NCBI GenBank assembly: GCA_025455775.1 | Contig: JALOLT010000012.1 | Coordinates: 1-37,686 of the forward strand | Reading direction: 5' to 3' | Origin: Fimbriimonadaceae bacterium | GTDB taxonomy: Bacteria > Armatimonadota > Fimbriimonadia > Fimbriimonadales > Fimbriimonadaceae | Length of the DNA: 37,686 nt | Shown here: positions 1 through 37,686 of the stretch, one piece after another | Layout: each line of letters opens with the position of its first letter | Position numbering within the stretch: the stretch's first letter is position 1 | Notes under the pieces: generated by a model | What the model was told of the DNA's origin: nothing | The model's input: the letters and a program-made list of their open reading frames with translations, nothing else | The model's database searches: none | Program-made: the position numbers and the translations under genes

Positions 1-285
1 CATACAGCCGTCAATGATGCAATTTGCAGCATGGCCTAACAACACAGGTGGGCTGCTGTTGATTGCGCACTGTACTCTGCGCAACCCAGCAGTGTCCAGC
101 TACAGCCCACACCGGACATACCGTAGTTCCCACACATACCTCTAGCCAGTAAGACCAGAGTGTAGCGTGGTAAAGCGATCAATTGTTCAATCACACCTCG
201 TTAACCCACACCATGTTGTGTTACTAATTTGCTTATCACCTCTAGTCCACACTGGACATAGTTGACACACACATCAACAGCCCGT
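1..285. other. Unassigned non-coding sequence upstream of truncated ftsW
   Basis: No gene is recognisable here in either orientation; the longest open frame in the ftsW direction (about 2-145) encodes nothing I recognise. The composition is richer in A, T and CA/AC dinucleotides than the operon that follows. It contains imperfect internal repeats: 106-120 and 246-260 match at 13 of 15 bases (CCCACACCGGACATA versus TCCACACTGGACATA), and ACCTCTAG occurs at 138-145 and 238-245, exactly 100 bases apart. The FtsW reading frame is closed by a TAG at 259-261. This is either a real rearrangement or insertion into ftsW, or low-quality or chimeric sequence at a contig end. I cannot tell these apart from the sequence alone. 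Confidence 0.5.
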
Positions 286-510
286 GTACTCATGGCAAAC
301 GGCCACTGGCCCCCAATCGGGATCCCCTTGCCTTTCTTCAGCTACGGTGGTTCGAGCCTTGTTGCCCTCTGGATGGCGGTTGGATTCTGTCAAGCGATCC
401 TTGCTAGCCGTGATCGAGAGGAGACTCCAGGCAAGGAAGCTGAGAAGAAAGATTTTGCGGTGGTGGACAAGGGTCGTTCCGAACGCCCGAGGATTGTCGC
501 CCTGCGCTAG
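262..510 (+). CDS. ftsW: FtsW C-terminal fragment (truncated)
   Basis: Only the last part of the septal peptidoglycan glycosyltransferase FtsW is present. From about base 289 the frame reads MANGHWPPIGIPLPFFSYGG, matching the conserved GIPLPFxSYGGSS signature near the last periplasmic loop of SEDS-family proteins. One final hydrophobic helix (SSLVALWMAVGFCQAI) and a charged cytoplasmic tail follow. A full FtsW is roughly 370 to 400 residues with about ten membrane helices, so more than 80 percent is missing. The TTG at 262 is only the first possible start after an in-frame stop and is unlikely to be a real start. Its position directly before murG (15 bases) fits the usual ftsW-murG-murC order, so the gene was probably intact before the break near 286. 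Confidence 0.8.
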   Translation: MTHTSTARVLMANGHWPPIGIPLPFFSYGGSSLVALWMAVGFCQAILASRDREETPGKEAEKKDFAVVDKGRSERPRIVALR

Positions 511-525
511 GAGAGGGAAAGACGA

Positions 526-1635
526 ATGAGGCTCATCGTAACAGGTGGCGGAACAGGAGGCCATGTCCTCCCGGCGGTGGAGGTCGCTGTCGGGGCGAAA
601 GCTCGCGGGTGGGACGTTCGCTACTTTGGGAGTGAGAGGGGTCAGGAGCGTGGGGCTTGTGAGAGAGCGATGTTGCCTTTTTCCGCCTTTGCGAGCGAGC
701 CTGTTTACCGACCCTTCACTCCGAAAGGTCTCCGCTCCTTGGCCAGGCTGCTGAAGGCAACCCAGTTAGCCCGTGGTTCGCTCGAATCGGTCAGGCCAGA
801 CGTGATCTTCGCCACTGGCGGCTATGCTGCGGCACCCATTTTGATAGCTGCCAAAAAGCTTAAGCTCACGACGATCATTCATGAGCAAAACACTGTTCCT
901 GGCCGTACAAATCGCCTGAACAGCAAACATGCTTTTGCCGTCTGCACAGTTTTCCATGGCACAACCCAGCATTTTCCTGGAGTTAGGGTGGAGCGAACTG
1001 GGATGCCAGTTCGGACGGAAATGAGGATGAGCCACCAGGGGAGGCTGTTGATCGAGTCGCCCTTGGCTTCGGCTGTGCCGATGGTTCTTGTGATGGGAGG
1101 GAGCCAGGGAAGCGCAGCCCTGAATGACCTGGCTCTTTCGACCGCGGTAAGGATGGCAAAGGGGGAGGTTCAGTGGCTCCACTTGACCGGACACGGCCAC
1201 TACGAGAGCACGATGAAGACGATGGCCAAGATGGCAGTGACCAGTGACTACCAGATAAAATCCTACGTCCAGGCGGAAGAGATGGCCTCTGCGATGTTCA
1301 ACTGCTCGGTCGCTGTATGTCGGAGCGGTGCTGGAACCCTTGCTGAGCTGGCAGCGTTTCGAAAGCCAAGCGTCTTGATTCCTTACCCCCATGCTTTTGG
1401 TCAGCACCAGCACACCAACGCCATGGAGTTTGTCGAGATGGGGGCAGCTGATCTTGTTGGCCAAGAGGACATCAGTCCAGCCGATCTGGAGGCGAGGATT
1501 CACAGTTGGAACCTTGATCACGATCGGCGAAAAACAGCGGAGCAGGCCCTGGCTGACTGGGACGTTCCGGATTCGGTTGACCGGATCTTGTCCATCATAA
1601 TGGAGGCTTCTGGGCGCAAGCAGGAAACAGGATGA
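526..1635 (+). CDS. murG: UDP-GlcNAc:lipid I N-acetylglucosaminyltransferase MurG
   Basis: MurG adds GlcNAc to undecaprenyl-pyrophosphoryl-MurNAc-pentapeptide to make lipid II on the inner face of the membrane. The 369-residue length is normal. The N-terminal glycine-rich loop GGGTGGHV is at residues 7-14. HEQNTVPGRTNR, the MGGSQGSAALN loop opening the C-terminal domain, and CRSGAGTLAEL of the UDP-GlcNAc site are all present. The ATG at 526 follows a purine-rich AGGAGAGGG at suitable spacing. Its stop overlaps the murC-ddl start by four bases, which suggests translational coupling. No key motif is missing. Confidence 0.97.
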   Translation: MRLIVTGGGTGGHVLPAVEVAVGAKARGWDVRYFGSERGQERGACERAMLPFSAFASEPVYRPFTPKGLRSLARLLKATQLARGSLESVRPDVIFATGGYAAAPILIAAKKLKLTTIIHEQNTVPGRTNRLNSKHAFAVCTVFHGTTQHFPGVRVERTGMPVRTEMRMSHQGRLLIESPLASAVPMVLVMGGSQGSAALNDLALSTAVRMAKGEVQWLHLTGHGHYESTMKTMAKMAVTSDYQIKSYVQAEEMASAMFNCSVAVCRSGAGTLAELAAFRKPSVLIPYPHAFGQHQHTNAMEFVEMGAADLVGQEDISPADLEARIHSWNLDHDRRKTAEQALADWDVPDSVDRILSIIMEASGRKQETG

Positions 1636-3920
1636 GAACCCGCACCGAGATCGCCAACGACTTCGCCGACCCAGAGCTTCTGAATTCTATCCAGAGGCCA
1701 TTTTTTGTCGGAGTCGGGGGGGCTGGCATGCTGCCCTTGGCCTTGGCTTATCAGAAGAAAGGTCTGGCGGTTGCAGGCTCTGATTCCACACGCTCCGAGA
1801 TTTTGAGTCAGCTCGACCGAGAGGGAGTGGTAAGTGTTAGCCTGGGTCACGACGGTGTGCCTGTTCGAGATCATTGTGCCGACTGTTTGATCCTGACCGA
1901 TGCGATTGACCTACGGACTTCTCCTGAGGTCGCGATGGCACGCGAGCTAGGGATCCCACTCTTTCGCCGGAGCCAGGCTCTTGCCCATTTGCTCAGGGGA
2001 AAGAAAGTGATTGCTGTGACTGGTAGCCACGGAAAGACGACGACGACCGGTTTGCTCGTGGCTGGGATGAGAGAAGCAGGCTTGGATCCGACCTACTTTG
2101 TGGGGGCTGAGGTCCGCGGCTTTGAAAGTGCTCACTTCAATGACTCGGACTGGGCGGTGATCGAAGCCTGCGAAGCCTATGACTCATTGCGAGACTATGA
2201 TCCTGCCTTTGTTATCCTGACTAACTTGGAATTGGATCATGTTGACTTCCACGGAAGTTGGGAAAGTCTTCGCAACACAGTTGTGTCTTTTGTCGATCGA
2301 GTTCCGGAAGAGGGGCGTTTGATCTTCTGTCAGGATGATTCTGGGGCTTGCGAAGTGGCTGAAATGACCAAGGTTGGTTCCCTAGGTGTCACAGTTAGCT
2401 CGTTCTCTCTGGAGTGCTTGCGTCTGCCTGGTGACCATAACCGGAAGAATGCATCTTTGGCTCTCGCTCTGGGAGAAACGCTTGGGTTCGGGGAATCTTT
2501 TGCCCAAGGTGTCTATGGATTTTTGGGAGCGCGGAGCCGTTTAGAGCCGATTGCCGTCTTGCGGCGGGGGGACGAGGTCGTGGATTGCGTGATGGACTAC
2601 GCCCATCATCCTACAGAGATCGAGGCAAGTCTTCAGGCATTGCGTGAGCAGTATCCGGGGCGCAGGATCGTGGTCGCCTATCAGCCTCACCTTTACTCGC
2701 GAACTGCTGACCTGATTCCAGAGTTTGCGTCGGCCCTCTCTTTGGCGGATGTTGCTGTGTTGACAGACATATATCCTGCCAGAGAAAAGCCAATGCCTGG
2801 CGTCAGCTCGCTTCGGATTGTCCAACTTTTGAGGTGCGATCATCACTACGTCCCTTCTCGCTTTGTCTTGCCCCGGTTCTTAGCTAAGCTGGTTCAACAC
2901 CCTGATGTTTTGGTGGTGATGGGGGCAGGAAACATAGACGAAACTCCTGGTTCTTTTGTGAAAGAGGCTCATCGCTTGGGTTGGCTCTCGGCGGACTTGT
3001 CCGAACCTTACGTCCCTGAGATCATGGTGGTTGTTGGGGGGCGCAGCGCGGAGCGCGAGGTGAGCCTGAACAGTGGCGAAGCTGTTTATCAGTCATTGCT
3101 CCGGCTAGGTTACAAAGCGAGGAAGGTTGATCTGAGCGAGGCAGCTCTCGGAGACGGACTCTTGACTTTTGTGAGTGGTGTGAATCGGCCAGACCTTGCT
3201 GTACTGATGGTTCATGGACCGGGGGAAGAAGATGGTTCTGTGCAGGGATTCTTGGATTACATGGGCATACCTTATACTGGTTCCAGTCTCCAGGCAAGTG
3301 CAATCGCTATTGATAAGGGTTTGACAAAGAAGCTGTACCAAGAGGCTGGGTTGCCTGTGCCTCGTGGGGTGACTTTGAGGCGGGGGGATCCCCTGCCGAT
3401 CTACACAGAACCGGTTGTGGTGAAGCCAAATAGCCAAGGTTCGACGGTAGGGTTGTCTTTTGTCTCTCGCCAAGAGGAGCTGGAATCGGCGGTGGAGTTG
3501 GCTTTTCTCTATGACGAAGAGGTCGTGGTGGAACAGTGGGTCAGGGGGATTGAGATCAGTGTTCCAGTCTTTGGGGATCGGGCGATGCCGATCATTGAGA
3601 TCGTTCCAACGACTCACTATGACTTCGCGGCGAAGTATGTTCCTGGGGCGACGCTTGAGATTTGCCCGGCCCGTCTTTCAGAGGCAACGACGGGCAAAGC
3701 ACAAGAATTGGCGTTGAAGGCCCATAAAACCCTGAGGGCTCGGGGGATCACGAGAACGGATATGATCGTTGTTGGTGAGGAATTGGTTATACTAGAGACC
3801 AACACCCTGCCAGGAATGACCCCCACCAGCTTGGTTCCTCAGAGCGCCAAGTCTGCTGGGATGAGTTTTGATGACCTCGTCGACTGGATCGTGAAGGATG
3901 CCCTCACCCAATCCACCTAG
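1632..3920 (+). CDS. murC-ddl: Fused MurC (UDP-MurNAc-L-alanine ligase) and Ddl (D-Ala-D-Ala ligase)
   Basis: One 762-residue frame carries two consecutive cytoplasmic peptidoglycan-precursor enzymes. Residues about 22-455 are MurC: Rossmann motif GVGGAGM at 27-33, P-loop GSHGKTTTT at 131-139, the EACEAYDS and LDHVDFH central motifs near 178-207, and AHHPTEIEASL near 324-334. Residues about 463-760 are Ddl: VVVGGRSAEREVSLNSG at the N-terminus, HGPGEEDGSVQGF near 528-540, VVVKPNSQGSTVGLS in the ATP-grasp domain, and ETNTLPGMTPTSLVP near 722-736 with the metal-binding Glu and Asn. No stop or frameshift separates them. Such MurC-Ddl fusions are known in chlamydiae, so the architecture has precedent. 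A murB gene, often found between murC and ddl or ftsQ, is absent here. Confidence 0.95.
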   Translation: MRTRTEIANDFADPELLNSIQRPFFVGVGGAGMLPLALAYQKKGLAVAGSDSTRSEILSQLDREGVVSVSLGHDGVPVRDHCADCLILTDAIDLRTSPEVAMARELGIPLFRRSQALAHLLRGKKVIAVTGSHGKTTTTGLLVAGMREAGLDPTYFVGAEVRGFESAHFNDSDWAVIEACEAYDSLRDYDPAFVILTNLELDHVDFHGSWESLRNTVVSFVDRVPEEGRLIFCQDDSGACEVAEMTKVGSLGVTVSSFSLECLRLPGDHNRKNASLALALGETLGFGESFAQGVYGFLGARSRLEPIAVLRRGDEVVDCVMDYAHHPTEIEASLQALREQYPGRRIVVAYQPHLYSRTADLIPEFASALSLADVAVLTDIYPAREKPMPGVSSLRIVQLLRCDHHYVPSRFVLPRFLAKLVQHPDVLVVMGAGNIDETPGSFVKEAHRLGWLSADLSEPYVPEIMVVVGGRSAEREVSLNSGEAVYQSLLRLGYKARKVDLSEAALGDGLLTFVSGVNRPDLAVLMVHGPGEEDGSVQGFLDYMGIPYTGSSLQASAIAIDKGLTKKLYQEAGLPVPRGVTLRRGDPLPIYTEPVVVKPNSQGSTVGLSFVSRQEELESAVELAFLYDEEVVVEQWVRGIEISVPVFGDRAMPIIEIVPTTHYDFAAKYVPGATLEICPARLSEATTGKAQELALKAHKTLRARGITRTDMIVVGEELVILETNTLPGMTPTSLVPQSAKSAGMSFDDLVDWIVKDALTQST

Positions 3921-4665
3921 CGTTCAACGCAAAAAGAGCCCTTCTCGAAGGAATAGGAAACGCAAGAAGCTCCTTATTCCGTGGCCTTTTGTTTTGTGGA
4001 TGCTTTTGGTTATAAACGTCACCGCAGGCTTCATCTGGAGTCCCTTAACGAGTCTTCGATTTGTGAGAGTTGAAGGGGCGCTAGAGGCTGATCGTGTCCG
4101 GATTGAAGAAGCGGTTCAGTTGAGTCGTGGAGTTCCCTGGGTTCGGTTCAATCAGGAGCAGCTAGCGAGTCTCATTTTGTTAAACCCTGGTCTTGAAAAC
4201 CTAACGATAGAAACAAATCCTTTTGGGCGGGGTCTTGTGAAGGTTTCTTATAAGTCAGCCGTCGCGGTGGTGGGAGATGGTCTCTTGTTGAGTGATCGGG
4301 GGGATCTATTTCCTGGTCGCGCGGCGGTGGATCTTCCTCGAGTTAATGTTCCAGATGAAGCGCTGAAGTTGAATGGAACGATTGTAAGTGGCTGGGATTC
4401 TGGGAAGATCGCCTCGCTTTGTGAAAGTTTGAGGGGCAAGGTGCCCAATCTCGGCTGGATTGTTGATGTTGATGAGCGTTCCGTTCTATCCTTACAGATC
4501 GGCGATCGCACGAAGGTTGTTTTGGGAACGACGCAGAATATCGATAAAAAGCTAGAGAAACTGGTTGAGATTATCGATAAGCGGCCAGAGCTATTTCGTG
4601 CTCCTGCTGAAATCAACTTAGTCGTTCCTGATGAGCCGTCTATTCGGGTTGTTCCGAATAGCTAG
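3898..4665 (+). CDS. ftsQ: FtsQ/DivIB-type division protein
   Basis: This 255-residue protein has the FtsQ layout. It has a very basic cytoplasmic N-terminus (KRKKLLIPW and preceding Arg/Lys-rich residues), one membrane helix at about residues 30-47, and a POTRA-like segment beginning LTSLRFVRVEGAL near 50-62. A beta-rich periplasmic domain follows, including an FtsQ-like stretch (RTKVVLGTTQNIDKKLEKL) near 205-223. FtsQ bridges the cytoplasmic ring and the septal synthases. Sequence conservation is low, as usual for the family, so the call rests on topology plus position between ddl and ftsA. The ATG lies inside the end of murC-ddl with a 23-base overlap in another frame. Confidence 0.85.
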   Translation: MPSPNPPSVQRKKSPSRRNRKRKKLLIPWPFVLWMLLVINVTAGFIWSPLTSLRFVRVEGALEADRVRIEEAVQLSRGVPWVRFNQEQLASLILLNPGLENLTIETNPFGRGLVKVSYKSAVAVVGDGLLLSDRGDLFPGRAAVDLPRVNVPDEALKLNGTIVSGWDSGKIASLCESLRGKVPNLGWIVDVDERSVLSLQIGDRTKVVLGTTQNIDKKLEKLVEIIDKRPELFRAPAEINLVVPDEPSIRVVPNS

Positions 4666-4672
4666 AGAAGAG

Positions 4673-5470
4673 ATGCAAAATCCTTTTACACTCCGAAAAC
4701 CTCAGAATTCATGGGTGATTCCTGTGAGTTCGATGTTGATGATTGTTGGATGTCTGATTTCGATGGCTTGGATCAATGTATCTAAGAATCAAGCAGCAGC
4801 CTCTCGTTTACCGGAAGAGATTCGGGGGCGTTTGGCTACTGTGGATCTTGACTTGGCTTCAGAGTATGCGAGATCCCTTGAGGAGCTGAAGAAGAACCGC
4901 GAAGAGGTCGCGAAGCTGCGTGAAGAAAACTCGCGTTTGCAAAACACCCTGGCGCAAGGTGGGGAAGAGAATAAGGTTTTCAATAAAACTTTACAAGATA
5001 TCAAAACCTTTGCTGGTTTGACGGCGGTTGAGGGTCCTGGCGTCATCGTCACCTTGCGTGATTCACGAAAGTCGATGGAAGATCTGCCTGACCCCAACGC
5101 AGGGATTATTCACGATCTTGACCTCTTGAAAGTCATCAACGAATTGTGGAATGCGGGAGCGGAAGCCATTTCGATCAATGGTATTCGCGTGGGGCCAACT
5201 ACTAGCTATCGCTGCGTTGGTACGACAATTTTGATTGACGAACAGAAGATTGCATCACCAGTCGTGATAAGTGCGATTGGTGACTCAAAGACTTTGCTCG
5301 GAGCGGTGAATTTGCCAGGCGGGCCTCTGACCGAAATTCGCCAAGTGGATATCAATATGGTTAAGGTGGAGACGGCAAAGGCTATCACAATGAAGGCCTT
5401 TAGTGGTTCGACTTCTCGGCGCCACGCCACAGTAACCGAGGCAGAAGGAGGGACTGAAAGAGGCAGGTGA
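4673..5470 (+). CDS. DUF881 family protein (YlxW/YlxX-like)
   Basis: This is a membrane-anchored protein with one helix (VSSMLMIVGCLISMAWI) near the N-terminus, a coiled coil rich in Glu/Lys/Leu (EYARSLEELKKNREEVAKLR), and a DUF881 domain with GPGVIVTLRDS and IHDLDLLKVINELWNAGAEA. The function is unknown. In Bacillus and actinobacteria DUF881 genes sit between ftsQ/divIB and sbp, exactly as here, so a division or envelope role is inferred. I prefer the ATG at 4673, eight bases after the ftsQ stop and preceded by AGAGAAG. An in-frame ATG at 4631 would add 14 residues and overlap ftsQ by 35 bases. The gene ends overlapping sbp by four bases. Confidence 0.88.
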   Translation: MQNPFTLRKPQNSWVIPVSSMLMIVGCLISMAWINVSKNQAAASRLPEEIRGRLATVDLDLASEYARSLEELKKNREEVAKLREENSRLQNTLAQGGEENKVFNKTLQDIKTFAGLTAVEGPGVIVTLRDSRKSMEDLPDPNAGIIHDLDLLKVINELWNAGAEAISINGIRVGPTTSYRCVGTTILIDEQKIASPVVISAIGDSKTLLGAVNLPGGPLTEIRQVDINMVKVETAKAITMKAFSGSTSRRHATVTEAEGGTERGR

Positions 5471-5868
5471 TCGTCGTTCCCATTCTTGCCCTCGTCGTGG
5501 GGATATTGCTCGGTGCCTTGCTCACCGACTTAGTGCCGAAGGAACTACAGCCTTATTTGGGTCTGATGGTGATCGCTGGGCTTGACTCAGTCTTTGGCGG
5601 GTGGCGGAGTTCGATGGAAGGAAAGTTTACAACCGATGTATTTGTGACAGGATTTGTCTCAAACATCGTGATAGCCCTTGGTCTCGGTTTCTTGGGGGAT
5701 CGTATTGGGATCAGTCTCTTCCTTGCGGCGGCAGTGGTGATGGGGATGAGGATCTTTAACAATTTGAGTTCGATTCGAAGGATCGCCCTTACAAGAATTG
5801 GTGATAGAGCGAAGCGGCGGAAGATGGAAGCAGAAATGCAATCGCAACAACAGGCAACGGAAGCATGA
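5467..5868 (+). CDS. sbp: Small basic protein Sbp (DUF1290)
   Basis: A 133-residue integral membrane protein with about four hydrophobic segments and a basic C-terminus (ALTRIGDRAKRRK). The diagnostic DUF1290 stretch is present: YLGLMVIAGLDSVFGGWRSS followed by TTDVFVTGFVSNIVIALGL. The family is always near ftsA/ftsZ in Gram-positives and several other phyla, and its molecular role is not established. The start is GTG, sharing GTGA with the stop of the DUF881 gene, and the stop shares ATGA with ftsA. Both junctions point to coupled translation within one division operon. Confidence 0.93.
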   Translation: MIVVPILALVVGILLGALLTDLVPKELQPYLGLMVIAGLDSVFGGWRSSMEGKFTTDVFVTGFVSNIVIALGLGFLGDRIGISLFLAAAVVMGMRIFNNLSSIRRIALTRIGDRAKRRKMEAEMQSQQQATEA

Positions 5869-7088
5869 AAAACAATCGCGTCACAGTTTTGGATATTGGG
5901 TCTTCAAAGATCGTCGCACTCGGGGCTTCGACTGACGACGCAGGGAGACTCAGGATTGATGCTCTGGCTCAGGGGCCATCTCAAGGCATTCGGAAGGGTG
6001 GGATCACAGATGTTCACGGCCTTGCGGGGGCCATTATGGGGGTCACAGGGAAACTGGCAAGAGAACTTGGGGAAGGGGTTGATGACTTAACAGTGAACCT
6101 GAGTGGGGCTCACTTGCAGAGTTTGTCGAGTCAAGGGTTTACCCAAATTGTTCCATCTTCGCGAACGATTACGCGGCAAGATGTCCACCATGCCCTGACC
6201 CATAGCCGGGGAGTTGTGATGCCAGCCGGGAAGGAGCAGATCGCTGCGATCCCGCGTGAATTTCGGCTTGACCAGCAGCGGGGGATTCCCAACCCGATTG
6301 GCCTGCGGGGAGGAAGGCTGGACGTTCTCACCCATTTGGTTGTGGCCCAATCGTCTTATCTTTCCCAGGTGGAGGAGGTCGTTATCCAGGCGGGGCACAA
6401 GGTGACCATGATGGTGCCAGAGCCTCTGGCCAGTGGATTGGGTGTTTTGAGTGAAGAGGCGATGGAACTCGGGGCGATGGTTATTGATATCGGAGATACC
6501 ACGACGGGAGTCGCGCTTTTTGAAGGAGGCTCAGTTGCCTACCTTGCGATCATCCCGATTGGTTCTTTCCACGCTAGTAACGACGTGGCCCAGTTGATTC
6601 GGGCGCCTTTCTCTGAGGCAGACCGGCTGAAGCTCGAGCATGGAATTGCGATGAGCTCCGGGATCGGTCGAGACGATGTTGTGTCAGTTCGGCAGGACGA
6701 TGGCGGGTCTCCTCGTCCGATGCAACGAAAGGTCTTGTGCGAGATAATCGAGAGCCGGATGAGAGAGATTGCGGAGTACGCAGCCAAGCACCTTGAACTG
6801 AGCGGCGTTGTGAAGCTCAGCTACGGGGTTGTTTTGACGGGTGGCGGCGCGCAGCTGTCGGGATGCGATGCCTTGTTCCAAGCGGTTTTGGGTACGAAGA
6901 CGAGGGTCGCCCACCCAAAGGTTCAAGGGAACCACAGTCGACACGTCGGCCAGCCATCGATGGCGACGGCCGTTGGATTAGCTCGCTACGCCCTTGATAG
7001 CGAAGAAAGCGAATTTATCCCTGCCTCAGGGTCTTCAAACGGAAGGGAAATCATGAGGACATTGAAAGCAATGTTTGGCGGAAGATGA
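5865..7088 (+). CDS. ftsA: Cell division protein FtsA
   Basis: FtsA is the actin-like ATPase that tethers FtsZ to the membrane and recruits later division proteins. The 407-residue protein begins with the phosphate-1 motif VLDIGSSKI (residues 9-17), has the second phosphate motif MVIDIGDTTTGVALF near 205-219, and the adenosine motif VVLTGGGAQLSG near 323-334. The C-terminus NGREIMRTLKAMFGGR is an amphipathic helix of the type used as the membrane-targeting sequence. The ATG overlaps the sbp stop. Length and motif order are normal. Confidence 0.96.
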   Translation: MKNNRVTVLDIGSSKIVALGASTDDAGRLRIDALAQGPSQGIRKGGITDVHGLAGAIMGVTGKLARELGEGVDDLTVNLSGAHLQSLSSQGFTQIVPSSRTITRQDVHHALTHSRGVVMPAGKEQIAAIPREFRLDQQRGIPNPIGLRGGRLDVLTHLVVAQSSYLSQVEEVVIQAGHKVTMMVPEPLASGLGVLSEEAMELGAMVIDIGDTTTGVALFEGGSVAYLAIIPIGSFHASNDVAQLIRAPFSEADRLKLEHGIAMSSGIGRDDVVSVRQDDGGSPRPMQRKVLCEIIESRMREIAEYAAKHLELSGVVKLSYGVVLTGGGAQLSGCDALFQAVLGTKTRVAHPKVQGNHSRHVGQPSMATAVGLARYALDSEESEFIPASGSSNGREIMRTLKAMFGGR

Positions 7089-7124
7089 AACCAAACTTGG
7101 CGAAATAGAATAGGAAGTAAAACA

Positions 7125-8339
7125 GTGCAGAACGTTGGAGCAGTCATCAAAGTGATCGGCGTCGGAGGTGGCGGATGCAATGCCGTCAACCGAATGGTCG
7201 AATCTGGCATACAGGGCGTCGAGTTCATCGCAATGAACACAGATGTCCAAGTCTTGGATAAATCTCTCGCGAGCAAGAAGATCCAGCTCGGCCCAAACAT
7301 GAGCCGAGGTCTCGGAGCTGGCGGAGATCCTGAGGTTGGGAAGGCATCGGCTGAGGAGAGTAAGAACGAGATCCGAAAAATCATTGAGGGTTCGGATATG
7401 GTCTTCATCACGGCTGGCATGGGTGGGGGGACCGGCACAGGAGCTGCTCCCGTTATTGCCGAACTCGCTAGGGAACTCGGGGCTGTAACCGTCGCAATCG
7501 TGACGAAGCCCTTCCTCTTTGAAGGCGCCCGTCGGAGCCGATTGGCGGAAAATGGCGTCACAGGTTTGATTGGTCGGGTTGATACGATGATCACGATCCC
7601 CAACGATCGATTGTCGGATGTTGTTGAGCGGAAGACGACTCTGACTGATTCGTTCCGGGTGGCAGATGACGTTCTGCGCCAGGGGGTTCAAGGGATTAGC
7701 GATATCATTACGGTTCCTGGTCAGATCAACGTGGACTTCGCCGACGTGAAGGCAGTGATGATGAATGCTGGTCCTGCCTTGATGGGGATCGGTTATGGGG
7801 TCGGGGAACACCGTGCTTTGCAGGCGGCGCAGCAGGCGACCAGCAGTGCCCTTTTAGAGCAGACCATTGACGGGGCTCGGGGTCTTTTGGTCAATGTGAC
7901 AAGCGGGGAAGACTTGACTCTGAGCGAAGTGAACGAGGCGATGGGCTACATTCATAGCCTCTGTGACTCGGACGATGCGAACATCTTCTTTGGCACAGTC
8001 GTGGATCCTAGCCTAGAGGGTGAAGTTCGAATCACAGTTTTGGCAACTGGTTTTACTGGGGAGCCTTCTAAGGCGACGAGTTCTGGTGCTGGTTCTGCGA
8101 CGAGTGGCGCGGTAACTCGGATTCCTGCCTATGAGGAAGTAGTCGAGGAGATTAAGCCAGCCGAACGGCTTGAGCGTCCCAATCCTGTGACTCAACAGAG
8201 GAGCTCGATCAAGGATATTTGGGAAAAGGCGAGTGCCCAGCAGAGGGAATCCACCCCTGCCCCTGAGGACGTGTACGACGACAGTGAGATCGACATTCCT
8301 GCTTTCCTTCGGCAACACAAGAAGGTCGACAAGGACTAA
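7125..8339 (+). CDS. ftsZ: Cell division GTPase FtsZ
   Basis: FtsZ forms the cytokinetic ring. The 404-residue protein shows VGGGGCNAVNRM at 13-24, the tubulin signature GMGGGTGTG at 98-106, and the T7 synergy loop NVDFAD at 202-207. A variable linker runs from about 315 to 380. The conserved C-terminal peptide (DSEIDIPAFLRQHKK, about 386-400) binds FtsA and other partners. The start is GTG, 36 bases after ftsA and preceded by AGGAAG. A possible leaderless or separate promoter in the short gap was not evident. It is the last gene of the division operon and is followed by strong hairpins. Confidence 0.98.
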   Translation: MQNVGAVIKVIGVGGGGCNAVNRMVESGIQGVEFIAMNTDVQVLDKSLASKKIQLGPNMSRGLGAGGDPEVGKASAEESKNEIRKIIEGSDMVFITAGMGGGTGTGAAPVIAELARELGAVTVAIVTKPFLFEGARRSRLAENGVTGLIGRVDTMITIPNDRLSDVVERKTTLTDSFRVADDVLRQGVQGISDIITVPGQINVDFADVKAVMMNAGPALMGIGYGVGEHRALQAAQQATSSALLEQTIDGARGLLVNVTSGEDLTLSEVNEAMGYIHSLCDSDDANIFFGTVVDPSLEGEVRITVLATGFTGEPSKATSSGAGSATSGAVTRIPAYEEVVEEIKPAERLERPNPVTQQRSSIKDIWEKASAQQRESTPAPEDVYDDSEIDIPAFLRQHKKVDKD

Positions 8340-8360
8340 AAAGGGGGCGGAGGTTTGCTC

Positions 8361-8426
8361 TTTTGCCGGCTCGGCCCAGGGCCAATCCCTCAGCCCCTTC
8401 GGGGCTTCTGCCCCGAGCCGGCAAAA
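8361..8426. terminator. Long inverted repeat after ftsZ (first hairpin)
   Basis: A perfect 14-base inverted repeat (TTTTGCCGGCTCGG at 8361-8374, CCGAGCCGGCAAAA at 8413-8426) encloses 38 bases that hold a smaller hairpin (AGCCCCTTCGGGGCT). It starts 22 bases after the ftsZ stop. The right arm ends in AAAA rather than T-run, so it is better read as a structured 3' end or repeat element than a classical + strand terminator. In the other direction the T-run would suit - strand termination. Confidence 0.7.
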
Positions 8427-8469
8427 CCATCTTTCGCTTCCGCCCTACGGGCAGAAGCGAAAGATGGTT
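8425..8469. terminator. Second near-perfect hairpin after ftsZ
   Basis: Arms at 8425-8440 (AACCATCTTTCGCTTC) and 8454-8469 are perfect 16-base complements. The pairing continues inward through GCCC/GGGC to a three-base TAC loop with one mismatch. It abuts the first hairpin directly. Two consecutive stems of this strength probably end the division-operon transcript or protect its 3' end. No long T-run follows. Confidence 0.75.
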
Positions 8470-8820
8470 GGTAGGAGATTTCCTTTGAACATGACAGGCG
8501 GGAGCTGGCTGTGCCCTGCAGCAAGCAAGACCCTGGGCTGTCGCTTCTCCTGGTTCCTTCTCCCTGGCTATCTGGGCAGATTATCCAGCCTATCGTGAAG
8601 CATGCCCCCGTGAAGAAGCGAGGGAGTCTTTCGGCAAACTTCGTGTGTCAAATGCTGACGGTTGAACTGGTTTGGATCCCCTCCCCCAGTAAAAATACTG
8701 GGGCGAGTGGGCTTTCGGAGATGATCCTTCTCCTCTCCGGGTGAGAAGGGATCGACGGACAAGAGGAAGGGGTTTCGAAACTGGCGGTGAGATGATCTCC
8801 GTGCCACTCCAAGAGTTAGC
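8470..8820. other. Gene-free stretch between ftsZ and the PEP-CTERM gene
   Basis: No convincing coding frame, RNA gene or mobile element was seen in about 350 bases. The clearest structure is a perfect 8-base stem with an AAAA loop at 8684-8703 (CCCCAGTA, TACTGGGG). The short open frames here have no start signal or recognisable product. Confidence 0.5.
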
Positions 8821-8828
8821 AAGAAAAG

Positions 8829-8860
8829 TCCCCCTATGCCTGGGAACCAGGCCAGGGGGA
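8829..8860 (-). terminator. Rho-independent terminator of the PEP-CTERM gene
   Basis: Read on the - strand, a stem of about 13 base pairs (outer TCCCCCT/AGGGGGA, inner GCCTGG/CCAGGC) with a GAA/TTC loop is followed by ACTTTTCTT. It lies 23 bases after the stop of the gene at 8883-9794. Confidence 0.8.
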
Positions 8861-8882
8861 TATTCTTTCGGATCAGTTGACC

Positions 8883-9794
8883 TTAAGCCTTTTGGGCTTT
8901 GCGGCGACGCTTCGCAGCAAGGGCACCGAGTGCCAAGATCGAGAGGGTCATGGGCTCTGGCACTGCGCCGAACTGGGACTCAAGGAAGTCGCCGTTCAGG
9001 GCAGCATCACCTTGGTTGAAGGCCCAACTCGTGTTGTTGAAGGAGCCGCTGTAGACATAAAATCCGTGGAGGGATGAGTCGCTGCCTGAGTTCTCGAAAA
9101 TTCCCTTGAACCCGCCGGTGATAGTGACTGGGTGGTTTGTGCTCACGAACAGGTTGTGGGTTGGATCCCAATTGGCGGTCAGGCCGCTCGCAGTGAAGCT
9201 GATCGAGTAGTTGATGAAGGTACCACTGGTCAGGCTTCCGGCTCCTCCGACTCCTCCGTGCCAAAGCCGGGCGGACTGGTTGGCGAACCCAGGGCCAGCG
9301 TTCTCGCCAGTGGCAACGAGGCTAAATGTCGAGCCGTTCGCAACGCCTGGGGCGAGGGTAGACCACACTCCAGACATACTAGAGATCGTGGTTGCTCCAT
9401 CGTCATACATCTGGATGAAGCCAGTGTTCGTGTTGTTGGGGTTGCCCCAGCCGCTGTAGTAGCGATTTCCGGCTGGGTCATCCTTTGGCAAGCTGTTGGT
9501 GTTGTCTTCTGTCGTGTAGTACCAGGCGGTTAAGAAAGCAGCAAAGTTGCTTCCGTACGTCGGGACGCCATCAACAAAGTAAGTCCCAAGGTCTCGGCGA
9601 TTGTTCGTCGCGGCATCGGCGAGGACATGGTTGCTGACGACGTTCGTTCCAGACTGGGCATCAGCAAGCGTTGCGTAGCGACTCATGGTCATGTCGTAGG
9701 ACATCAAGTCGGTGGCAGCGAAGAATGGAGTCGCAAAAGTTGACGTGGCCAGGGCGAATAGGCCGGTGATCAGGGTGATGCGTGAAACGCTCAT
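8883..9794 (-). CDS. PEP-CTERM domain secreted protein
   Basis: A 303-residue exported protein of unknown function. It has an N-terminal signal peptide (hydrophobic stretch with Ala-rich end near residue 22) and a low-charge, Asn/Thr/Gly-rich body typical of beta-sandwich surface proteins. The C-terminal sorting signal is VPEPMTLSILALGALAAKRRRK: a PEP motif, a hydrophobic helix and a basic tail. In other bacteria PEP-CTERM signals are processed by exosortase, and these proteins are usually surface or biofilm components. No exosortase gene lies in this window. A GAGAGGA ribosome binding site precedes the ATG. The gene has its own terminator and a 199-base gap before the next gene upstream, so it is probably monocistronic. 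I do not recognise the body domain. Confidence 0.87.
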   Translation of the reverse strand: MSVSRITLITGLFALATSTFATPFFAATDLMSYDMTMSRYATLADAQSGTNVVSNHVLADAATNNRRDLGTYFVDGVPTYGSNFAAFLTAWYYTTEDNTNSLPKDDPAGNRYYSGWGNPNNTNTGFIQMYDDGATTISSMSGVWSTLAPGVANGSTFSLVATGENAGPGFANQSARLWHGGVGGAGSLTSGTFINYSISFTASGLTANWDPTHNLFVSTNHPVTITGGFKGIFENSGSDSSLHGFYVYSGSFNNTSWAFNQGDAALNGDFLESQFGAVPEPMTLSILALGALAAKRRRKAQKA

Positions 9795-9993
9795 GTTGTT
9801 TTCCTCTCAAGGTGTTGCTCCACTGAGCTAACCGTAAAGAAGAGTGTATCGAACACCGAGCGAGAAATGAGGGTTCTGTCGTTGGTTTCCGGTAAGGCTA
9901 ACAGTTAAGATCTAGTACATATTTGTGGGGAACTGAGTCCAACCGGGGCTGAATCACCGAAAAGGGAGGTGCAAAGGCTCTGAAGGAGGGCAG

Positions 9994-10911
9994 CTAGCGG
10001 GAATGCTTCTGGAAGAATTCCCATAGGTACTCATTCGCTTGGACTGTGCTGGAGGGCTGATCGCCACGGGCAGATCCCTTTTGACCACCTGGCCAGGTAT
10101 GTCCTTCGTTCTTGATGACCACTGTCTGGACGCTAAAGGTGCCTGGGTAGGTGGTGATGGTTGCGTCGCCTTTGACGAGTCGCGTCGAGTTTTTGGGGTC
10201 GAGCTGGTTTCGTTTGATCCAGTGGTCGACTGCGTCCTGGAGCGAAGCGTCTGTCCTGTCTTTGGCGACTCCCACAGTGGGAGTGCCGCCTTGGATTATG
10301 ACATGTTGGTCTGCTTCGCCGTGAATCATGATCACCCCTACAGGTGGCCCTGCCTGGGGAGGGATGTTCATGGCACCTGCCACTGGCCCGACGGCAGCGA
10401 CAAGGTCGCCCAGTTCCATCGCGATTCTGTGACTCATCATGCCTCCATTGCTCATGCCAGTTACATAGACCCTTTTGGCATCAATCGGGTTTTTCGCGAC
10501 GAGTTCCGTTATGAGGGATCGAATGAACTTGATATCGTCGACATTGTGTTCGAGAGCGTAGTCGCAACAGTTCCCAGCGTTCCAGGTCAGAAGGCGGTTG
10601 GGACGGTTGCCAGTGCCGTCTGGGTAGGCGACGAAGAATTTCTTTTCTCTGGCAAAGGGTGTCATTTGGCTCATGTCTTCCGCGTTTTGTCCACTGCCTC
10701 CGCCTCCGTGAAGAACGATCACCAGAGGCAGCTTTTGGCCCTTGGCGACCTTGCCAGGAGCTCGCAGAAGATAGGTTCGTTCTCTCCCATCGACTGTGAG
10801 GGTGTTGGAGAGTCGGTTTGGGGAAATCCTCTGTTGGGCTGCGACAAGTGAAAGAGTTCCTGCAAAGACGAGTCCCCCGATTAGGAGGAAGGAGATGCGA
10901 GGGTTTGTCAT
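9994..10911 (-). CDS. Secreted LpqC/CE1-type polyhydroxybutyrate depolymerase-like esterase
   Basis: A 305-residue alpha/beta hydrolase with a signal peptide (hydrophobic residues about 8-25). The oxyanion region is VIVLHGGGGSGQN (65-77), the nucleophile elbow is TGMSNGGMMS with Ser154, the likely acid is Asp201 in GEADQHV, and the likely base is His271 in EGHTWPGG. The CxxxYA region GNCCDYALEHNVDD (113-126) is also typical of this family. Members cleave ester bonds in polyhydroxyalkanoates or feruloyl and acetyl esters on plant polysaccharide; the substrate cannot be decided here. The xylanase elsewhere in the window makes a plant-wall ester plausible, but that is inference. Confidence 0.85.
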   Translation of the reverse strand: MTNPRISFLLIGGLVFAGTLSLVAAQQRISPNRLSNTLTVDGRERTYLLRAPGKVAKGQKLPLVIVLHGGGGSGQNAEDMSQMTPFAREKKFFVAYPDGTGNRPNRLLTWNAGNCCDYALEHNVDDIKFIRSLITELVAKNPIDAKRVYVTGMSNGGMMSHRIAMELGDLVAAVGPVAGAMNIPPQAGPPVGVIMIHGEADQHVIIQGGTPTVGVAKDRTDASLQDAVDHWIKRNQLDPKNSTRLVKGDATITTYPGTFSVQTVVIKNEGHTWPGGQKGSARGDQPSSTVQANEYLWEFFQKHSR

Positions 10912-10980
10912 GGTGGCCTAGACGTCGGATTCCTCTTCTGGTTCAGAGCCTGGAGGATTTTGGAAGGTTGGCAAATAAAA

Positions 10981-11013
10981 CCCCCCCGGCTCGGCCTTGC
11001 CGAACAGGGGGGC
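10981..11013 (-). terminator. Rho-independent terminator of the ABC ATPase gene
   Basis: A GC-rich stem pairs GGGGGG (11007-11012) with the C-run at 10981-10987, plus an inner TCGG/CCGA pairing. Read on the - strand it is followed by TTTTATTTG. It starts 20 bases downstream of the stop of the ABC ATPase gene. Confidence 0.85.
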
Positions 11014-11032
11014 AACAGAAGAGTCTGGATCG

Positions 11033-12169
11033 CTAGCGAATTGCCGCTTCGCTTTCGAAATCGAAGATGTGAATCTTGTCGAGGTCGATGGCGAATTCGG
11101 TTTCCACTCCAGATTCGATGCGGCTGGCAGGGTCGAGGGTGGCGGTCATGGTCTTTTCACCCAGGACGATGTAGGCGGTATCTTCCGCTCCCAGCTTTTC
11201 CAGAACGTCTACTTTTGCCTTAAAGGTGTTGTCGGCGGTCACTGGGACGGGAACTCCGTTATGAGAATCGTAGATATCCTCTGGGCGGATCCCGAACCAG
11301 ACTTTCTTACCGTTATGGCTTTTGGCCGGGTGGCTTTCGGGAAGGGCGAAGGTAGCTTCTTTGCTGACGAACTTGCCGCCTTCGATCTTGCCTTCCAAGA
11401 AGTTCATGGGAGGTGCCCCGACGAAACCAGCGACAAACTTGTTGGCTGGTTTGTTATAGACGGTTTCTGGTTCATCGACCTGTTGGAGCACTCCATTGAA
11501 CATGACGGCGATTCGCTGGCCCATGGTCATGGCTTCCACTTGGTCGTGGGTGACATAGATCGTGGTGATACCGAGATCCCTGTGGAGACGAATCAACTCG
11601 GCTCTGGTTTGGATTCTGAGTTTCGCGTCCAAGTTCGAGAGAGGCTCGTCCATCAAAAAGACCTTAGGCTTTCGAACGATTGCGCGGCCGAGAGCGACGC
11701 GCTGGCGTTGGCCCCCCGAGAGTTCCTTGGGTTTTCTGGCCAGGAGATGCCCGATGTCGAGCATTTTGGCTGCGTCTTGAACCCGGTTGTCGATGTCCTG
11801 CTTAATGCGCTTAGCTTCTCCGGCGTTGAACACCTGCCAGAAGAACCCTTTTAGTTCGCGGAGGCGCAGGCCGAAAGCGATGTTGTCGTAGACCGACATG
11901 TGGGGGTAGAGAGCGTAGTTCTGAAACACCATCGCGATGTCGCGATCCTTAGGGTGGACGTCATTGACTCTAGTTTCCCCGATAAAGAGGTCGCCCTCGG
12001 ACGATTCCTCAAGTCCCGCGATCATGCGGAGAGCCGTTGTCTTGCCGCAGCCCGAGGGACCGACGAGCACCATGAACTCGCTATCACGGATCTCAAGGTT
12101 CAAGTCATTGACGGCTTTCACGTCTTTCCCAAAGATCTTCGTGATGTTTTTAAAAGTGACTCCGGCCAA
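11033..12169 (-). CDS. MalK/UgpC/MsmK-type sugar ABC transporter ATP-binding protein
   Basis: A 378-residue CUT1-type ATPase that would power a carbohydrate importer from the cytoplasmic side. Walker A GPSGCGKTT is at 37-45, the Q-loop is VFQNYALYPHMSV near 81-93, the signature LSGGQ at 150-154, Walker B VFLMDEP at 170-176 and the H-loop VTHDQ follows. A C-terminal OB-fold regulatory region (from about 240) includes WFGIRPEDI. A short insertion (KGFFWQVFNAGEAKR, about 107-121) lies between the Q-loop and the signature. The start is TTG, supported by AAGGAG eight bases upstream. No permease or binding protein is adjacent, so it may serve several importers as MsmK does; the MalF/MalG-like pair at 35731-37686 is a candidate partner. 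Confidence 0.93.
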   Translation of the reverse strand: MAGVTFKNITKIFGKDVKAVNDLNLEIRDSEFMVLVGPSGCGKTTALRMIAGLEESSEGDLFIGETRVNDVHPKDRDIAMVFQNYALYPHMSVYDNIAFGLRLRELKGFFWQVFNAGEAKRIKQDIDNRVQDAAKMLDIGHLLARKPKELSGGQRQRVALGRAIVRKPKVFLMDEPLSNLDAKLRIQTRAELIRLHRDLGITTIYVTHDQVEAMTMGQRIAVMFNGVLQQVDEPETVYNKPANKFVAGFVGAPPMNFLEGKIEGGKFVSKEATFALPESHPAKSHNGKKVWFGIRPEDIYDSHNGVPVPVTADNTFKAKVDVLEKLGAEDTAYIVLGEKTMTATLDPASRIESGVETEFAIDLDKIHIFDFESEAAIR

Positions 12170-12304
12170 TCCTATATCTCCTTCAGTGGAGCCGCTCGCA
12201 ATTGAGCGCTAGGGATCAGTATAGCTGAAAGCGGGAACGCCACGCAAAGGCTAAACGATTTGGAATCGAAATGTTTCTTTTCAATCTCCTCTCTTTTCCA
12301 AGGA

Positions 12305-13342
12305 TCACGGAATCTCGGACAAAATCTCGGTGAATTCGTTCGGGATGAACACTCTTTGGTAGGTTGCGATGGCAAATCGGTCGGTCATTCCTGCGACGTA
12401 ATCGATCGCCCCCTGGGGGCCTACGAAGCCTAGGGGCAGTTGACCTGGTTCAAGGAAATGGAGGAAGAGATCTCTCACAACTCTCTTCGCCTTATTCACT
12501 TGGATGGCAGGGTGGGGTTCGCGCAGGTAGACGTTTTCAAACAGCCACTCTTTGAGTTCGTTCATCGCAGAGAGCATCCCAGGGGAGAGACGGATGGCTG
12601 GTTGATCGTAGGACTCCCGAATGACATCTGAGACCATGGCGGAGATCCTTTTGCCGTGGCTTTGGCCGATGTCCAGGAACTGGCTTGGGATCCCGGCAAT
12701 CAGTCCGGATCGCAGAGCGTCATCCAGGTCGTGGTTGAGGTAGGCGATGCGGTCGCTGATTCTCACGACGGCAGCTTCGAGGGTGCTGGTCGGTTCGCCA
12801 TCGTGAGCAGTGAGGTCTTTTCGACCCTTGCTATGGCCGCCGATTCCGTCTCTTGTCTCTTCGCTAAGGTTTAAGGGATCCAGGATATCGACGACCCGGA
12901 GAGAGTGTTCATAGTGTCGGAACTGGGTGGGAGCATCGGGGAGAGCAAGCTCTCTGAGAACTTCATCCAGGGCTTGTTCTCCGGCATGGCCAAAAGGGGT
13001 GTGGCCGACGTCGTGGCCAAGAGCGATGGATTCGATCAGGTCTTCATTCAGGGCCAGGGCTCGGCCGATACTGCGGGCAACTTGGGCGACTTCCAAGCTG
13101 TGGGTGAGCCGAGTTCGGTAGTGGTCACCCTTTGGTTCGATGAAGACCTGGGTTTTGTGCTTGAGGCGTCGAAAGGGCTTGGAATGAAGAATACGATCTC
13201 GATCACGCTGAAAGGCAGTTCTGACTGGGTCCGGGGGTTCAGGGACTGGTCTCCCCCTGGATTCCGATGACCTGGCAGCTCTTGGGGAGAGCCATTGATC
13301 CTCTCTTGCTTCAATCATCAATCGAATCTGATCCATTTCCAT
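12305..13342 (-). CDS. dgt: Deoxyguanosinetriphosphate triphosphohydrolase-like HD protein
   Basis: A 345-residue HD-superfamily enzyme expected to hydrolyse dGTP or other dNTPs to the nucleoside and triphosphate. Typical motifs are [10 protein letters not shown] near the N-terminus, [24 protein letters not shown] (45-68 region), [15 protein letters not shown] with His81, the [14 protein letters not shown] motif with His110-Asp111, and a distal [17 protein letters not shown]. The C-terminal half is of normal length for the shorter dGTPase-like type. The ATG at 13342 overlaps the upstream DUF2256 gene by 32 bases; an internal ATG at 13318 would leave only 8. Neither has a strong Shine-Dalgarno sequence, and the longer N-terminus aligns better with what I know of the family. 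Confidence 0.93.
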
Positions 13343-13505
13343 TGTTCGGACGTTTCGACTTCTTTTTTTGCTTCCGGCACTGATCGGAGCAGTAGAGGAC
13401 TGTCTCCCAATTCTTTTCCCATTTCTTGCGCCAGGCGAAGGGTTTTCCGCAGATCACACAGAGCTTGTGGGGCAGGTGGGAATTGTTTCGGAGGGGCCTC
13501 TTCAT
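13311..13505 (-). CDS. DUF2256 small zinc-knuckle protein
   Basis: A 64-residue basic protein with the DUF2256 signature: [20 protein letters not shown], then a Trp-rich segment and YCSDQCRK. The two CxxC/CxxxC pairs (Cys16, Cys19 and later CSDQC) should bind one zinc ion. The function is unknown; related genes often travel near photolyase/cryptochrome or DNA-metabolism genes, and here it is coupled to dgt. Its start overlaps the M61 peptidase stop by four bases (ATGA), and its end overlaps dgt, so the three genes form one transcription unit. Confidence 0.88.
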
Positions 13506-14944
13506 GGCGAGCGGAGATCATAGGGGTACTTGTGGCGAGTTTCTTCAGGTGCGACCAGGTCTCTTCCGTTCCAGGTGTAGCCAGCCGATCTAAGCTCCTG
13601 GCCGAGGGGCGGCGAGCCAGTTGAATTCACACAGTCGTCGTAGATTTCGCCAAGCTGGGGGCCGCCGTAGGTTGTGCAGATTTGGCGGAGTTCTACCTCA
13701 GTAAAGCCGTCCGGTCTCTTGTGACTCTTGTAAAGGGCCCTCATCACGTCGTCGAGGCTGAACTTTTGCTTACTCTCGCGGCGGATTGCCAGGTCGAGGG
13801 TTGCGCCAATCAACCATCCGACTTCGTAATAGCTGATGCCGTAGCCTTGGCTTCCTTTCACCTCCCAGACTCTCAGGCTGGACTCGATGGCAGTGGCCTG
13901 AGACCGTGATCTGCGTTGTTGAAAGCGCTGGAGCATCGTGGCCATTCCTTTGAGGAACTCTTGTTTGGTTTGGCGACCCAGGCGGGTCAGAATTACCTCC
14001 GCGTAGTAGTCGGTTACTCCTTCTGCGAACCAGAGGGAGGGGGTTTTTGCTGGCTGGGTGAGATCGAGGGGGCCGATTCCTTTTGGCCGGATCCGCTTGA
14101 TGTTGAAGATGTGAAAGTACTCGTGTGAGATGAGGCCCTGCACCTGCTGTGGGGAGGTTGACCAGAGGCCCACCCGGGAACTGGCTCTGTGTTCGAGCCC
14201 GGAGGCGAAACCGTCAAAGTCGCAGAGGAGGACAAAGCGGTCGACGGGATTTTCGCCAAAGAGCTTCTCGTTCTCCTTGGCTAAGTCGGCTAGGAGGTCT
14301 GCGATTGGGCCGAGCTTAAGCTCTGGTTTTCCAAAGCCGACTGTGACGACTTCCTTGCCTTTGCCAACTGATCTTGTTTCGACCGTGAGGTTCTCCCCTA
14401 TGACAAAGGGGCTATCGATGAGCTCGAAATAGTCCCCAGCTTGGACGGTTCCGTCTTTCGTAGGCGGGGCACAGTGAAGGGTCGCTCGTTTCCACTCTTG
14501 GGGCGGTTTTACTGTGAGGAGCATTTTCCTGTTCTCGAATCCTGGAACCCATCCGAGGACTCCCGCTGGGCTCACGAAGGCATAGTCTTTTCCCAAGGCG
14601 AGCCAAGGGGTGAAGTTCCCGTTACTGGCTCGGACAGTGGTGACGACTCGATCGTAGCCTCCTGGCACTTGCCAGAGGTTTGGATCATTGGGGGATCGTT
14701 TGCTGGGGGTGATTTTGCCATTTCGGAAGAATTCGGCATTTCGGACTTGGTTGCCAAAGTTCCAGATTTGATAGTCACCAGGGGCCCAAGCTGCCATCCG
14801 AAACTGGGGGGCGGATTCGCCTTTGGGTAAGTCTAACGTGACCTTTGCGCTTTGGGTTTCTGAAAGGAACTCGAGGCTCAATTTTACGGCTGGTTGAGTC
14901 AGAACGCCAACTCCGGCCATGGCGAAAAGGGGTAAGAGCGACAT
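13502..14944 (-). CDS. M61 family (glycyl aminopeptidase-like) metallopeptidase
   Basis: A 480-residue protein with a short hydrophobic N-terminus that may be a signal peptide ([17 protein letters not shown]). The M61 N-terminal beta domain ([13 protein letters not shown] near 52-64) is followed by the zinc-binding HEYFH at 274-278 and the downstream Glu in [12 protein letters not shown] near 305-315. Asn-Ile-Lys-Arg-Ile after the motif matches the family pattern. Most M61 proteins are near 600 residues and have a C-terminal PDZ domain; this one stops soon after the catalytic domain and lacks a clear PDZ. GGAGG sits four bases before the ATG. It probably acts outside the cytoplasm as a peptidase of unknown substrate. 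Confidence 0.88.
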
Positions 14945-15082
14945 CCTGCCTCCATGTTACACCTGTGACTGTTGTATGAGGTGATGATGTTCCGACAGTC
15001 TCTTTCTGGCTTGCTTGGGAGGTGGTAATTGGCCTTCGGAGAAGCCCTTTGATACACGAAGGGTGATGAACCTTTGAGAACC

Positions 15083-15119
15083 AAAAATCCCTTTTTTCCT
15101 TTGGGGGAGAAGGGATTTA
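15083..15119 (-). terminator. Hairpin downstream of the epimerase gene
   Basis: Complementary arms AAATCCCTT and AAGGGATTT, with an additional partly paired purine/pyrimidine interior, lie about 90 bases after the stop of the gene at 15210-16202. Read on the - strand, the stem ends in a TTTTT-containing stretch followed by GGTTC, consistent with intrinsic termination. Confidence 0.6.
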
Positions 15120-15209
15120 GGGATAAGAGGGGAAAGGTGGATCGGACTGGTCAGACTCTCAAACCGGCAGGTGTGTCGGAAGGTTTCCCTCCACCCCTTG
15201 GGCTGCTGG

Positions 15210-16202
15210 TTAACCTTCGGTCGATTCCCGTTCGGAAAGGATTTTGGCGATGGCATCGCTTTCCCTTTCTGGGGTTAGTCCTGCTTTCCCGATCAGGTCG
15301 GGGCGATGCTCCCTGAGCCATCTCATCGTGTCGTGGATGGTTTGGTCGAGAGGCCGGAGGGAGAGACCGTTGCGCAATGCGAGTCGGCTGAGGGCGTGGC
15401 CATGGGTAAGTGGGAGCCAGAGGGGAAGATCATTCCAGTAGCTGACTTCAGCCTTTGCCAGTTCGTCTTCGCTTGCCGTGAAGATTTCGCTCGGCACTCC
15501 TGCTGCTGTCTGGCATTGTTCCAGCATGTAGCCCCAGTCGTGACCAACATTTACGTTGTAGATCCCCGATTGGCCATTTTGGAGTAAATGAACCATGAAA
15601 TCGGCGAGGTCGCGGACGTCGATGAACCAGGCGACTCGAAGGGTGGGATCAGGGCTGAGAACTTGGCCTCCTCTGGCAAAGCGCAGAGGCCAGTACGAGA
15701 AGCGATCGGTTGGATCCCACGGTCCGATGATGAGACCTGGACGGACGATGGTGCCCTGATCGCCGTAAACGGTTTCGACGGCTTTCTCACAGAGGACTTT
15801 GAGGGGGCCGTAGGTTTCGCCATTCACTTCCTGGGTGTCGGGATCGGCGGGAGGGGGGAGTAGGGGATGGTCTTCTTTGAATTCTGTGACCCCCTCGATG
15901 GTGTCATAGACGCTAATGGTGGAGACAAAGAGGTAGCGGTTGCACCGCTCGCGGAAGAATTCTGCGCTCAAGCGGACGTCTCCTGGCAGATAGCCGCAGG
16001 TATCGACAACCGCGTCGAAAGTGCGGTCAGAGAGGGGGTCGAATCCGAGTTTCCTGTCGCCTTGGATTGTTTCGACGTGCTTGAAATCGTTGGTATTGGT
16101 TTTGCCGCGATTAAAGTGGGTAACGGTCCATCCTGCGGCGAGAGCAGATTCGGTGAAGGCGCGACCGACGAAGGCAGTTCCGCCAATGACTAAGAGATTC
16201 AC
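15210..16202 (-). CDS. NAD-dependent epimerase/dehydratase family protein (extended SDR)
   Basis: A 330-residue cytoplasmic oxidoreductase-like protein. The N-terminus NLLVIGGTAFVGRAF (2-16) is an extended-SDR Rossmann motif of the GGTxFxG type, and FNRGKTN follows strand two. Asp-rich VVDTCGYLP (near 65-73) and FVSTISVYD (near 95-103) are seen. The canonical YxxxK appears as YGPLKVLCE (near 131-139). This subgroup includes nucleoside-sugar reductases and RNA-binding relatives, and the actual substrate cannot be inferred. The start is GTG with no strong ribosome binding site. It stands alone, divergent from rpsD. Confidence 0.87.
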   Translation of the reverse strand: MNLLVIGGTAFVGRAFTESALAAGWTVTHFNRGKTNTNDFKHVETIQGDRKLGFDPLSDRTFDAVVDTCGYLPGDVRLSAEFFRERCNRYLFVSTISVYDTIEGVTEFKEDHPLLPPPADPDTQEVNGETYGPLKVLCEKAVETVYGDQGTIVRPGLIIGPWDPTDRFSYWPLRFARGGQVLSPDPTLRVAWFIDVRDLADFMVHLLQNGQSGIYNVNVGHDWGYMLEQCQTAAGVPSEIFTASEDELAKAEVSYWNDLPLWLPLTHGHALSRLALRNGLSLRPLDQTIHDTMRWLREHRPDLIGKAGLTPERESDAIAKILSERESTEG

Positions 16203-16378
16203 TGATCAGAGGATACCGGTGCCAAGTTGCATGGATCAGGTCCCGGAGCCTAGCTGGCTTGTGTCATACTCACTCATTGCGCCCGCCCCGGATGACATGT
16301 TTCTTTCAAAACATCTTTCGGGAGCGAAACCACAAAAGGAAAAGGCTTAGTCTGATCCACTAAACGAAAGAGAATAGC

Positions 16379-16987
16379 ATGGCGACTTATAGAGGAAGAC
16401 GTTCAGATATTTGCCGTAAAGTCGGCTTCAACCTCTGGGGACGAGCAAAGTGCCCCAGCACGAAACGACCCTACCCACCAGGTCAACACGGTCCCAACCA
16501 ACGAGACCGCCGCATGTCGGAATATGGCGAGCAACTTTTGGCCAAGCAGGTCATTCGCCGCTACTACGGCATGTTGGAGCGCCAGTTCCGCAACACCTTT
16601 GAAAAAGCGAACCGCATGCAAGGTAACACAGGTCTCAACTTCTTGAGACTGCTGGAGATGCGACTGCAAACCCAGGTTTACCGACTCGGTTATGCCAAGA
16701 CATTGGAGCAAGCCCGCCAGATGGTCAGCCACGGACACATCATTGTCAATGGCAAGCTGGTTGATATCCCCAGCTACAGCTGCCGAGTAGGAGATGTGAT
16801 CGGAGTACGCCAGCGCGATTCCAGCACTGGAATCGCAAAGAAGAATGGCTACGAAGGAGCTCCCGTCCCTGCCTATCTCGAAGCGAATGTGGGCGGCATG
16901 GAAGGCAAGATCATCGCTCTTCCGGAACGGGAGGACTTCCCGAACTTTTTCAAAGAGCAGGCAGTCGTCGAGTTCTACGCTCGTTAA
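16379..16987 (+). CDS. rpsD: 30S ribosomal protein S4
   Basis: S4 binds 16S rRNA early in small-subunit assembly and may also regulate translation. The 202 residues include [15 protein letters not shown] (24-38), [16 protein letters not shown] and the S4 RNA-binding domain ([20 protein letters not shown], then [18 protein letters not shown]). Only two cysteines (12 and 25) are seen near the N-terminus, so this is likely a zinc-free form of S4. The ATG follows AAAGAGA. Unlike most bacteria, where rpsD is in the alpha operon with rpsM, rpsK and rpoA, it stands alone here, which is known in several lineages such as Bacillus. Confidence 0.98.
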
Positions 16988-17010
16988 GACTTGGTTTTTG
17001 TTCTGGATTA

Positions 17011-17203
17011 GGGGTTGTCTCAAAAGTGGCAGCCCCGTTTAAACTTATCAGAATGCGGTCCGACCGCGTCTTAGTGGCCTTACTTCCCTCGAACCTGCCC
17101 TGCCGAGGCGCAGCCCTGAAGCGAAGCGGAGGGGAGGGCGTGGCCTCGGGGAGGCGGGGCAGGCAGCTCAAAAAAAAGATTGGATCGCTTTTGACCCAGC
17201 TCC
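17011..17203. repeat. GC-rich intergenic repeat, left copy (MITE-like)
   Basis: About 193 bases between rpsD and amt. The core, 17094-17165, is nearly identical in inverted orientation to 18783-18855 (about 70 of 73 positions, with one indel). The outer ends resemble terminal inverted repeats: GGGGTTGTCTCAAAAG at 17011-17026 against the complement of 17188-17203 (12 of 16 match). The core itself is self-complementary (GCCGAGG with CCTCGG, CCTGCCC with GGGCAGG) and would fold strongly. It has no open frame of its own, which fits a non-autonomous element. Confidence 0.75.
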
Positions 17204-17277
17204 TTTTGATTTCTCACTTCAGCGAGAGTTTTTTCGACAGAAGGCAGTTGCTTCCTGGTTAAGTTGTCTGATTTGAA

Positions 17278-17348
17278 CTTAACCCTTGACGGAATCCCCT
17301 TAACAAAACCATAATCCGGCCAGGAGCACTGTTGCTTAACCCTTGACG
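17278..17348. repeat. 14-base direct repeat upstream of amt
   Basis: CTTAACCCTTGACG occurs identically at 17278-17291 and 17335-17348, 57 bases apart, both in the 175 bases before amt. Repeated exact motifs in a leader suggest regulator binding or a duplicated promoter element (each contains TTGACG). No regulator can be named. Confidence 0.6.
17286..17315 (+). promoter_or_regulatory. Candidate sigma-70 type promoter for amt
   Basis: TTGACG at 17286-17291 and CATAAT at 17310-17315 are separated by 18 bases, giving a start point roughly 55 bases before the amt ATG. The -35 lies inside the first copy of the 14-base direct repeat. No second good -10 follows the second copy. Confidence 0.5.
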
Positions 17349-17377
17349 ATGTTGTCGCGACTCGGAGACGCACGGTT

Positions 17378-18733
17378 ATGTCAAAGGTTCTTCATCGCAT
17401 CGTTACTCTGATTGCTTTTCTCAGCCTATCGGCTCTCGCCTTTTCCCAAACGGAATCTCCCGCTCCAGCCATTTCGCCCGCCGACTCCGTTTGGATGATT
17501 GTTGCAACTGCCTTGGTGCTCATCATGACGCCAGCTTTGGCACTCTTTTACGGAGGGTTGGTTCACCGCAAGAACGTCTTGAACACAATGCTCCTGAGCT
17601 TCGCCATGATGGGTGTCGTGAGCTTGGTTTGGGTTTTGGTGGGTTTCAGCATTGCCTTTGGCCCAAGCAGCAATGGACTGTGGGGAAATCTGCAATATGC
17701 CTTTGGTGAAGGCCTTTCTGTGACACAGCCCTTCGCCACTCTGACAATCCCCGTCGCTCTCTTCATGCTCTTCCAAATGAAGTTTGCGATTATCACTCCG
17801 GCTCTCATCTCAGGAGCGGTTGTGGAGCGGGCCAAGTTTGGCGCTTTCCTCTTGTTTACGGCGATCTGGACAATTCTTGTTTATAGTGTGGTGAGCTGCT
17901 GGGTTTGGAACAGTGATGGCTGGCTTTTCAAATTGGGGGCACTCGATTTTGCTGGCGGAACAGTGGTGCACGTTGCATCTGGTTTCGCAGCCCTTGGGAT
18001 CTGTGTGGCTTTGGGAACGCGTAAGCACCCGGGAGCCCAGCCTCACAACACGACCCTCACGCTGCTCGGAGCTGGGCTCCTGTGGTTTGGATGGTTTGGG
18101 TTCAATGCAGGCTCGGCCTATGCGATCAACGACATCGCGATCAATGCATTCTTGGTGACTCATATTGCCGCCGCGGCTGGGATGTGTGCCTGGATGGCAG
18201 TCGAATATCTGGTTGAGAAGAAGGTGAGTGCGGTCGGAGCCGCTTCTGGGCTCGTGGCTGGCTTAGTTGGGATCACCCCAGCGGCAGGCTTTGTGAATGT
18301 TATCGGGGGGCTGGTGATCGGGCTTTCGGCTGGCGCGGTTTGCTTCTATGGCATCAGGCTCAAACACAAACTTGGCTATGACGACGCACTTGACGTGGTG
18401 GGCCTGCACGGAATGGGGGGGATTATCGGTTCGATCTTGACCGGCGTCTTTGCCTCTGCGTCTGTGAATCCTCTGGTCACGGAGAGTTTGGTTCACGGTC
18501 GGATCGCTTTGGTCGGGAAGCAGGCTTTGGGGGTCGGTGCGGTGGCGGTCTTTTCCTTGGTCGTTTCGTGGCTGTTGGCAAAGGCGATTGACAAGGTGAT
18601 TGGCCTGAGAGTGAATGAGGCAGACGAGGAGGTTGGTTTGGACGTCGTGACCCATGGGGAGGCTGGCTATGCCTTAGTCGGTGATGAGTTAGGGCAGCCT
18701 GCTTTGGAGCGAGAGAAGACGCCGGTTGGTTGA
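17378..18733 (+). CDS. amt: Ammonium transporter (Amt family)
   Basis: A 451-residue polytopic membrane protein that conducts ammonia/ammonium. It has an N-terminal signal sequence (about 1-23) and about eleven helices. Family motifs are FYGGLVHRKNVLNT (57-70), the periplasmic gate region, and the conserved pore histidines His198 (GGTVVHVASG) and His344 (VGLHGMGGI). NTTLTLLGAGLLWFGWFGFNAGS (224-246) is the Amt signature. The C-terminus KLGYDDALDVVGLHG and the cytoplasmic tail are present. No glnB/glnK gene follows, so the PII partner is encoded elsewhere. The gene is isolated between two inverted copies of a GC-rich repeat, with the promoter-like sequence inside the interval. Confidence 0.96.
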   Translation: MSKVLHRIVTLIAFLSLSALAFSQTESPAPAISPADSVWMIVATALVLIMTPALALFYGGLVHRKNVLNTMLLSFAMMGVVSLVWVLVGFSIAFGPSSNGLWGNLQYAFGEGLSVTQPFATLTIPVALFMLFQMKFAIITPALISGAVVERAKFGAFLLFTAIWTILVYSVVSCWVWNSDGWLFKLGALDFAGGTVVHVASGFAALGICVALGTRKHPGAQPHNTTLTLLGAGLLWFGWFGFNAGSAYAINDIAINAFLVTHIAAAAGMCAWMAVEYLVEKKVSAVGAASGLVAGLVGITPAAGFVNVIGGLVIGLSAGAVCFYGIRLKHKLGYDDALDVVGLHGMGGIIGSILTGVFASASVNPLVTESLVHGRIALVGKQALGVGAVAVFSLVVSWLLAKAIDKVIGLRVNEADEEVGLDVVTHGEAGYALVGDELGQPALEREKTPVG

Positions 18734-18741
18734 GGCCAAAA

Positions 18742-18912
18742 GGGGCTGTCTCAAGAGGGATTAGGCCCAATTTCTTGGGGTATGCCTGCCCCGCCTCCCC
18801 GAGGCCACGCCCTCCCCTCCGCCTTCGCTTCGGGGCTGCGCCTCGGCGGGGCAGGTGAGTGTCCATGACTCGATCGGACTGCATTCTTGGAAGCCCAACA
18901 AGGGCTGCCTCA
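18742..18912. repeat. GC-rich intergenic repeat, right copy (inverted)
   Basis: Core 18783-18855 is the inverted counterpart of 17094-17165. The homology continues outward on the side away from amt: GCATTCT plus the following GGACT-type block at 18870-18887 corresponds to 17049-17068. The amt-proximal end, GGGGCTGTCTCAAGAG at 18742-18757, matches the terminal sequence of the left copy. The distal end is more diverged (GGGCTGCCTCAC). It begins eight bases after the amt stop, so it may also act as the amt terminator. Confidence 0.72.
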
Positions 18913-18976
18913 CCCAAACACCCTTCCCCCGTAACCATACCGGGTCGAGGGGCTTTCGGAGGGGGCTGTAAAAAAC

Positions 18977-19002
18977 GGGACTGCCTCCATTGAGACAGTC
19001 CC
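18977..19002 (-). terminator. Rho-independent terminator of the double-CxxC protein gene
   Basis: GGGACTG-C-CTC pairs with GAG-A-CAGTCCC around a CATT loop. On the - strand it is followed by CGTTTTTTAC. It lies 46 bases after the stop of the gene at 19049-19603. Confidence 0.85.
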
Positions 19003-19048
19003 AGGAAGTTCGGGATTCACGAGAGAACCACGAAATTTGGAGCGGAGC

Positions 19049-19603
19049 TTACTTCGTGGCTTCGGCCTTGGTGATGGCAGCGTTGAGCTTGTTGACGTGG
19101 GCTCGGTTGGAAGCATCGAAGTTGACGATGGTGTCAACGATGGTTCGCTTGGAGTACACGAAGACAGTGTTCTTCACTTCTGGGCCTGTGTTGAGCTTGT
19201 AGTCCTTGATCGCGCTGTCGTCCTTACCGATGTAGGCCATTGCAACGTTCTCGAAGGCCTTGTTCTTACCAGCGGTCTTGGCGAAGTTCTCGCAATTCTC
19301 GCAAGTTGTGACCTTGATCATAAAGGCCTTGAATTCGCTCTTGCTGTCAGCAACTCTCTTGTTGAGCAGTTGGGCAGTGGCGACAACGTTCTTTTCTGTA
19401 TCGCTGTTGATCCACACTTGGACGGCAGGTCGGTTACCGTACTTGCAGGGAGGACAGGTGTCGGTACCCTTGTCTGGGCCAGCAACGTGGGTGGGGTGGA
19501 AGGGGATCACTCGGTCACCAGCGCGAAGACCGGAGGTCACAGCAGCGAAAGCTGGCAGGGCAATTGCAGCCACAGCCATACCGGCAAAGATAGCTCGATT
19601 CAT
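19049..19603 (-). CDS. Secreted thioredoxin-like protein with two CxxC motifs
   Basis: A 184-residue protein with a clear signal peptide ending AFAAV near residue 21. The mature part begins GLRAGDRVIPFHPTHVAGPD and carries CPPC at 50-53 and CENC at 101-104. VQVWINSDTEKN and VFVYSKRTIVDTIVNFD look like thioredoxin-fold strands. Similar proteins with an HPTHVxGPDKGT segment occur in planctomycetes and armatimonads as far as I recall, usually as hypothetical or thioredoxin-domain proteins. It is expected to be periplasmic and may take part in thiol-disulfide exchange or bind a metal; that role is inference from the CxxC pairs. AGGA precedes the ATG and a strong terminator follows, so it is probably monocistronic. 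Confidence 0.75.
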   Translation of the reverse strand: MNRAIFAGMAVAAIALPAFAAVTSGLRAGDRVIPFHPTHVAGPDKGTDTCPPCKYGNRPAVQVWINSDTEKNVVATAQLLNKRVADSKSEFKAFMIKVTTCENCENFAKTAGKNKAFENVAMAYIGKDDSAIKDYKLNTGPEVKNTVFVYSKRTIVDTIVNFDASNRAHVNKLNAAITKAEATK

Positions 19604-19693
19604 GGTTAGTTCGTCCTAAGTGTGCCGACCATCGGAGCTCCGCAAGCAAGCACAACTTGAGTTGAGAATGCGTGATAGTCTCGTGAAGTTCCT

Positions 19694-19719
19694 GGGTAGG
19701 CCCAAATTGGGGCCTACCC
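19694..19719. terminator. Perfect hairpin downstream of the flagellar operon
   Basis: A perfect 10-base stem (GGGTAGGCCC at 19694-19703, GGGCCTACCC at 19710-19719) with a 6-base loop sits 55 bases after the last flagellar-operon gene, read on the - strand. No T-run follows, so it may end the transcript with help or stabilise its 3' end. Confidence 0.65.
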
Positions 19720-19774
19720 GGATCCTGTGGCCTAGATTTCCCCGATAGCTCGGTCGACCAGAGCCCTCACTTCT

Positions 19775-20320
19775 TTAGGGGGTTGCCGAGGGTGAGGCTG
19801 CGAGGCGTTCGATCTCTTTGCTCACTTTGGCAGCCCGTTTGGGATCAAGCCCGGTGAGGACTTCGCCTGCCTTTTCGGGATCCATCTTGCTCAGAATCAG
19901 GGCCAGGTCTGGATCTCGATACTCGGAGGCGATCTTGAGGAGTTGTTCTTTTTCGATTCCATCCCAGAGGGTCGCGACCTTTTTCGCCCCTTTCGCCGGG
20001 TCTGGCTTTGGGCCTTCGTCTGCGGGGGGTTGGGGGTTTTTCGGTTTCGTCACGGCCGGCACTTGAGCTTGTTTGGTTGGCGGGGCAGGAGCTTTTTCGC
20101 TCGCCTTTTCGGCATCAGGCTTGTAGAGCAAAGCGGCCGATGACTTCTTGGGGCTGATCCCTGGGATTTTGACGATTCCCTTTTGGGCGAGGAAGAAGAC
20201 AGCACCGCCACCAGCAAGGAGGAGGACCACCAGCACAACGAGGATGACCTTCACCAACTTGCCTTTCTTTTTCGGGGCAGCTGGTACCCCAGTGGCAAGG
20301 GATTGGGCAGGTGCACTCAT
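19775..20320 (-). CDS. Single-pass protein with MgtE_N/MotE-like C-terminal domain
   Basis: A 181-residue protein at the end of the flagellar operon. A basic N-terminus ([10 protein letters not shown]) precedes one membrane helix (about 22-44). A Pro/Lys/Ala-rich linker (about 60-112) leads to a helical domain at 115-172. That domain reads [19 protein letters not shown]...[35 protein letters not shown], which has the pattern of MgtE N-terminal and MotE/FliG-like helical repeats. In other bacteria MotE is a periplasmic chaperone for the motor protein MotC. The membrane end also resembles FliL. A role at the motor or in the switch complex is inferred from position and domain. Its ATG overlaps the transglycosylase stop by four bases. 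Confidence 0.72.
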
Positions 20321-20985
20321 CGTCGTAAGCCCTCAGCTCGGTCGGTCACTCTCTTCACGTAGTTTTGGGTTTCAGCGAAGGGAGGGATCCCCCCGTGGCG
20401 TTGCACTGCACCTGGCCCAGCGTTATAGGCAGCCAAGGCCAAGGGCAGGTTATTGTCGAACTGTTTGAGCATTTGGGAGAGGTAGCGAGCCCCTCCCTCC
20501 AGATTCTCGGCTGGGTTAAAGGGGTTTTGGACTCCCAACATCCTGGCTGTCCCTGGCATGAGTTGGGTGAGGCCTTGGGCACCAGCGCGGCTGACAGTCG
20601 AGTTTTCGTAACTTGATTCGGTTTGAACAAGGGCTTCAAACACGTCCGGATCTAGGCCATGTTTCAGGGCAGTTGACCGGATAAGGCCCCGGAGCTCCGG
20701 TGTCGCCTTTGGCCATTCGGCCAGGGGAGCGAGAGGATTTTGGCCACCTGCAGGCCTGATTCCCAGGGAGCCTGGGTCAAGGGGCAGAGGCGAGGAAAGG
20801 CCACCTGGGACGACTCTCATGTTCCCGCCGATCTGGCCTTCCAGTGAGGGAAGAGGGAATGGCTGCGGTGTGAAACCGGGACTCGGGACTTGGCTCTGGC
20901 GGTTCAGGGAAAGACTGTCGACCCGGCTCTGCAATTCCTGCATCCGTTGGCTTGCCCCTTCGAAGCCTCTCAGGCGGATATTCAT
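20317..20985 (-). CDS. Lytic transglycosylase (SLT family) in flagellar operon
   Basis: A 222-residue protein whose C-terminal half (about 97-215) is an SLT/goose-lysozyme-like domain. Catalytic Glu123 lies in [28 protein letters not shown] (135-147) and [13 protein letters not shown] (182-194) are the standard motifs. The N-terminal half is Pro/Gly-rich linker starting [22 protein letters not shown], which resembles rod-associated proteins. I chose the ATG at 20985 because AGGAGA precedes it and it shares ATGA with the fliJ stop; the longer frame would add eight residues. It probably opens peptidoglycan for the rod, a job done by FlgJ in proteobacteria. There is no obvious signal peptide, so export may use the flagellar system. 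Confidence 0.85.
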
Positions 20986-21404
20986 GGAGTTCTCCTCATC
21001 ACAGCCCATTCATCGAGTGCGTTTTGCTCGAGCCTCGTCTCCTCGATCTGCCACTCGGCGAGGGCCCTTTCGCGGAGCTTCAGAAGGGCTTCTGATTCTT
21101 GTTTGGCAAAGATCCAAGCGAGGCGGAAAGTTTCTTCCTCGTCGACCAGGACAGAAATGACAGCTGCTTGACTCTGGATTAGATCTTCCAGACGTTCAAC
21201 GAAGGAACCATGCGAGAGGATGAGGTGGAGATCTTCGGACGACCTTTCTGGGATCTGGCTTGCGAGATCTCGCTCCATCCTGGCTTTGTCTGCTTCTGCT
21301 CCGTTCGTCCTGGCTTTTGCCTGAAGGAAAGCATCTTTGGCTTGCTTCTCGAGGAGTTGGCGATATTCGAGGAGCCGTTGGAGCCGCCACTGAAACTTAG
21401 CCAT
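20982..21404 (-). CDS. fliJ: Flagellar export protein FliJ
   Basis: A 140-residue, almost entirely helical protein beginning [19 protein letters not shown], which is the FliJ N-terminal pattern (F.F.L..vL.yR). The rest is a charged coiled coil. FliJ fits in the FliI ATPase ring and helps deliver substrates to the export gate. The true start is the ATG at 21404, overlapping the fliI stop by eight bases; a longer open frame runs further upstream into fliI but has no family similarity. The call rests on position and coiled-coil pattern, because FliJ is poorly conserved. Confidence 0.85.
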
Positions 21405-22713
21405 AGATGAGCTCCTCGAGTTGGTTTCTGGTTGCTTGGTAGTCGCTCCCTTCCGTCTTATCTTGCCGGAGCAGGGAATTGATTCGATCCCATTTTGCAA
21501 TGGCTTCGTCGGATTTTGGTTGGCTTCCGGCTTTGTATGCCCCAACCGAAACGAGGTCTTCGACATCATGATAAGCAGCGATGAGTTCGCGGGTTGCGTT
21601 AGCTTGCCTTACATGTTCAGCGTCGGTCACCATCGGCATCACACGGCTCAGGCTATTCATAACGTCGATCGGGGGATAGTGGCCGCGGCTGGTGAGGCGG
21701 CGACTTAGAACGATGTGGCCGTCGAGGATGGATCGGGTGGCATCGGCGATTGGTTCGTTTTGGTCGTCGCCATCGACCAAGACTGTATAAATGGCAGTGA
21801 TGGCGCCTTTTGATCCGCAACCAGCTCTCTCCATGAGTCGGGGCAAGAGGGCAAAGACGCTGGGGGTGTATCCCTTGGTGCTTGGCGGTTCGCCGACTGC
21901 CAAGCCAACTTCGCGCTGGGCCATGGCAAATCGGGTGACGGAGTCCATCATCAGCATGACGTTTAGCCCTTGGTCGCGGAAAGATTCGGCGATTGCCGTG
22001 GCAGTGAGAGCGGCTTTGATTCTGACGAGGGCTGGTTCGTCGCTTGTGGCGCAGACGACGACCGATCGGGCGAGTCCTTCTGGCCCGAGGTCATTGGCGA
22101 TGAACTCTCTGACTTCACGGCCCCGCTCGCCTACCAGGGCGATCACGTTGACGTCGGCAAGCCCATTGCGCGCAATCATTCCGAGCAGGGTGCTCTTGCC
22201 GACTCCCGATCCGGCAAAGATTCCCATTCTCTGGCCAATTCCAAGGGTGAGAACGGAGTCGATGGCGCGCACCCCAGTGACATAGGGCTTTTCGATCATC
22301 TGCCGTTCCATCGCATTGGGGGGCGGAGCAATGTTCGGATATGTCTCGTTGGTTCCCAGGGCTCCCAGGCCATCCATCGGGCGTCCGAGTCCATCCAGAA
22401 CTCGCCCGAGGAGGGAAGGGCCGATCGGGACTCTGAGGCAGGTGCCAGTTGCTCGAACCGAAGCCCCTGGTTGAATCCCTGTCATTTCGCCGAGGGGCAT
22501 GAGAAGGACTTTATCAGAGCGGAAACCCACCACTTCGCAGGAAATTGGGGGCTCACCAGCATGAGTTTCCACGAGGCAGACGTCACCGACTCGCGAAGCA
22601 GGGCCATTTGATTCTAAGACGAGGCCGACCACCTGGCTCACCTTGCCCAAAACCTCCCGCCGGTCGCAAGATTCGAAGGCTCTCAACATCTTGGGGAAGG
22701 TGGGGGACGTCAT
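21397..22713 (-). CDS. fliI: Flagellum-specific export ATPase FliI
   Basis: A 438-residue F1-beta-like ATPase that drives substrate unfolding for flagellar export. Walker A AGSGVGKST is at 167-175, the Walker B region is LNVMLMMDSVTRFAMAQREVGLAVGEPP, and GYTPSVFALLPRLMERAG follows. The N-terminal barrel contains GPSLLGRVLDGLGRPMDG, characteristic of FliI/YscN rather than F1 subunits. It overlaps fliH upstream and fliJ downstream by four and eight bases. Length and motifs are complete. Confidence 0.97.
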   Translation of the reverse strand: MTSPTFPKMLRAFESCDRREVLGKVSQVVGLVLESNGPASRVGDVCLVETHAGEPPISCEVVGFRSDKVLLMPLGEMTGIQPGASVRATGTCLRVPIGPSLLGRVLDGLGRPMDGLGALGTNETYPNIAPPPNAMERQMIEKPYVTGVRAIDSVLTLGIGQRMGIFAGSGVGKSTLLGMIARNGLADVNVIALVGERGREVREFIANDLGPEGLARSVVVCATSDEPALVRIKAALTATAIAESFRDQGLNVMLMMDSVTRFAMAQREVGLAVGEPPSTKGYTPSVFALLPRLMERAGCGSKGAITAIYTVLVDGDDQNEPIADATRSILDGHIVLSRRLTSRGHYPPIDVMNSLSRVMPMVTDAEHVRQANATRELIAAYHDVEDLVSVGAYKAGSQPKSDEAIAKWDRINSLLRQDKTEGSDYQATRNQLEELIYG

Positions 22714-23414
22714 GCTGCCTCGCCTCTGACTTGTTGGGAAAGGCGTTCGAGGTAGGTTTCAATGCGAGCGTCGATGACTCCCCCATCAGACTCGACCAAA
22801 CAACCGGTCAGGACATTGTCGTCACTCACGATCTCGATTCCTTGAATCGTGCTGACAGATTGCAGGATCTCTCCCTTTCGGGATTCGAGGACGCTTGCAT
22901 CGACAGGGTTGACTCGAACCCGGACGCTTGTTCCGGAACGGACTTCTAAGAGAGCCTCCTTGGCGATGGTCAGAATTGATTCCCTCGTGTGGGTCAATTC
23001 TTGGGCGAGGGCCCGGCGGGCAATTTCGAGAGCGAGTGCTGCCAGCTGCTCTTCGGAACGAATGAACCACTGATCCATTTGTTGTTGGAACTCATCCACC
23101 AAGCCCTGGAGGTTGTTGGCAAACATGGTGAGGAGCCCATCATGCTCACGGTTGAACTCATCGGTGGCTTGAATCATGCCAGTCTTTTGGCCTTCTTCGA
23201 TTCCGTCCCGTAGCCCTTTCTCCTTGCCTTGGAGGTAACCAAGGTGAAAGCCTTCTTGCTTACCGTCGGCTCTTGCTTGGGCTTTGGCAGCCTCGACCTC
23301 TTCCTTAGCCCACAGCTGTTGCTCCGCCTCTGCGACGATTTGAGTCACAGGTTTGAGCATTGGTAGGTAGCTCTGGCCGATGCCACTTCGTAGAATGTTC
23401 TTAGACGAGGACAT
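22710..23414 (-). CDS. fliH: Flagellar assembly protein FliH
   Basis: About 234 residues. FliH is the negative regulator and stator-like partner of FliI. The N-terminal part is a helical region with glycine-spaced repeats (GKQEGFHLGYLQGKEKGLRDGIEEGQKTG), the GxxxG pattern typical of FliH. The C-terminal part (VRVRVNPVDASVLESR, then VSDDNVLTGCLVESDGGVIDARIETYLERL) matches the conserved FliH/YscL end. I chose the ATG at 23414 because GGAGAAG stands six bases before it; an ATG at 23432 is possible but has no such signal. The start lies 14 bases inside fliG. Confidence 0.92.
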   Translation of the reverse strand: MSSSKNILRSGIGQSYLPMLKPVTQIVAEAEQQLWAKEEVEAAKAQARADGKQEGFHLGYLQGKEKGLRDGIEEGQKTGMIQATDEFNREHDGLLTMFANNLQGLVDEFQQQMDQWFIRSEEQLAALALEIARRALAQELTHTRESILTIAKEALLEVRSGTSVRVRVNPVDASVLESRKGEILQSVSTIQGIEIVSDDNVLTGCLVESDGGVIDARIETYLERLSQQVRGEAA

Positions 23415-24411
23415 CTTCTTCTCCGCGTCCAATCGTGATCTCTCCTGCTTCTTCTAGGCGTCTGATCACGCTCACGATTTTCTGCTGGGCTTCTTCGACT
23501 ACTTTGAGCTTCACAGGGCCCATATAGTCCATATCCTCTTTGAGCATTCCCATGGCTCGTTCGGACATGTTGCGGAAGATCTTCTCTTGCACTTCTTGGC
23601 CAACGGCCTTGAGGGCGGTTGCGAGTTCCTTCATGTCGACTTCTTTGAGCACTGCTTGGACGGCTCGGTCATCGAGACTGACGACGTCTTCGAAGACGAA
23701 CATCATGTTTTTGACTTCTTCGGCGAGTTCAGGGTTATTTTCGCTCAGGGCTTCGATGATCAGGCGTTCTGTTGCTCGGTCGCAACGGTTGAGCAGGTCG
23801 ACGAGGGCCTTGGGGCCTCCGGCTTTCGTCATTTCGGTATTGATGATCGAGTGCATCTTTCGCTCAAGAACCTGCTCGACTTTGCGGATCACTTCTGGAG
23901 GTGTCTGATCCATTGCCGCGACTCTCTCTGCGACTTCTCCGCGGAGATCTTGGGGAAGCTTTGTGAGGATCATTGCTGCTTGGTTCACTGGCATGTAGGA
24001 AAGGATGAGAGCGATCGTTTGGGGATGCTCGTCCTTGATGAATCCGAGAAGCTGTTGGGGGTCGGCGCGTTTGAGGAATTCGAAGGGGACGACTGCCATC
24101 GCTGACATGATCTTGCGGACCATCTCCTCTGCCCTTTCTGAGCCGAAAGCTGCTTCGAGGGTCTTTTTGGCATTGCCAAGACCACCTTCTGCGATGAAGT
24201 CTTGCGCTTGGGCCATCTCGTGGAATTCGCTGACGCAAGAGGCTCTCATCTCGGGGGTGACTTTTTCAAGTCGAGCAACTTCCAGGGAGAGGAGCTCAAT
24301 TTGCTCTTCGCTGAAGTGGCGAATGACTTGGCTTGCGACGTCTGGCCCGATCACAGCGAGGATGATCGCTGCCTTGCGCTTCGGGCTGAGTTCGACAACG
24401 TGCTTTCTCAC
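23401..24411 (-). CDS. fliG: Flagellar motor switch protein FliG
   Basis: A 336-residue rotor protein of the C-ring. Conserved parts include KAAIILAVIGPDVASQVIRHFSEEQIELLS (N-domain), the EHPQT motif in GFIKDEHPQTIALIL, the central ARM segment, and the C-terminal torque region with MMFVFEDVVSLDDRAVQAVLKEVDMKELATALK carrying the charged residues that contact the stator. The C-terminus EEAQQKIVSVIRRLEEAGEI is typical. The start is GTG, overlapping the fliF stop by four bases. Confidence 0.97.
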   Translation of the reverse strand: MRKHVVELSPKRKAAIILAVIGPDVASQVIRHFSEEQIELLSLEVARLEKVTPEMRASCVSEFHEMAQAQDFIAEGGLGNAKKTLEAAFGSERAEEMVRKIMSAMAVVPFEFLKRADPQQLLGFIKDEHPQTIALILSYMPVNQAAMILTKLPQDLRGEVAERVAAMDQTPPEVIRKVEQVLERKMHSIINTEMTKAGGPKALVDLLNRCDRATERLIIEALSENNPELAEEVKNMMFVFEDVVSLDDRAVQAVLKEVDMKELATALKAVGQEVQEKIFRNMSERAMGMLKEDMDYMGPVKLKVVEEAQQKIVSVIRRLEEAGEITIGRGEEDVLV

Positions 24412-26099
24412 CGTCGTTCCTCCATCATCCAGCTCTTCAGGAGCATGGCAGTAACTTCAGGCTTTTCTCGCGCCATGCGCTTGATCTGCTCGAGGGGGAC
24501 GTCGACTTTAGTCTTGATCGATCGAATGTGCAGGGCTTCCTCGCTGTCTTCCGGATAGTCGATACCTGGATCGAGCCCAAGGGCAGCCATGATTTGCTTG
24601 GTTTCTTCGTCATGGCCAGGGTCATCGTCTTGGCTCTCGATCGATTCAAGGCTCGTGCTGGCTTCTGCGTAAGTGACTGCATGGTGGTCGTCTCGCACTG
24701 GCATGTGAACCAGTTGGCCATTACTGAGTTGGGCGGTTTGAACCGCCTGAGTCCGGAAGGTTTTGCCGATGCTTTTGACCAGCATAAGACCGACGAGGAT
24801 GAGCGCAGCGACTGGGAGGATGGCGAGAATTTGCTGCATTCTTTGGCTCGAGGCAGCGTCAGCCAGTGCCTTAGCCTCGGTTTGGGCAGCATTGGTGCTA
24901 AATTCGATAGGGACGACGCTGGCAGTGAACCCTGGGGTGCCGAGTTTGTCGCCAAGGACTGCCTCGACTCTCCTTTGCAGGCTGCCGACGTCTGTGATGA
25001 GCTTGGAGTTGGCTGTTACAGTCACGTTCATCGCGCTGATTTCGCCAAGAGCTTTTTTGGTCTCCTTTCTCGTGGTCGTCGCACCGTAGGTTCTCGAGAT
25101 CACCTGGTTGTTGTAGGTGTTGCCGGTTGCTCCTCCTGAGCCAGGAGTTGCTGGCTGGCCGGGAGTGTTTGATTCGAGCCCAGCGACTCCGCCGATCGTT
25201 GCCCCTCGGCTCTGGAGCCCTTCCTTGCCTGTTTCTTCGCGGAGAGGCGCTTCACTTGGTTTCACGTCCTCAACCGAAGTCGTGGTGGGATCCATGTTGA
25301 GATTGACTTCGACGTAGGCAATGGTGTTGCCGACTCCAAAGACGGAATCGAGTTCGGCTTGCAGGGTTTGGGTTCGGCGCTTGCTTTCGGTGCGCTCGGC
25401 TTCCATTTTGCTGTTGGCCATTCCTCCGTCCTGGTTTTGTTCTGCTCCGTTGTAGATCACTCGTCCCGAGTTCAGAACGACGCTGACTCCTTCTGGGGTC
25501 ATGCCGGTAATGGCGTATTGGATGAGGTTCGCAATAGCCTGCCCCTTTTCGCGGGTGATGGCTCCGGGAACTGATTCTGTGACGGTTACGACAGCGGTTG
25601 GCGGAACCTTTTCGTCCATGACGGGGGAGTTTTTGCCGGGAGCGATTTTGACCATCGCACCACCCACGCCTTCGAGAGCCGTAATGGTTTCGGCGATGGC
25701 GTTTTCTTGGGCGATCAGGAGTTTTCTCTGCTCTTGATTGAGGGTATCGAAGCTGCCGATGCCAGTCACGATATCCATGCTGGAACTGCCGGAGCGGGGG
25801 AGTTTGCCCTTGGTCGCGAGCACCATTCTGGCTCGCTGAACGTCTTTGGAAGGCACCACGACGTCGCCCTGCTGATTCAGTTCAACTTTGAATCCAGCCT
25901 TCGTGAGCTCTTCGTGAACTGTGCCCTTGTCACTCTCGCTGAGCCCAGTCATCACTGGTTGCAGGCGAGGTTGGCTGGAGAGCAAAAATGTCGCTCCGAG
26001 CACCACCACCAAGAAGAGAGAGCCGAATACCGTCACCAATCGTTGGGTACGGTCTGCGGTTTCCCACCATTGTTTTATCCGTTCGAGGAAAGATCCCAT
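24408..26099 (-). CDS. fliF: Flagellar MS-ring protein FliF
   Basis: A 563-residue membrane-ring protein. The first helix is at about residues 22-41 (VTVFGSLFLVVVLGATFLL) and the second at about 435-455 (ILAILPVAALILVGLMLVKS). The periplasmic ring-building motifs are between them, including VVPSKDVQRARMVLATKGKLP and TDVGSLQRRVEAVL. The C-terminal cytoplasmic tail (VPLEQIKRMAREKPEVTAMLLKSWM) is the FliG-binding peptide. A Gly/Asn/Thr-rich loop (about 310-340) is a lineage-specific insertion. A 58-base gap separates it from fliE. Confidence 0.96.
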   Translation of the reverse strand: MGSFLERIKQWWETADRTQRLVTVFGSLFLVVVLGATFLLSSQPRLQPVMTGLSESDKGTVHEELTKAGFKVELNQQGDVVVPSKDVQRARMVLATKGKLPRSGSSSMDIVTGIGSFDTLNQEQRKLLIAQENAIAETITALEGVGGAMVKIAPGKNSPVMDEKVPPTAVVTVTESVPGAITREKGQAIANLIQYAITGMTPEGVSVVLNSGRVIYNGAEQNQDGGMANSKMEAERTESKRRTQTLQAELDSVFGVGNTIAYVEVNLNMDPTTTSVEDVKPSEAPLREETGKEGLQSRGATIGGVAGLESNTPGQPATPGSGGATGNTYNNQVISRTYGATTTRKETKKALGEISAMNVTVTANSKLITDVGSLQRRVEAVLGDKLGTPGFTASVVPIEFSTNAAQTEAKALADAASSQRMQQILAILPVAALILVGLMLVKSIGKTFRTQAVQTAQLSNGQLVHMPVRDDHHAVTYAEASTSLESIESQDDDPGHDEETKQIMAALGLDPGIDYPEDSEEALHIRSIKTKVDVPLEQIKRMAREKPEVTAMLLKSWMMEERR

Positions 26100-26157
26100 G
26101 TCCTAAGGCAATCCCTAGGCCAGCAGTTGTCTCACGTTGTTGCCAAAGGCCGTCTCA

Positions 26158-26454
26158 TCAGAGAGGCATTCGGTTTATTTCCTGAAAGGCTTCGAGAGCC
26201 TTGTTGCGCACCTGCATCGTTAGCTGCATAGCAGTTGAAGCACGTTCCATCGCGATCATCAGGTCGTGATATTCCACTGGCCGACCCGCCATCAGATCGT
26301 TCTGCAAACCCCGGCTTTCGAGCTGGGTTGCGTTCACGTCCTTTATGGCGTCCATCAACATCGCCCCAAAATCCTGCCCACTTTCTGGCATGACCTGAGG
26401 AGTCAGTGGTTGTGCTATCTGGTTCAGCTTGTCGAGGGCTGGGTTGATGCGCAT
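26158..26454 (-). CDS. fliE: Flagellar hook-basal body protein FliE
   Basis: About 98 residues, the usual FliE size. FliE joins the MS ring to the proximal rod. It has a variable N-terminus and the conserved C-terminal pattern DLMIAMERASTAMQLTMQVRNKALEAFQEINRMPL. A longer open frame upstream exists, but the ATG at 26454 gives the typical length and starts after the flgC stop with a 31-base gap. AAGGAA lies upstream at long spacing. Confidence 0.93.
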   Translation of the reverse strand: MRINPALDKLNQIAQPLTPQVMPESGQDFGAMLMDAIKDVNATQLESRGLQNDLMAGRPVEYHDLMIAMERASTAMQLTMQVRNKALEAFQEINRMPL

Positions 26455-26485
26455 TGTGTGAAGGTTTCCTTTTCCAGCTTTGGGG

Positions 26486-26875
26486 TCAGAATCGTCCGAT
26501 TTGCATTGCGGCCCGAACCATTCCCTTGGCGGAGTTGAAAGCGGCAACGTTGGCTTCGTAGGCCCGGCTGGCGGACATGAGGTTCACCATCTCGGTTACG
26601 GGATCGACGTTGCTGAAGTAGACGTAGCCGTTTGCATCGGCCAAAGGGTGATCTGGCTCTGGGACGGCGCGGAGGGGACTTTGATCTTGGAGAATTTGTT
26701 GGACCTGCACGCCCTCGGTACTGCTGGTGAGGAGGACCATTTGGCGTCGGTAGGCGTCCTGATCGGGGGTGCGCATGGAGTTTGCGTTGGCGATGTTGCC
26801 GCTGATGACGTCCATGCGGGTGCGTTCCGCATTGAGCCCTGTGGCACTCGCTCTCATGGCCTGGTTTAGGGTCAT
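26486..26875 (-). CDS. flgC: Flagellar basal-body rod protein FlgC
   Basis: A 129-residue proximal rod protein. It starts MTLNQAMRASATGLNAERTRMDVISGNIANANS, the rod/hook N-terminal helix with the NIANANS motif, and ends NLMSASRAYEANVAAFNSAKGMVRAAMQIGR, the matching C-terminal helix. GYVYFSNVDPVTEMVNL is specific to FlgC. Its ATG overlaps the flgB stop by four bases. Confidence 0.97.
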   Translation of the reverse strand: MTLNQAMRASATGLNAERTRMDVISGNIANANSMRTPDQDAYRRQMVLLTSSTEGVQVQQILQDQSPLRAVPEPDHPLADANGYVYFSNVDPVTEMVNLMSASRAYEANVAAFNSAKGMVRAAMQIGRF

Positions 26876-27279
26876 CCTCTCCCTTCCTTGATCACATTCT
26901 TAAGGCCGCTAAAGTAGCGTCCTGTCATTTCGGTGAGCATTTGGTAGCGCATTTCTGACTCGGCGATTGACATGACCTCCTTTTCGAGTTCGACGGAGTT
27001 ACCGTCTACTCGTATGGCAGAGTCGTTGGGGTTTGTCATTCCCATTCGGGAACGCATGAGCGAAATTCGAGAGCCAAGCTTTGACTCTGCCCCATCTAGT
27101 TCGATGGCAAAGTCGATGTCCTTTCGCTTGTAGCCCGGGACATTGGCGTTGGCGAGGTTGCCGGTAAGCAACCCATGCCTTTCGCTGGTGCGATCCAGGC
27201 TTCGGCTCAGGTTTCGGAGGTGTGATCCAAACAGATTGTCTACTCTCAGCACGGTAGGTGTTTCCTTCCGCGCATCCAT
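26872..27279 (-). CDS. flgB: Flagellar basal-body rod protein FlgB
   Basis: About 135 residues; first gene of the flagellar operon. The N-terminal helix carries LDRTSERHGLLTGNLANANVPGYKRKDIDF, the rod-protein consensus, and the C-terminus has SVELEKEVMSIAESEMRYQMLTEMTGRYFSGLKNVI. The ATG at 27279 is the longest start, but GGAAGG stands 11 bases before a GTG at 27252 that would give a start closer to that of other FlgB proteins. I cannot decide between them. Confidence 0.94.
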   Translation of the reverse strand: MDARKETPTVLRVDNLFGSHLRNLSRSLDRTSERHGLLTGNLANANVPGYKRKDIDFAIELDGAESKLGSRISLMRSRMGMTNPNDSAIRVDGNSVELEKEVMSIAESEMRYQMLTEMTGRYFSGLKNVIKEGRG

Positions 27280-27289
27280 TCGCTTGCTT

Positions 27290-27312
27290 CATGCTCCGAT
27301 CCTTGGAGCATG
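27290..27312. promoter_or_regulatory. Palindrome between divergent flgB and WD40 genes
   Basis: CATGCTCC (27290-27297) and GGAGCATG (27305-27312) are perfect inverted repeats around a 7-base centre. The site lies between flgB (-) and the WD40 gene (+). It could be an operator for a dimeric regulator or an RNA hairpin in the leader of either gene. Confidence 0.5.
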
Positions 27313-27387
27313 AGGGATTCAGTGAAACTGTCCCATCCTTGTTTTCGGCGAATTGCGACCAAACCTCAGGGGTGGATTCTTGCTAAA

Positions 27388-28311
27388 ATGGCTCTCATGG
27401 TTACGGCAACAATTTCTGCCCTTCTTCTTTTGCAGCCACACCAGGGAGGCACGACAGCGATTGATGTGAATCGGAATCAGCTCGTGATCTCTGGCGGTTG
27501 GGACAGTCTTGTTCGCAGTTGGGAGTTCAGTGCCGGAGGCGTTCGGTCTTTTCGTGCCGGTCGCTCTCAAGTCACTGACCTTGCGTTTTCGCCTGATGGT
27601 CGGTCTTTTGCTGCGACATGGGGAGACGGCAGGGTGGCGGTTTTTCCAGTTGGGTCTTCAACCGCTCGGTGGAGCAAGAACTCTGGGACTTCCTTTGCCT
27701 CGGGAGTTGGGTTCTTACCCAATGGCGATGTTGTGACCTCTGGCTACGACAATTTATTGAAAAGGTGGAGCGGGTCGCGGGGGACTCAGCTTCGCATTTA
27801 CCGTGGTCTGCCGAGCGACGCCTACCGAATGGCGACAGATCCCAAGGGTCGCCTTGTGGCAGGCGGCGGCCCTGGTGGTCTCGTGGTTTGGGACGCAGCA
27901 ACCGGGAGACAGGTGAGTTCTGTCCGGCGTGAGGATCTCTCTATAGGTGGGCTTAAGTTCTCGCCAGACGGCACGATTCTCTATGCCCAACAGCTGGGTG
28001 GCTCAGTCGAAGTGTTGGAGGCGCGGACGGCAAAGCGCAGAGCCCTTTTAGAGGGTCAAGTCTGGGCGATGGATCTTTCGTGGGATGGTAAGTTTATCGC
28101 GACTGGGGGAATTGACGGCGAGGTGGCGATTTATGACTCAGGGACTTTGCAGAAGATTGTCGAGAACGTTTTGCCCGATAAGCCCTATATCAACGCCCTT
28201 CGCTTTTCTTCTGATGGGCAGCAGCTGCTCGTCGGGACGGCAAGCGGGGAACTGATCCGAGTGAACACCTCTGACTTGATTCGGAGCCACACTTACACTC
28301 TTGGTGGGTGA
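27388..28311 (+). CDS. WD40-repeat (beta-propeller) protein
   Basis: A protein of about 307 residues made of WD40-type blades. Repeated elements include GWDSLVRSWEF, LAFSPDGRSFAATWGDGRVAVF, GYDNLLKRWSG, LVVWDAATGRQV, LKFSPDGTILYAQ and ATGGIDGEVAIYDSG. The N-terminus MALMVTATISALLLLQP looks like an export signal, so it is likely periplasmic. I prefer ATG 27388 (or 27397): the longer frame from 27310 starts inside the palindrome at 27290-27312 and adds 26 residues of low similarity. The function is unknown. WD40 propellers scaffold protein contacts, and its divergence from the flagellar operon does not by itself show a motility role. Confidence 0.82.
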   Translation: MALMVTATISALLLLQPHQGGTTAIDVNRNQLVISGGWDSLVRSWEFSAGGVRSFRAGRSQVTDLAFSPDGRSFAATWGDGRVAVFPVGSSTARWSKNSGTSFASGVGFLPNGDVVTSGYDNLLKRWSGSRGTQLRIYRGLPSDAYRMATDPKGRLVAGGGPGGLVVWDAATGRQVSSVRREDLSIGGLKFSPDGTILYAQQLGGSVEVLEARTAKRRALLEGQVWAMDLSWDGKFIATGGIDGEVAIYDSGTLQKIVENVLPDKPYINALRFSSDGQQLLVGTASGELIRVNTSDLIRSHTYTLGG

Positions 28312-28841
28312 GGGTGCTGGCTTTTAAGGATGGCTAGAGATTATCCGCTGAGTCTCGAGGATTCTCCCGCTGACCTTGGCTAGTCCCTGGCTGGTTCCCG
28401 ACAAACTGACCAGCTTGGACTGCGACTGATTCGTGAGTTTATCGGGAACCAGGCACTTGGAGGTAGCCCTGCAGCTCGCTCACCAAGGAAGTTTCTGGTC
28501 CGGCTCTGGAGGTTTCCACCTTGCAACACGTCTTTCTCGATTGGCATTTGCCTCTCGTAGTACGGACGGCTTGACGTAAGGCTGCGACCTACCAAGCACG
28601 ATGTTCGGATTCCGGTCGGGCTACGCCCTCCCTGGGTTCGCACATTGCCATGCCCCATACTGAGGAGGAACTCTACTCTTAAGAACTTTCCTTAAAATAC
28701 GGGCTGGTCAGTGGGAGATAATCTGACTCAGTATATTCACCTAAACTTTAATATTTAGTAATTTGTACTAGATATCCTTTTGCAACTCTTGTGTTAAGAT
28801 TCTTGTGTAAATGAGATTTAACTCTCAGGAGATGGAGCACA
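28312..28841. other. 530-base gene-free stretch with a long palindrome
   Basis: No supported gene. Inverted arms at 28391-28410 and 28433-28452 match at 17 of 20 positions (CTGGTTCCCGA-type) around a 22-base loop. The first two thirds are GC-rich; the last 150 bases before the PEP-CTERM gene are AT-rich and probably hold its promoter, though no clean -35/-10 pair was found. A 92-residue open frame on the - strand (28380-28658) has no recognisable product and looks like degenerate sequence. Confidence 0.5.
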
Positions 28842-29675
28842 ATGAACCTTAAAAGCATCGTAGTTTTCGCAGCATTGACCCTGTCATGTTTCGCACTTGC
28901 CGACACAGTTTCGGTTGACTTTGAAAGTTATCCTGATGGCCCAATCACCAACGGCTACGATGGATGGCAAATCACTAACCCTAGCTGGGATCAGCAGGTG
29001 GTGAGTACGAGCCCAATCACTGGAAACAAAAGCTGGAGAACGAGCCAACGCGTCGCTTCAGGAAGTTTTGGAGACCAGCCTTACAGTCCGGCCTTGATGG
29101 ATAAAGTGAGTGAGACAGGTGCGTTTCGCCGATTCGATGCCAGCTGGAAGTGGAGTCCTTTGGTTGGTGGAAAAAACGGGGAAGGCGTGACAGTCTCGAT
29201 CGACAATGGTACTGGCCAACGTGGCAACTGGATTCGCCTGGAAAACAACGGCGGTTTGGATACGAGCTGGCGGATCTACTTATTTGACTTCAATGGAATT
29301 TCCAACACGTTTCCGTCAGTTACTCTCATGGAGAACATCTCAGCCGGTACCGTCTTGGATATGAAGTTTGATATGACATTTAATCCCGGAGCGAATAACG
29401 ATGTCTGGAACATGTACATCAATAACACTTTGATGTACACAGGCGTGGGTTGGGAAGACTACTTCCGGAACTTTGCTCCAACCTATGGACCGACTCCCGT
29501 TACCTATGATAGACTCCTGTTCCGCCAGTCTCCGACTGCGATTGCCAACGCTGCCGGCGTCTTGATCGACGATATCCAGTACACCTCGTCTGTTCCTGAG
29601 CCTGCAACGCTGACAATTCTGGCTTTGGCAGGTCTCTTGAAGCGGCGTCGAGCTGCAAAGAAACAGGCATCGTAA
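28842..29675 (+). CDS. PEP-CTERM domain secreted protein (second)
   Basis: A 277-residue exported protein. The signal peptide covers about residues 1-20 (VVFAALTLSCFALADT). The body begins VSVDFESYPDGPITNGYDGWQI, a start common in lectin- or jelly-roll-like PEP-CTERM proteins (FESY..G followed by a W-rich beta sandwich). The C-terminal tail is SVPEPATLTILALAGLLKRRRAAK with the PEP motif, short hydrophobic segment and basic end. The function is unknown; a glycan- or surface-associated role is inference. AGGAGA stands before the ATG and a strong hairpin follows the stop, so it is probably monocistronic. It is not obviously a paralogue of the protein at 8883-9794 beyond the sorting tail. Confidence 0.86.
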   Translation: MNLKSIVVFAALTLSCFALADTVSVDFESYPDGPITNGYDGWQITNPSWDQQVVSTSPITGNKSWRTSQRVASGSFGDQPYSPALMDKVSETGAFRRFDASWKWSPLVGGKNGEGVTVSIDNGTGQRGNWIRLENNGGLDTSWRIYLFDFNGISNTFPSVTLMENISAGTVLDMKFDMTFNPGANNDVWNMYINNTLMYTGVGWEDYFRNFAPTYGPTPVTYDRLLFRQSPTAIANAAGVLIDDIQYTSSVPEPATLTILALAGLLKRRRAAKKQAS

Positions 29676-29708
29676 GAAGCCAAGAATCATTGCCTGATTA
29701 CATTGAGT

Positions 29709-29743
29709 CAATACCTCCTGCGGTGAGACCGCGGGAGGTATTG
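29709..29743. terminator. Bidirectional hairpin between convergent genes
   Basis: A stem of about 16 base pairs with one mismatch (CAATACCTCCTGCGGT at 29709-29724, complement at 29728-29743) and a GAG loop follows the PEP-CTERM gene. It also lies 44 bases downstream of the convergent Sm-like gene. No T-run is present in either direction. Confidence 0.75.
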
Positions 29744-29786
29744 GTTGATGGATTAGTGGGCAAAAAAGAGGCCGTGGCGCCAGAAA

Positions 29787-29981
29787 TTAGCCGCCAAATT
29801 CCATCGGCTTCATGCAGTGAATCTGGGCGATGGGGAAGTACAACTGCTCGTTCTCTCGGTCTACGACGATCCACTGTTCGTCAAAGCTCGAAAGAATCCC
29901 GACGTCGCGGGCGTTTTCGTTGTGCTTGCTCCAAACGACGACCTTTTTGCCCAGCAGTTTTTCTAATACTTTGCTCTGCAT
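29787..29981 (-). CDS. Small Sm-like (LSm-fold) protein
   Basis: A 64-residue protein, MQSKVLEKLLGKKVVVWSK..., followed by ARDVGILSSFDEQWIVVDRENEQLYFPIAQIHCMKP. The pattern, a short N-terminal helix then five predicted strands with a GxLxxFDxxxIVVD core and a final I..I pair, is that of the Sm/Hfq/YlxS-type fold. It is not a canonical Hfq: the YKHAI and NG motifs are not present. RNA or protein binding is inference from the fold. The ATG at 29981 is preferred to a longer frame that overlaps the + strand region; no strong Shine-Dalgarno sequence is seen. Confidence 0.62.
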   Translation of the reverse strand: MQSKVLEKLLGKKVVVWSKHNENARDVGILSSFDEQWIVVDRENEQLYFPIAQIHCMKPMEFGG

Positions 29982-30069
29982 AGTGGAGAGCAGATTACCG
30001 GAGAATGGGCCAATCGTGGGGGAGCGGTGCAACCTAGTCTCCGTTTTCGTCATAGACATTGAACAGAAA

Positions 30070-30561
30070 ATGATGGTGCCGCCTCCCCCGCCAACCTCAG
30101 TCACCTCGCCAGGCCAAAGGCCGATCGAGGAAGGGGTCACCCAACGAGAGAGACAGCTCGCAGCTGGGGTTCACATTTTGAGCATCTTTGGCCCTTTGTG
30201 GATGCCTCTCATCGCTTTTTTTCTTGCCAGGGGTAAGTCGCGGTTTGTGGCGAGTCACGCTCTGCGAGCGACATTCGAAACCATTGTCTTGAATGCCATT
30301 CTTTTCACGATCACTGCGGTTGGGCTCATCTATAGTGCGGTTCGCTTGATCTATCACTTCCAGACGAATTGGGTGGAGTTTTCTTGGCAAGAAGTCGTGA
30401 TTCGATTTGGGATAGGGATTGCGATCTGGCTTGTCTTGCAAGGTTGGAACATCGTGCAATCTGTCGGTCAGGCGATTAAGGCCTATCAGGGGAAAGAGCC
30501 AAAGTTGAAGCCTTGGCTCGTGAAGATGCTCGGAAAGCCGAAGCCGGCTTTAGAGGGGTAG
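30070..30561 (+). CDS. DUF4870-type membrane protein
   Basis: About 163 residues with a Pro-rich cytoplasmic N-terminus (MMVPPPPPTSVTSPGQRP) and three to four membrane helices. ERQLAAGVHILSIFGPLWMPLIAFFLARGKSRFVASHALRATFE follows the DUF4870 pattern (a first helix, then a basic loop with SxFVxxHA and a second helix). The function is unknown; the family is small and widespread. Two adjacent ATGs (30070 and 30073) are possible starts and the ribosome binding site is weak. A longer open frame upstream runs through the antisense of the Sm-like gene and is unlikely to be coding. Confidence 0.75.
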   Translation: MMVPPPPPTSVTSPGQRPIEEGVTQRERQLAAGVHILSIFGPLWMPLIAFFLARGKSRFVASHALRATFETIVLNAILFTITAVGLIYSAVRLIYHFQTNWVEFSWQEVVIRFGIGIAIWLVLQGWNIVQSVGQAIKAYQGKEPKLKPWLVKMLGKPKPALEG

Positions 30562-30660
30562 ATCTTTGGTGGTCTGGGAGTTTTGTTACAAGGGACTCCC
30601 GTAGAGAACAAAAGATGCCCAGTAGTAAGGGTGGCTTTCGCCAGGGAATTGGGGTGAAAA

Positions 30661-30765
30661 AAAGTTTGCGCGGCGGAGGGCGGCCCGGATGAGTGGTTGG
30701 AACGGAGCCCCCCAAGGCGGCAGTTCCGGGCGGGCGAGGCTGCGGGCGAAGCCGCGCAAAACTTT
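30661..30765. repeat. GC-rich element bounded by inverted arms
   Basis: AAAGTTTGCGCGGC (30661-30674) and GCCGCGCAAAACTTT (30751-30765) are inverted arms with one bulged base, enclosing about 75 very GC-rich bases. It lies between the convergent DUF4870 and xylanase genes and could be a small mobile repeat or a structured 3' end. No second copy was found in the window. Confidence 0.5.
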
Positions 30766-30767
30766 AG

Positions 30768-30807
30768 CGAACCTCTGTCCCAATCGCCGCAAAGGGACGG
30801 AGGTTCG
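30768..30807 (-). terminator. Hairpin downstream of the xylanase gene
   Basis: CGAACCTCTGTCCC (30768-30781) pairs with GGGACGGAGGTTCG (30794-30807) with one mismatch and a 12-base loop, 7 bases after the xylanase stop on the - strand. The sequence after it on that strand, CTAAAGTTTTGCG, is only weakly T-rich. Confidence 0.65.
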
Positions 30808-30814
30808 GACGGGG

Positions 30815-32986
30815 TCAGGGGAGTTTGACGACGACCCTGGCTGGTTGGCCAGGCTTTGTTTCGATGGTTGCCGTAGCAGTAGCGCTGCCCCGGCGAATTG
30901 TGACCTTATGGGTGCCGTAGAAGGCCCTGGTTGAGGCTTGGCCAGCGGAGTTGCTGCGAAGGCTGGCCTTCGTCCACCATTCTCGCTTCACCATGTCTTC
31001 CCAAACCTTCGCGGCTGGGCGAGGCGACCAGTCCAGATTGAAGAGAGCAGCAGTGTCGCCCCGCCAATGAGCCCCCGCCCAGAATCCCCACAGAATGACT
31101 GCTTCGACAGAGGGGTGACTAAAGCAGGCAGTGACGAAATCCCTGGTGTGAGCAGCGTGGGCTGTGTCATCCCAGAGCGTCACGTCGTACTCGGTGATCT
31201 CAATAGGCAGCTTGAACTGAGCCGTTTCATCCAGGATTTCGAGGACGCGCTGAGTGGGAGTCAGGGGAGTACCGACGTGGCCTTGCAGACCGAGCATGTC
31301 GATTTTTGCCCCAGCGGCAAGTTGCTCTCGCACGAGTCGGAAGAAGGCTTGTTGGTGACCCTTTCCGGCTTGACTCTCTTCTGTGACATTGAAGTCGTTG
31401 TAGACTGTAAGGGCCTTGGGGTCAGTCTCCTTTGCCAGCTGATAAGCCATGCGAAACTCCGACCAGCCGAGGGCTTGCCAAAGGCTGTTTTCAGTAACGG
31501 CTTCGTTCACAACATCCCAAGCGTAGAGCCGACCCTTGAAGAGATTCGCACCAGTCTTGACTCGGTCGCGAACCGCTTGGCGTTTTTGTTCGAGGGTGAG
31601 GGACTTGAGATTTCCAGGCAGATACTGATCTGAACCCCACACAAGGTTGTGTCCCCTGGTGCGGAACCCTTGTTGCTCTAGCCAGTCAAGGGCACGGCGC
31701 GTCTTGGCAAGTCCTTCTGGGGTGTCGTTGCCAGGGTTGCCCCATTTCATGTCGTTCTCGAAGACGGCAGTATTAAAGAGCCGCTTGAGGTTGGCGCGGT
31801 ACTGGGCCGCATCTTCGCTTGTCCCATTGATGAGGTCTCCCACCACGGCAGTTCCGAATCGGAAGTGGTGCTTCTGCTGTTCAACTTGAATTGTAGCGTT
31901 CGGGACTGGCCTGCCGTTACGATCCTGGACGATGATGGTGATGTCGCCTTTGCGGATTCGTTCGATGCGAGCGAGAGCCGGGGCGCGCCAGGTTTCAGGG
32001 TTTGCTTGCCCTCCGTAGGGATCCACTTTGATCCCGAGCTCGCGAGGGGGAGTTCGTCCAAAGTTTTGGATTTGGATGTTCTCGACTTCAACATCCGTCT
32101 TCCCGTGACCTAAAAAGAGGGTGAATTGGCCTTGGGTTGCATCCCAGCCTGAACTGGCAGGGCCTGCCAGAATCACATCCCTCCATTCGGGAGTCAGGAC
32201 AACTGATTCACTGAGCACTTTTGTGTGGGGCTCAGCATTGAGTTCGATGTTCGCTGTGACTCGAGAGCGATTGGCGCTTCTCATCTTGGCGCGGAAGACA
32301 AGGGTGTCACCTGGCAGGATCACCCCGTTCAGGGGGATTTGCACGTTGTGTTCCCATGGTCTAGCGTCTGGGTTTGGGTTTGCCGTAATCCGGATCCCTT
32401 GTCCGGTAGATGCAACTTGAGCACTGCGCAGACGCCAGGCTTCGGGACTGGGCAGGGCACCAAGCAGTGTCGTGGGGTTTTGCCTCGTGGGGCGATTCGC
32501 AGAAAGCGATGAGAGCCGTACGTTGGCGAGTTCAACTGTTCCCGGGGCATGGTTCAGCGTGAAGGTGACCTGGACTCCTCTTTCAGGGTAGTTCAGGTTT
32601 GCGGAGGCGATCACAGAATACTCTTGCCAGTCGGGGGTGAGGGTAGGGCCGAGTGAGCCGAGGGTTTGCCATCGTCCCTCGTACTCTTGCACAAAGGCTT
32701 CGATCTTAACGCGATCTTGGCTGCGGGCAAAGAAGCGGAGGCTAAAGACGTCACCCCTTTTCACTGGTTGAGCGAGAAGTTGGCGGAACTGGACGTCCCA
32801 GGTGTTACCGCCCCTTCCTTCGACCGAGATCGAGACACCTGGGCCGTGGGGAGTTGAAATCCGCTTGGTTTGGGATGGGAAATCCCAACCTCCGGCGGTG
32901 GAACCAAAGTCGCCGTTTACGAGGAGGTTCGTCGGAGATGACGCTTGTGCCACGACGAGTGATGCCAGTAGGGTCGTGATGATCAT
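30815..32986 (-). CDS. Secreted GH10 endo-1,4-beta-xylanase with N-terminal carbohydrate-binding modules
   Basis: A 723-residue extracellular enzyme. Residues 1-15 are a short signal peptide. Two successive CBM_4_9-like beta sandwiches occupy about 20-160 (NLLVNGDFGSTAGGW start) and 182-310. A GH10 catalytic domain follows at about 365-665: HHFRFGTAV at 373-381, NDMKWGN at 411-417, GHNLVWGSDQYLP, the acid/base Glu495 in WDVVNEA, and the nucleophile Glu599 in ITEYDV. WGFWAGAHWRG near 633-643 completes the barrel. A short beta-rich tail follows (675-723, VTIRRGSATATATIE). GH10 enzymes cut internal xylan linkages. The start overlaps the preceding lipoprotein gene by four bases, so it is the last gene of the lacI unit. 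Confidence 0.93.
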   Translation of the reverse strand: MIITTLLASLVVAQASSPTNLLVNGDFGSTAGGWDFPSQTKRISTPHGPGVSISVEGRGGNTWDVQFRQLLAQPVKRGDVFSLRFFARSQDRVKIEAFVQEYEGRWQTLGSLGPTLTPDWQEYSVIASANLNYPERGVQVTFTLNHAPGTVELANVRLSSLSANRPTRQNPTTLLGALPSPEAWRLRSAQVASTGQGIRITANPNPDARPWEHNVQIPLNGVILPGDTLVFRAKMRSANRSRVTANIELNAEPHTKVLSESVVLTPEWRDVILAGPASSGWDATQGQFTLFLGHGKTDVEVENIQIQNFGRTPPRELGIKVDPYGGQANPETWRAPALARIERIRKGDITIIVQDRNGRPVPNATIQVEQQKHHFRFGTAVVGDLINGTSEDAAQYRANLKRLFNTAVFENDMKWGNPGNDTPEGLAKTRRALDWLEQQGFRTRGHNLVWGSDQYLPGNLKSLTLEQKRQAVRDRVKTGANLFKGRLYAWDVVNEAVTENSLWQALGWSEFRMAYQLAKETDPKALTVYNDFNVTEESQAGKGHQQAFFRLVREQLAAGAKIDMLGLQGHVGTPLTPTQRVLEILDETAQFKLPIEITEYDVTLWDDTAHAAHTRDFVTACFSHPSVEAVILWGFWAGAHWRGDTAALFNLDWSPRPAAKVWEDMVKREWWTKASLRSNSAGQASTRAFYGTHKVTIRRGSATATATIETKPGQPARVVVKLP

Positions 32987-33459
32987 TTTGTGTCTTTGGG
33001 GCTGGCGGTTTTGGAAGAGTCTTCTGATTTGTTCTGGGAATCCCTCACGTAGGTGAGGGGCTCTTTGACCCGTCTGTGTTTCAAAAGTAAGGTTCCGTCC
33101 TCTTTGAGGGTGTAGCCGTAGACCATGGGAGTTCCTGGTACATCAAGTTGGAGGTTAGTGGATTCGACGGACCATTTCCCCATTTGGGTAGTGGTGCCTC
33201 CTCCCCCTCTGGCAGGTGCCTCGTTTACCAGTTCGAGAGTCCCGTCTGCCCGGAGATCCATTTTGCTTTTGCCGTCGGGGGTCTTCCAGGCTCCCGCCAG
33301 TTTCGGGTCGGTCGTTCCTGGCTTGAGTATGATGCCGGGCGATGAGTCGATTTCGCTTGTTGTATCTGCGGTTGGGGTGCAAGCGGTTAATAAAACGAAA
33401 AGGGCCAAGCCCCCGAACAGGGGCTTGGCTGATGCACTTTTGAAGATGATAGACATCAT
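32983..33459 (-). CDS. Small lipoprotein of unknown function (158 aa)
   Basis: The N-terminus MMSIIFKSASAKPLFGGLALFVLLTACTPTADTT ends its hydrophobic segment with the lipobox LTAC, so Cys is the expected lipid-modified residue. The mature part has a WKTPDGKSKMDLRADGTLELV stretch and paired beta strands (MGKWSVESTNLQLDV; YGYTLKEDGTLLLKHRR), resembling a small lipocalin-like or DUF beta sandwich for which I have no firm family. It is predicted to face the periplasm or surface. Two adjacent ATGs (33459, 33456) are possible; a longer frame exists but starts inside the gene upstream. It ends overlapping the xylanase start by four bases. Confidence 0.75.
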   Translation of the reverse strand: MMSIIFKSASAKPLFGGLALFVLLTACTPTADTTSEIDSSPGIILKPGTTDPKLAGAWKTPDGKSKMDLRADGTLELVNEAPARGGGGTTTQMGKWSVESTNLQLDVPGTPMVYGYTLKEDGTLLLKHRRVKEPLTYVRDSQNKSEDSSKTASPKDTK

Positions 33460-33484
33460 CGAACGAGTTTTTTTGGGTAGGTTC

Positions 33485-33703
33485 TTACTTGGTTTGCGCT
33501 GCTGTCTTAGCATTTGACTCAGCAATTTTCTGAGCGTTCTGCATTCTCGACTTAGCTTGCTCTGGGATGTTAGGGTCGTTCATATCGACCTTGTTTTCCA
33601 CTGGAGGAGGCAGTTCACCTGGCCCTTCGTCACCAGCGTTGCATCCGGTGAGAAAGGCAGCAGCAAGCGTTGCAGCGGCAAGAAGAAGAAGAGTCTTTTT
33701 CAT
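33485..33703 (-). CDS. Small lipoprotein of unknown function (72 aa)
   Basis: MKKTLLLLAAATLAAAFLTGCNAGDEGPGELPPP shows a textbook lipoprotein signal with lipobox LTGC. The mature part is only about 52 residues, acidic then helical (IPEQAKSRMQNAQKIAESNAKTAAQTK). A longer frame from 33865 would run into the prepilin-like gene, so the ATG at 33703 is preferred. It begins 19 bases after the prepilin-like stop and ends 25 bases before the next lipoprotein gene, in keeping with one operon. Confidence 0.78.
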   Translation of the reverse strand: MKKTLLLLAAATLAAAFLTGCNAGDEGPGELPPPVENKVDMNDPNIPEQAKSRMQNAQKIAESNAKTAAQTK

Positions 33704-33722
33704 GTTAATGAGTGATCCGTTG

Positions 33723-34607
33723 TCAGAATCCAGCGCAAGGGTTTCCTGCCGTAAACATCCAGCTCCAATCGGAATCTGGCGACCCTTGTGGGAAGTGGCT
33801 CCAACCGGGATAGATGTCTCGGCACCAGTTGAGGGCGCCTTTCTTGACGTTCTTAGCGTGGCCATCTGCCCAGGTGACGTTGGCGGTGTCAGTGTATCGG
33901 TATCGAGGCATAGCGCAGCCGACGTTTCCTGAGGCTTGCCAGTTGCAGTTACCGAGGTCGTTATCCCAGCGGGCGCCAGAGGTTGGGCCAGTGAAGACAG
34001 GAGGCCATTGGGCTCCGCCGTGGAACCACCAGTCTGTTTCCAGCGCGTTGGCTCCTGTGTTGCCCCAGTCTGGGTTTACTCCAATGGTCGTGATCATCAA
34101 GACTCCGGCTGGCTTTTCGAGGGCAGTTTGGGTTCTCGATGGACGAGGAGTTCCTGGGCCGTAGGGTGGCTCGTTGTACTGGGCTCCTTGCCACCAATCG
34201 TTGATCATCTCAGGGAAGAGACCACTGTGAGCACCGTAGCTGTTGACTGCGTTTGCTGGCGCAGATGGGCTTCGGAAGATTCCGCCGCGGGCTCTGGTTT
34301 GGCCGCCATACCAGTCATCTCTTTCCCCACCATTTTTGATGTAGGGGAGAATGAAGTCTCGCCAGGTTTGCCAGGCGTTGTTTGGGTTGGGAGGAGCCAT
34401 GAGATAGCTTCCTCGGGGGAACATGTCATCGTAGTCAGCCATGTAGATCATGGTTGCTGTCCCCTGTTGTTTCAGGTTCGAGAGATCTTGGGTCTTTTTG
34501 GCTGCTGCTTTGGCTTGCGCAAATACAGGGAAGAGGATCGCCGCGAGGATCGCGATGATCGCAATGACGACGAGTAGTTCAATGAGCGTAAAAGCTCTAG
34601 TTTTCAT
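33723..34607 (-). CDS. Prepilin-type N-terminal cleavage/methylation domain protein (DUF1559-like)
   Basis: A 294-residue protein with a type IV pilin/pseudopilin leader: MKTRAFTLIELLVVIAIIAI, with Phe6 as the expected first mature residue and Glu10 at position 5. The residue before the cleavage site is Ala rather than the usual Gly. The long globular part is rich in Trp, Asn and Gly and ends with TANVTWADGHAKNV, the WADGH signature of the H-X9-DG proteins common in planctomycetes and armatimonads. It is probably a secreted surface or pseudopilin-like protein. The ATG overlaps the lacI stop by one base (TGATG), so the regulator and this protein are coupled. Confidence 0.87.
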   Translation of the reverse strand: MKTRAFTLIELLVVIAIIAILAAILFPVFAQAKAAAKKTQDLSNLKQQGTATMIYMADYDDMFPRGSYLMAPPNPNNAWQTWRDFILPYIKNGGERDDWYGGQTRARGGIFRSPSAPANAVNSYGAHSGLFPEMINDWWQGAQYNEPPYGPGTPRPSRTQTALEKPAGVLMITTIGVNPDWGNTGANALETDWWFHGGAQWPPVFTGPTSGARWDNDLGNCNWQASGNVGCAMPRYRYTDTANVTWADGHAKNVKKGALNWCRDIYPGWSHFPQGSPDSDWSWMFTAGNPCAGF

Positions 34608-35629
34608 CAGATAGGCTCCTTCGTTGGTGCTGTCGACTCTCTTACTATGAGGGTCGTTTGTATAAGTTCTGGTCGGGGGACGGAGTTCCCTTCAGCAATT
34701 TGAACCACTGCTTCGAGGGCTTTCCGGCCGAGATTTTCGAGAGGCTGCCTCACAGTTGTGAGAGCAGGGGCACCTAAATTTGGCACTTCGGTATCGTCGA
34801 ATCCGACGACACTCAGGTCAGTTGGGACGCTGAGTCCAAGGGTTCTGGCAGCGTCGATCGTTGCTCTTGCCATCACGTCGTTGCTGGCAAAGATAGCCGT
34901 TGGCTTGTCGGGTAACTGGAGCATATCCAGAGCGACCGAGTAGGAAACTTGGTACTCGAAGTTACCGGACTGAACCCAATGGTCAACAACTGGCAGATTT
35001 CGATCTCTCAAGGCGTCTTTGAAGGCCCGATCTCGTTCTAATCCATCATAGAGGCTCAGCCTTCCTGTGATATGTCCAATTTTAGTGTGACCAAGATTAG
35101 CCAGGTGATTGACCGCCATCTCGACGCCGTGTCGGTTGTCTACGGAGTAACAGAACCGATCCTCGGAGGTCTCACCTAAGAGGATGGCGTAAGGGAAGTT
35201 CCGTCGGTCAAGAGTTTGGAAGATCTCTTCTTGGTTCTCAGGGGCAAAGATGATCACTCCGTCGACTCGCCCGTCGAGGATCATGGAGAGGAGGCCCTGA
35301 TCCTCGAGCCGATCCGAGTGGGTGTAGATCAAAAGATCCTTGCCTTGTTCTTGACAAGCGTTCGAGATGCCTACGATGACTTCGTGGATGGCGGGGGATC
35401 GCATGATATCAAACGTCATGTGGCTGTGAATGAATCCGATGACGTCAGACTTTTTGCGCTTGAGGGAGCGTGCCAGGTGGCGGGGATAGTAGTCGAGATC
35501 CTTCGCAGCGTCCAAGATGCGCTGTTTTAGTTGGGGAGCTACAGGCTTCGGGCCGTTGTTCAGTGCGTAGCTCACTGTACTAACGGAAACCCCGACTTTT
35601 CGCGCAATGTCCTTAATTGATGCTGTCAT
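34607..35629 (-). CDS. LacI-family transcriptional regulator
   Basis: A 340-residue repressor-type protein. The N-terminal helix-turn-helix (TASIKDIARKVGVSVSTVSYALN, residues 2-24) is followed by the hinge helix LARSLKRKKSDVIGF. The C-terminal periplasmic-binding-protein-like domain has DGVIIFAPEN, HITGRLSLYDGLERDRAF, PTAIFASNDVMARATI and DLSVVGFDDTEVPNLGAPALTTVRQPLE. It probably senses a sugar. It sits at the head of the prepilin-lipoprotein-xylanase unit with a promoter and operator-like sequence just upstream, so it is expected to autoregulate the whole set and perhaps the ABC permeases upstream. Confidence 0.95.
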   Translation of the reverse strand: MTASIKDIARKVGVSVSTVSYALNNGPKPVAPQLKQRILDAAKDLDYYPRHLARSLKRKKSDVIGFIHSHMTFDIMRSPAIHEVIVGISNACQEQGKDLLIYTHSDRLEDQGLLSMILDGRVDGVIIFAPENQEEIFQTLDRRNFPYAILLGETSEDRFCYSVDNRHGVEMAVNHLANLGHTKIGHITGRLSLYDGLERDRAFKDALRDRNLPVVDHWVQSGNFEYQVSYSVALDMLQLPDKPTAIFASNDVMARATIDAARTLGLSVPTDLSVVGFDDTEVPNLGAPALTTVRQPLENLGRKALEAVVQIAEGNSVPRPELIQTTLIVRESTAPTKEPI

Positions 35630-35665
35630 TGACCTCTCCGCCGTTGGAGAAACTATTCGACTTCA

Positions 35666-35693
35666 TTATACATTGATGTCAAAACATTTCAAG
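35666..35693 (-). promoter_or_regulatory. Promoter with overlapping operator-like sequence for lacI operon
   Basis: Read on the - strand, TTGAAA (35688-35693) and TATAAT (35666-35671) are separated by 16 bases, a good sigma-70 type promoter. It lies 37 bases before the lacI ATG. TTGAAATGTTTTGA (35680-35693) is a near palindrome that covers the -35, the usual place for a LacI-type repressor. The operator reading is inference; the promoter match is clear. Confidence 0.65.
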
Positions 35694-35730
35694 TGCTACA
35701 AAACTTTTTTTTTACTTTTTTTCGATCAGG

Positions 35731-36687
35731 CTACTTTCCGCCCGTCATCACGATGCCGCGGACGAAGAATTTTTGCCCCACGACGAAGAGGATGACGAGG
35801 GGAATGAGAACCAGGATCGAGGCAGCCATGAGAAGATCCCACTGGGCACTATTGAGTGTTTGGTAAGTGCGGAGCCCGAGCTCGAGGGTTTGCTTCTTGG
35901 GGTCGTTGAGGTAGAGGAGGGGGCCCATGAAGTCCCGCCAGTTGTAGATGAGGGCGAAGATTCCGACGGTCGCGAGGGCTGGCCCAGAAAGAGGCATGAT
36001 GATGCGCCAAAAGATCGTGGCGTGACTGGCCCCGTCGATGACAGCTGCTTCGTCGAGTTCACGGGGGATCCCCATGTAGAACTGGCGCAGCAAGAAGATG
36101 TTGAAGGCACCTCCGCCAAACCAAGCGGGAACCCAGAGGGGAAGGAAGGAATCGACCCACGAGAGGTATTTGTACATCACGTAGGTAGGGATCATGGTGA
36201 CGATGCCAGGCAGCATCATCGTGGCCAGAAGGACGATAAAGAGGCCATCTCGACCCCGGAAGTTGAGCCTGGCAAAGGCATAGGCTGCCAGGGCAGAGGT
36301 AATGAGAACGCCAACTGTACTGAGAACAGCGATGACCGTTGTATTCCGGAAGAAAAGAAGAAACGGAGCGTTCTCGTTGGTAAGAACCTTGACGTAGTTC
36401 TGAAGGGAAGGCTCAGTTGGCCAAGACCAGAGAGGCGTTCCGGCGATGTCTGCCGTCGACTTGAGGGACATCATGAGGGTTACCCAAAACGGAATGAGAA
36501 ACACGATGGATCCGAGGCAGAGGAGGATGAAGAGAACGACTTTCCAGAACTTTTCGATCCTGGCTTGTTGGGCGCGGTTGATCCTGGCCGGGGCAGGCTT
36601 GGCAACCTTGCTCGGCTCGGTTTGGGGGTTTTTAGTTTCCACGGGAACCGTGGTTGATGGATCGCTAGCTCTTGGCGTCTGCTTCAT
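35731..36687 (-). CDS. Carbohydrate ABC transporter permease, MalG-like
   Basis: A 318-residue inner-membrane permease of a CUT1 sugar importer with about six helices after a Pro/Lys-rich cytoplasmic N-terminus (about 1-45). The EAA loop ELDEAAVIDGASHATIFWRIIMPLSGPAL (near 215-243) is the site that touches the ATPase. MMSLKSTADIAGTPLWSWP and PTYVMYKYLSWVDSFLPLWVPAWF are typical of MalG-type subunits. It overlaps the MalF-like gene by 23 bases. No ATPase or binding-protein gene follows; the MalK-type ATPase near 11 kb could serve it. Confidence 0.94.
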   Translation of the reverse strand: MKQTPRASDPSTTVPVETKNPQTEPSKVAKPAPARINRAQQARIEKFWKVVLFILLCLGSIVFLIPFWVTLMMSLKSTADIAGTPLWSWPTEPSLQNYVKVLTNENAPFLLFFRNTTVIAVLSTVGVLITSALAAYAFARLNFRGRDGLFIVLLATMMLPGIVTMIPTYVMYKYLSWVDSFLPLWVPAWFGGGAFNIFLLRQFYMGIPRELDEAAVIDGASHATIFWRIIMPLSGPALATVGIFALIYNWRDFMGPLLYLNDPKKQTLELGLRTYQTLNSAQWDLLMAASILVLIPLVILFVVGQKFFVRGIVMTGGK

Positions 36688-37686
36688 AGTAAACCCACTT
36701 GTTGGCTTTGAGCTGGAGGAGAGTAAAGGCGAGGATCAGGAAGAACAAGATCCACGCAAGGGAACTGGCGTAGCCCATCCGCAAGCTTTCGAAGGCTTGG
36801 CGATACAGGTGGAGCATAAAGAAGAGAGAGGCATCGTTTGGACCTCCTCCGGTCATGATAAAGGCTTGGGTGAAGGTCTGAAATGAACCGATGAAGCCAG
36901 TGATTAGGCAGAAGAAGAGGGCTGGAGTGATGAGTGGGAGGGTGACACTCTTGAACTTATGCCAAGGCCCTGCTCCATCGAGGGTTGCTGCTTCGTAGTA
37001 GTGGGCGGGAACTCCTTGGAGACCAGCGAGGATGATGATCATCGCTCCGCCGACACCCCAGAGACCCATGATGACAAGGGCGGGGAGGACACCGACTTCG
37101 CTATTGAGCCAGTTTATTTTTTCGTCTGGCCTTCCGGCCCAAGCACTGAGGAGATCCCCGAGAGGCGGAATGGAGTACAGAACGCCATTGATAAGGCCGT
37201 CGTTCGGGTTGAAGACTCTCATCCAGATGAGGGAAGCTGCCACAGCACTGGCAAGCGAAGGCAGGTAGAAGAAGGCTCGGAAGAGAGGGATGCCTTTCAC
37301 CTTCACATTCAAAAGCAGCGCCATCAGGAGGGCAGTGACGAGACCAGCCGGGACGCTGACGATCGTGAAAAGGATCGTGACTCGCAAGCTAATGAGTACC
37401 CTGGTATCGGTGGTAAAGGCCTCGATATAGTTTTCGAATCCTCGCCATCGAGCTGGTTGAATGATGTCCCAGTCGGCGAAGCTCATGAGGAGCGAGAAGA
37501 TCATCGGCCCGACGGTGAAGATCACGATTCCGAAGAGCCAAGGGAAGATGAACCAGTAGGCAGCCCGGCTCTCTTGCTTTTTGCGGAGGCTATAGCGTTG
37601 GCCGAATTCTTTGCCATAGATGGCGTAGATGAGCGCTCCGAGAATCGCGAGGGCAACCCCGAATCCGACTCCCCATGGAAATGGGT
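36665..37686 (-). CDS. Carbohydrate ABC transporter permease, MalF-like (5' partial)
   Basis: The coding frame stays open from the stop at 36665 to the window edge, so the N-terminus is outside. At least 339 residues are present. An additional N-terminal helix (VGFGVALAILGALIYAIYG) and a basic loop lead into YWFIFPWLFGIVIFTVGPMIF, the usual MalF-type first core helix. The GTG at 37525 is therefore not the start. The EAA region near VPAHYYEAATLDGAGPWHKFKSVTLPLITPALFF is intact, and FQTFTQAFIMTGGGPNDAS is characteristic of MalF-type subunits. The substrate is unknown; xylo-oligosaccharide is a reasonable inference from the neighbouring xylanase. Confidence 0.93.
   Translation of the reverse strand, partial: PFPWGVGFGVALAILGALIYAIYGKEFGQRYSLRKKQESRAAYWFIFPWLFGIVIFTVGPMIFSLLMSFADWDIIQPARWRGFENYIEAFTTDTRVLISLRVTILFTIVSVPAGLVTALLMALLLNVKVKGIPLFRAFFYLPSLASAVAASLIWMRVFNPNDGLINGVLYSIPPLGDLLSAWAGRPDEKINWLNSEVGVLPALVIMGLWGVGGAMIIILAGLQGVPAHYYEAATLDGAGPWHKFKSVTLPLITPALFFCLITGFIGSFQTFTQAFIMTGGGPNDASLFFMLHLYRQAFESLRMGYASSLAWILFFLILAFTLLQLKANKWVYYEADAKS

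Follow-up and report, generated by a model that had tools for sequence, protein, structure and literature searches.

Two near-identical GC-rich repeats lie in opposite orientation on either side of the ammonium transporter gene amt in a Fimbriimonadaceae genome, raising the question of what they are and whether they act on the gene between them. We analyzed the whole 37,686-nucleotide stretch that contains them (the window), which is one entire contig out of the 170 in a draft genome of 2.99 Mb and 98% completeness. The initial annotation had taken the repeats for MITEs with insertion-sequence-like (IS-like) termini, able to invert or mobilize amt. The near-identical inverted pair was confirmed: the arms at 17093-17165 and 18783-18856 are inverted and complementary at 40 of 40 and 32 of 34 bases, their cores are 96% identical, and a 35-base core pattern occurs in the window only at these two sites, with no occurrence in 100 shuffles. 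The outer limits originally given also agree with ours, copy 1 spanning 17011-17203 and copy 2 running from 18742 to a degraded far end near 18913; the GGGG[C/T]TGTCTCAA ends are positioned at 17011 and 18742.

The pair is not an ordinary local duplication, because the repeat is dispersed, with many more copies elsewhere in the genome. The search for further copies proposed in the initial annotation returned about 47 near-identical copies of the core, and a module of about 74 nt within each repeat has at least 98 matches in the 2.99 Mb genome (covariance model, E<=1e-3, 150 candidates scored), the genome copy numbers of the module being lower bounds. In a simulation, 47 random positions gave 1.2 neighboring pairs within 1.7 kb; because about that many are expected by chance, a pair flanking one gene is no evidence of a composite transposon. 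The gene itself is a normal ammonium transporter, present in 7 of 30 relatives searched, and in those seven rpsD was not found adjoining it. We conclude that the pair around amt is two family copies in neighboring intergenic regions, with no shown effect on amt. More generally, inverted repeats flanking a gene in such genomes may have nothing to do with that gene. An inversion arising when two copies recombine is in principle plausible, given that copies in other genomes lie at breaks in synteny (see below).

The ends of the repeats proved to be of a different nature from the core. About 30 copies in this genome lie inside a composite of ~160-260 bp bounded by terminator hairpins; some 21 composites have both ends, in inverted orientation, and the ends are absent altogether from about a quarter of copies. 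The end motif GGGG[C/T]TGTCTCAA has 44 matches genome-wide, as against 5 for the reversed control pattern, and many of these have no adjacent core. The ends are GGGGCTGTCTC-loop-GAGNCAGCCCC palindromes that are also found solo, where they read GGGGCTGTCTCAAAAGAGGCAGCCCC and are often followed by T-rich DNA. A strict palindrome pattern has 12 matches in the genome and its reversed control none, and the solo palindromes carry paired changes (CTGACTC/GAGTCAG, GGGTC/GACCC). Ten of the 11 solo hairpins examined lie downstream of a predicted stop codon that faces them, at a distance of 13-61 nt. The best terminator of the region, the hairpin at 18977-19002, combines a GC stem with a T tract (T6 on the minus strand) and has a stem of the same family as the composite ends. 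The composite ends are terminator-type hairpins, then, and not IS ends; in kind they match intrinsic terminators with a repeated stem sequence. The module differs from such terminators, having no T tract on its 3' side and having conserved unpaired loops. As a separate observation, many terminators of this genome share the stem GGGGCTGTCTCN4GAGNCAGCCCC with compensatory changes, as if a favored terminator had spread or converged.

These results bear directly on the possibility of an IS-derived MITE pair, that is, a 190-bp unit with GGGGCTGTCTCAAAAG inverted ends, for which a parent IS would supply the transposase and which could mobilize or invert amt. The 21 or so composites that share both ends inverted, and the genome-wide enrichment of the end motif, are consistent with such elements. 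However, the ends are stand-alone terminator hairpins, many modules do not have them, and no parent IS was found at the solo ends. Target-site duplications were seen in none of 21 composites at 4-9 bp and in one at 3 bp. Identity among the 21 composites is 96% in the core, 51%-59% in the arms, and 26% outside, and arms so much more diverged than the core are the reverse of what a freshly copied MITE would give. Nor did we come across an autonomous element carrying these ends, the genome-wide transposase search having covered the Y1 family. The MITE pair is thus already largely refuted, and we regard it as very unlikely; what survives of the initial annotation is a dispersed repeat, without the IS termini or the mobilization of amt. 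The resemblance to MITEs in general (PMC10969869) is that the repeats are short, non-coding, and high in copy number and, in the composite form, have inverted ends, but in the module family target-site duplications are lacking, it is the center rather than the ends that is conserved, the ends are terminators, and no parent IS was found.

What, then, is the module? Its outer stem (P1) is specific to the locus; within it lie a bulge and an internal loop that are both conserved, and an inner hairpin (P3) that varies. P1 is at least 11 bp long and encloses an interior of ~48 nt; its sequence differs by locus yet remains self-complementary. Inside it come GA/GA or GG/CC, a 5-nt bulge (UCGGG), and a short P2 (GGC/GCC), followed by a conserved asymmetric internal loop with GNAG on one side and about GAGGGCGUG on the other. 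In this genome, P3 usually ends in a GNA or GNRA loop, and the folding energy of the core is -45 kcal/mol. A third, diverged copy in the window, directly after ftsZ (stop at 8339) and before 8883-9794, carries its own perfect P1 stem, TTTTGCCGGCTCGG/CCGAGCCGGCAAAA. Table 1 lists the features of the window.

Table 1. Module copies, hairpins, and neighboring genes in the window
Feature	Position	Strand	Details
Module copy 1	17092..17165	+	Covariance model R2, 82.6 bits; covariation; bases read from sequence
Copy 1 P1	17094-17104 / 17153-17163		
Copy 1 P2	17105-17109 / 17143-17147		GAGGC / GCCTC
Copy 1 internal loop	17110-17113 / 17135-17142		GCAG / AGGGCGTG
Copy 1 P3	17114-17117 / 17131-17134		Apical GAA loop
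Copy 1 3' bulge	17148-17152		GGGGA
Module copy 2	18783..18857	-	Opposite orientation; R2, 75.3 bits
Third module copy	8360..8427	-	Diverged (type II); R2, 51.5 bits; R3, 56.1 bits; fold
Terminator-like hairpin (the "IS-like end")	17011..17036	+	GGGGTTGTC..GGCAGCCCC; 23 nt past rpsD stop
Right end of copy 1 composite	17188..17203	+	CTTTTGACCCAGCTCC; degraded complement of left end
End of copy 2 composite	18742..18757	+	GGGGCTGTCTCAAGAG; 8 nt past amt stop
Intrinsic terminator of minus-strand gene 19049-19603	18977..19002	-	GGGACTGTCTCAATGGAGGCAGTCCC + GTTTTTT
amt	17378..18733	+	Ammonium transporter (PF00909); passenger between copies
rpsD	16379..16987	+	Ribosomal protein S4; upstream neighbor

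Covariation supports this fold. Weak matches in relatives showed the same architecture with different stem letters, after which the covariance models R1, R2, and R3 were built. Among 58 sequences, 92% of cells pair, compared with 71% in shuffles; double changes fill 243 cells, where shuffles give 62.6; every one of the 11 P1 pairs covaries, and the signal is lost when the partner is shifted by one column. Because the 58-sequence alignment was fitted to the model, we also performed an unsupervised scan of all column pairs in 92 sequences (~60 effective), the rows of which are still model-aligned: the top 11 covarying pairs coincide exactly with the 11 pairs of P1, and the next are mainly in P3 (23-43, 26-40, 30-36, and 25-41). 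Double changes were already present in 8 of the 11 P1 pairs in the first alignment (A1), made from sequence only. Columns 14-15 and 60-61 read G-A/G-A in type I modules and G-G/C-C in type II, suggesting that tandem GA pairs have been replaced by Watson-Crick pairs. G-U pairs outnumber A-C mismatches by 33 to 13 in P1 and by 62 to 3 in P2, so that one strand appears to fold, and the covariance models also slightly favor a one-strand fold. A covariance-model search of Rfam 15 (with E-value limits of 1 and 5) found no family over the module, and the literature searched does not describe repeats of this kind from Armatimonadota. The module family was previously unlabelled.

The outer stems differ between copies that are otherwise almost the same. 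We compared 48 type I modules of this genome, counting P1 stems as unrelated when their 5' arms were no more than 55% identical (286 pairs). Two modules with unrelated P1 are still 94% identical, compared with 96% when P1 is the same. Of the positions in the P1 arms, 97% are paired, a share that falls to 84% when arms are shuffled between copies; examples are the stems AATCTGCCAACC/GGTTGGCAGATT, AGTCTGCCGACC/GGTCGGCAGACT, and CTTGCTCCTCGCC/GGTGAGGAGCAAG. Compensated drift of the ordinary kind would not be expected to replace an entire stem and spare the interior. This leaves two possibilities: the module relocates to new palindromes, or gene conversion homogenizes the interior, since conversion of the inner module would also yield uniform modules in different stems. 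Some stem complementarity could, moreover, be created without selection by template-switch correction of quasi-palindromes. Empty palindromes with the same stems were absent from 465 kb of this genome's sequence. A near-identical interior in a site-specific outer stem departs from what the papers cited here describe for REPs, RPEs, and MITEs, and it points to dispersal by another mechanism.

We next consider where the module occurs. At least 11 of 291 Armatimonadota genomes match at E<=1e-5 (16 candidates scored per genome), all of them from the window's own family, in its own genus and five other genera; relatives carry between a few and ~100 copies, and dozens are reached in genomes of at most 1 Mb. 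When ~85,000 named genomes were scanned with a pattern, 26 stretches were returned, exclusively from Armatimonadota (SZAS-2, SZAS-8, Uphvl-Ar1, Fimbriimonadaceae MAGs, BC.035, and a MAG labelled Chthonomonas sp. UBA2017) and from rumen or gut MAGs labelled Rickettsiales. There are three of the latter, with 38%-42% GC around the copies, which are themselves GC-rich units of ~90-130 bp with GTTGCGC/GCGCAAC ends. Model R2, built from Armatimonadota only, detects these rumen copies. The three MAGs (0.8-1.0 Mb) have 60, 85, and 81 module matches, and module density in the rumen MAGs reaches 156 matches in 725 kb. Among 131 genomes of their order, the only match was one of the three MAGs itself, the center of the search. 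Carriage by phages or viruses was rejected, as the module pattern had no match in IMG/VR. Overall, these data strongly support a structured repeat family that is abundant in two distant groups.

Comparison of related genomes indicates that copies are both retained and turned over. In one Armatimonadota genus the module lies at the same locus in three species, where P3 changes from CCGATCCGC/GCGGATCGG to GGGGATTTGGC/GCCAAATCCCC with most loop letters kept, and P3 behaves in the same way at a second orthologous locus in two species. When the rumen MAGs are compared with one another, 43 of 108 syntenic-block ends fall within 40 bp of a copy (~8 expected), although some of these ends reflect divergence or presence/absence rather than rearrangement; at least two inversion endpoints have a module copy in the gap. 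Modules have also been gained or lost between these MAGs, and there are candidate empty sites with altered flanks or element remnants; in these cases we found no clean empty site or target duplication. Beside one orthologous copy, BC.035 has an extra 2.4-kb segment (L148 1590-4040) that is absent from Uphvl-Ar1. We rejected it as an autonomous element, since by reading it encodes a sigma-factor-like protein and a membrane protein and has no evident transposase.

The bursts of copies in some genomes, their near-random orientation, their presence or absence between species, and the strand-specific fold lead us to lean towards a new REP-like family: non-coding, non-autonomous repeats that fold as single strands, are spread by an enzyme acting in trans, and are re-housed in new stems. 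The module would multiply as folded single-stranded DNA (or RNA), the enzyme supplied in trans would spread it, and new palindromic stems would be acquired along the way. Multiplication and re-housing are what we infer from the copies. The genome-wide transposase search covered the Y1 family (PF01797, Y1_Tnp), which had no match in this genome, although control genomes were positive; reverse transcriptase (RVT_1) was found neither here nor in the rumen MAGs, and we therefore rejected retro-type spread by a resident reverse transcriptase. Both enzymes are thus excluded as residents of this assembly, and an enzyme since lost is possible. Because both are absent and no enzyme was identified, mobility is deduced only from how many copies there are and from their presence or absence. 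With the covariance model, the question of dispersal becomes testable.

How close is the family to known repeats? Like REPs, REPINs, and BIMEs, the GTAG superfamily with RAYT (PMC3733652, PMC3116915, PMC2817692), it consists of short, palindromic, non-coding units in high copy number that form single-strand hairpins and mixed-orientation clusters and are patchy between species. Copies in this genome are nearly all intergenic, and the family shares the hallmark of REP-like dispersed repeats in general, a palindromic non-coding unit present many times between genes. However, REPs are simple hairpins of 20-40 bp (PMC3733652, PMC3116915, PMC2817692), whereas the module, at ~70 nt, has two nested stems with conserved internal loops and an outer stem that differs between otherwise identical copies. 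Unlike the GTAG REPs, it has no RAYT/Y1 gene in its own genome, and the aligned copies, inspected by eye, share no GTAG tag (as defined in PMC3733652) at either end. The CGTC REPs, which are present in Alphaproteobacteria including Rickettsia (among them RPE-4 and RPE-6), are likewise dispersed palindromes without a dedicated transposase (PMC3733652). Their stems of 8-9 bp, loops of 4-5 bp, and CGTC/CCA ends (PMC3733652) nevertheless set them apart from a module with the P1 and interior lengths given above, and the GC-rich rumen units with their GTTGCGC/GCGCAAC ends differ from them as well.

A bolder reading, which we think doubtful, is that the module is mobile nucleic acid of a new class: small and folded, recognized as a single strand by way of its conserved internal loop, mobilized by an enzyme that is neither a Y1 transposase nor a reverse transcriptase, and having crossed between Armatimonadota and a reduced-genome alphaproteobacterial lineage. 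Such a module might be inserted into, or might itself build, a new palindromic stem at each site.

Two explanations dispense with mobility. The module could be a structured functional RNA, acting in cis or in trans, that is often duplicated and kept for its function. The strong covariation and one-strand fold, the orthologous copies preserved with compensatory changes, and the GNRA/GNA apical loops would all fit. However, the gene context in this genome (13 copies between convergent genes, 6 between divergent ones and, among copies between tandem genes, 11 with the same sense and 8 with the opposite one, by a simple gene caller) amounts to a near-random orientation, unlike what an ordinary leader or 3'-UTR element would show. 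We noticed no common neighboring gene, and the wide range of copy numbers, with dozens in genomes of at most 1 Mb, and the mixed-orientation clusters also argue against a functional RNA, which we consider unlikely. Alternatively, the copies could be passive hairpins, terminator or transcription-insulating palindromes homogenized by gene conversion and kept palindromic by template switching during replication. Their intergenic position, often between convergent genes, their very GC-rich perfect stems, and the terminator hairpins that adjoin many of them are consistent with this. Nevertheless, the 3' side of the module lacks the T tract, a simple hairpin would have no need of the conserved unpaired loop and bulge common to Armatimonadota and rumen MAGs, and the G-U excess lies on one strand; this explanation therefore strikes us as distinctly improbable.

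Finally, a few copies of the family have unusual arrangements. In composites L023 and L065 the module is inverted relative to the arms, implying either an ability to flip or acquisition in the reverse orientation. Several modules (C112, C7 start, and C163) are preceded by another repeat of ~70 bp, CCCTGTTGGAACAGGTGAAACTCTAGTCCCCTGCTCAGGATTAACGCTTTCTGTTAACCTGGGAAGC, which is partly tandem with truncated modules. In one composite (C7:36946-37315) the module interior is tandemly amplified, in about four units of ~54 bp.

Follow-up and report, generated by a model that had tools for sequence, protein, structure and literature searches.

The window, meaning the whole stretch of 37,686 nucleotides that was analysed, carries a compact set of five genes in the order LacI-type regulator, prepilin, lipoprotein 1, lipoprotein 2 and GH10 enzyme, all on the minus strand (Table 1). 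The regulator and prepilin genes share a 1-base TGATG overlap, gaps of 19 and 25 bases follow the prepilin and lipoprotein 1 genes, respectively, and the lipoprotein 2 and GH10 genes overlap by 4 bases. This packing had been described in a sequence-only reading of the same DNA, whose coordinates, strand, overlaps and gaps proved exact and whose assignments to the LacI, prepilin and GH10 families agree with Pfam. Omitted from that reading were two ABC sugar permease genes directly upstream of the regulator gene on the same strand. For the permease adjoining LacI (35731-36687), UgpE is the best NCBIfam model with a score under the equivalog cut-off. The other permease gene is truncated by the end of the contig (C4), at position 37686.

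Table 1. Features of the LacI-prepilin-GH10 locus and of the adjoining genes in the window.
Feature	Position	Strand	Basis
LacI/GalR-family repressor, 340 aa (HTH and sugar-binding domain)	34607-35629	-	PF00356, PF13377
Prepilin-type protein, 294 aa	33723-34607	-	PF07963, PF07596/DUF1559, TIGR02532
Small lipoprotein 1, 72 aa	33485-33703	-	lipobox LTGC, PPP motif
Lipoprotein 2, 158 aa, predicted lipocalin-like eight-strand barrel	32983-33459	-	orthologs, AlphaFold2
GH10 endo-xylanase, 723 aa	30815-32986	-	PF00331
Candidate sigma-70 promoter, TTGAAA-16-TATAAT	35665-35692	-	consensus scan, 11/12
ABC sugar permease, MalG/UgpE type	35731-36687	-	PF00528, 69.6 bits
ABC sugar permease, MalF/UgpA type, running past the window and contig end	36665-37684	-	PF00528, 40.9 bits

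The LacI gene, the two permease genes and the GH10 gene on one strand unite a regulator, an ABC sugar transporter and a hydrolase in one locus, the combination that defines a Gram-positive-type polysaccharide utilization locus (PUL); no gene for a sugar-binding protein is seen, as the contig ends within the second permease gene. None of the seven genes encodes SusC or SusD, the pair required of a Sus-type PUL. A gene for a MalK/UgpC-type ABC ATPase (11033-12169, minus strand) lies far away from all permeases of the window, and its product could serve the sugar permeases at 35731-37684 as a shared ATPase. The window also encodes a secreted PHB-depolymerase-type esterase (PF10503; 9994-10911, minus strand) that is possibly relevant to xylan side chains, a 762-aa fusion of MurC and D-Ala-D-Ala ligase in a division and cell-wall cluster (1632-3920, plus strand) and two proteins (8883-9794, minus strand; 28842-29675, plus strand) with PEP-CTERM-like tails that score just under the Pfam cut-off.

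The regulator is a member of the LacI/GalR family, matching PF00356 with 50 bits and PF13377 with 129 bits. The single promoter that had been proposed for the set has a candidate in the site at 35692-35665, yet sites of this quality occur at chance frequency (3 found in the scan, 2.7 expected), so that it is the position of the site that speaks for it. The operator-like site proposed along with it did not hold up, since no near-perfect palindrome lies upstream of the window LacI gene. In the orthologous loci of two relatives, Armatimonadetes bacterium 55-13 and the MAG D1_MAG_00021, two copies of ATTTA-N4-TAAAT precede the LacI gene, 126 and 157 bases apart; the motif is absent elsewhere in both 14.7-kb loci (about 0.01 expected), is also absent from the window and likely constitutes an autoregulatory operator pair in these relatives. 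Whereas the LacI proteins of the two relatives are 60% identical to each other, the window LacI is only 29% identical to its counterpart in the best ortholog locus; it comes from a different lineage and has thus been replaced or has strongly diverged. Three observations support sugar control of the set, as proposed in the sequence-only reading: the family of the regulator, the paired palindromes in the two relatives and the comparison with other regulators given below.

The prepilin has the cleavage and methylation motif of type IV prepilin-like proteins (AFTLIE, with Glu5) at its N-terminus and the motif WADGHAK at its C-terminus. It scores over the cut-off of PF07963 (30.8 bits; Pfam) and TIGR02532 (29.1 bits; NCBIfam), and its match to PF07596/DUF1559 (SBP_bac_10), with 26.1 bits against a gathering score of 23.3 bits, covers only positions 2-64 of 268. 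It falls below the cut-off of TIGR04294, which describes H-X9-DG-CTERM prepilins (12.5 versus 19 bits), and far below those of the GspG/H/I/J equivalog models (30.6 versus 88.85 bits for GspG, lower for the others). Solved pilins match the protein at the N-terminus only, and the pilin N-terminus, Glu5 among its residues, does not vary across the 17 aligned members. A structure prediction from 17 aligned relatives was poor (pLDDT 47) and gave a usable N-terminal helix only, so that it does not bear on the presence of a carbohydrate-binding fold. In the genome that carries the window (2.99 Mb in 170 contigs) 54 matches to this prepilin are present, about 80% of which have neither a LacI nor a GntR neighbour, hence the family must serve other roles too. 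Assembly ATPases (11 domain matches) and two secretins are encoded elsewhere in this genome, outside the locus, so that the prepilins could be assembled in trans.

The enzyme at the end of the set consists of a signal peptide, two weakly CBM4-like modules and a GH10 domain (residues 372-660). Its earlier designation as a GH10 xylanase is borne out by the match to PF00331 (162.5 bits), by the presence of both catalytic-type glutamates, Glu 495 in WDVVNE and Glu 599 in ITE, and by its closest solved relative, a beta-xylanase (PDB 7d88, E 2.9e-58). The carbohydrate-binding module also ascribed to it is hinted at by remote similarity to two solved CBM4 modules (E 0.001 and 0.1), but no Pfam CBM is found in the N-terminal part of the protein.

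Conservation of the gene order in Armatimonadota, which the sequence-only reading had named as a check, was found in two other genera: 55-13 and D1_MAG_00021 both keep the order LacI, prepilin, lipoprotein 1 and lipoprotein 2. Genome collections were queried with an alignment of three prepilin sequences; an alignment of eight prepilins gave no conserved stretch. Identity to the window amounts to 61-63% for the prepilins, 32-37% for lipoprotein 1 and 32-36% for lipoprotein 2. The conserved set is followed by GH10 in the window, by GH52 and GH8 in 55-13 and by GH52, GH67 and GH8 in D1_MAG_00021. GH10 enzymes are endo-xylanases, GH52 enzymes beta-xylosidases and GH67 enzymes alpha-glucuronidases, and GH8 includes reducing-end xylose-releasing exo-oligoxylanases, all of these activities acting on xylan. 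Since all four families fit xylan, the prepilin subtype follows the substrate and not one enzyme, and since the prepilin remains about 60% identical while LacI and the enzymes differ, the pilin is the constant part of the set. Other prepilin subtypes go with GH13, PF10091, GH5 or others. With an assurance that we would place midway between doubt and conviction, we read the locus as a xylan polysaccharide-utilization operon with a dedicated pilin that is induced by the substrate and captures xylan.

In the sequence-only reading, the prepilin and the lipoproteins were suggested to help display or secrete the xylanase. The prepilin would then be a cargo-specific pseudopilin in a type II secretion pseudopilus that exports the co-encoded xylanase, and the lipoproteins would assist secretion or tether the enzyme. 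Such a role is in line with the pseudopilin-type N-terminus, the two secretins and the several GspE/PilB-type ATPases that the genome encodes, the signal peptides on the GH10 and GH8 enzymes and the 4-base overlap of the lipoprotein 2 and GH10 genes. However, no obvious signal peptide can be seen by eye in the GH52 and GH67 enzymes that accompany the same prepilin subtype in the two ortholog loci, which makes a pure secretion role of the pilin less likely and fits better with substrate binding. The scores far below the cut-offs of the GspG/H/I/J models likewise speak against a cargo-specific pseudopilin, and to our knowledge pseudopilins are not multiplied per cargo in any described system. 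Help in display or secretion was thus not established, and we consider export of the xylanase by the prepilin unlikely in comparison with the substrate-directed role of a xylan-capturing pilin.

Homologs of lipoprotein 1 with the PPP motif occupy the same place in other loci, and a protein of 54-97 aa comes after the prepilin in about 30 of 44 related sets, being either a lipoprotein or a protein in which a single membrane helix at the N-terminus is followed by a short tail. In a pattern count, a small anchored protein follows 36 of 60 prepilins, a number that includes prepilins without a regulator, versus 59 of 579 other genes (Fisher 6e-18). As the two anchor types interchange, the small partner probably acts on the outer side of the inner membrane. 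A small lipoprotein also follows prepilins that have no LacI or GntR neighbour (loci L059, L062, L069, L070, L075, L077 and L080 of genome G000), and prepilin and small anchored protein thus form a module of their own. Lipoprotein 2, for which the AlphaFold2 model reaches about 90 pLDDT over most of residues 56-139, is predicted to be a lipocalin-like barrel, with a Bacteroides lipocalin-family protein as its best PDB fold match (E 3e-4). When used as a marker in 21 relatives, it gave sequence matches in only two other genomes, which indicates that it is specific to the xylan subtype and not part of the general module. Within the region encoding its signal peptide, a strong 11-pair hairpin with a T-rich stretch behind it (33404-33429, minus strand) could be an internal attenuator.

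The single membrane helix of the small partner in many loci would also suit a different arrangement, in which the prepilin never enters a filament and is instead a one-helix membrane protein whose ectodomain binds periplasmic sugars and either delivers these to the ABC importer or takes part in signalling to the LacI control. PF07596 indeed bears the name SBP_bac_10, work on Rhodopirellula referred to it as solute-binding (PMC2754498), and ABC permeases are found next door and in several related operons. Yet a plain membrane anchor would not need the Glu5 pilin N-terminus that all 17 aligned members retain, and SBP-like sequences fused to permeases in several such loci (by eye) mean that a binding protein is already at hand. 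We therefore regard a prepilin acting outside of filaments as rather improbable and retain the reading of a filament subunit that captures xylan.

The pairing of LacI and prepilin genes extends well beyond the window. Among the 11 LacI genes of the genome, 7 are immediately followed by a prepilin gene in the same orientation and one more has a GH13 gene in between, whereas about 0.2 direct pairs would be expected for 54 prepilins among an assumed 2800 genes (binomial p 3e-10). Other regulators of this genome are paired with prepilins in 2/4 (GntR) and 1/6 (AraC) cases, and none of the 14 TetR (0/3) and response-regulator (0/11) genes has a prepilin downstream; chance adjacency was rejected on the basis of the excess of LacI pairs and of these two zero controls. 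The enzymes following the regulator-prepilin pairs of the genome include GH10, GH5 with CBM4_9, PF10091, GH13, a Sortilin/BNR (GH74-like) protein, a weak GH42 match and, after a GntR, GH2. In loci L060 (contig C41), L074 (contig C30) and L147, the regulator in front of the prepilin is of the GntR family instead of LacI; the next clear gene is an S15 peptidase on C41 and GH2 on C30, and GH2-, GH5- and GH1-like genes are seen by eye in SZAS-8.

A survey of 21 genomes of the order, 13 of which have LacI, yielded 63 usable LacI genes, and adjacency in these relatives was counted by the position of the prepilin motif, as length-based gene calling picks antisense ORFs in the G+C-rich relatives. Directly before a prepilin stand 31 of them and 14 have one gene in between, while 17 have no prepilin nearby and 1 lies at a contig end. 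In 10 of the 14 cases with an intervening gene, which is a GH13 enzyme in the genome of the window and appears alike by eye in other genomes, the prepilin lies about 2.1 kb downstream, once per genome, in ten genera and two families. Of 52 LacI genes sampled in other families of the phylum, 13 form direct pairs, with one more (L194) missed by the motif; for 12 of the 52, the prepilin is the next motif, mostly 260-480 bases on. The pairing thereby recurs in nine or more further families of Armatimonadota; several of these pairs are followed by PF10091 or GH5 enzymes, and the order LacI-prepilin-PF10091 is found in several families. Single genomes of other families show very large LacI expansions (95 matches in G046, 49 in G061 and 56 in G075).

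That the packing is incidental, with prepilins so numerous (54 in 2.99 Mb) that some come to lie beside LacI and glycoside hydrolase genes, is barely credible in view of the excess of direct pairs over expectation, the order kept across genera and families despite diverged sequences and the lack of pairing for TetR and response regulators. The distances between LacI proteins and between prepilins correlate (Mantel r 0.42, 0/999), yet the LacI genes in front of some closely related prepilins are unrelated to each other. Vertical inheritance of a single ancestral pair was rejected as the sole cause, because the window LacI is of another lineage than that of its orthologs. The gene set noted in the sequence-only reading is hence confirmed in a stronger form than was claimed, as it belongs to a phylum-wide family of sugar-regulated operons for a pilin and polysaccharide enzymes.

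For the xylan operon of the window, the following course of events can be proposed. As long as xylan-derived sugar is absent, LacI would repress its own operon, and binding of the sugar to LacI would lead to joint production of the repressor, the prepilin, the two lipoproteins and the xylanase. The prepilin would be cleaved by the general prepilin peptidase of the cell and join, as a substrate-specific subunit, the filaments of a housekeeping type IV pilus or type II secretion machinery encoded elsewhere, with the small anchored protein possibly helping on the outer side of the inner membrane. Xylan could then be held or captured at the surface by the exposed domain of the pilin, GH10 would cut it there, and the adjoining ABC importer would take up the oligosaccharides.

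Armatimonadota thus probably produce a separate pilin for every polysaccharide on which they feed. A wider proposal, which we put forward as conceivable but doubtful, is that polysaccharide uptake in Armatimonadota, and perhaps in further phyla with many DUF1559 prepilins, proceeds via substrate-specific pilins, each with its own sugar repressor and small anchored protein, as a pilus-based counterpart of SusD; if true, this would partly explain the tens of prepilins per genome. The linkage provides a concrete assignment for a subset of DUF1559-type prepilins, in which a single sugar repressor, pilin, small partner and polysaccharide belong together, and makes the substrate of each pilin predictable from the adjoining enzymes. 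In Planctomycetes, the DUF1559 prepilins rank with the largest protein families, and the little-studied Armatimonadota are rich in similar prepilins, so that polysaccharide capture by such pilins would, if borne out, be a route outside the Sus paradigm.

No report of a set of LacI, prepilin or pseudopilin and glycoside hydrolase was found in the open-access literature, though several described systems share parts of it. In Planctopirus limnophila, the 68 DUF1559 paralogs form the biggest paralog group, given as being of unknown function in the accessible part of that report (PMC10632474), and the genome of Fimbriimonas ginsengisoli contains 79 PulG-like genes, for which attachment was suggested (PMC4072686). 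These proteins are of the same kind as the window prepilin and likewise number tens of paralogs per genome, but a linkage to LacI or glycoside hydrolases is not described in the accessible parts of the two papers (PMC4072686; PMC10632474). Labelled dextran binds to pili-like fibres in Planctomycetes, so that a polysaccharide is held by pilus-like fibres before uptake, as proposed here, albeit in another phylum and, as far as the available text goes, with no sugar-regulated gene set described (PMC5394234). Type IV pili are also cited as promoting adhesion to chitin in the available part of a comparative study of Planctomycetota CAZymes.

The type II secretion pseudopilins GspG-K share the N-terminal cleavage and methylation motif with the window prepilin, which in contrast lies outside a gsp operon, stays below the cut-offs of their models and belongs to a family of many copies, a subset of which each have their own regulator. 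The Sus-type PULs of Bacteroidota can be seen as following an analogous logic, with one substrate-specific surface protein per polysaccharide encoded together with regulator and enzymes, but the window has a pilin-type protein in place of SusC/SusD and its importer is of the ABC type. Closest in composition are the Gram-positive-type PULs or CAZyme clusters, in which a LacI or AraC regulator, an ABC importer or sugar permeases and an endo-acting hydrolase are likewise devoted to one polysaccharide in one cluster, and to which the window adds the prepilin and the small anchored proteins between regulator and enzyme. The type of locus is therefore akin to known PUL-like clusters, and the capture of glycans by a pilin would go beyond them.
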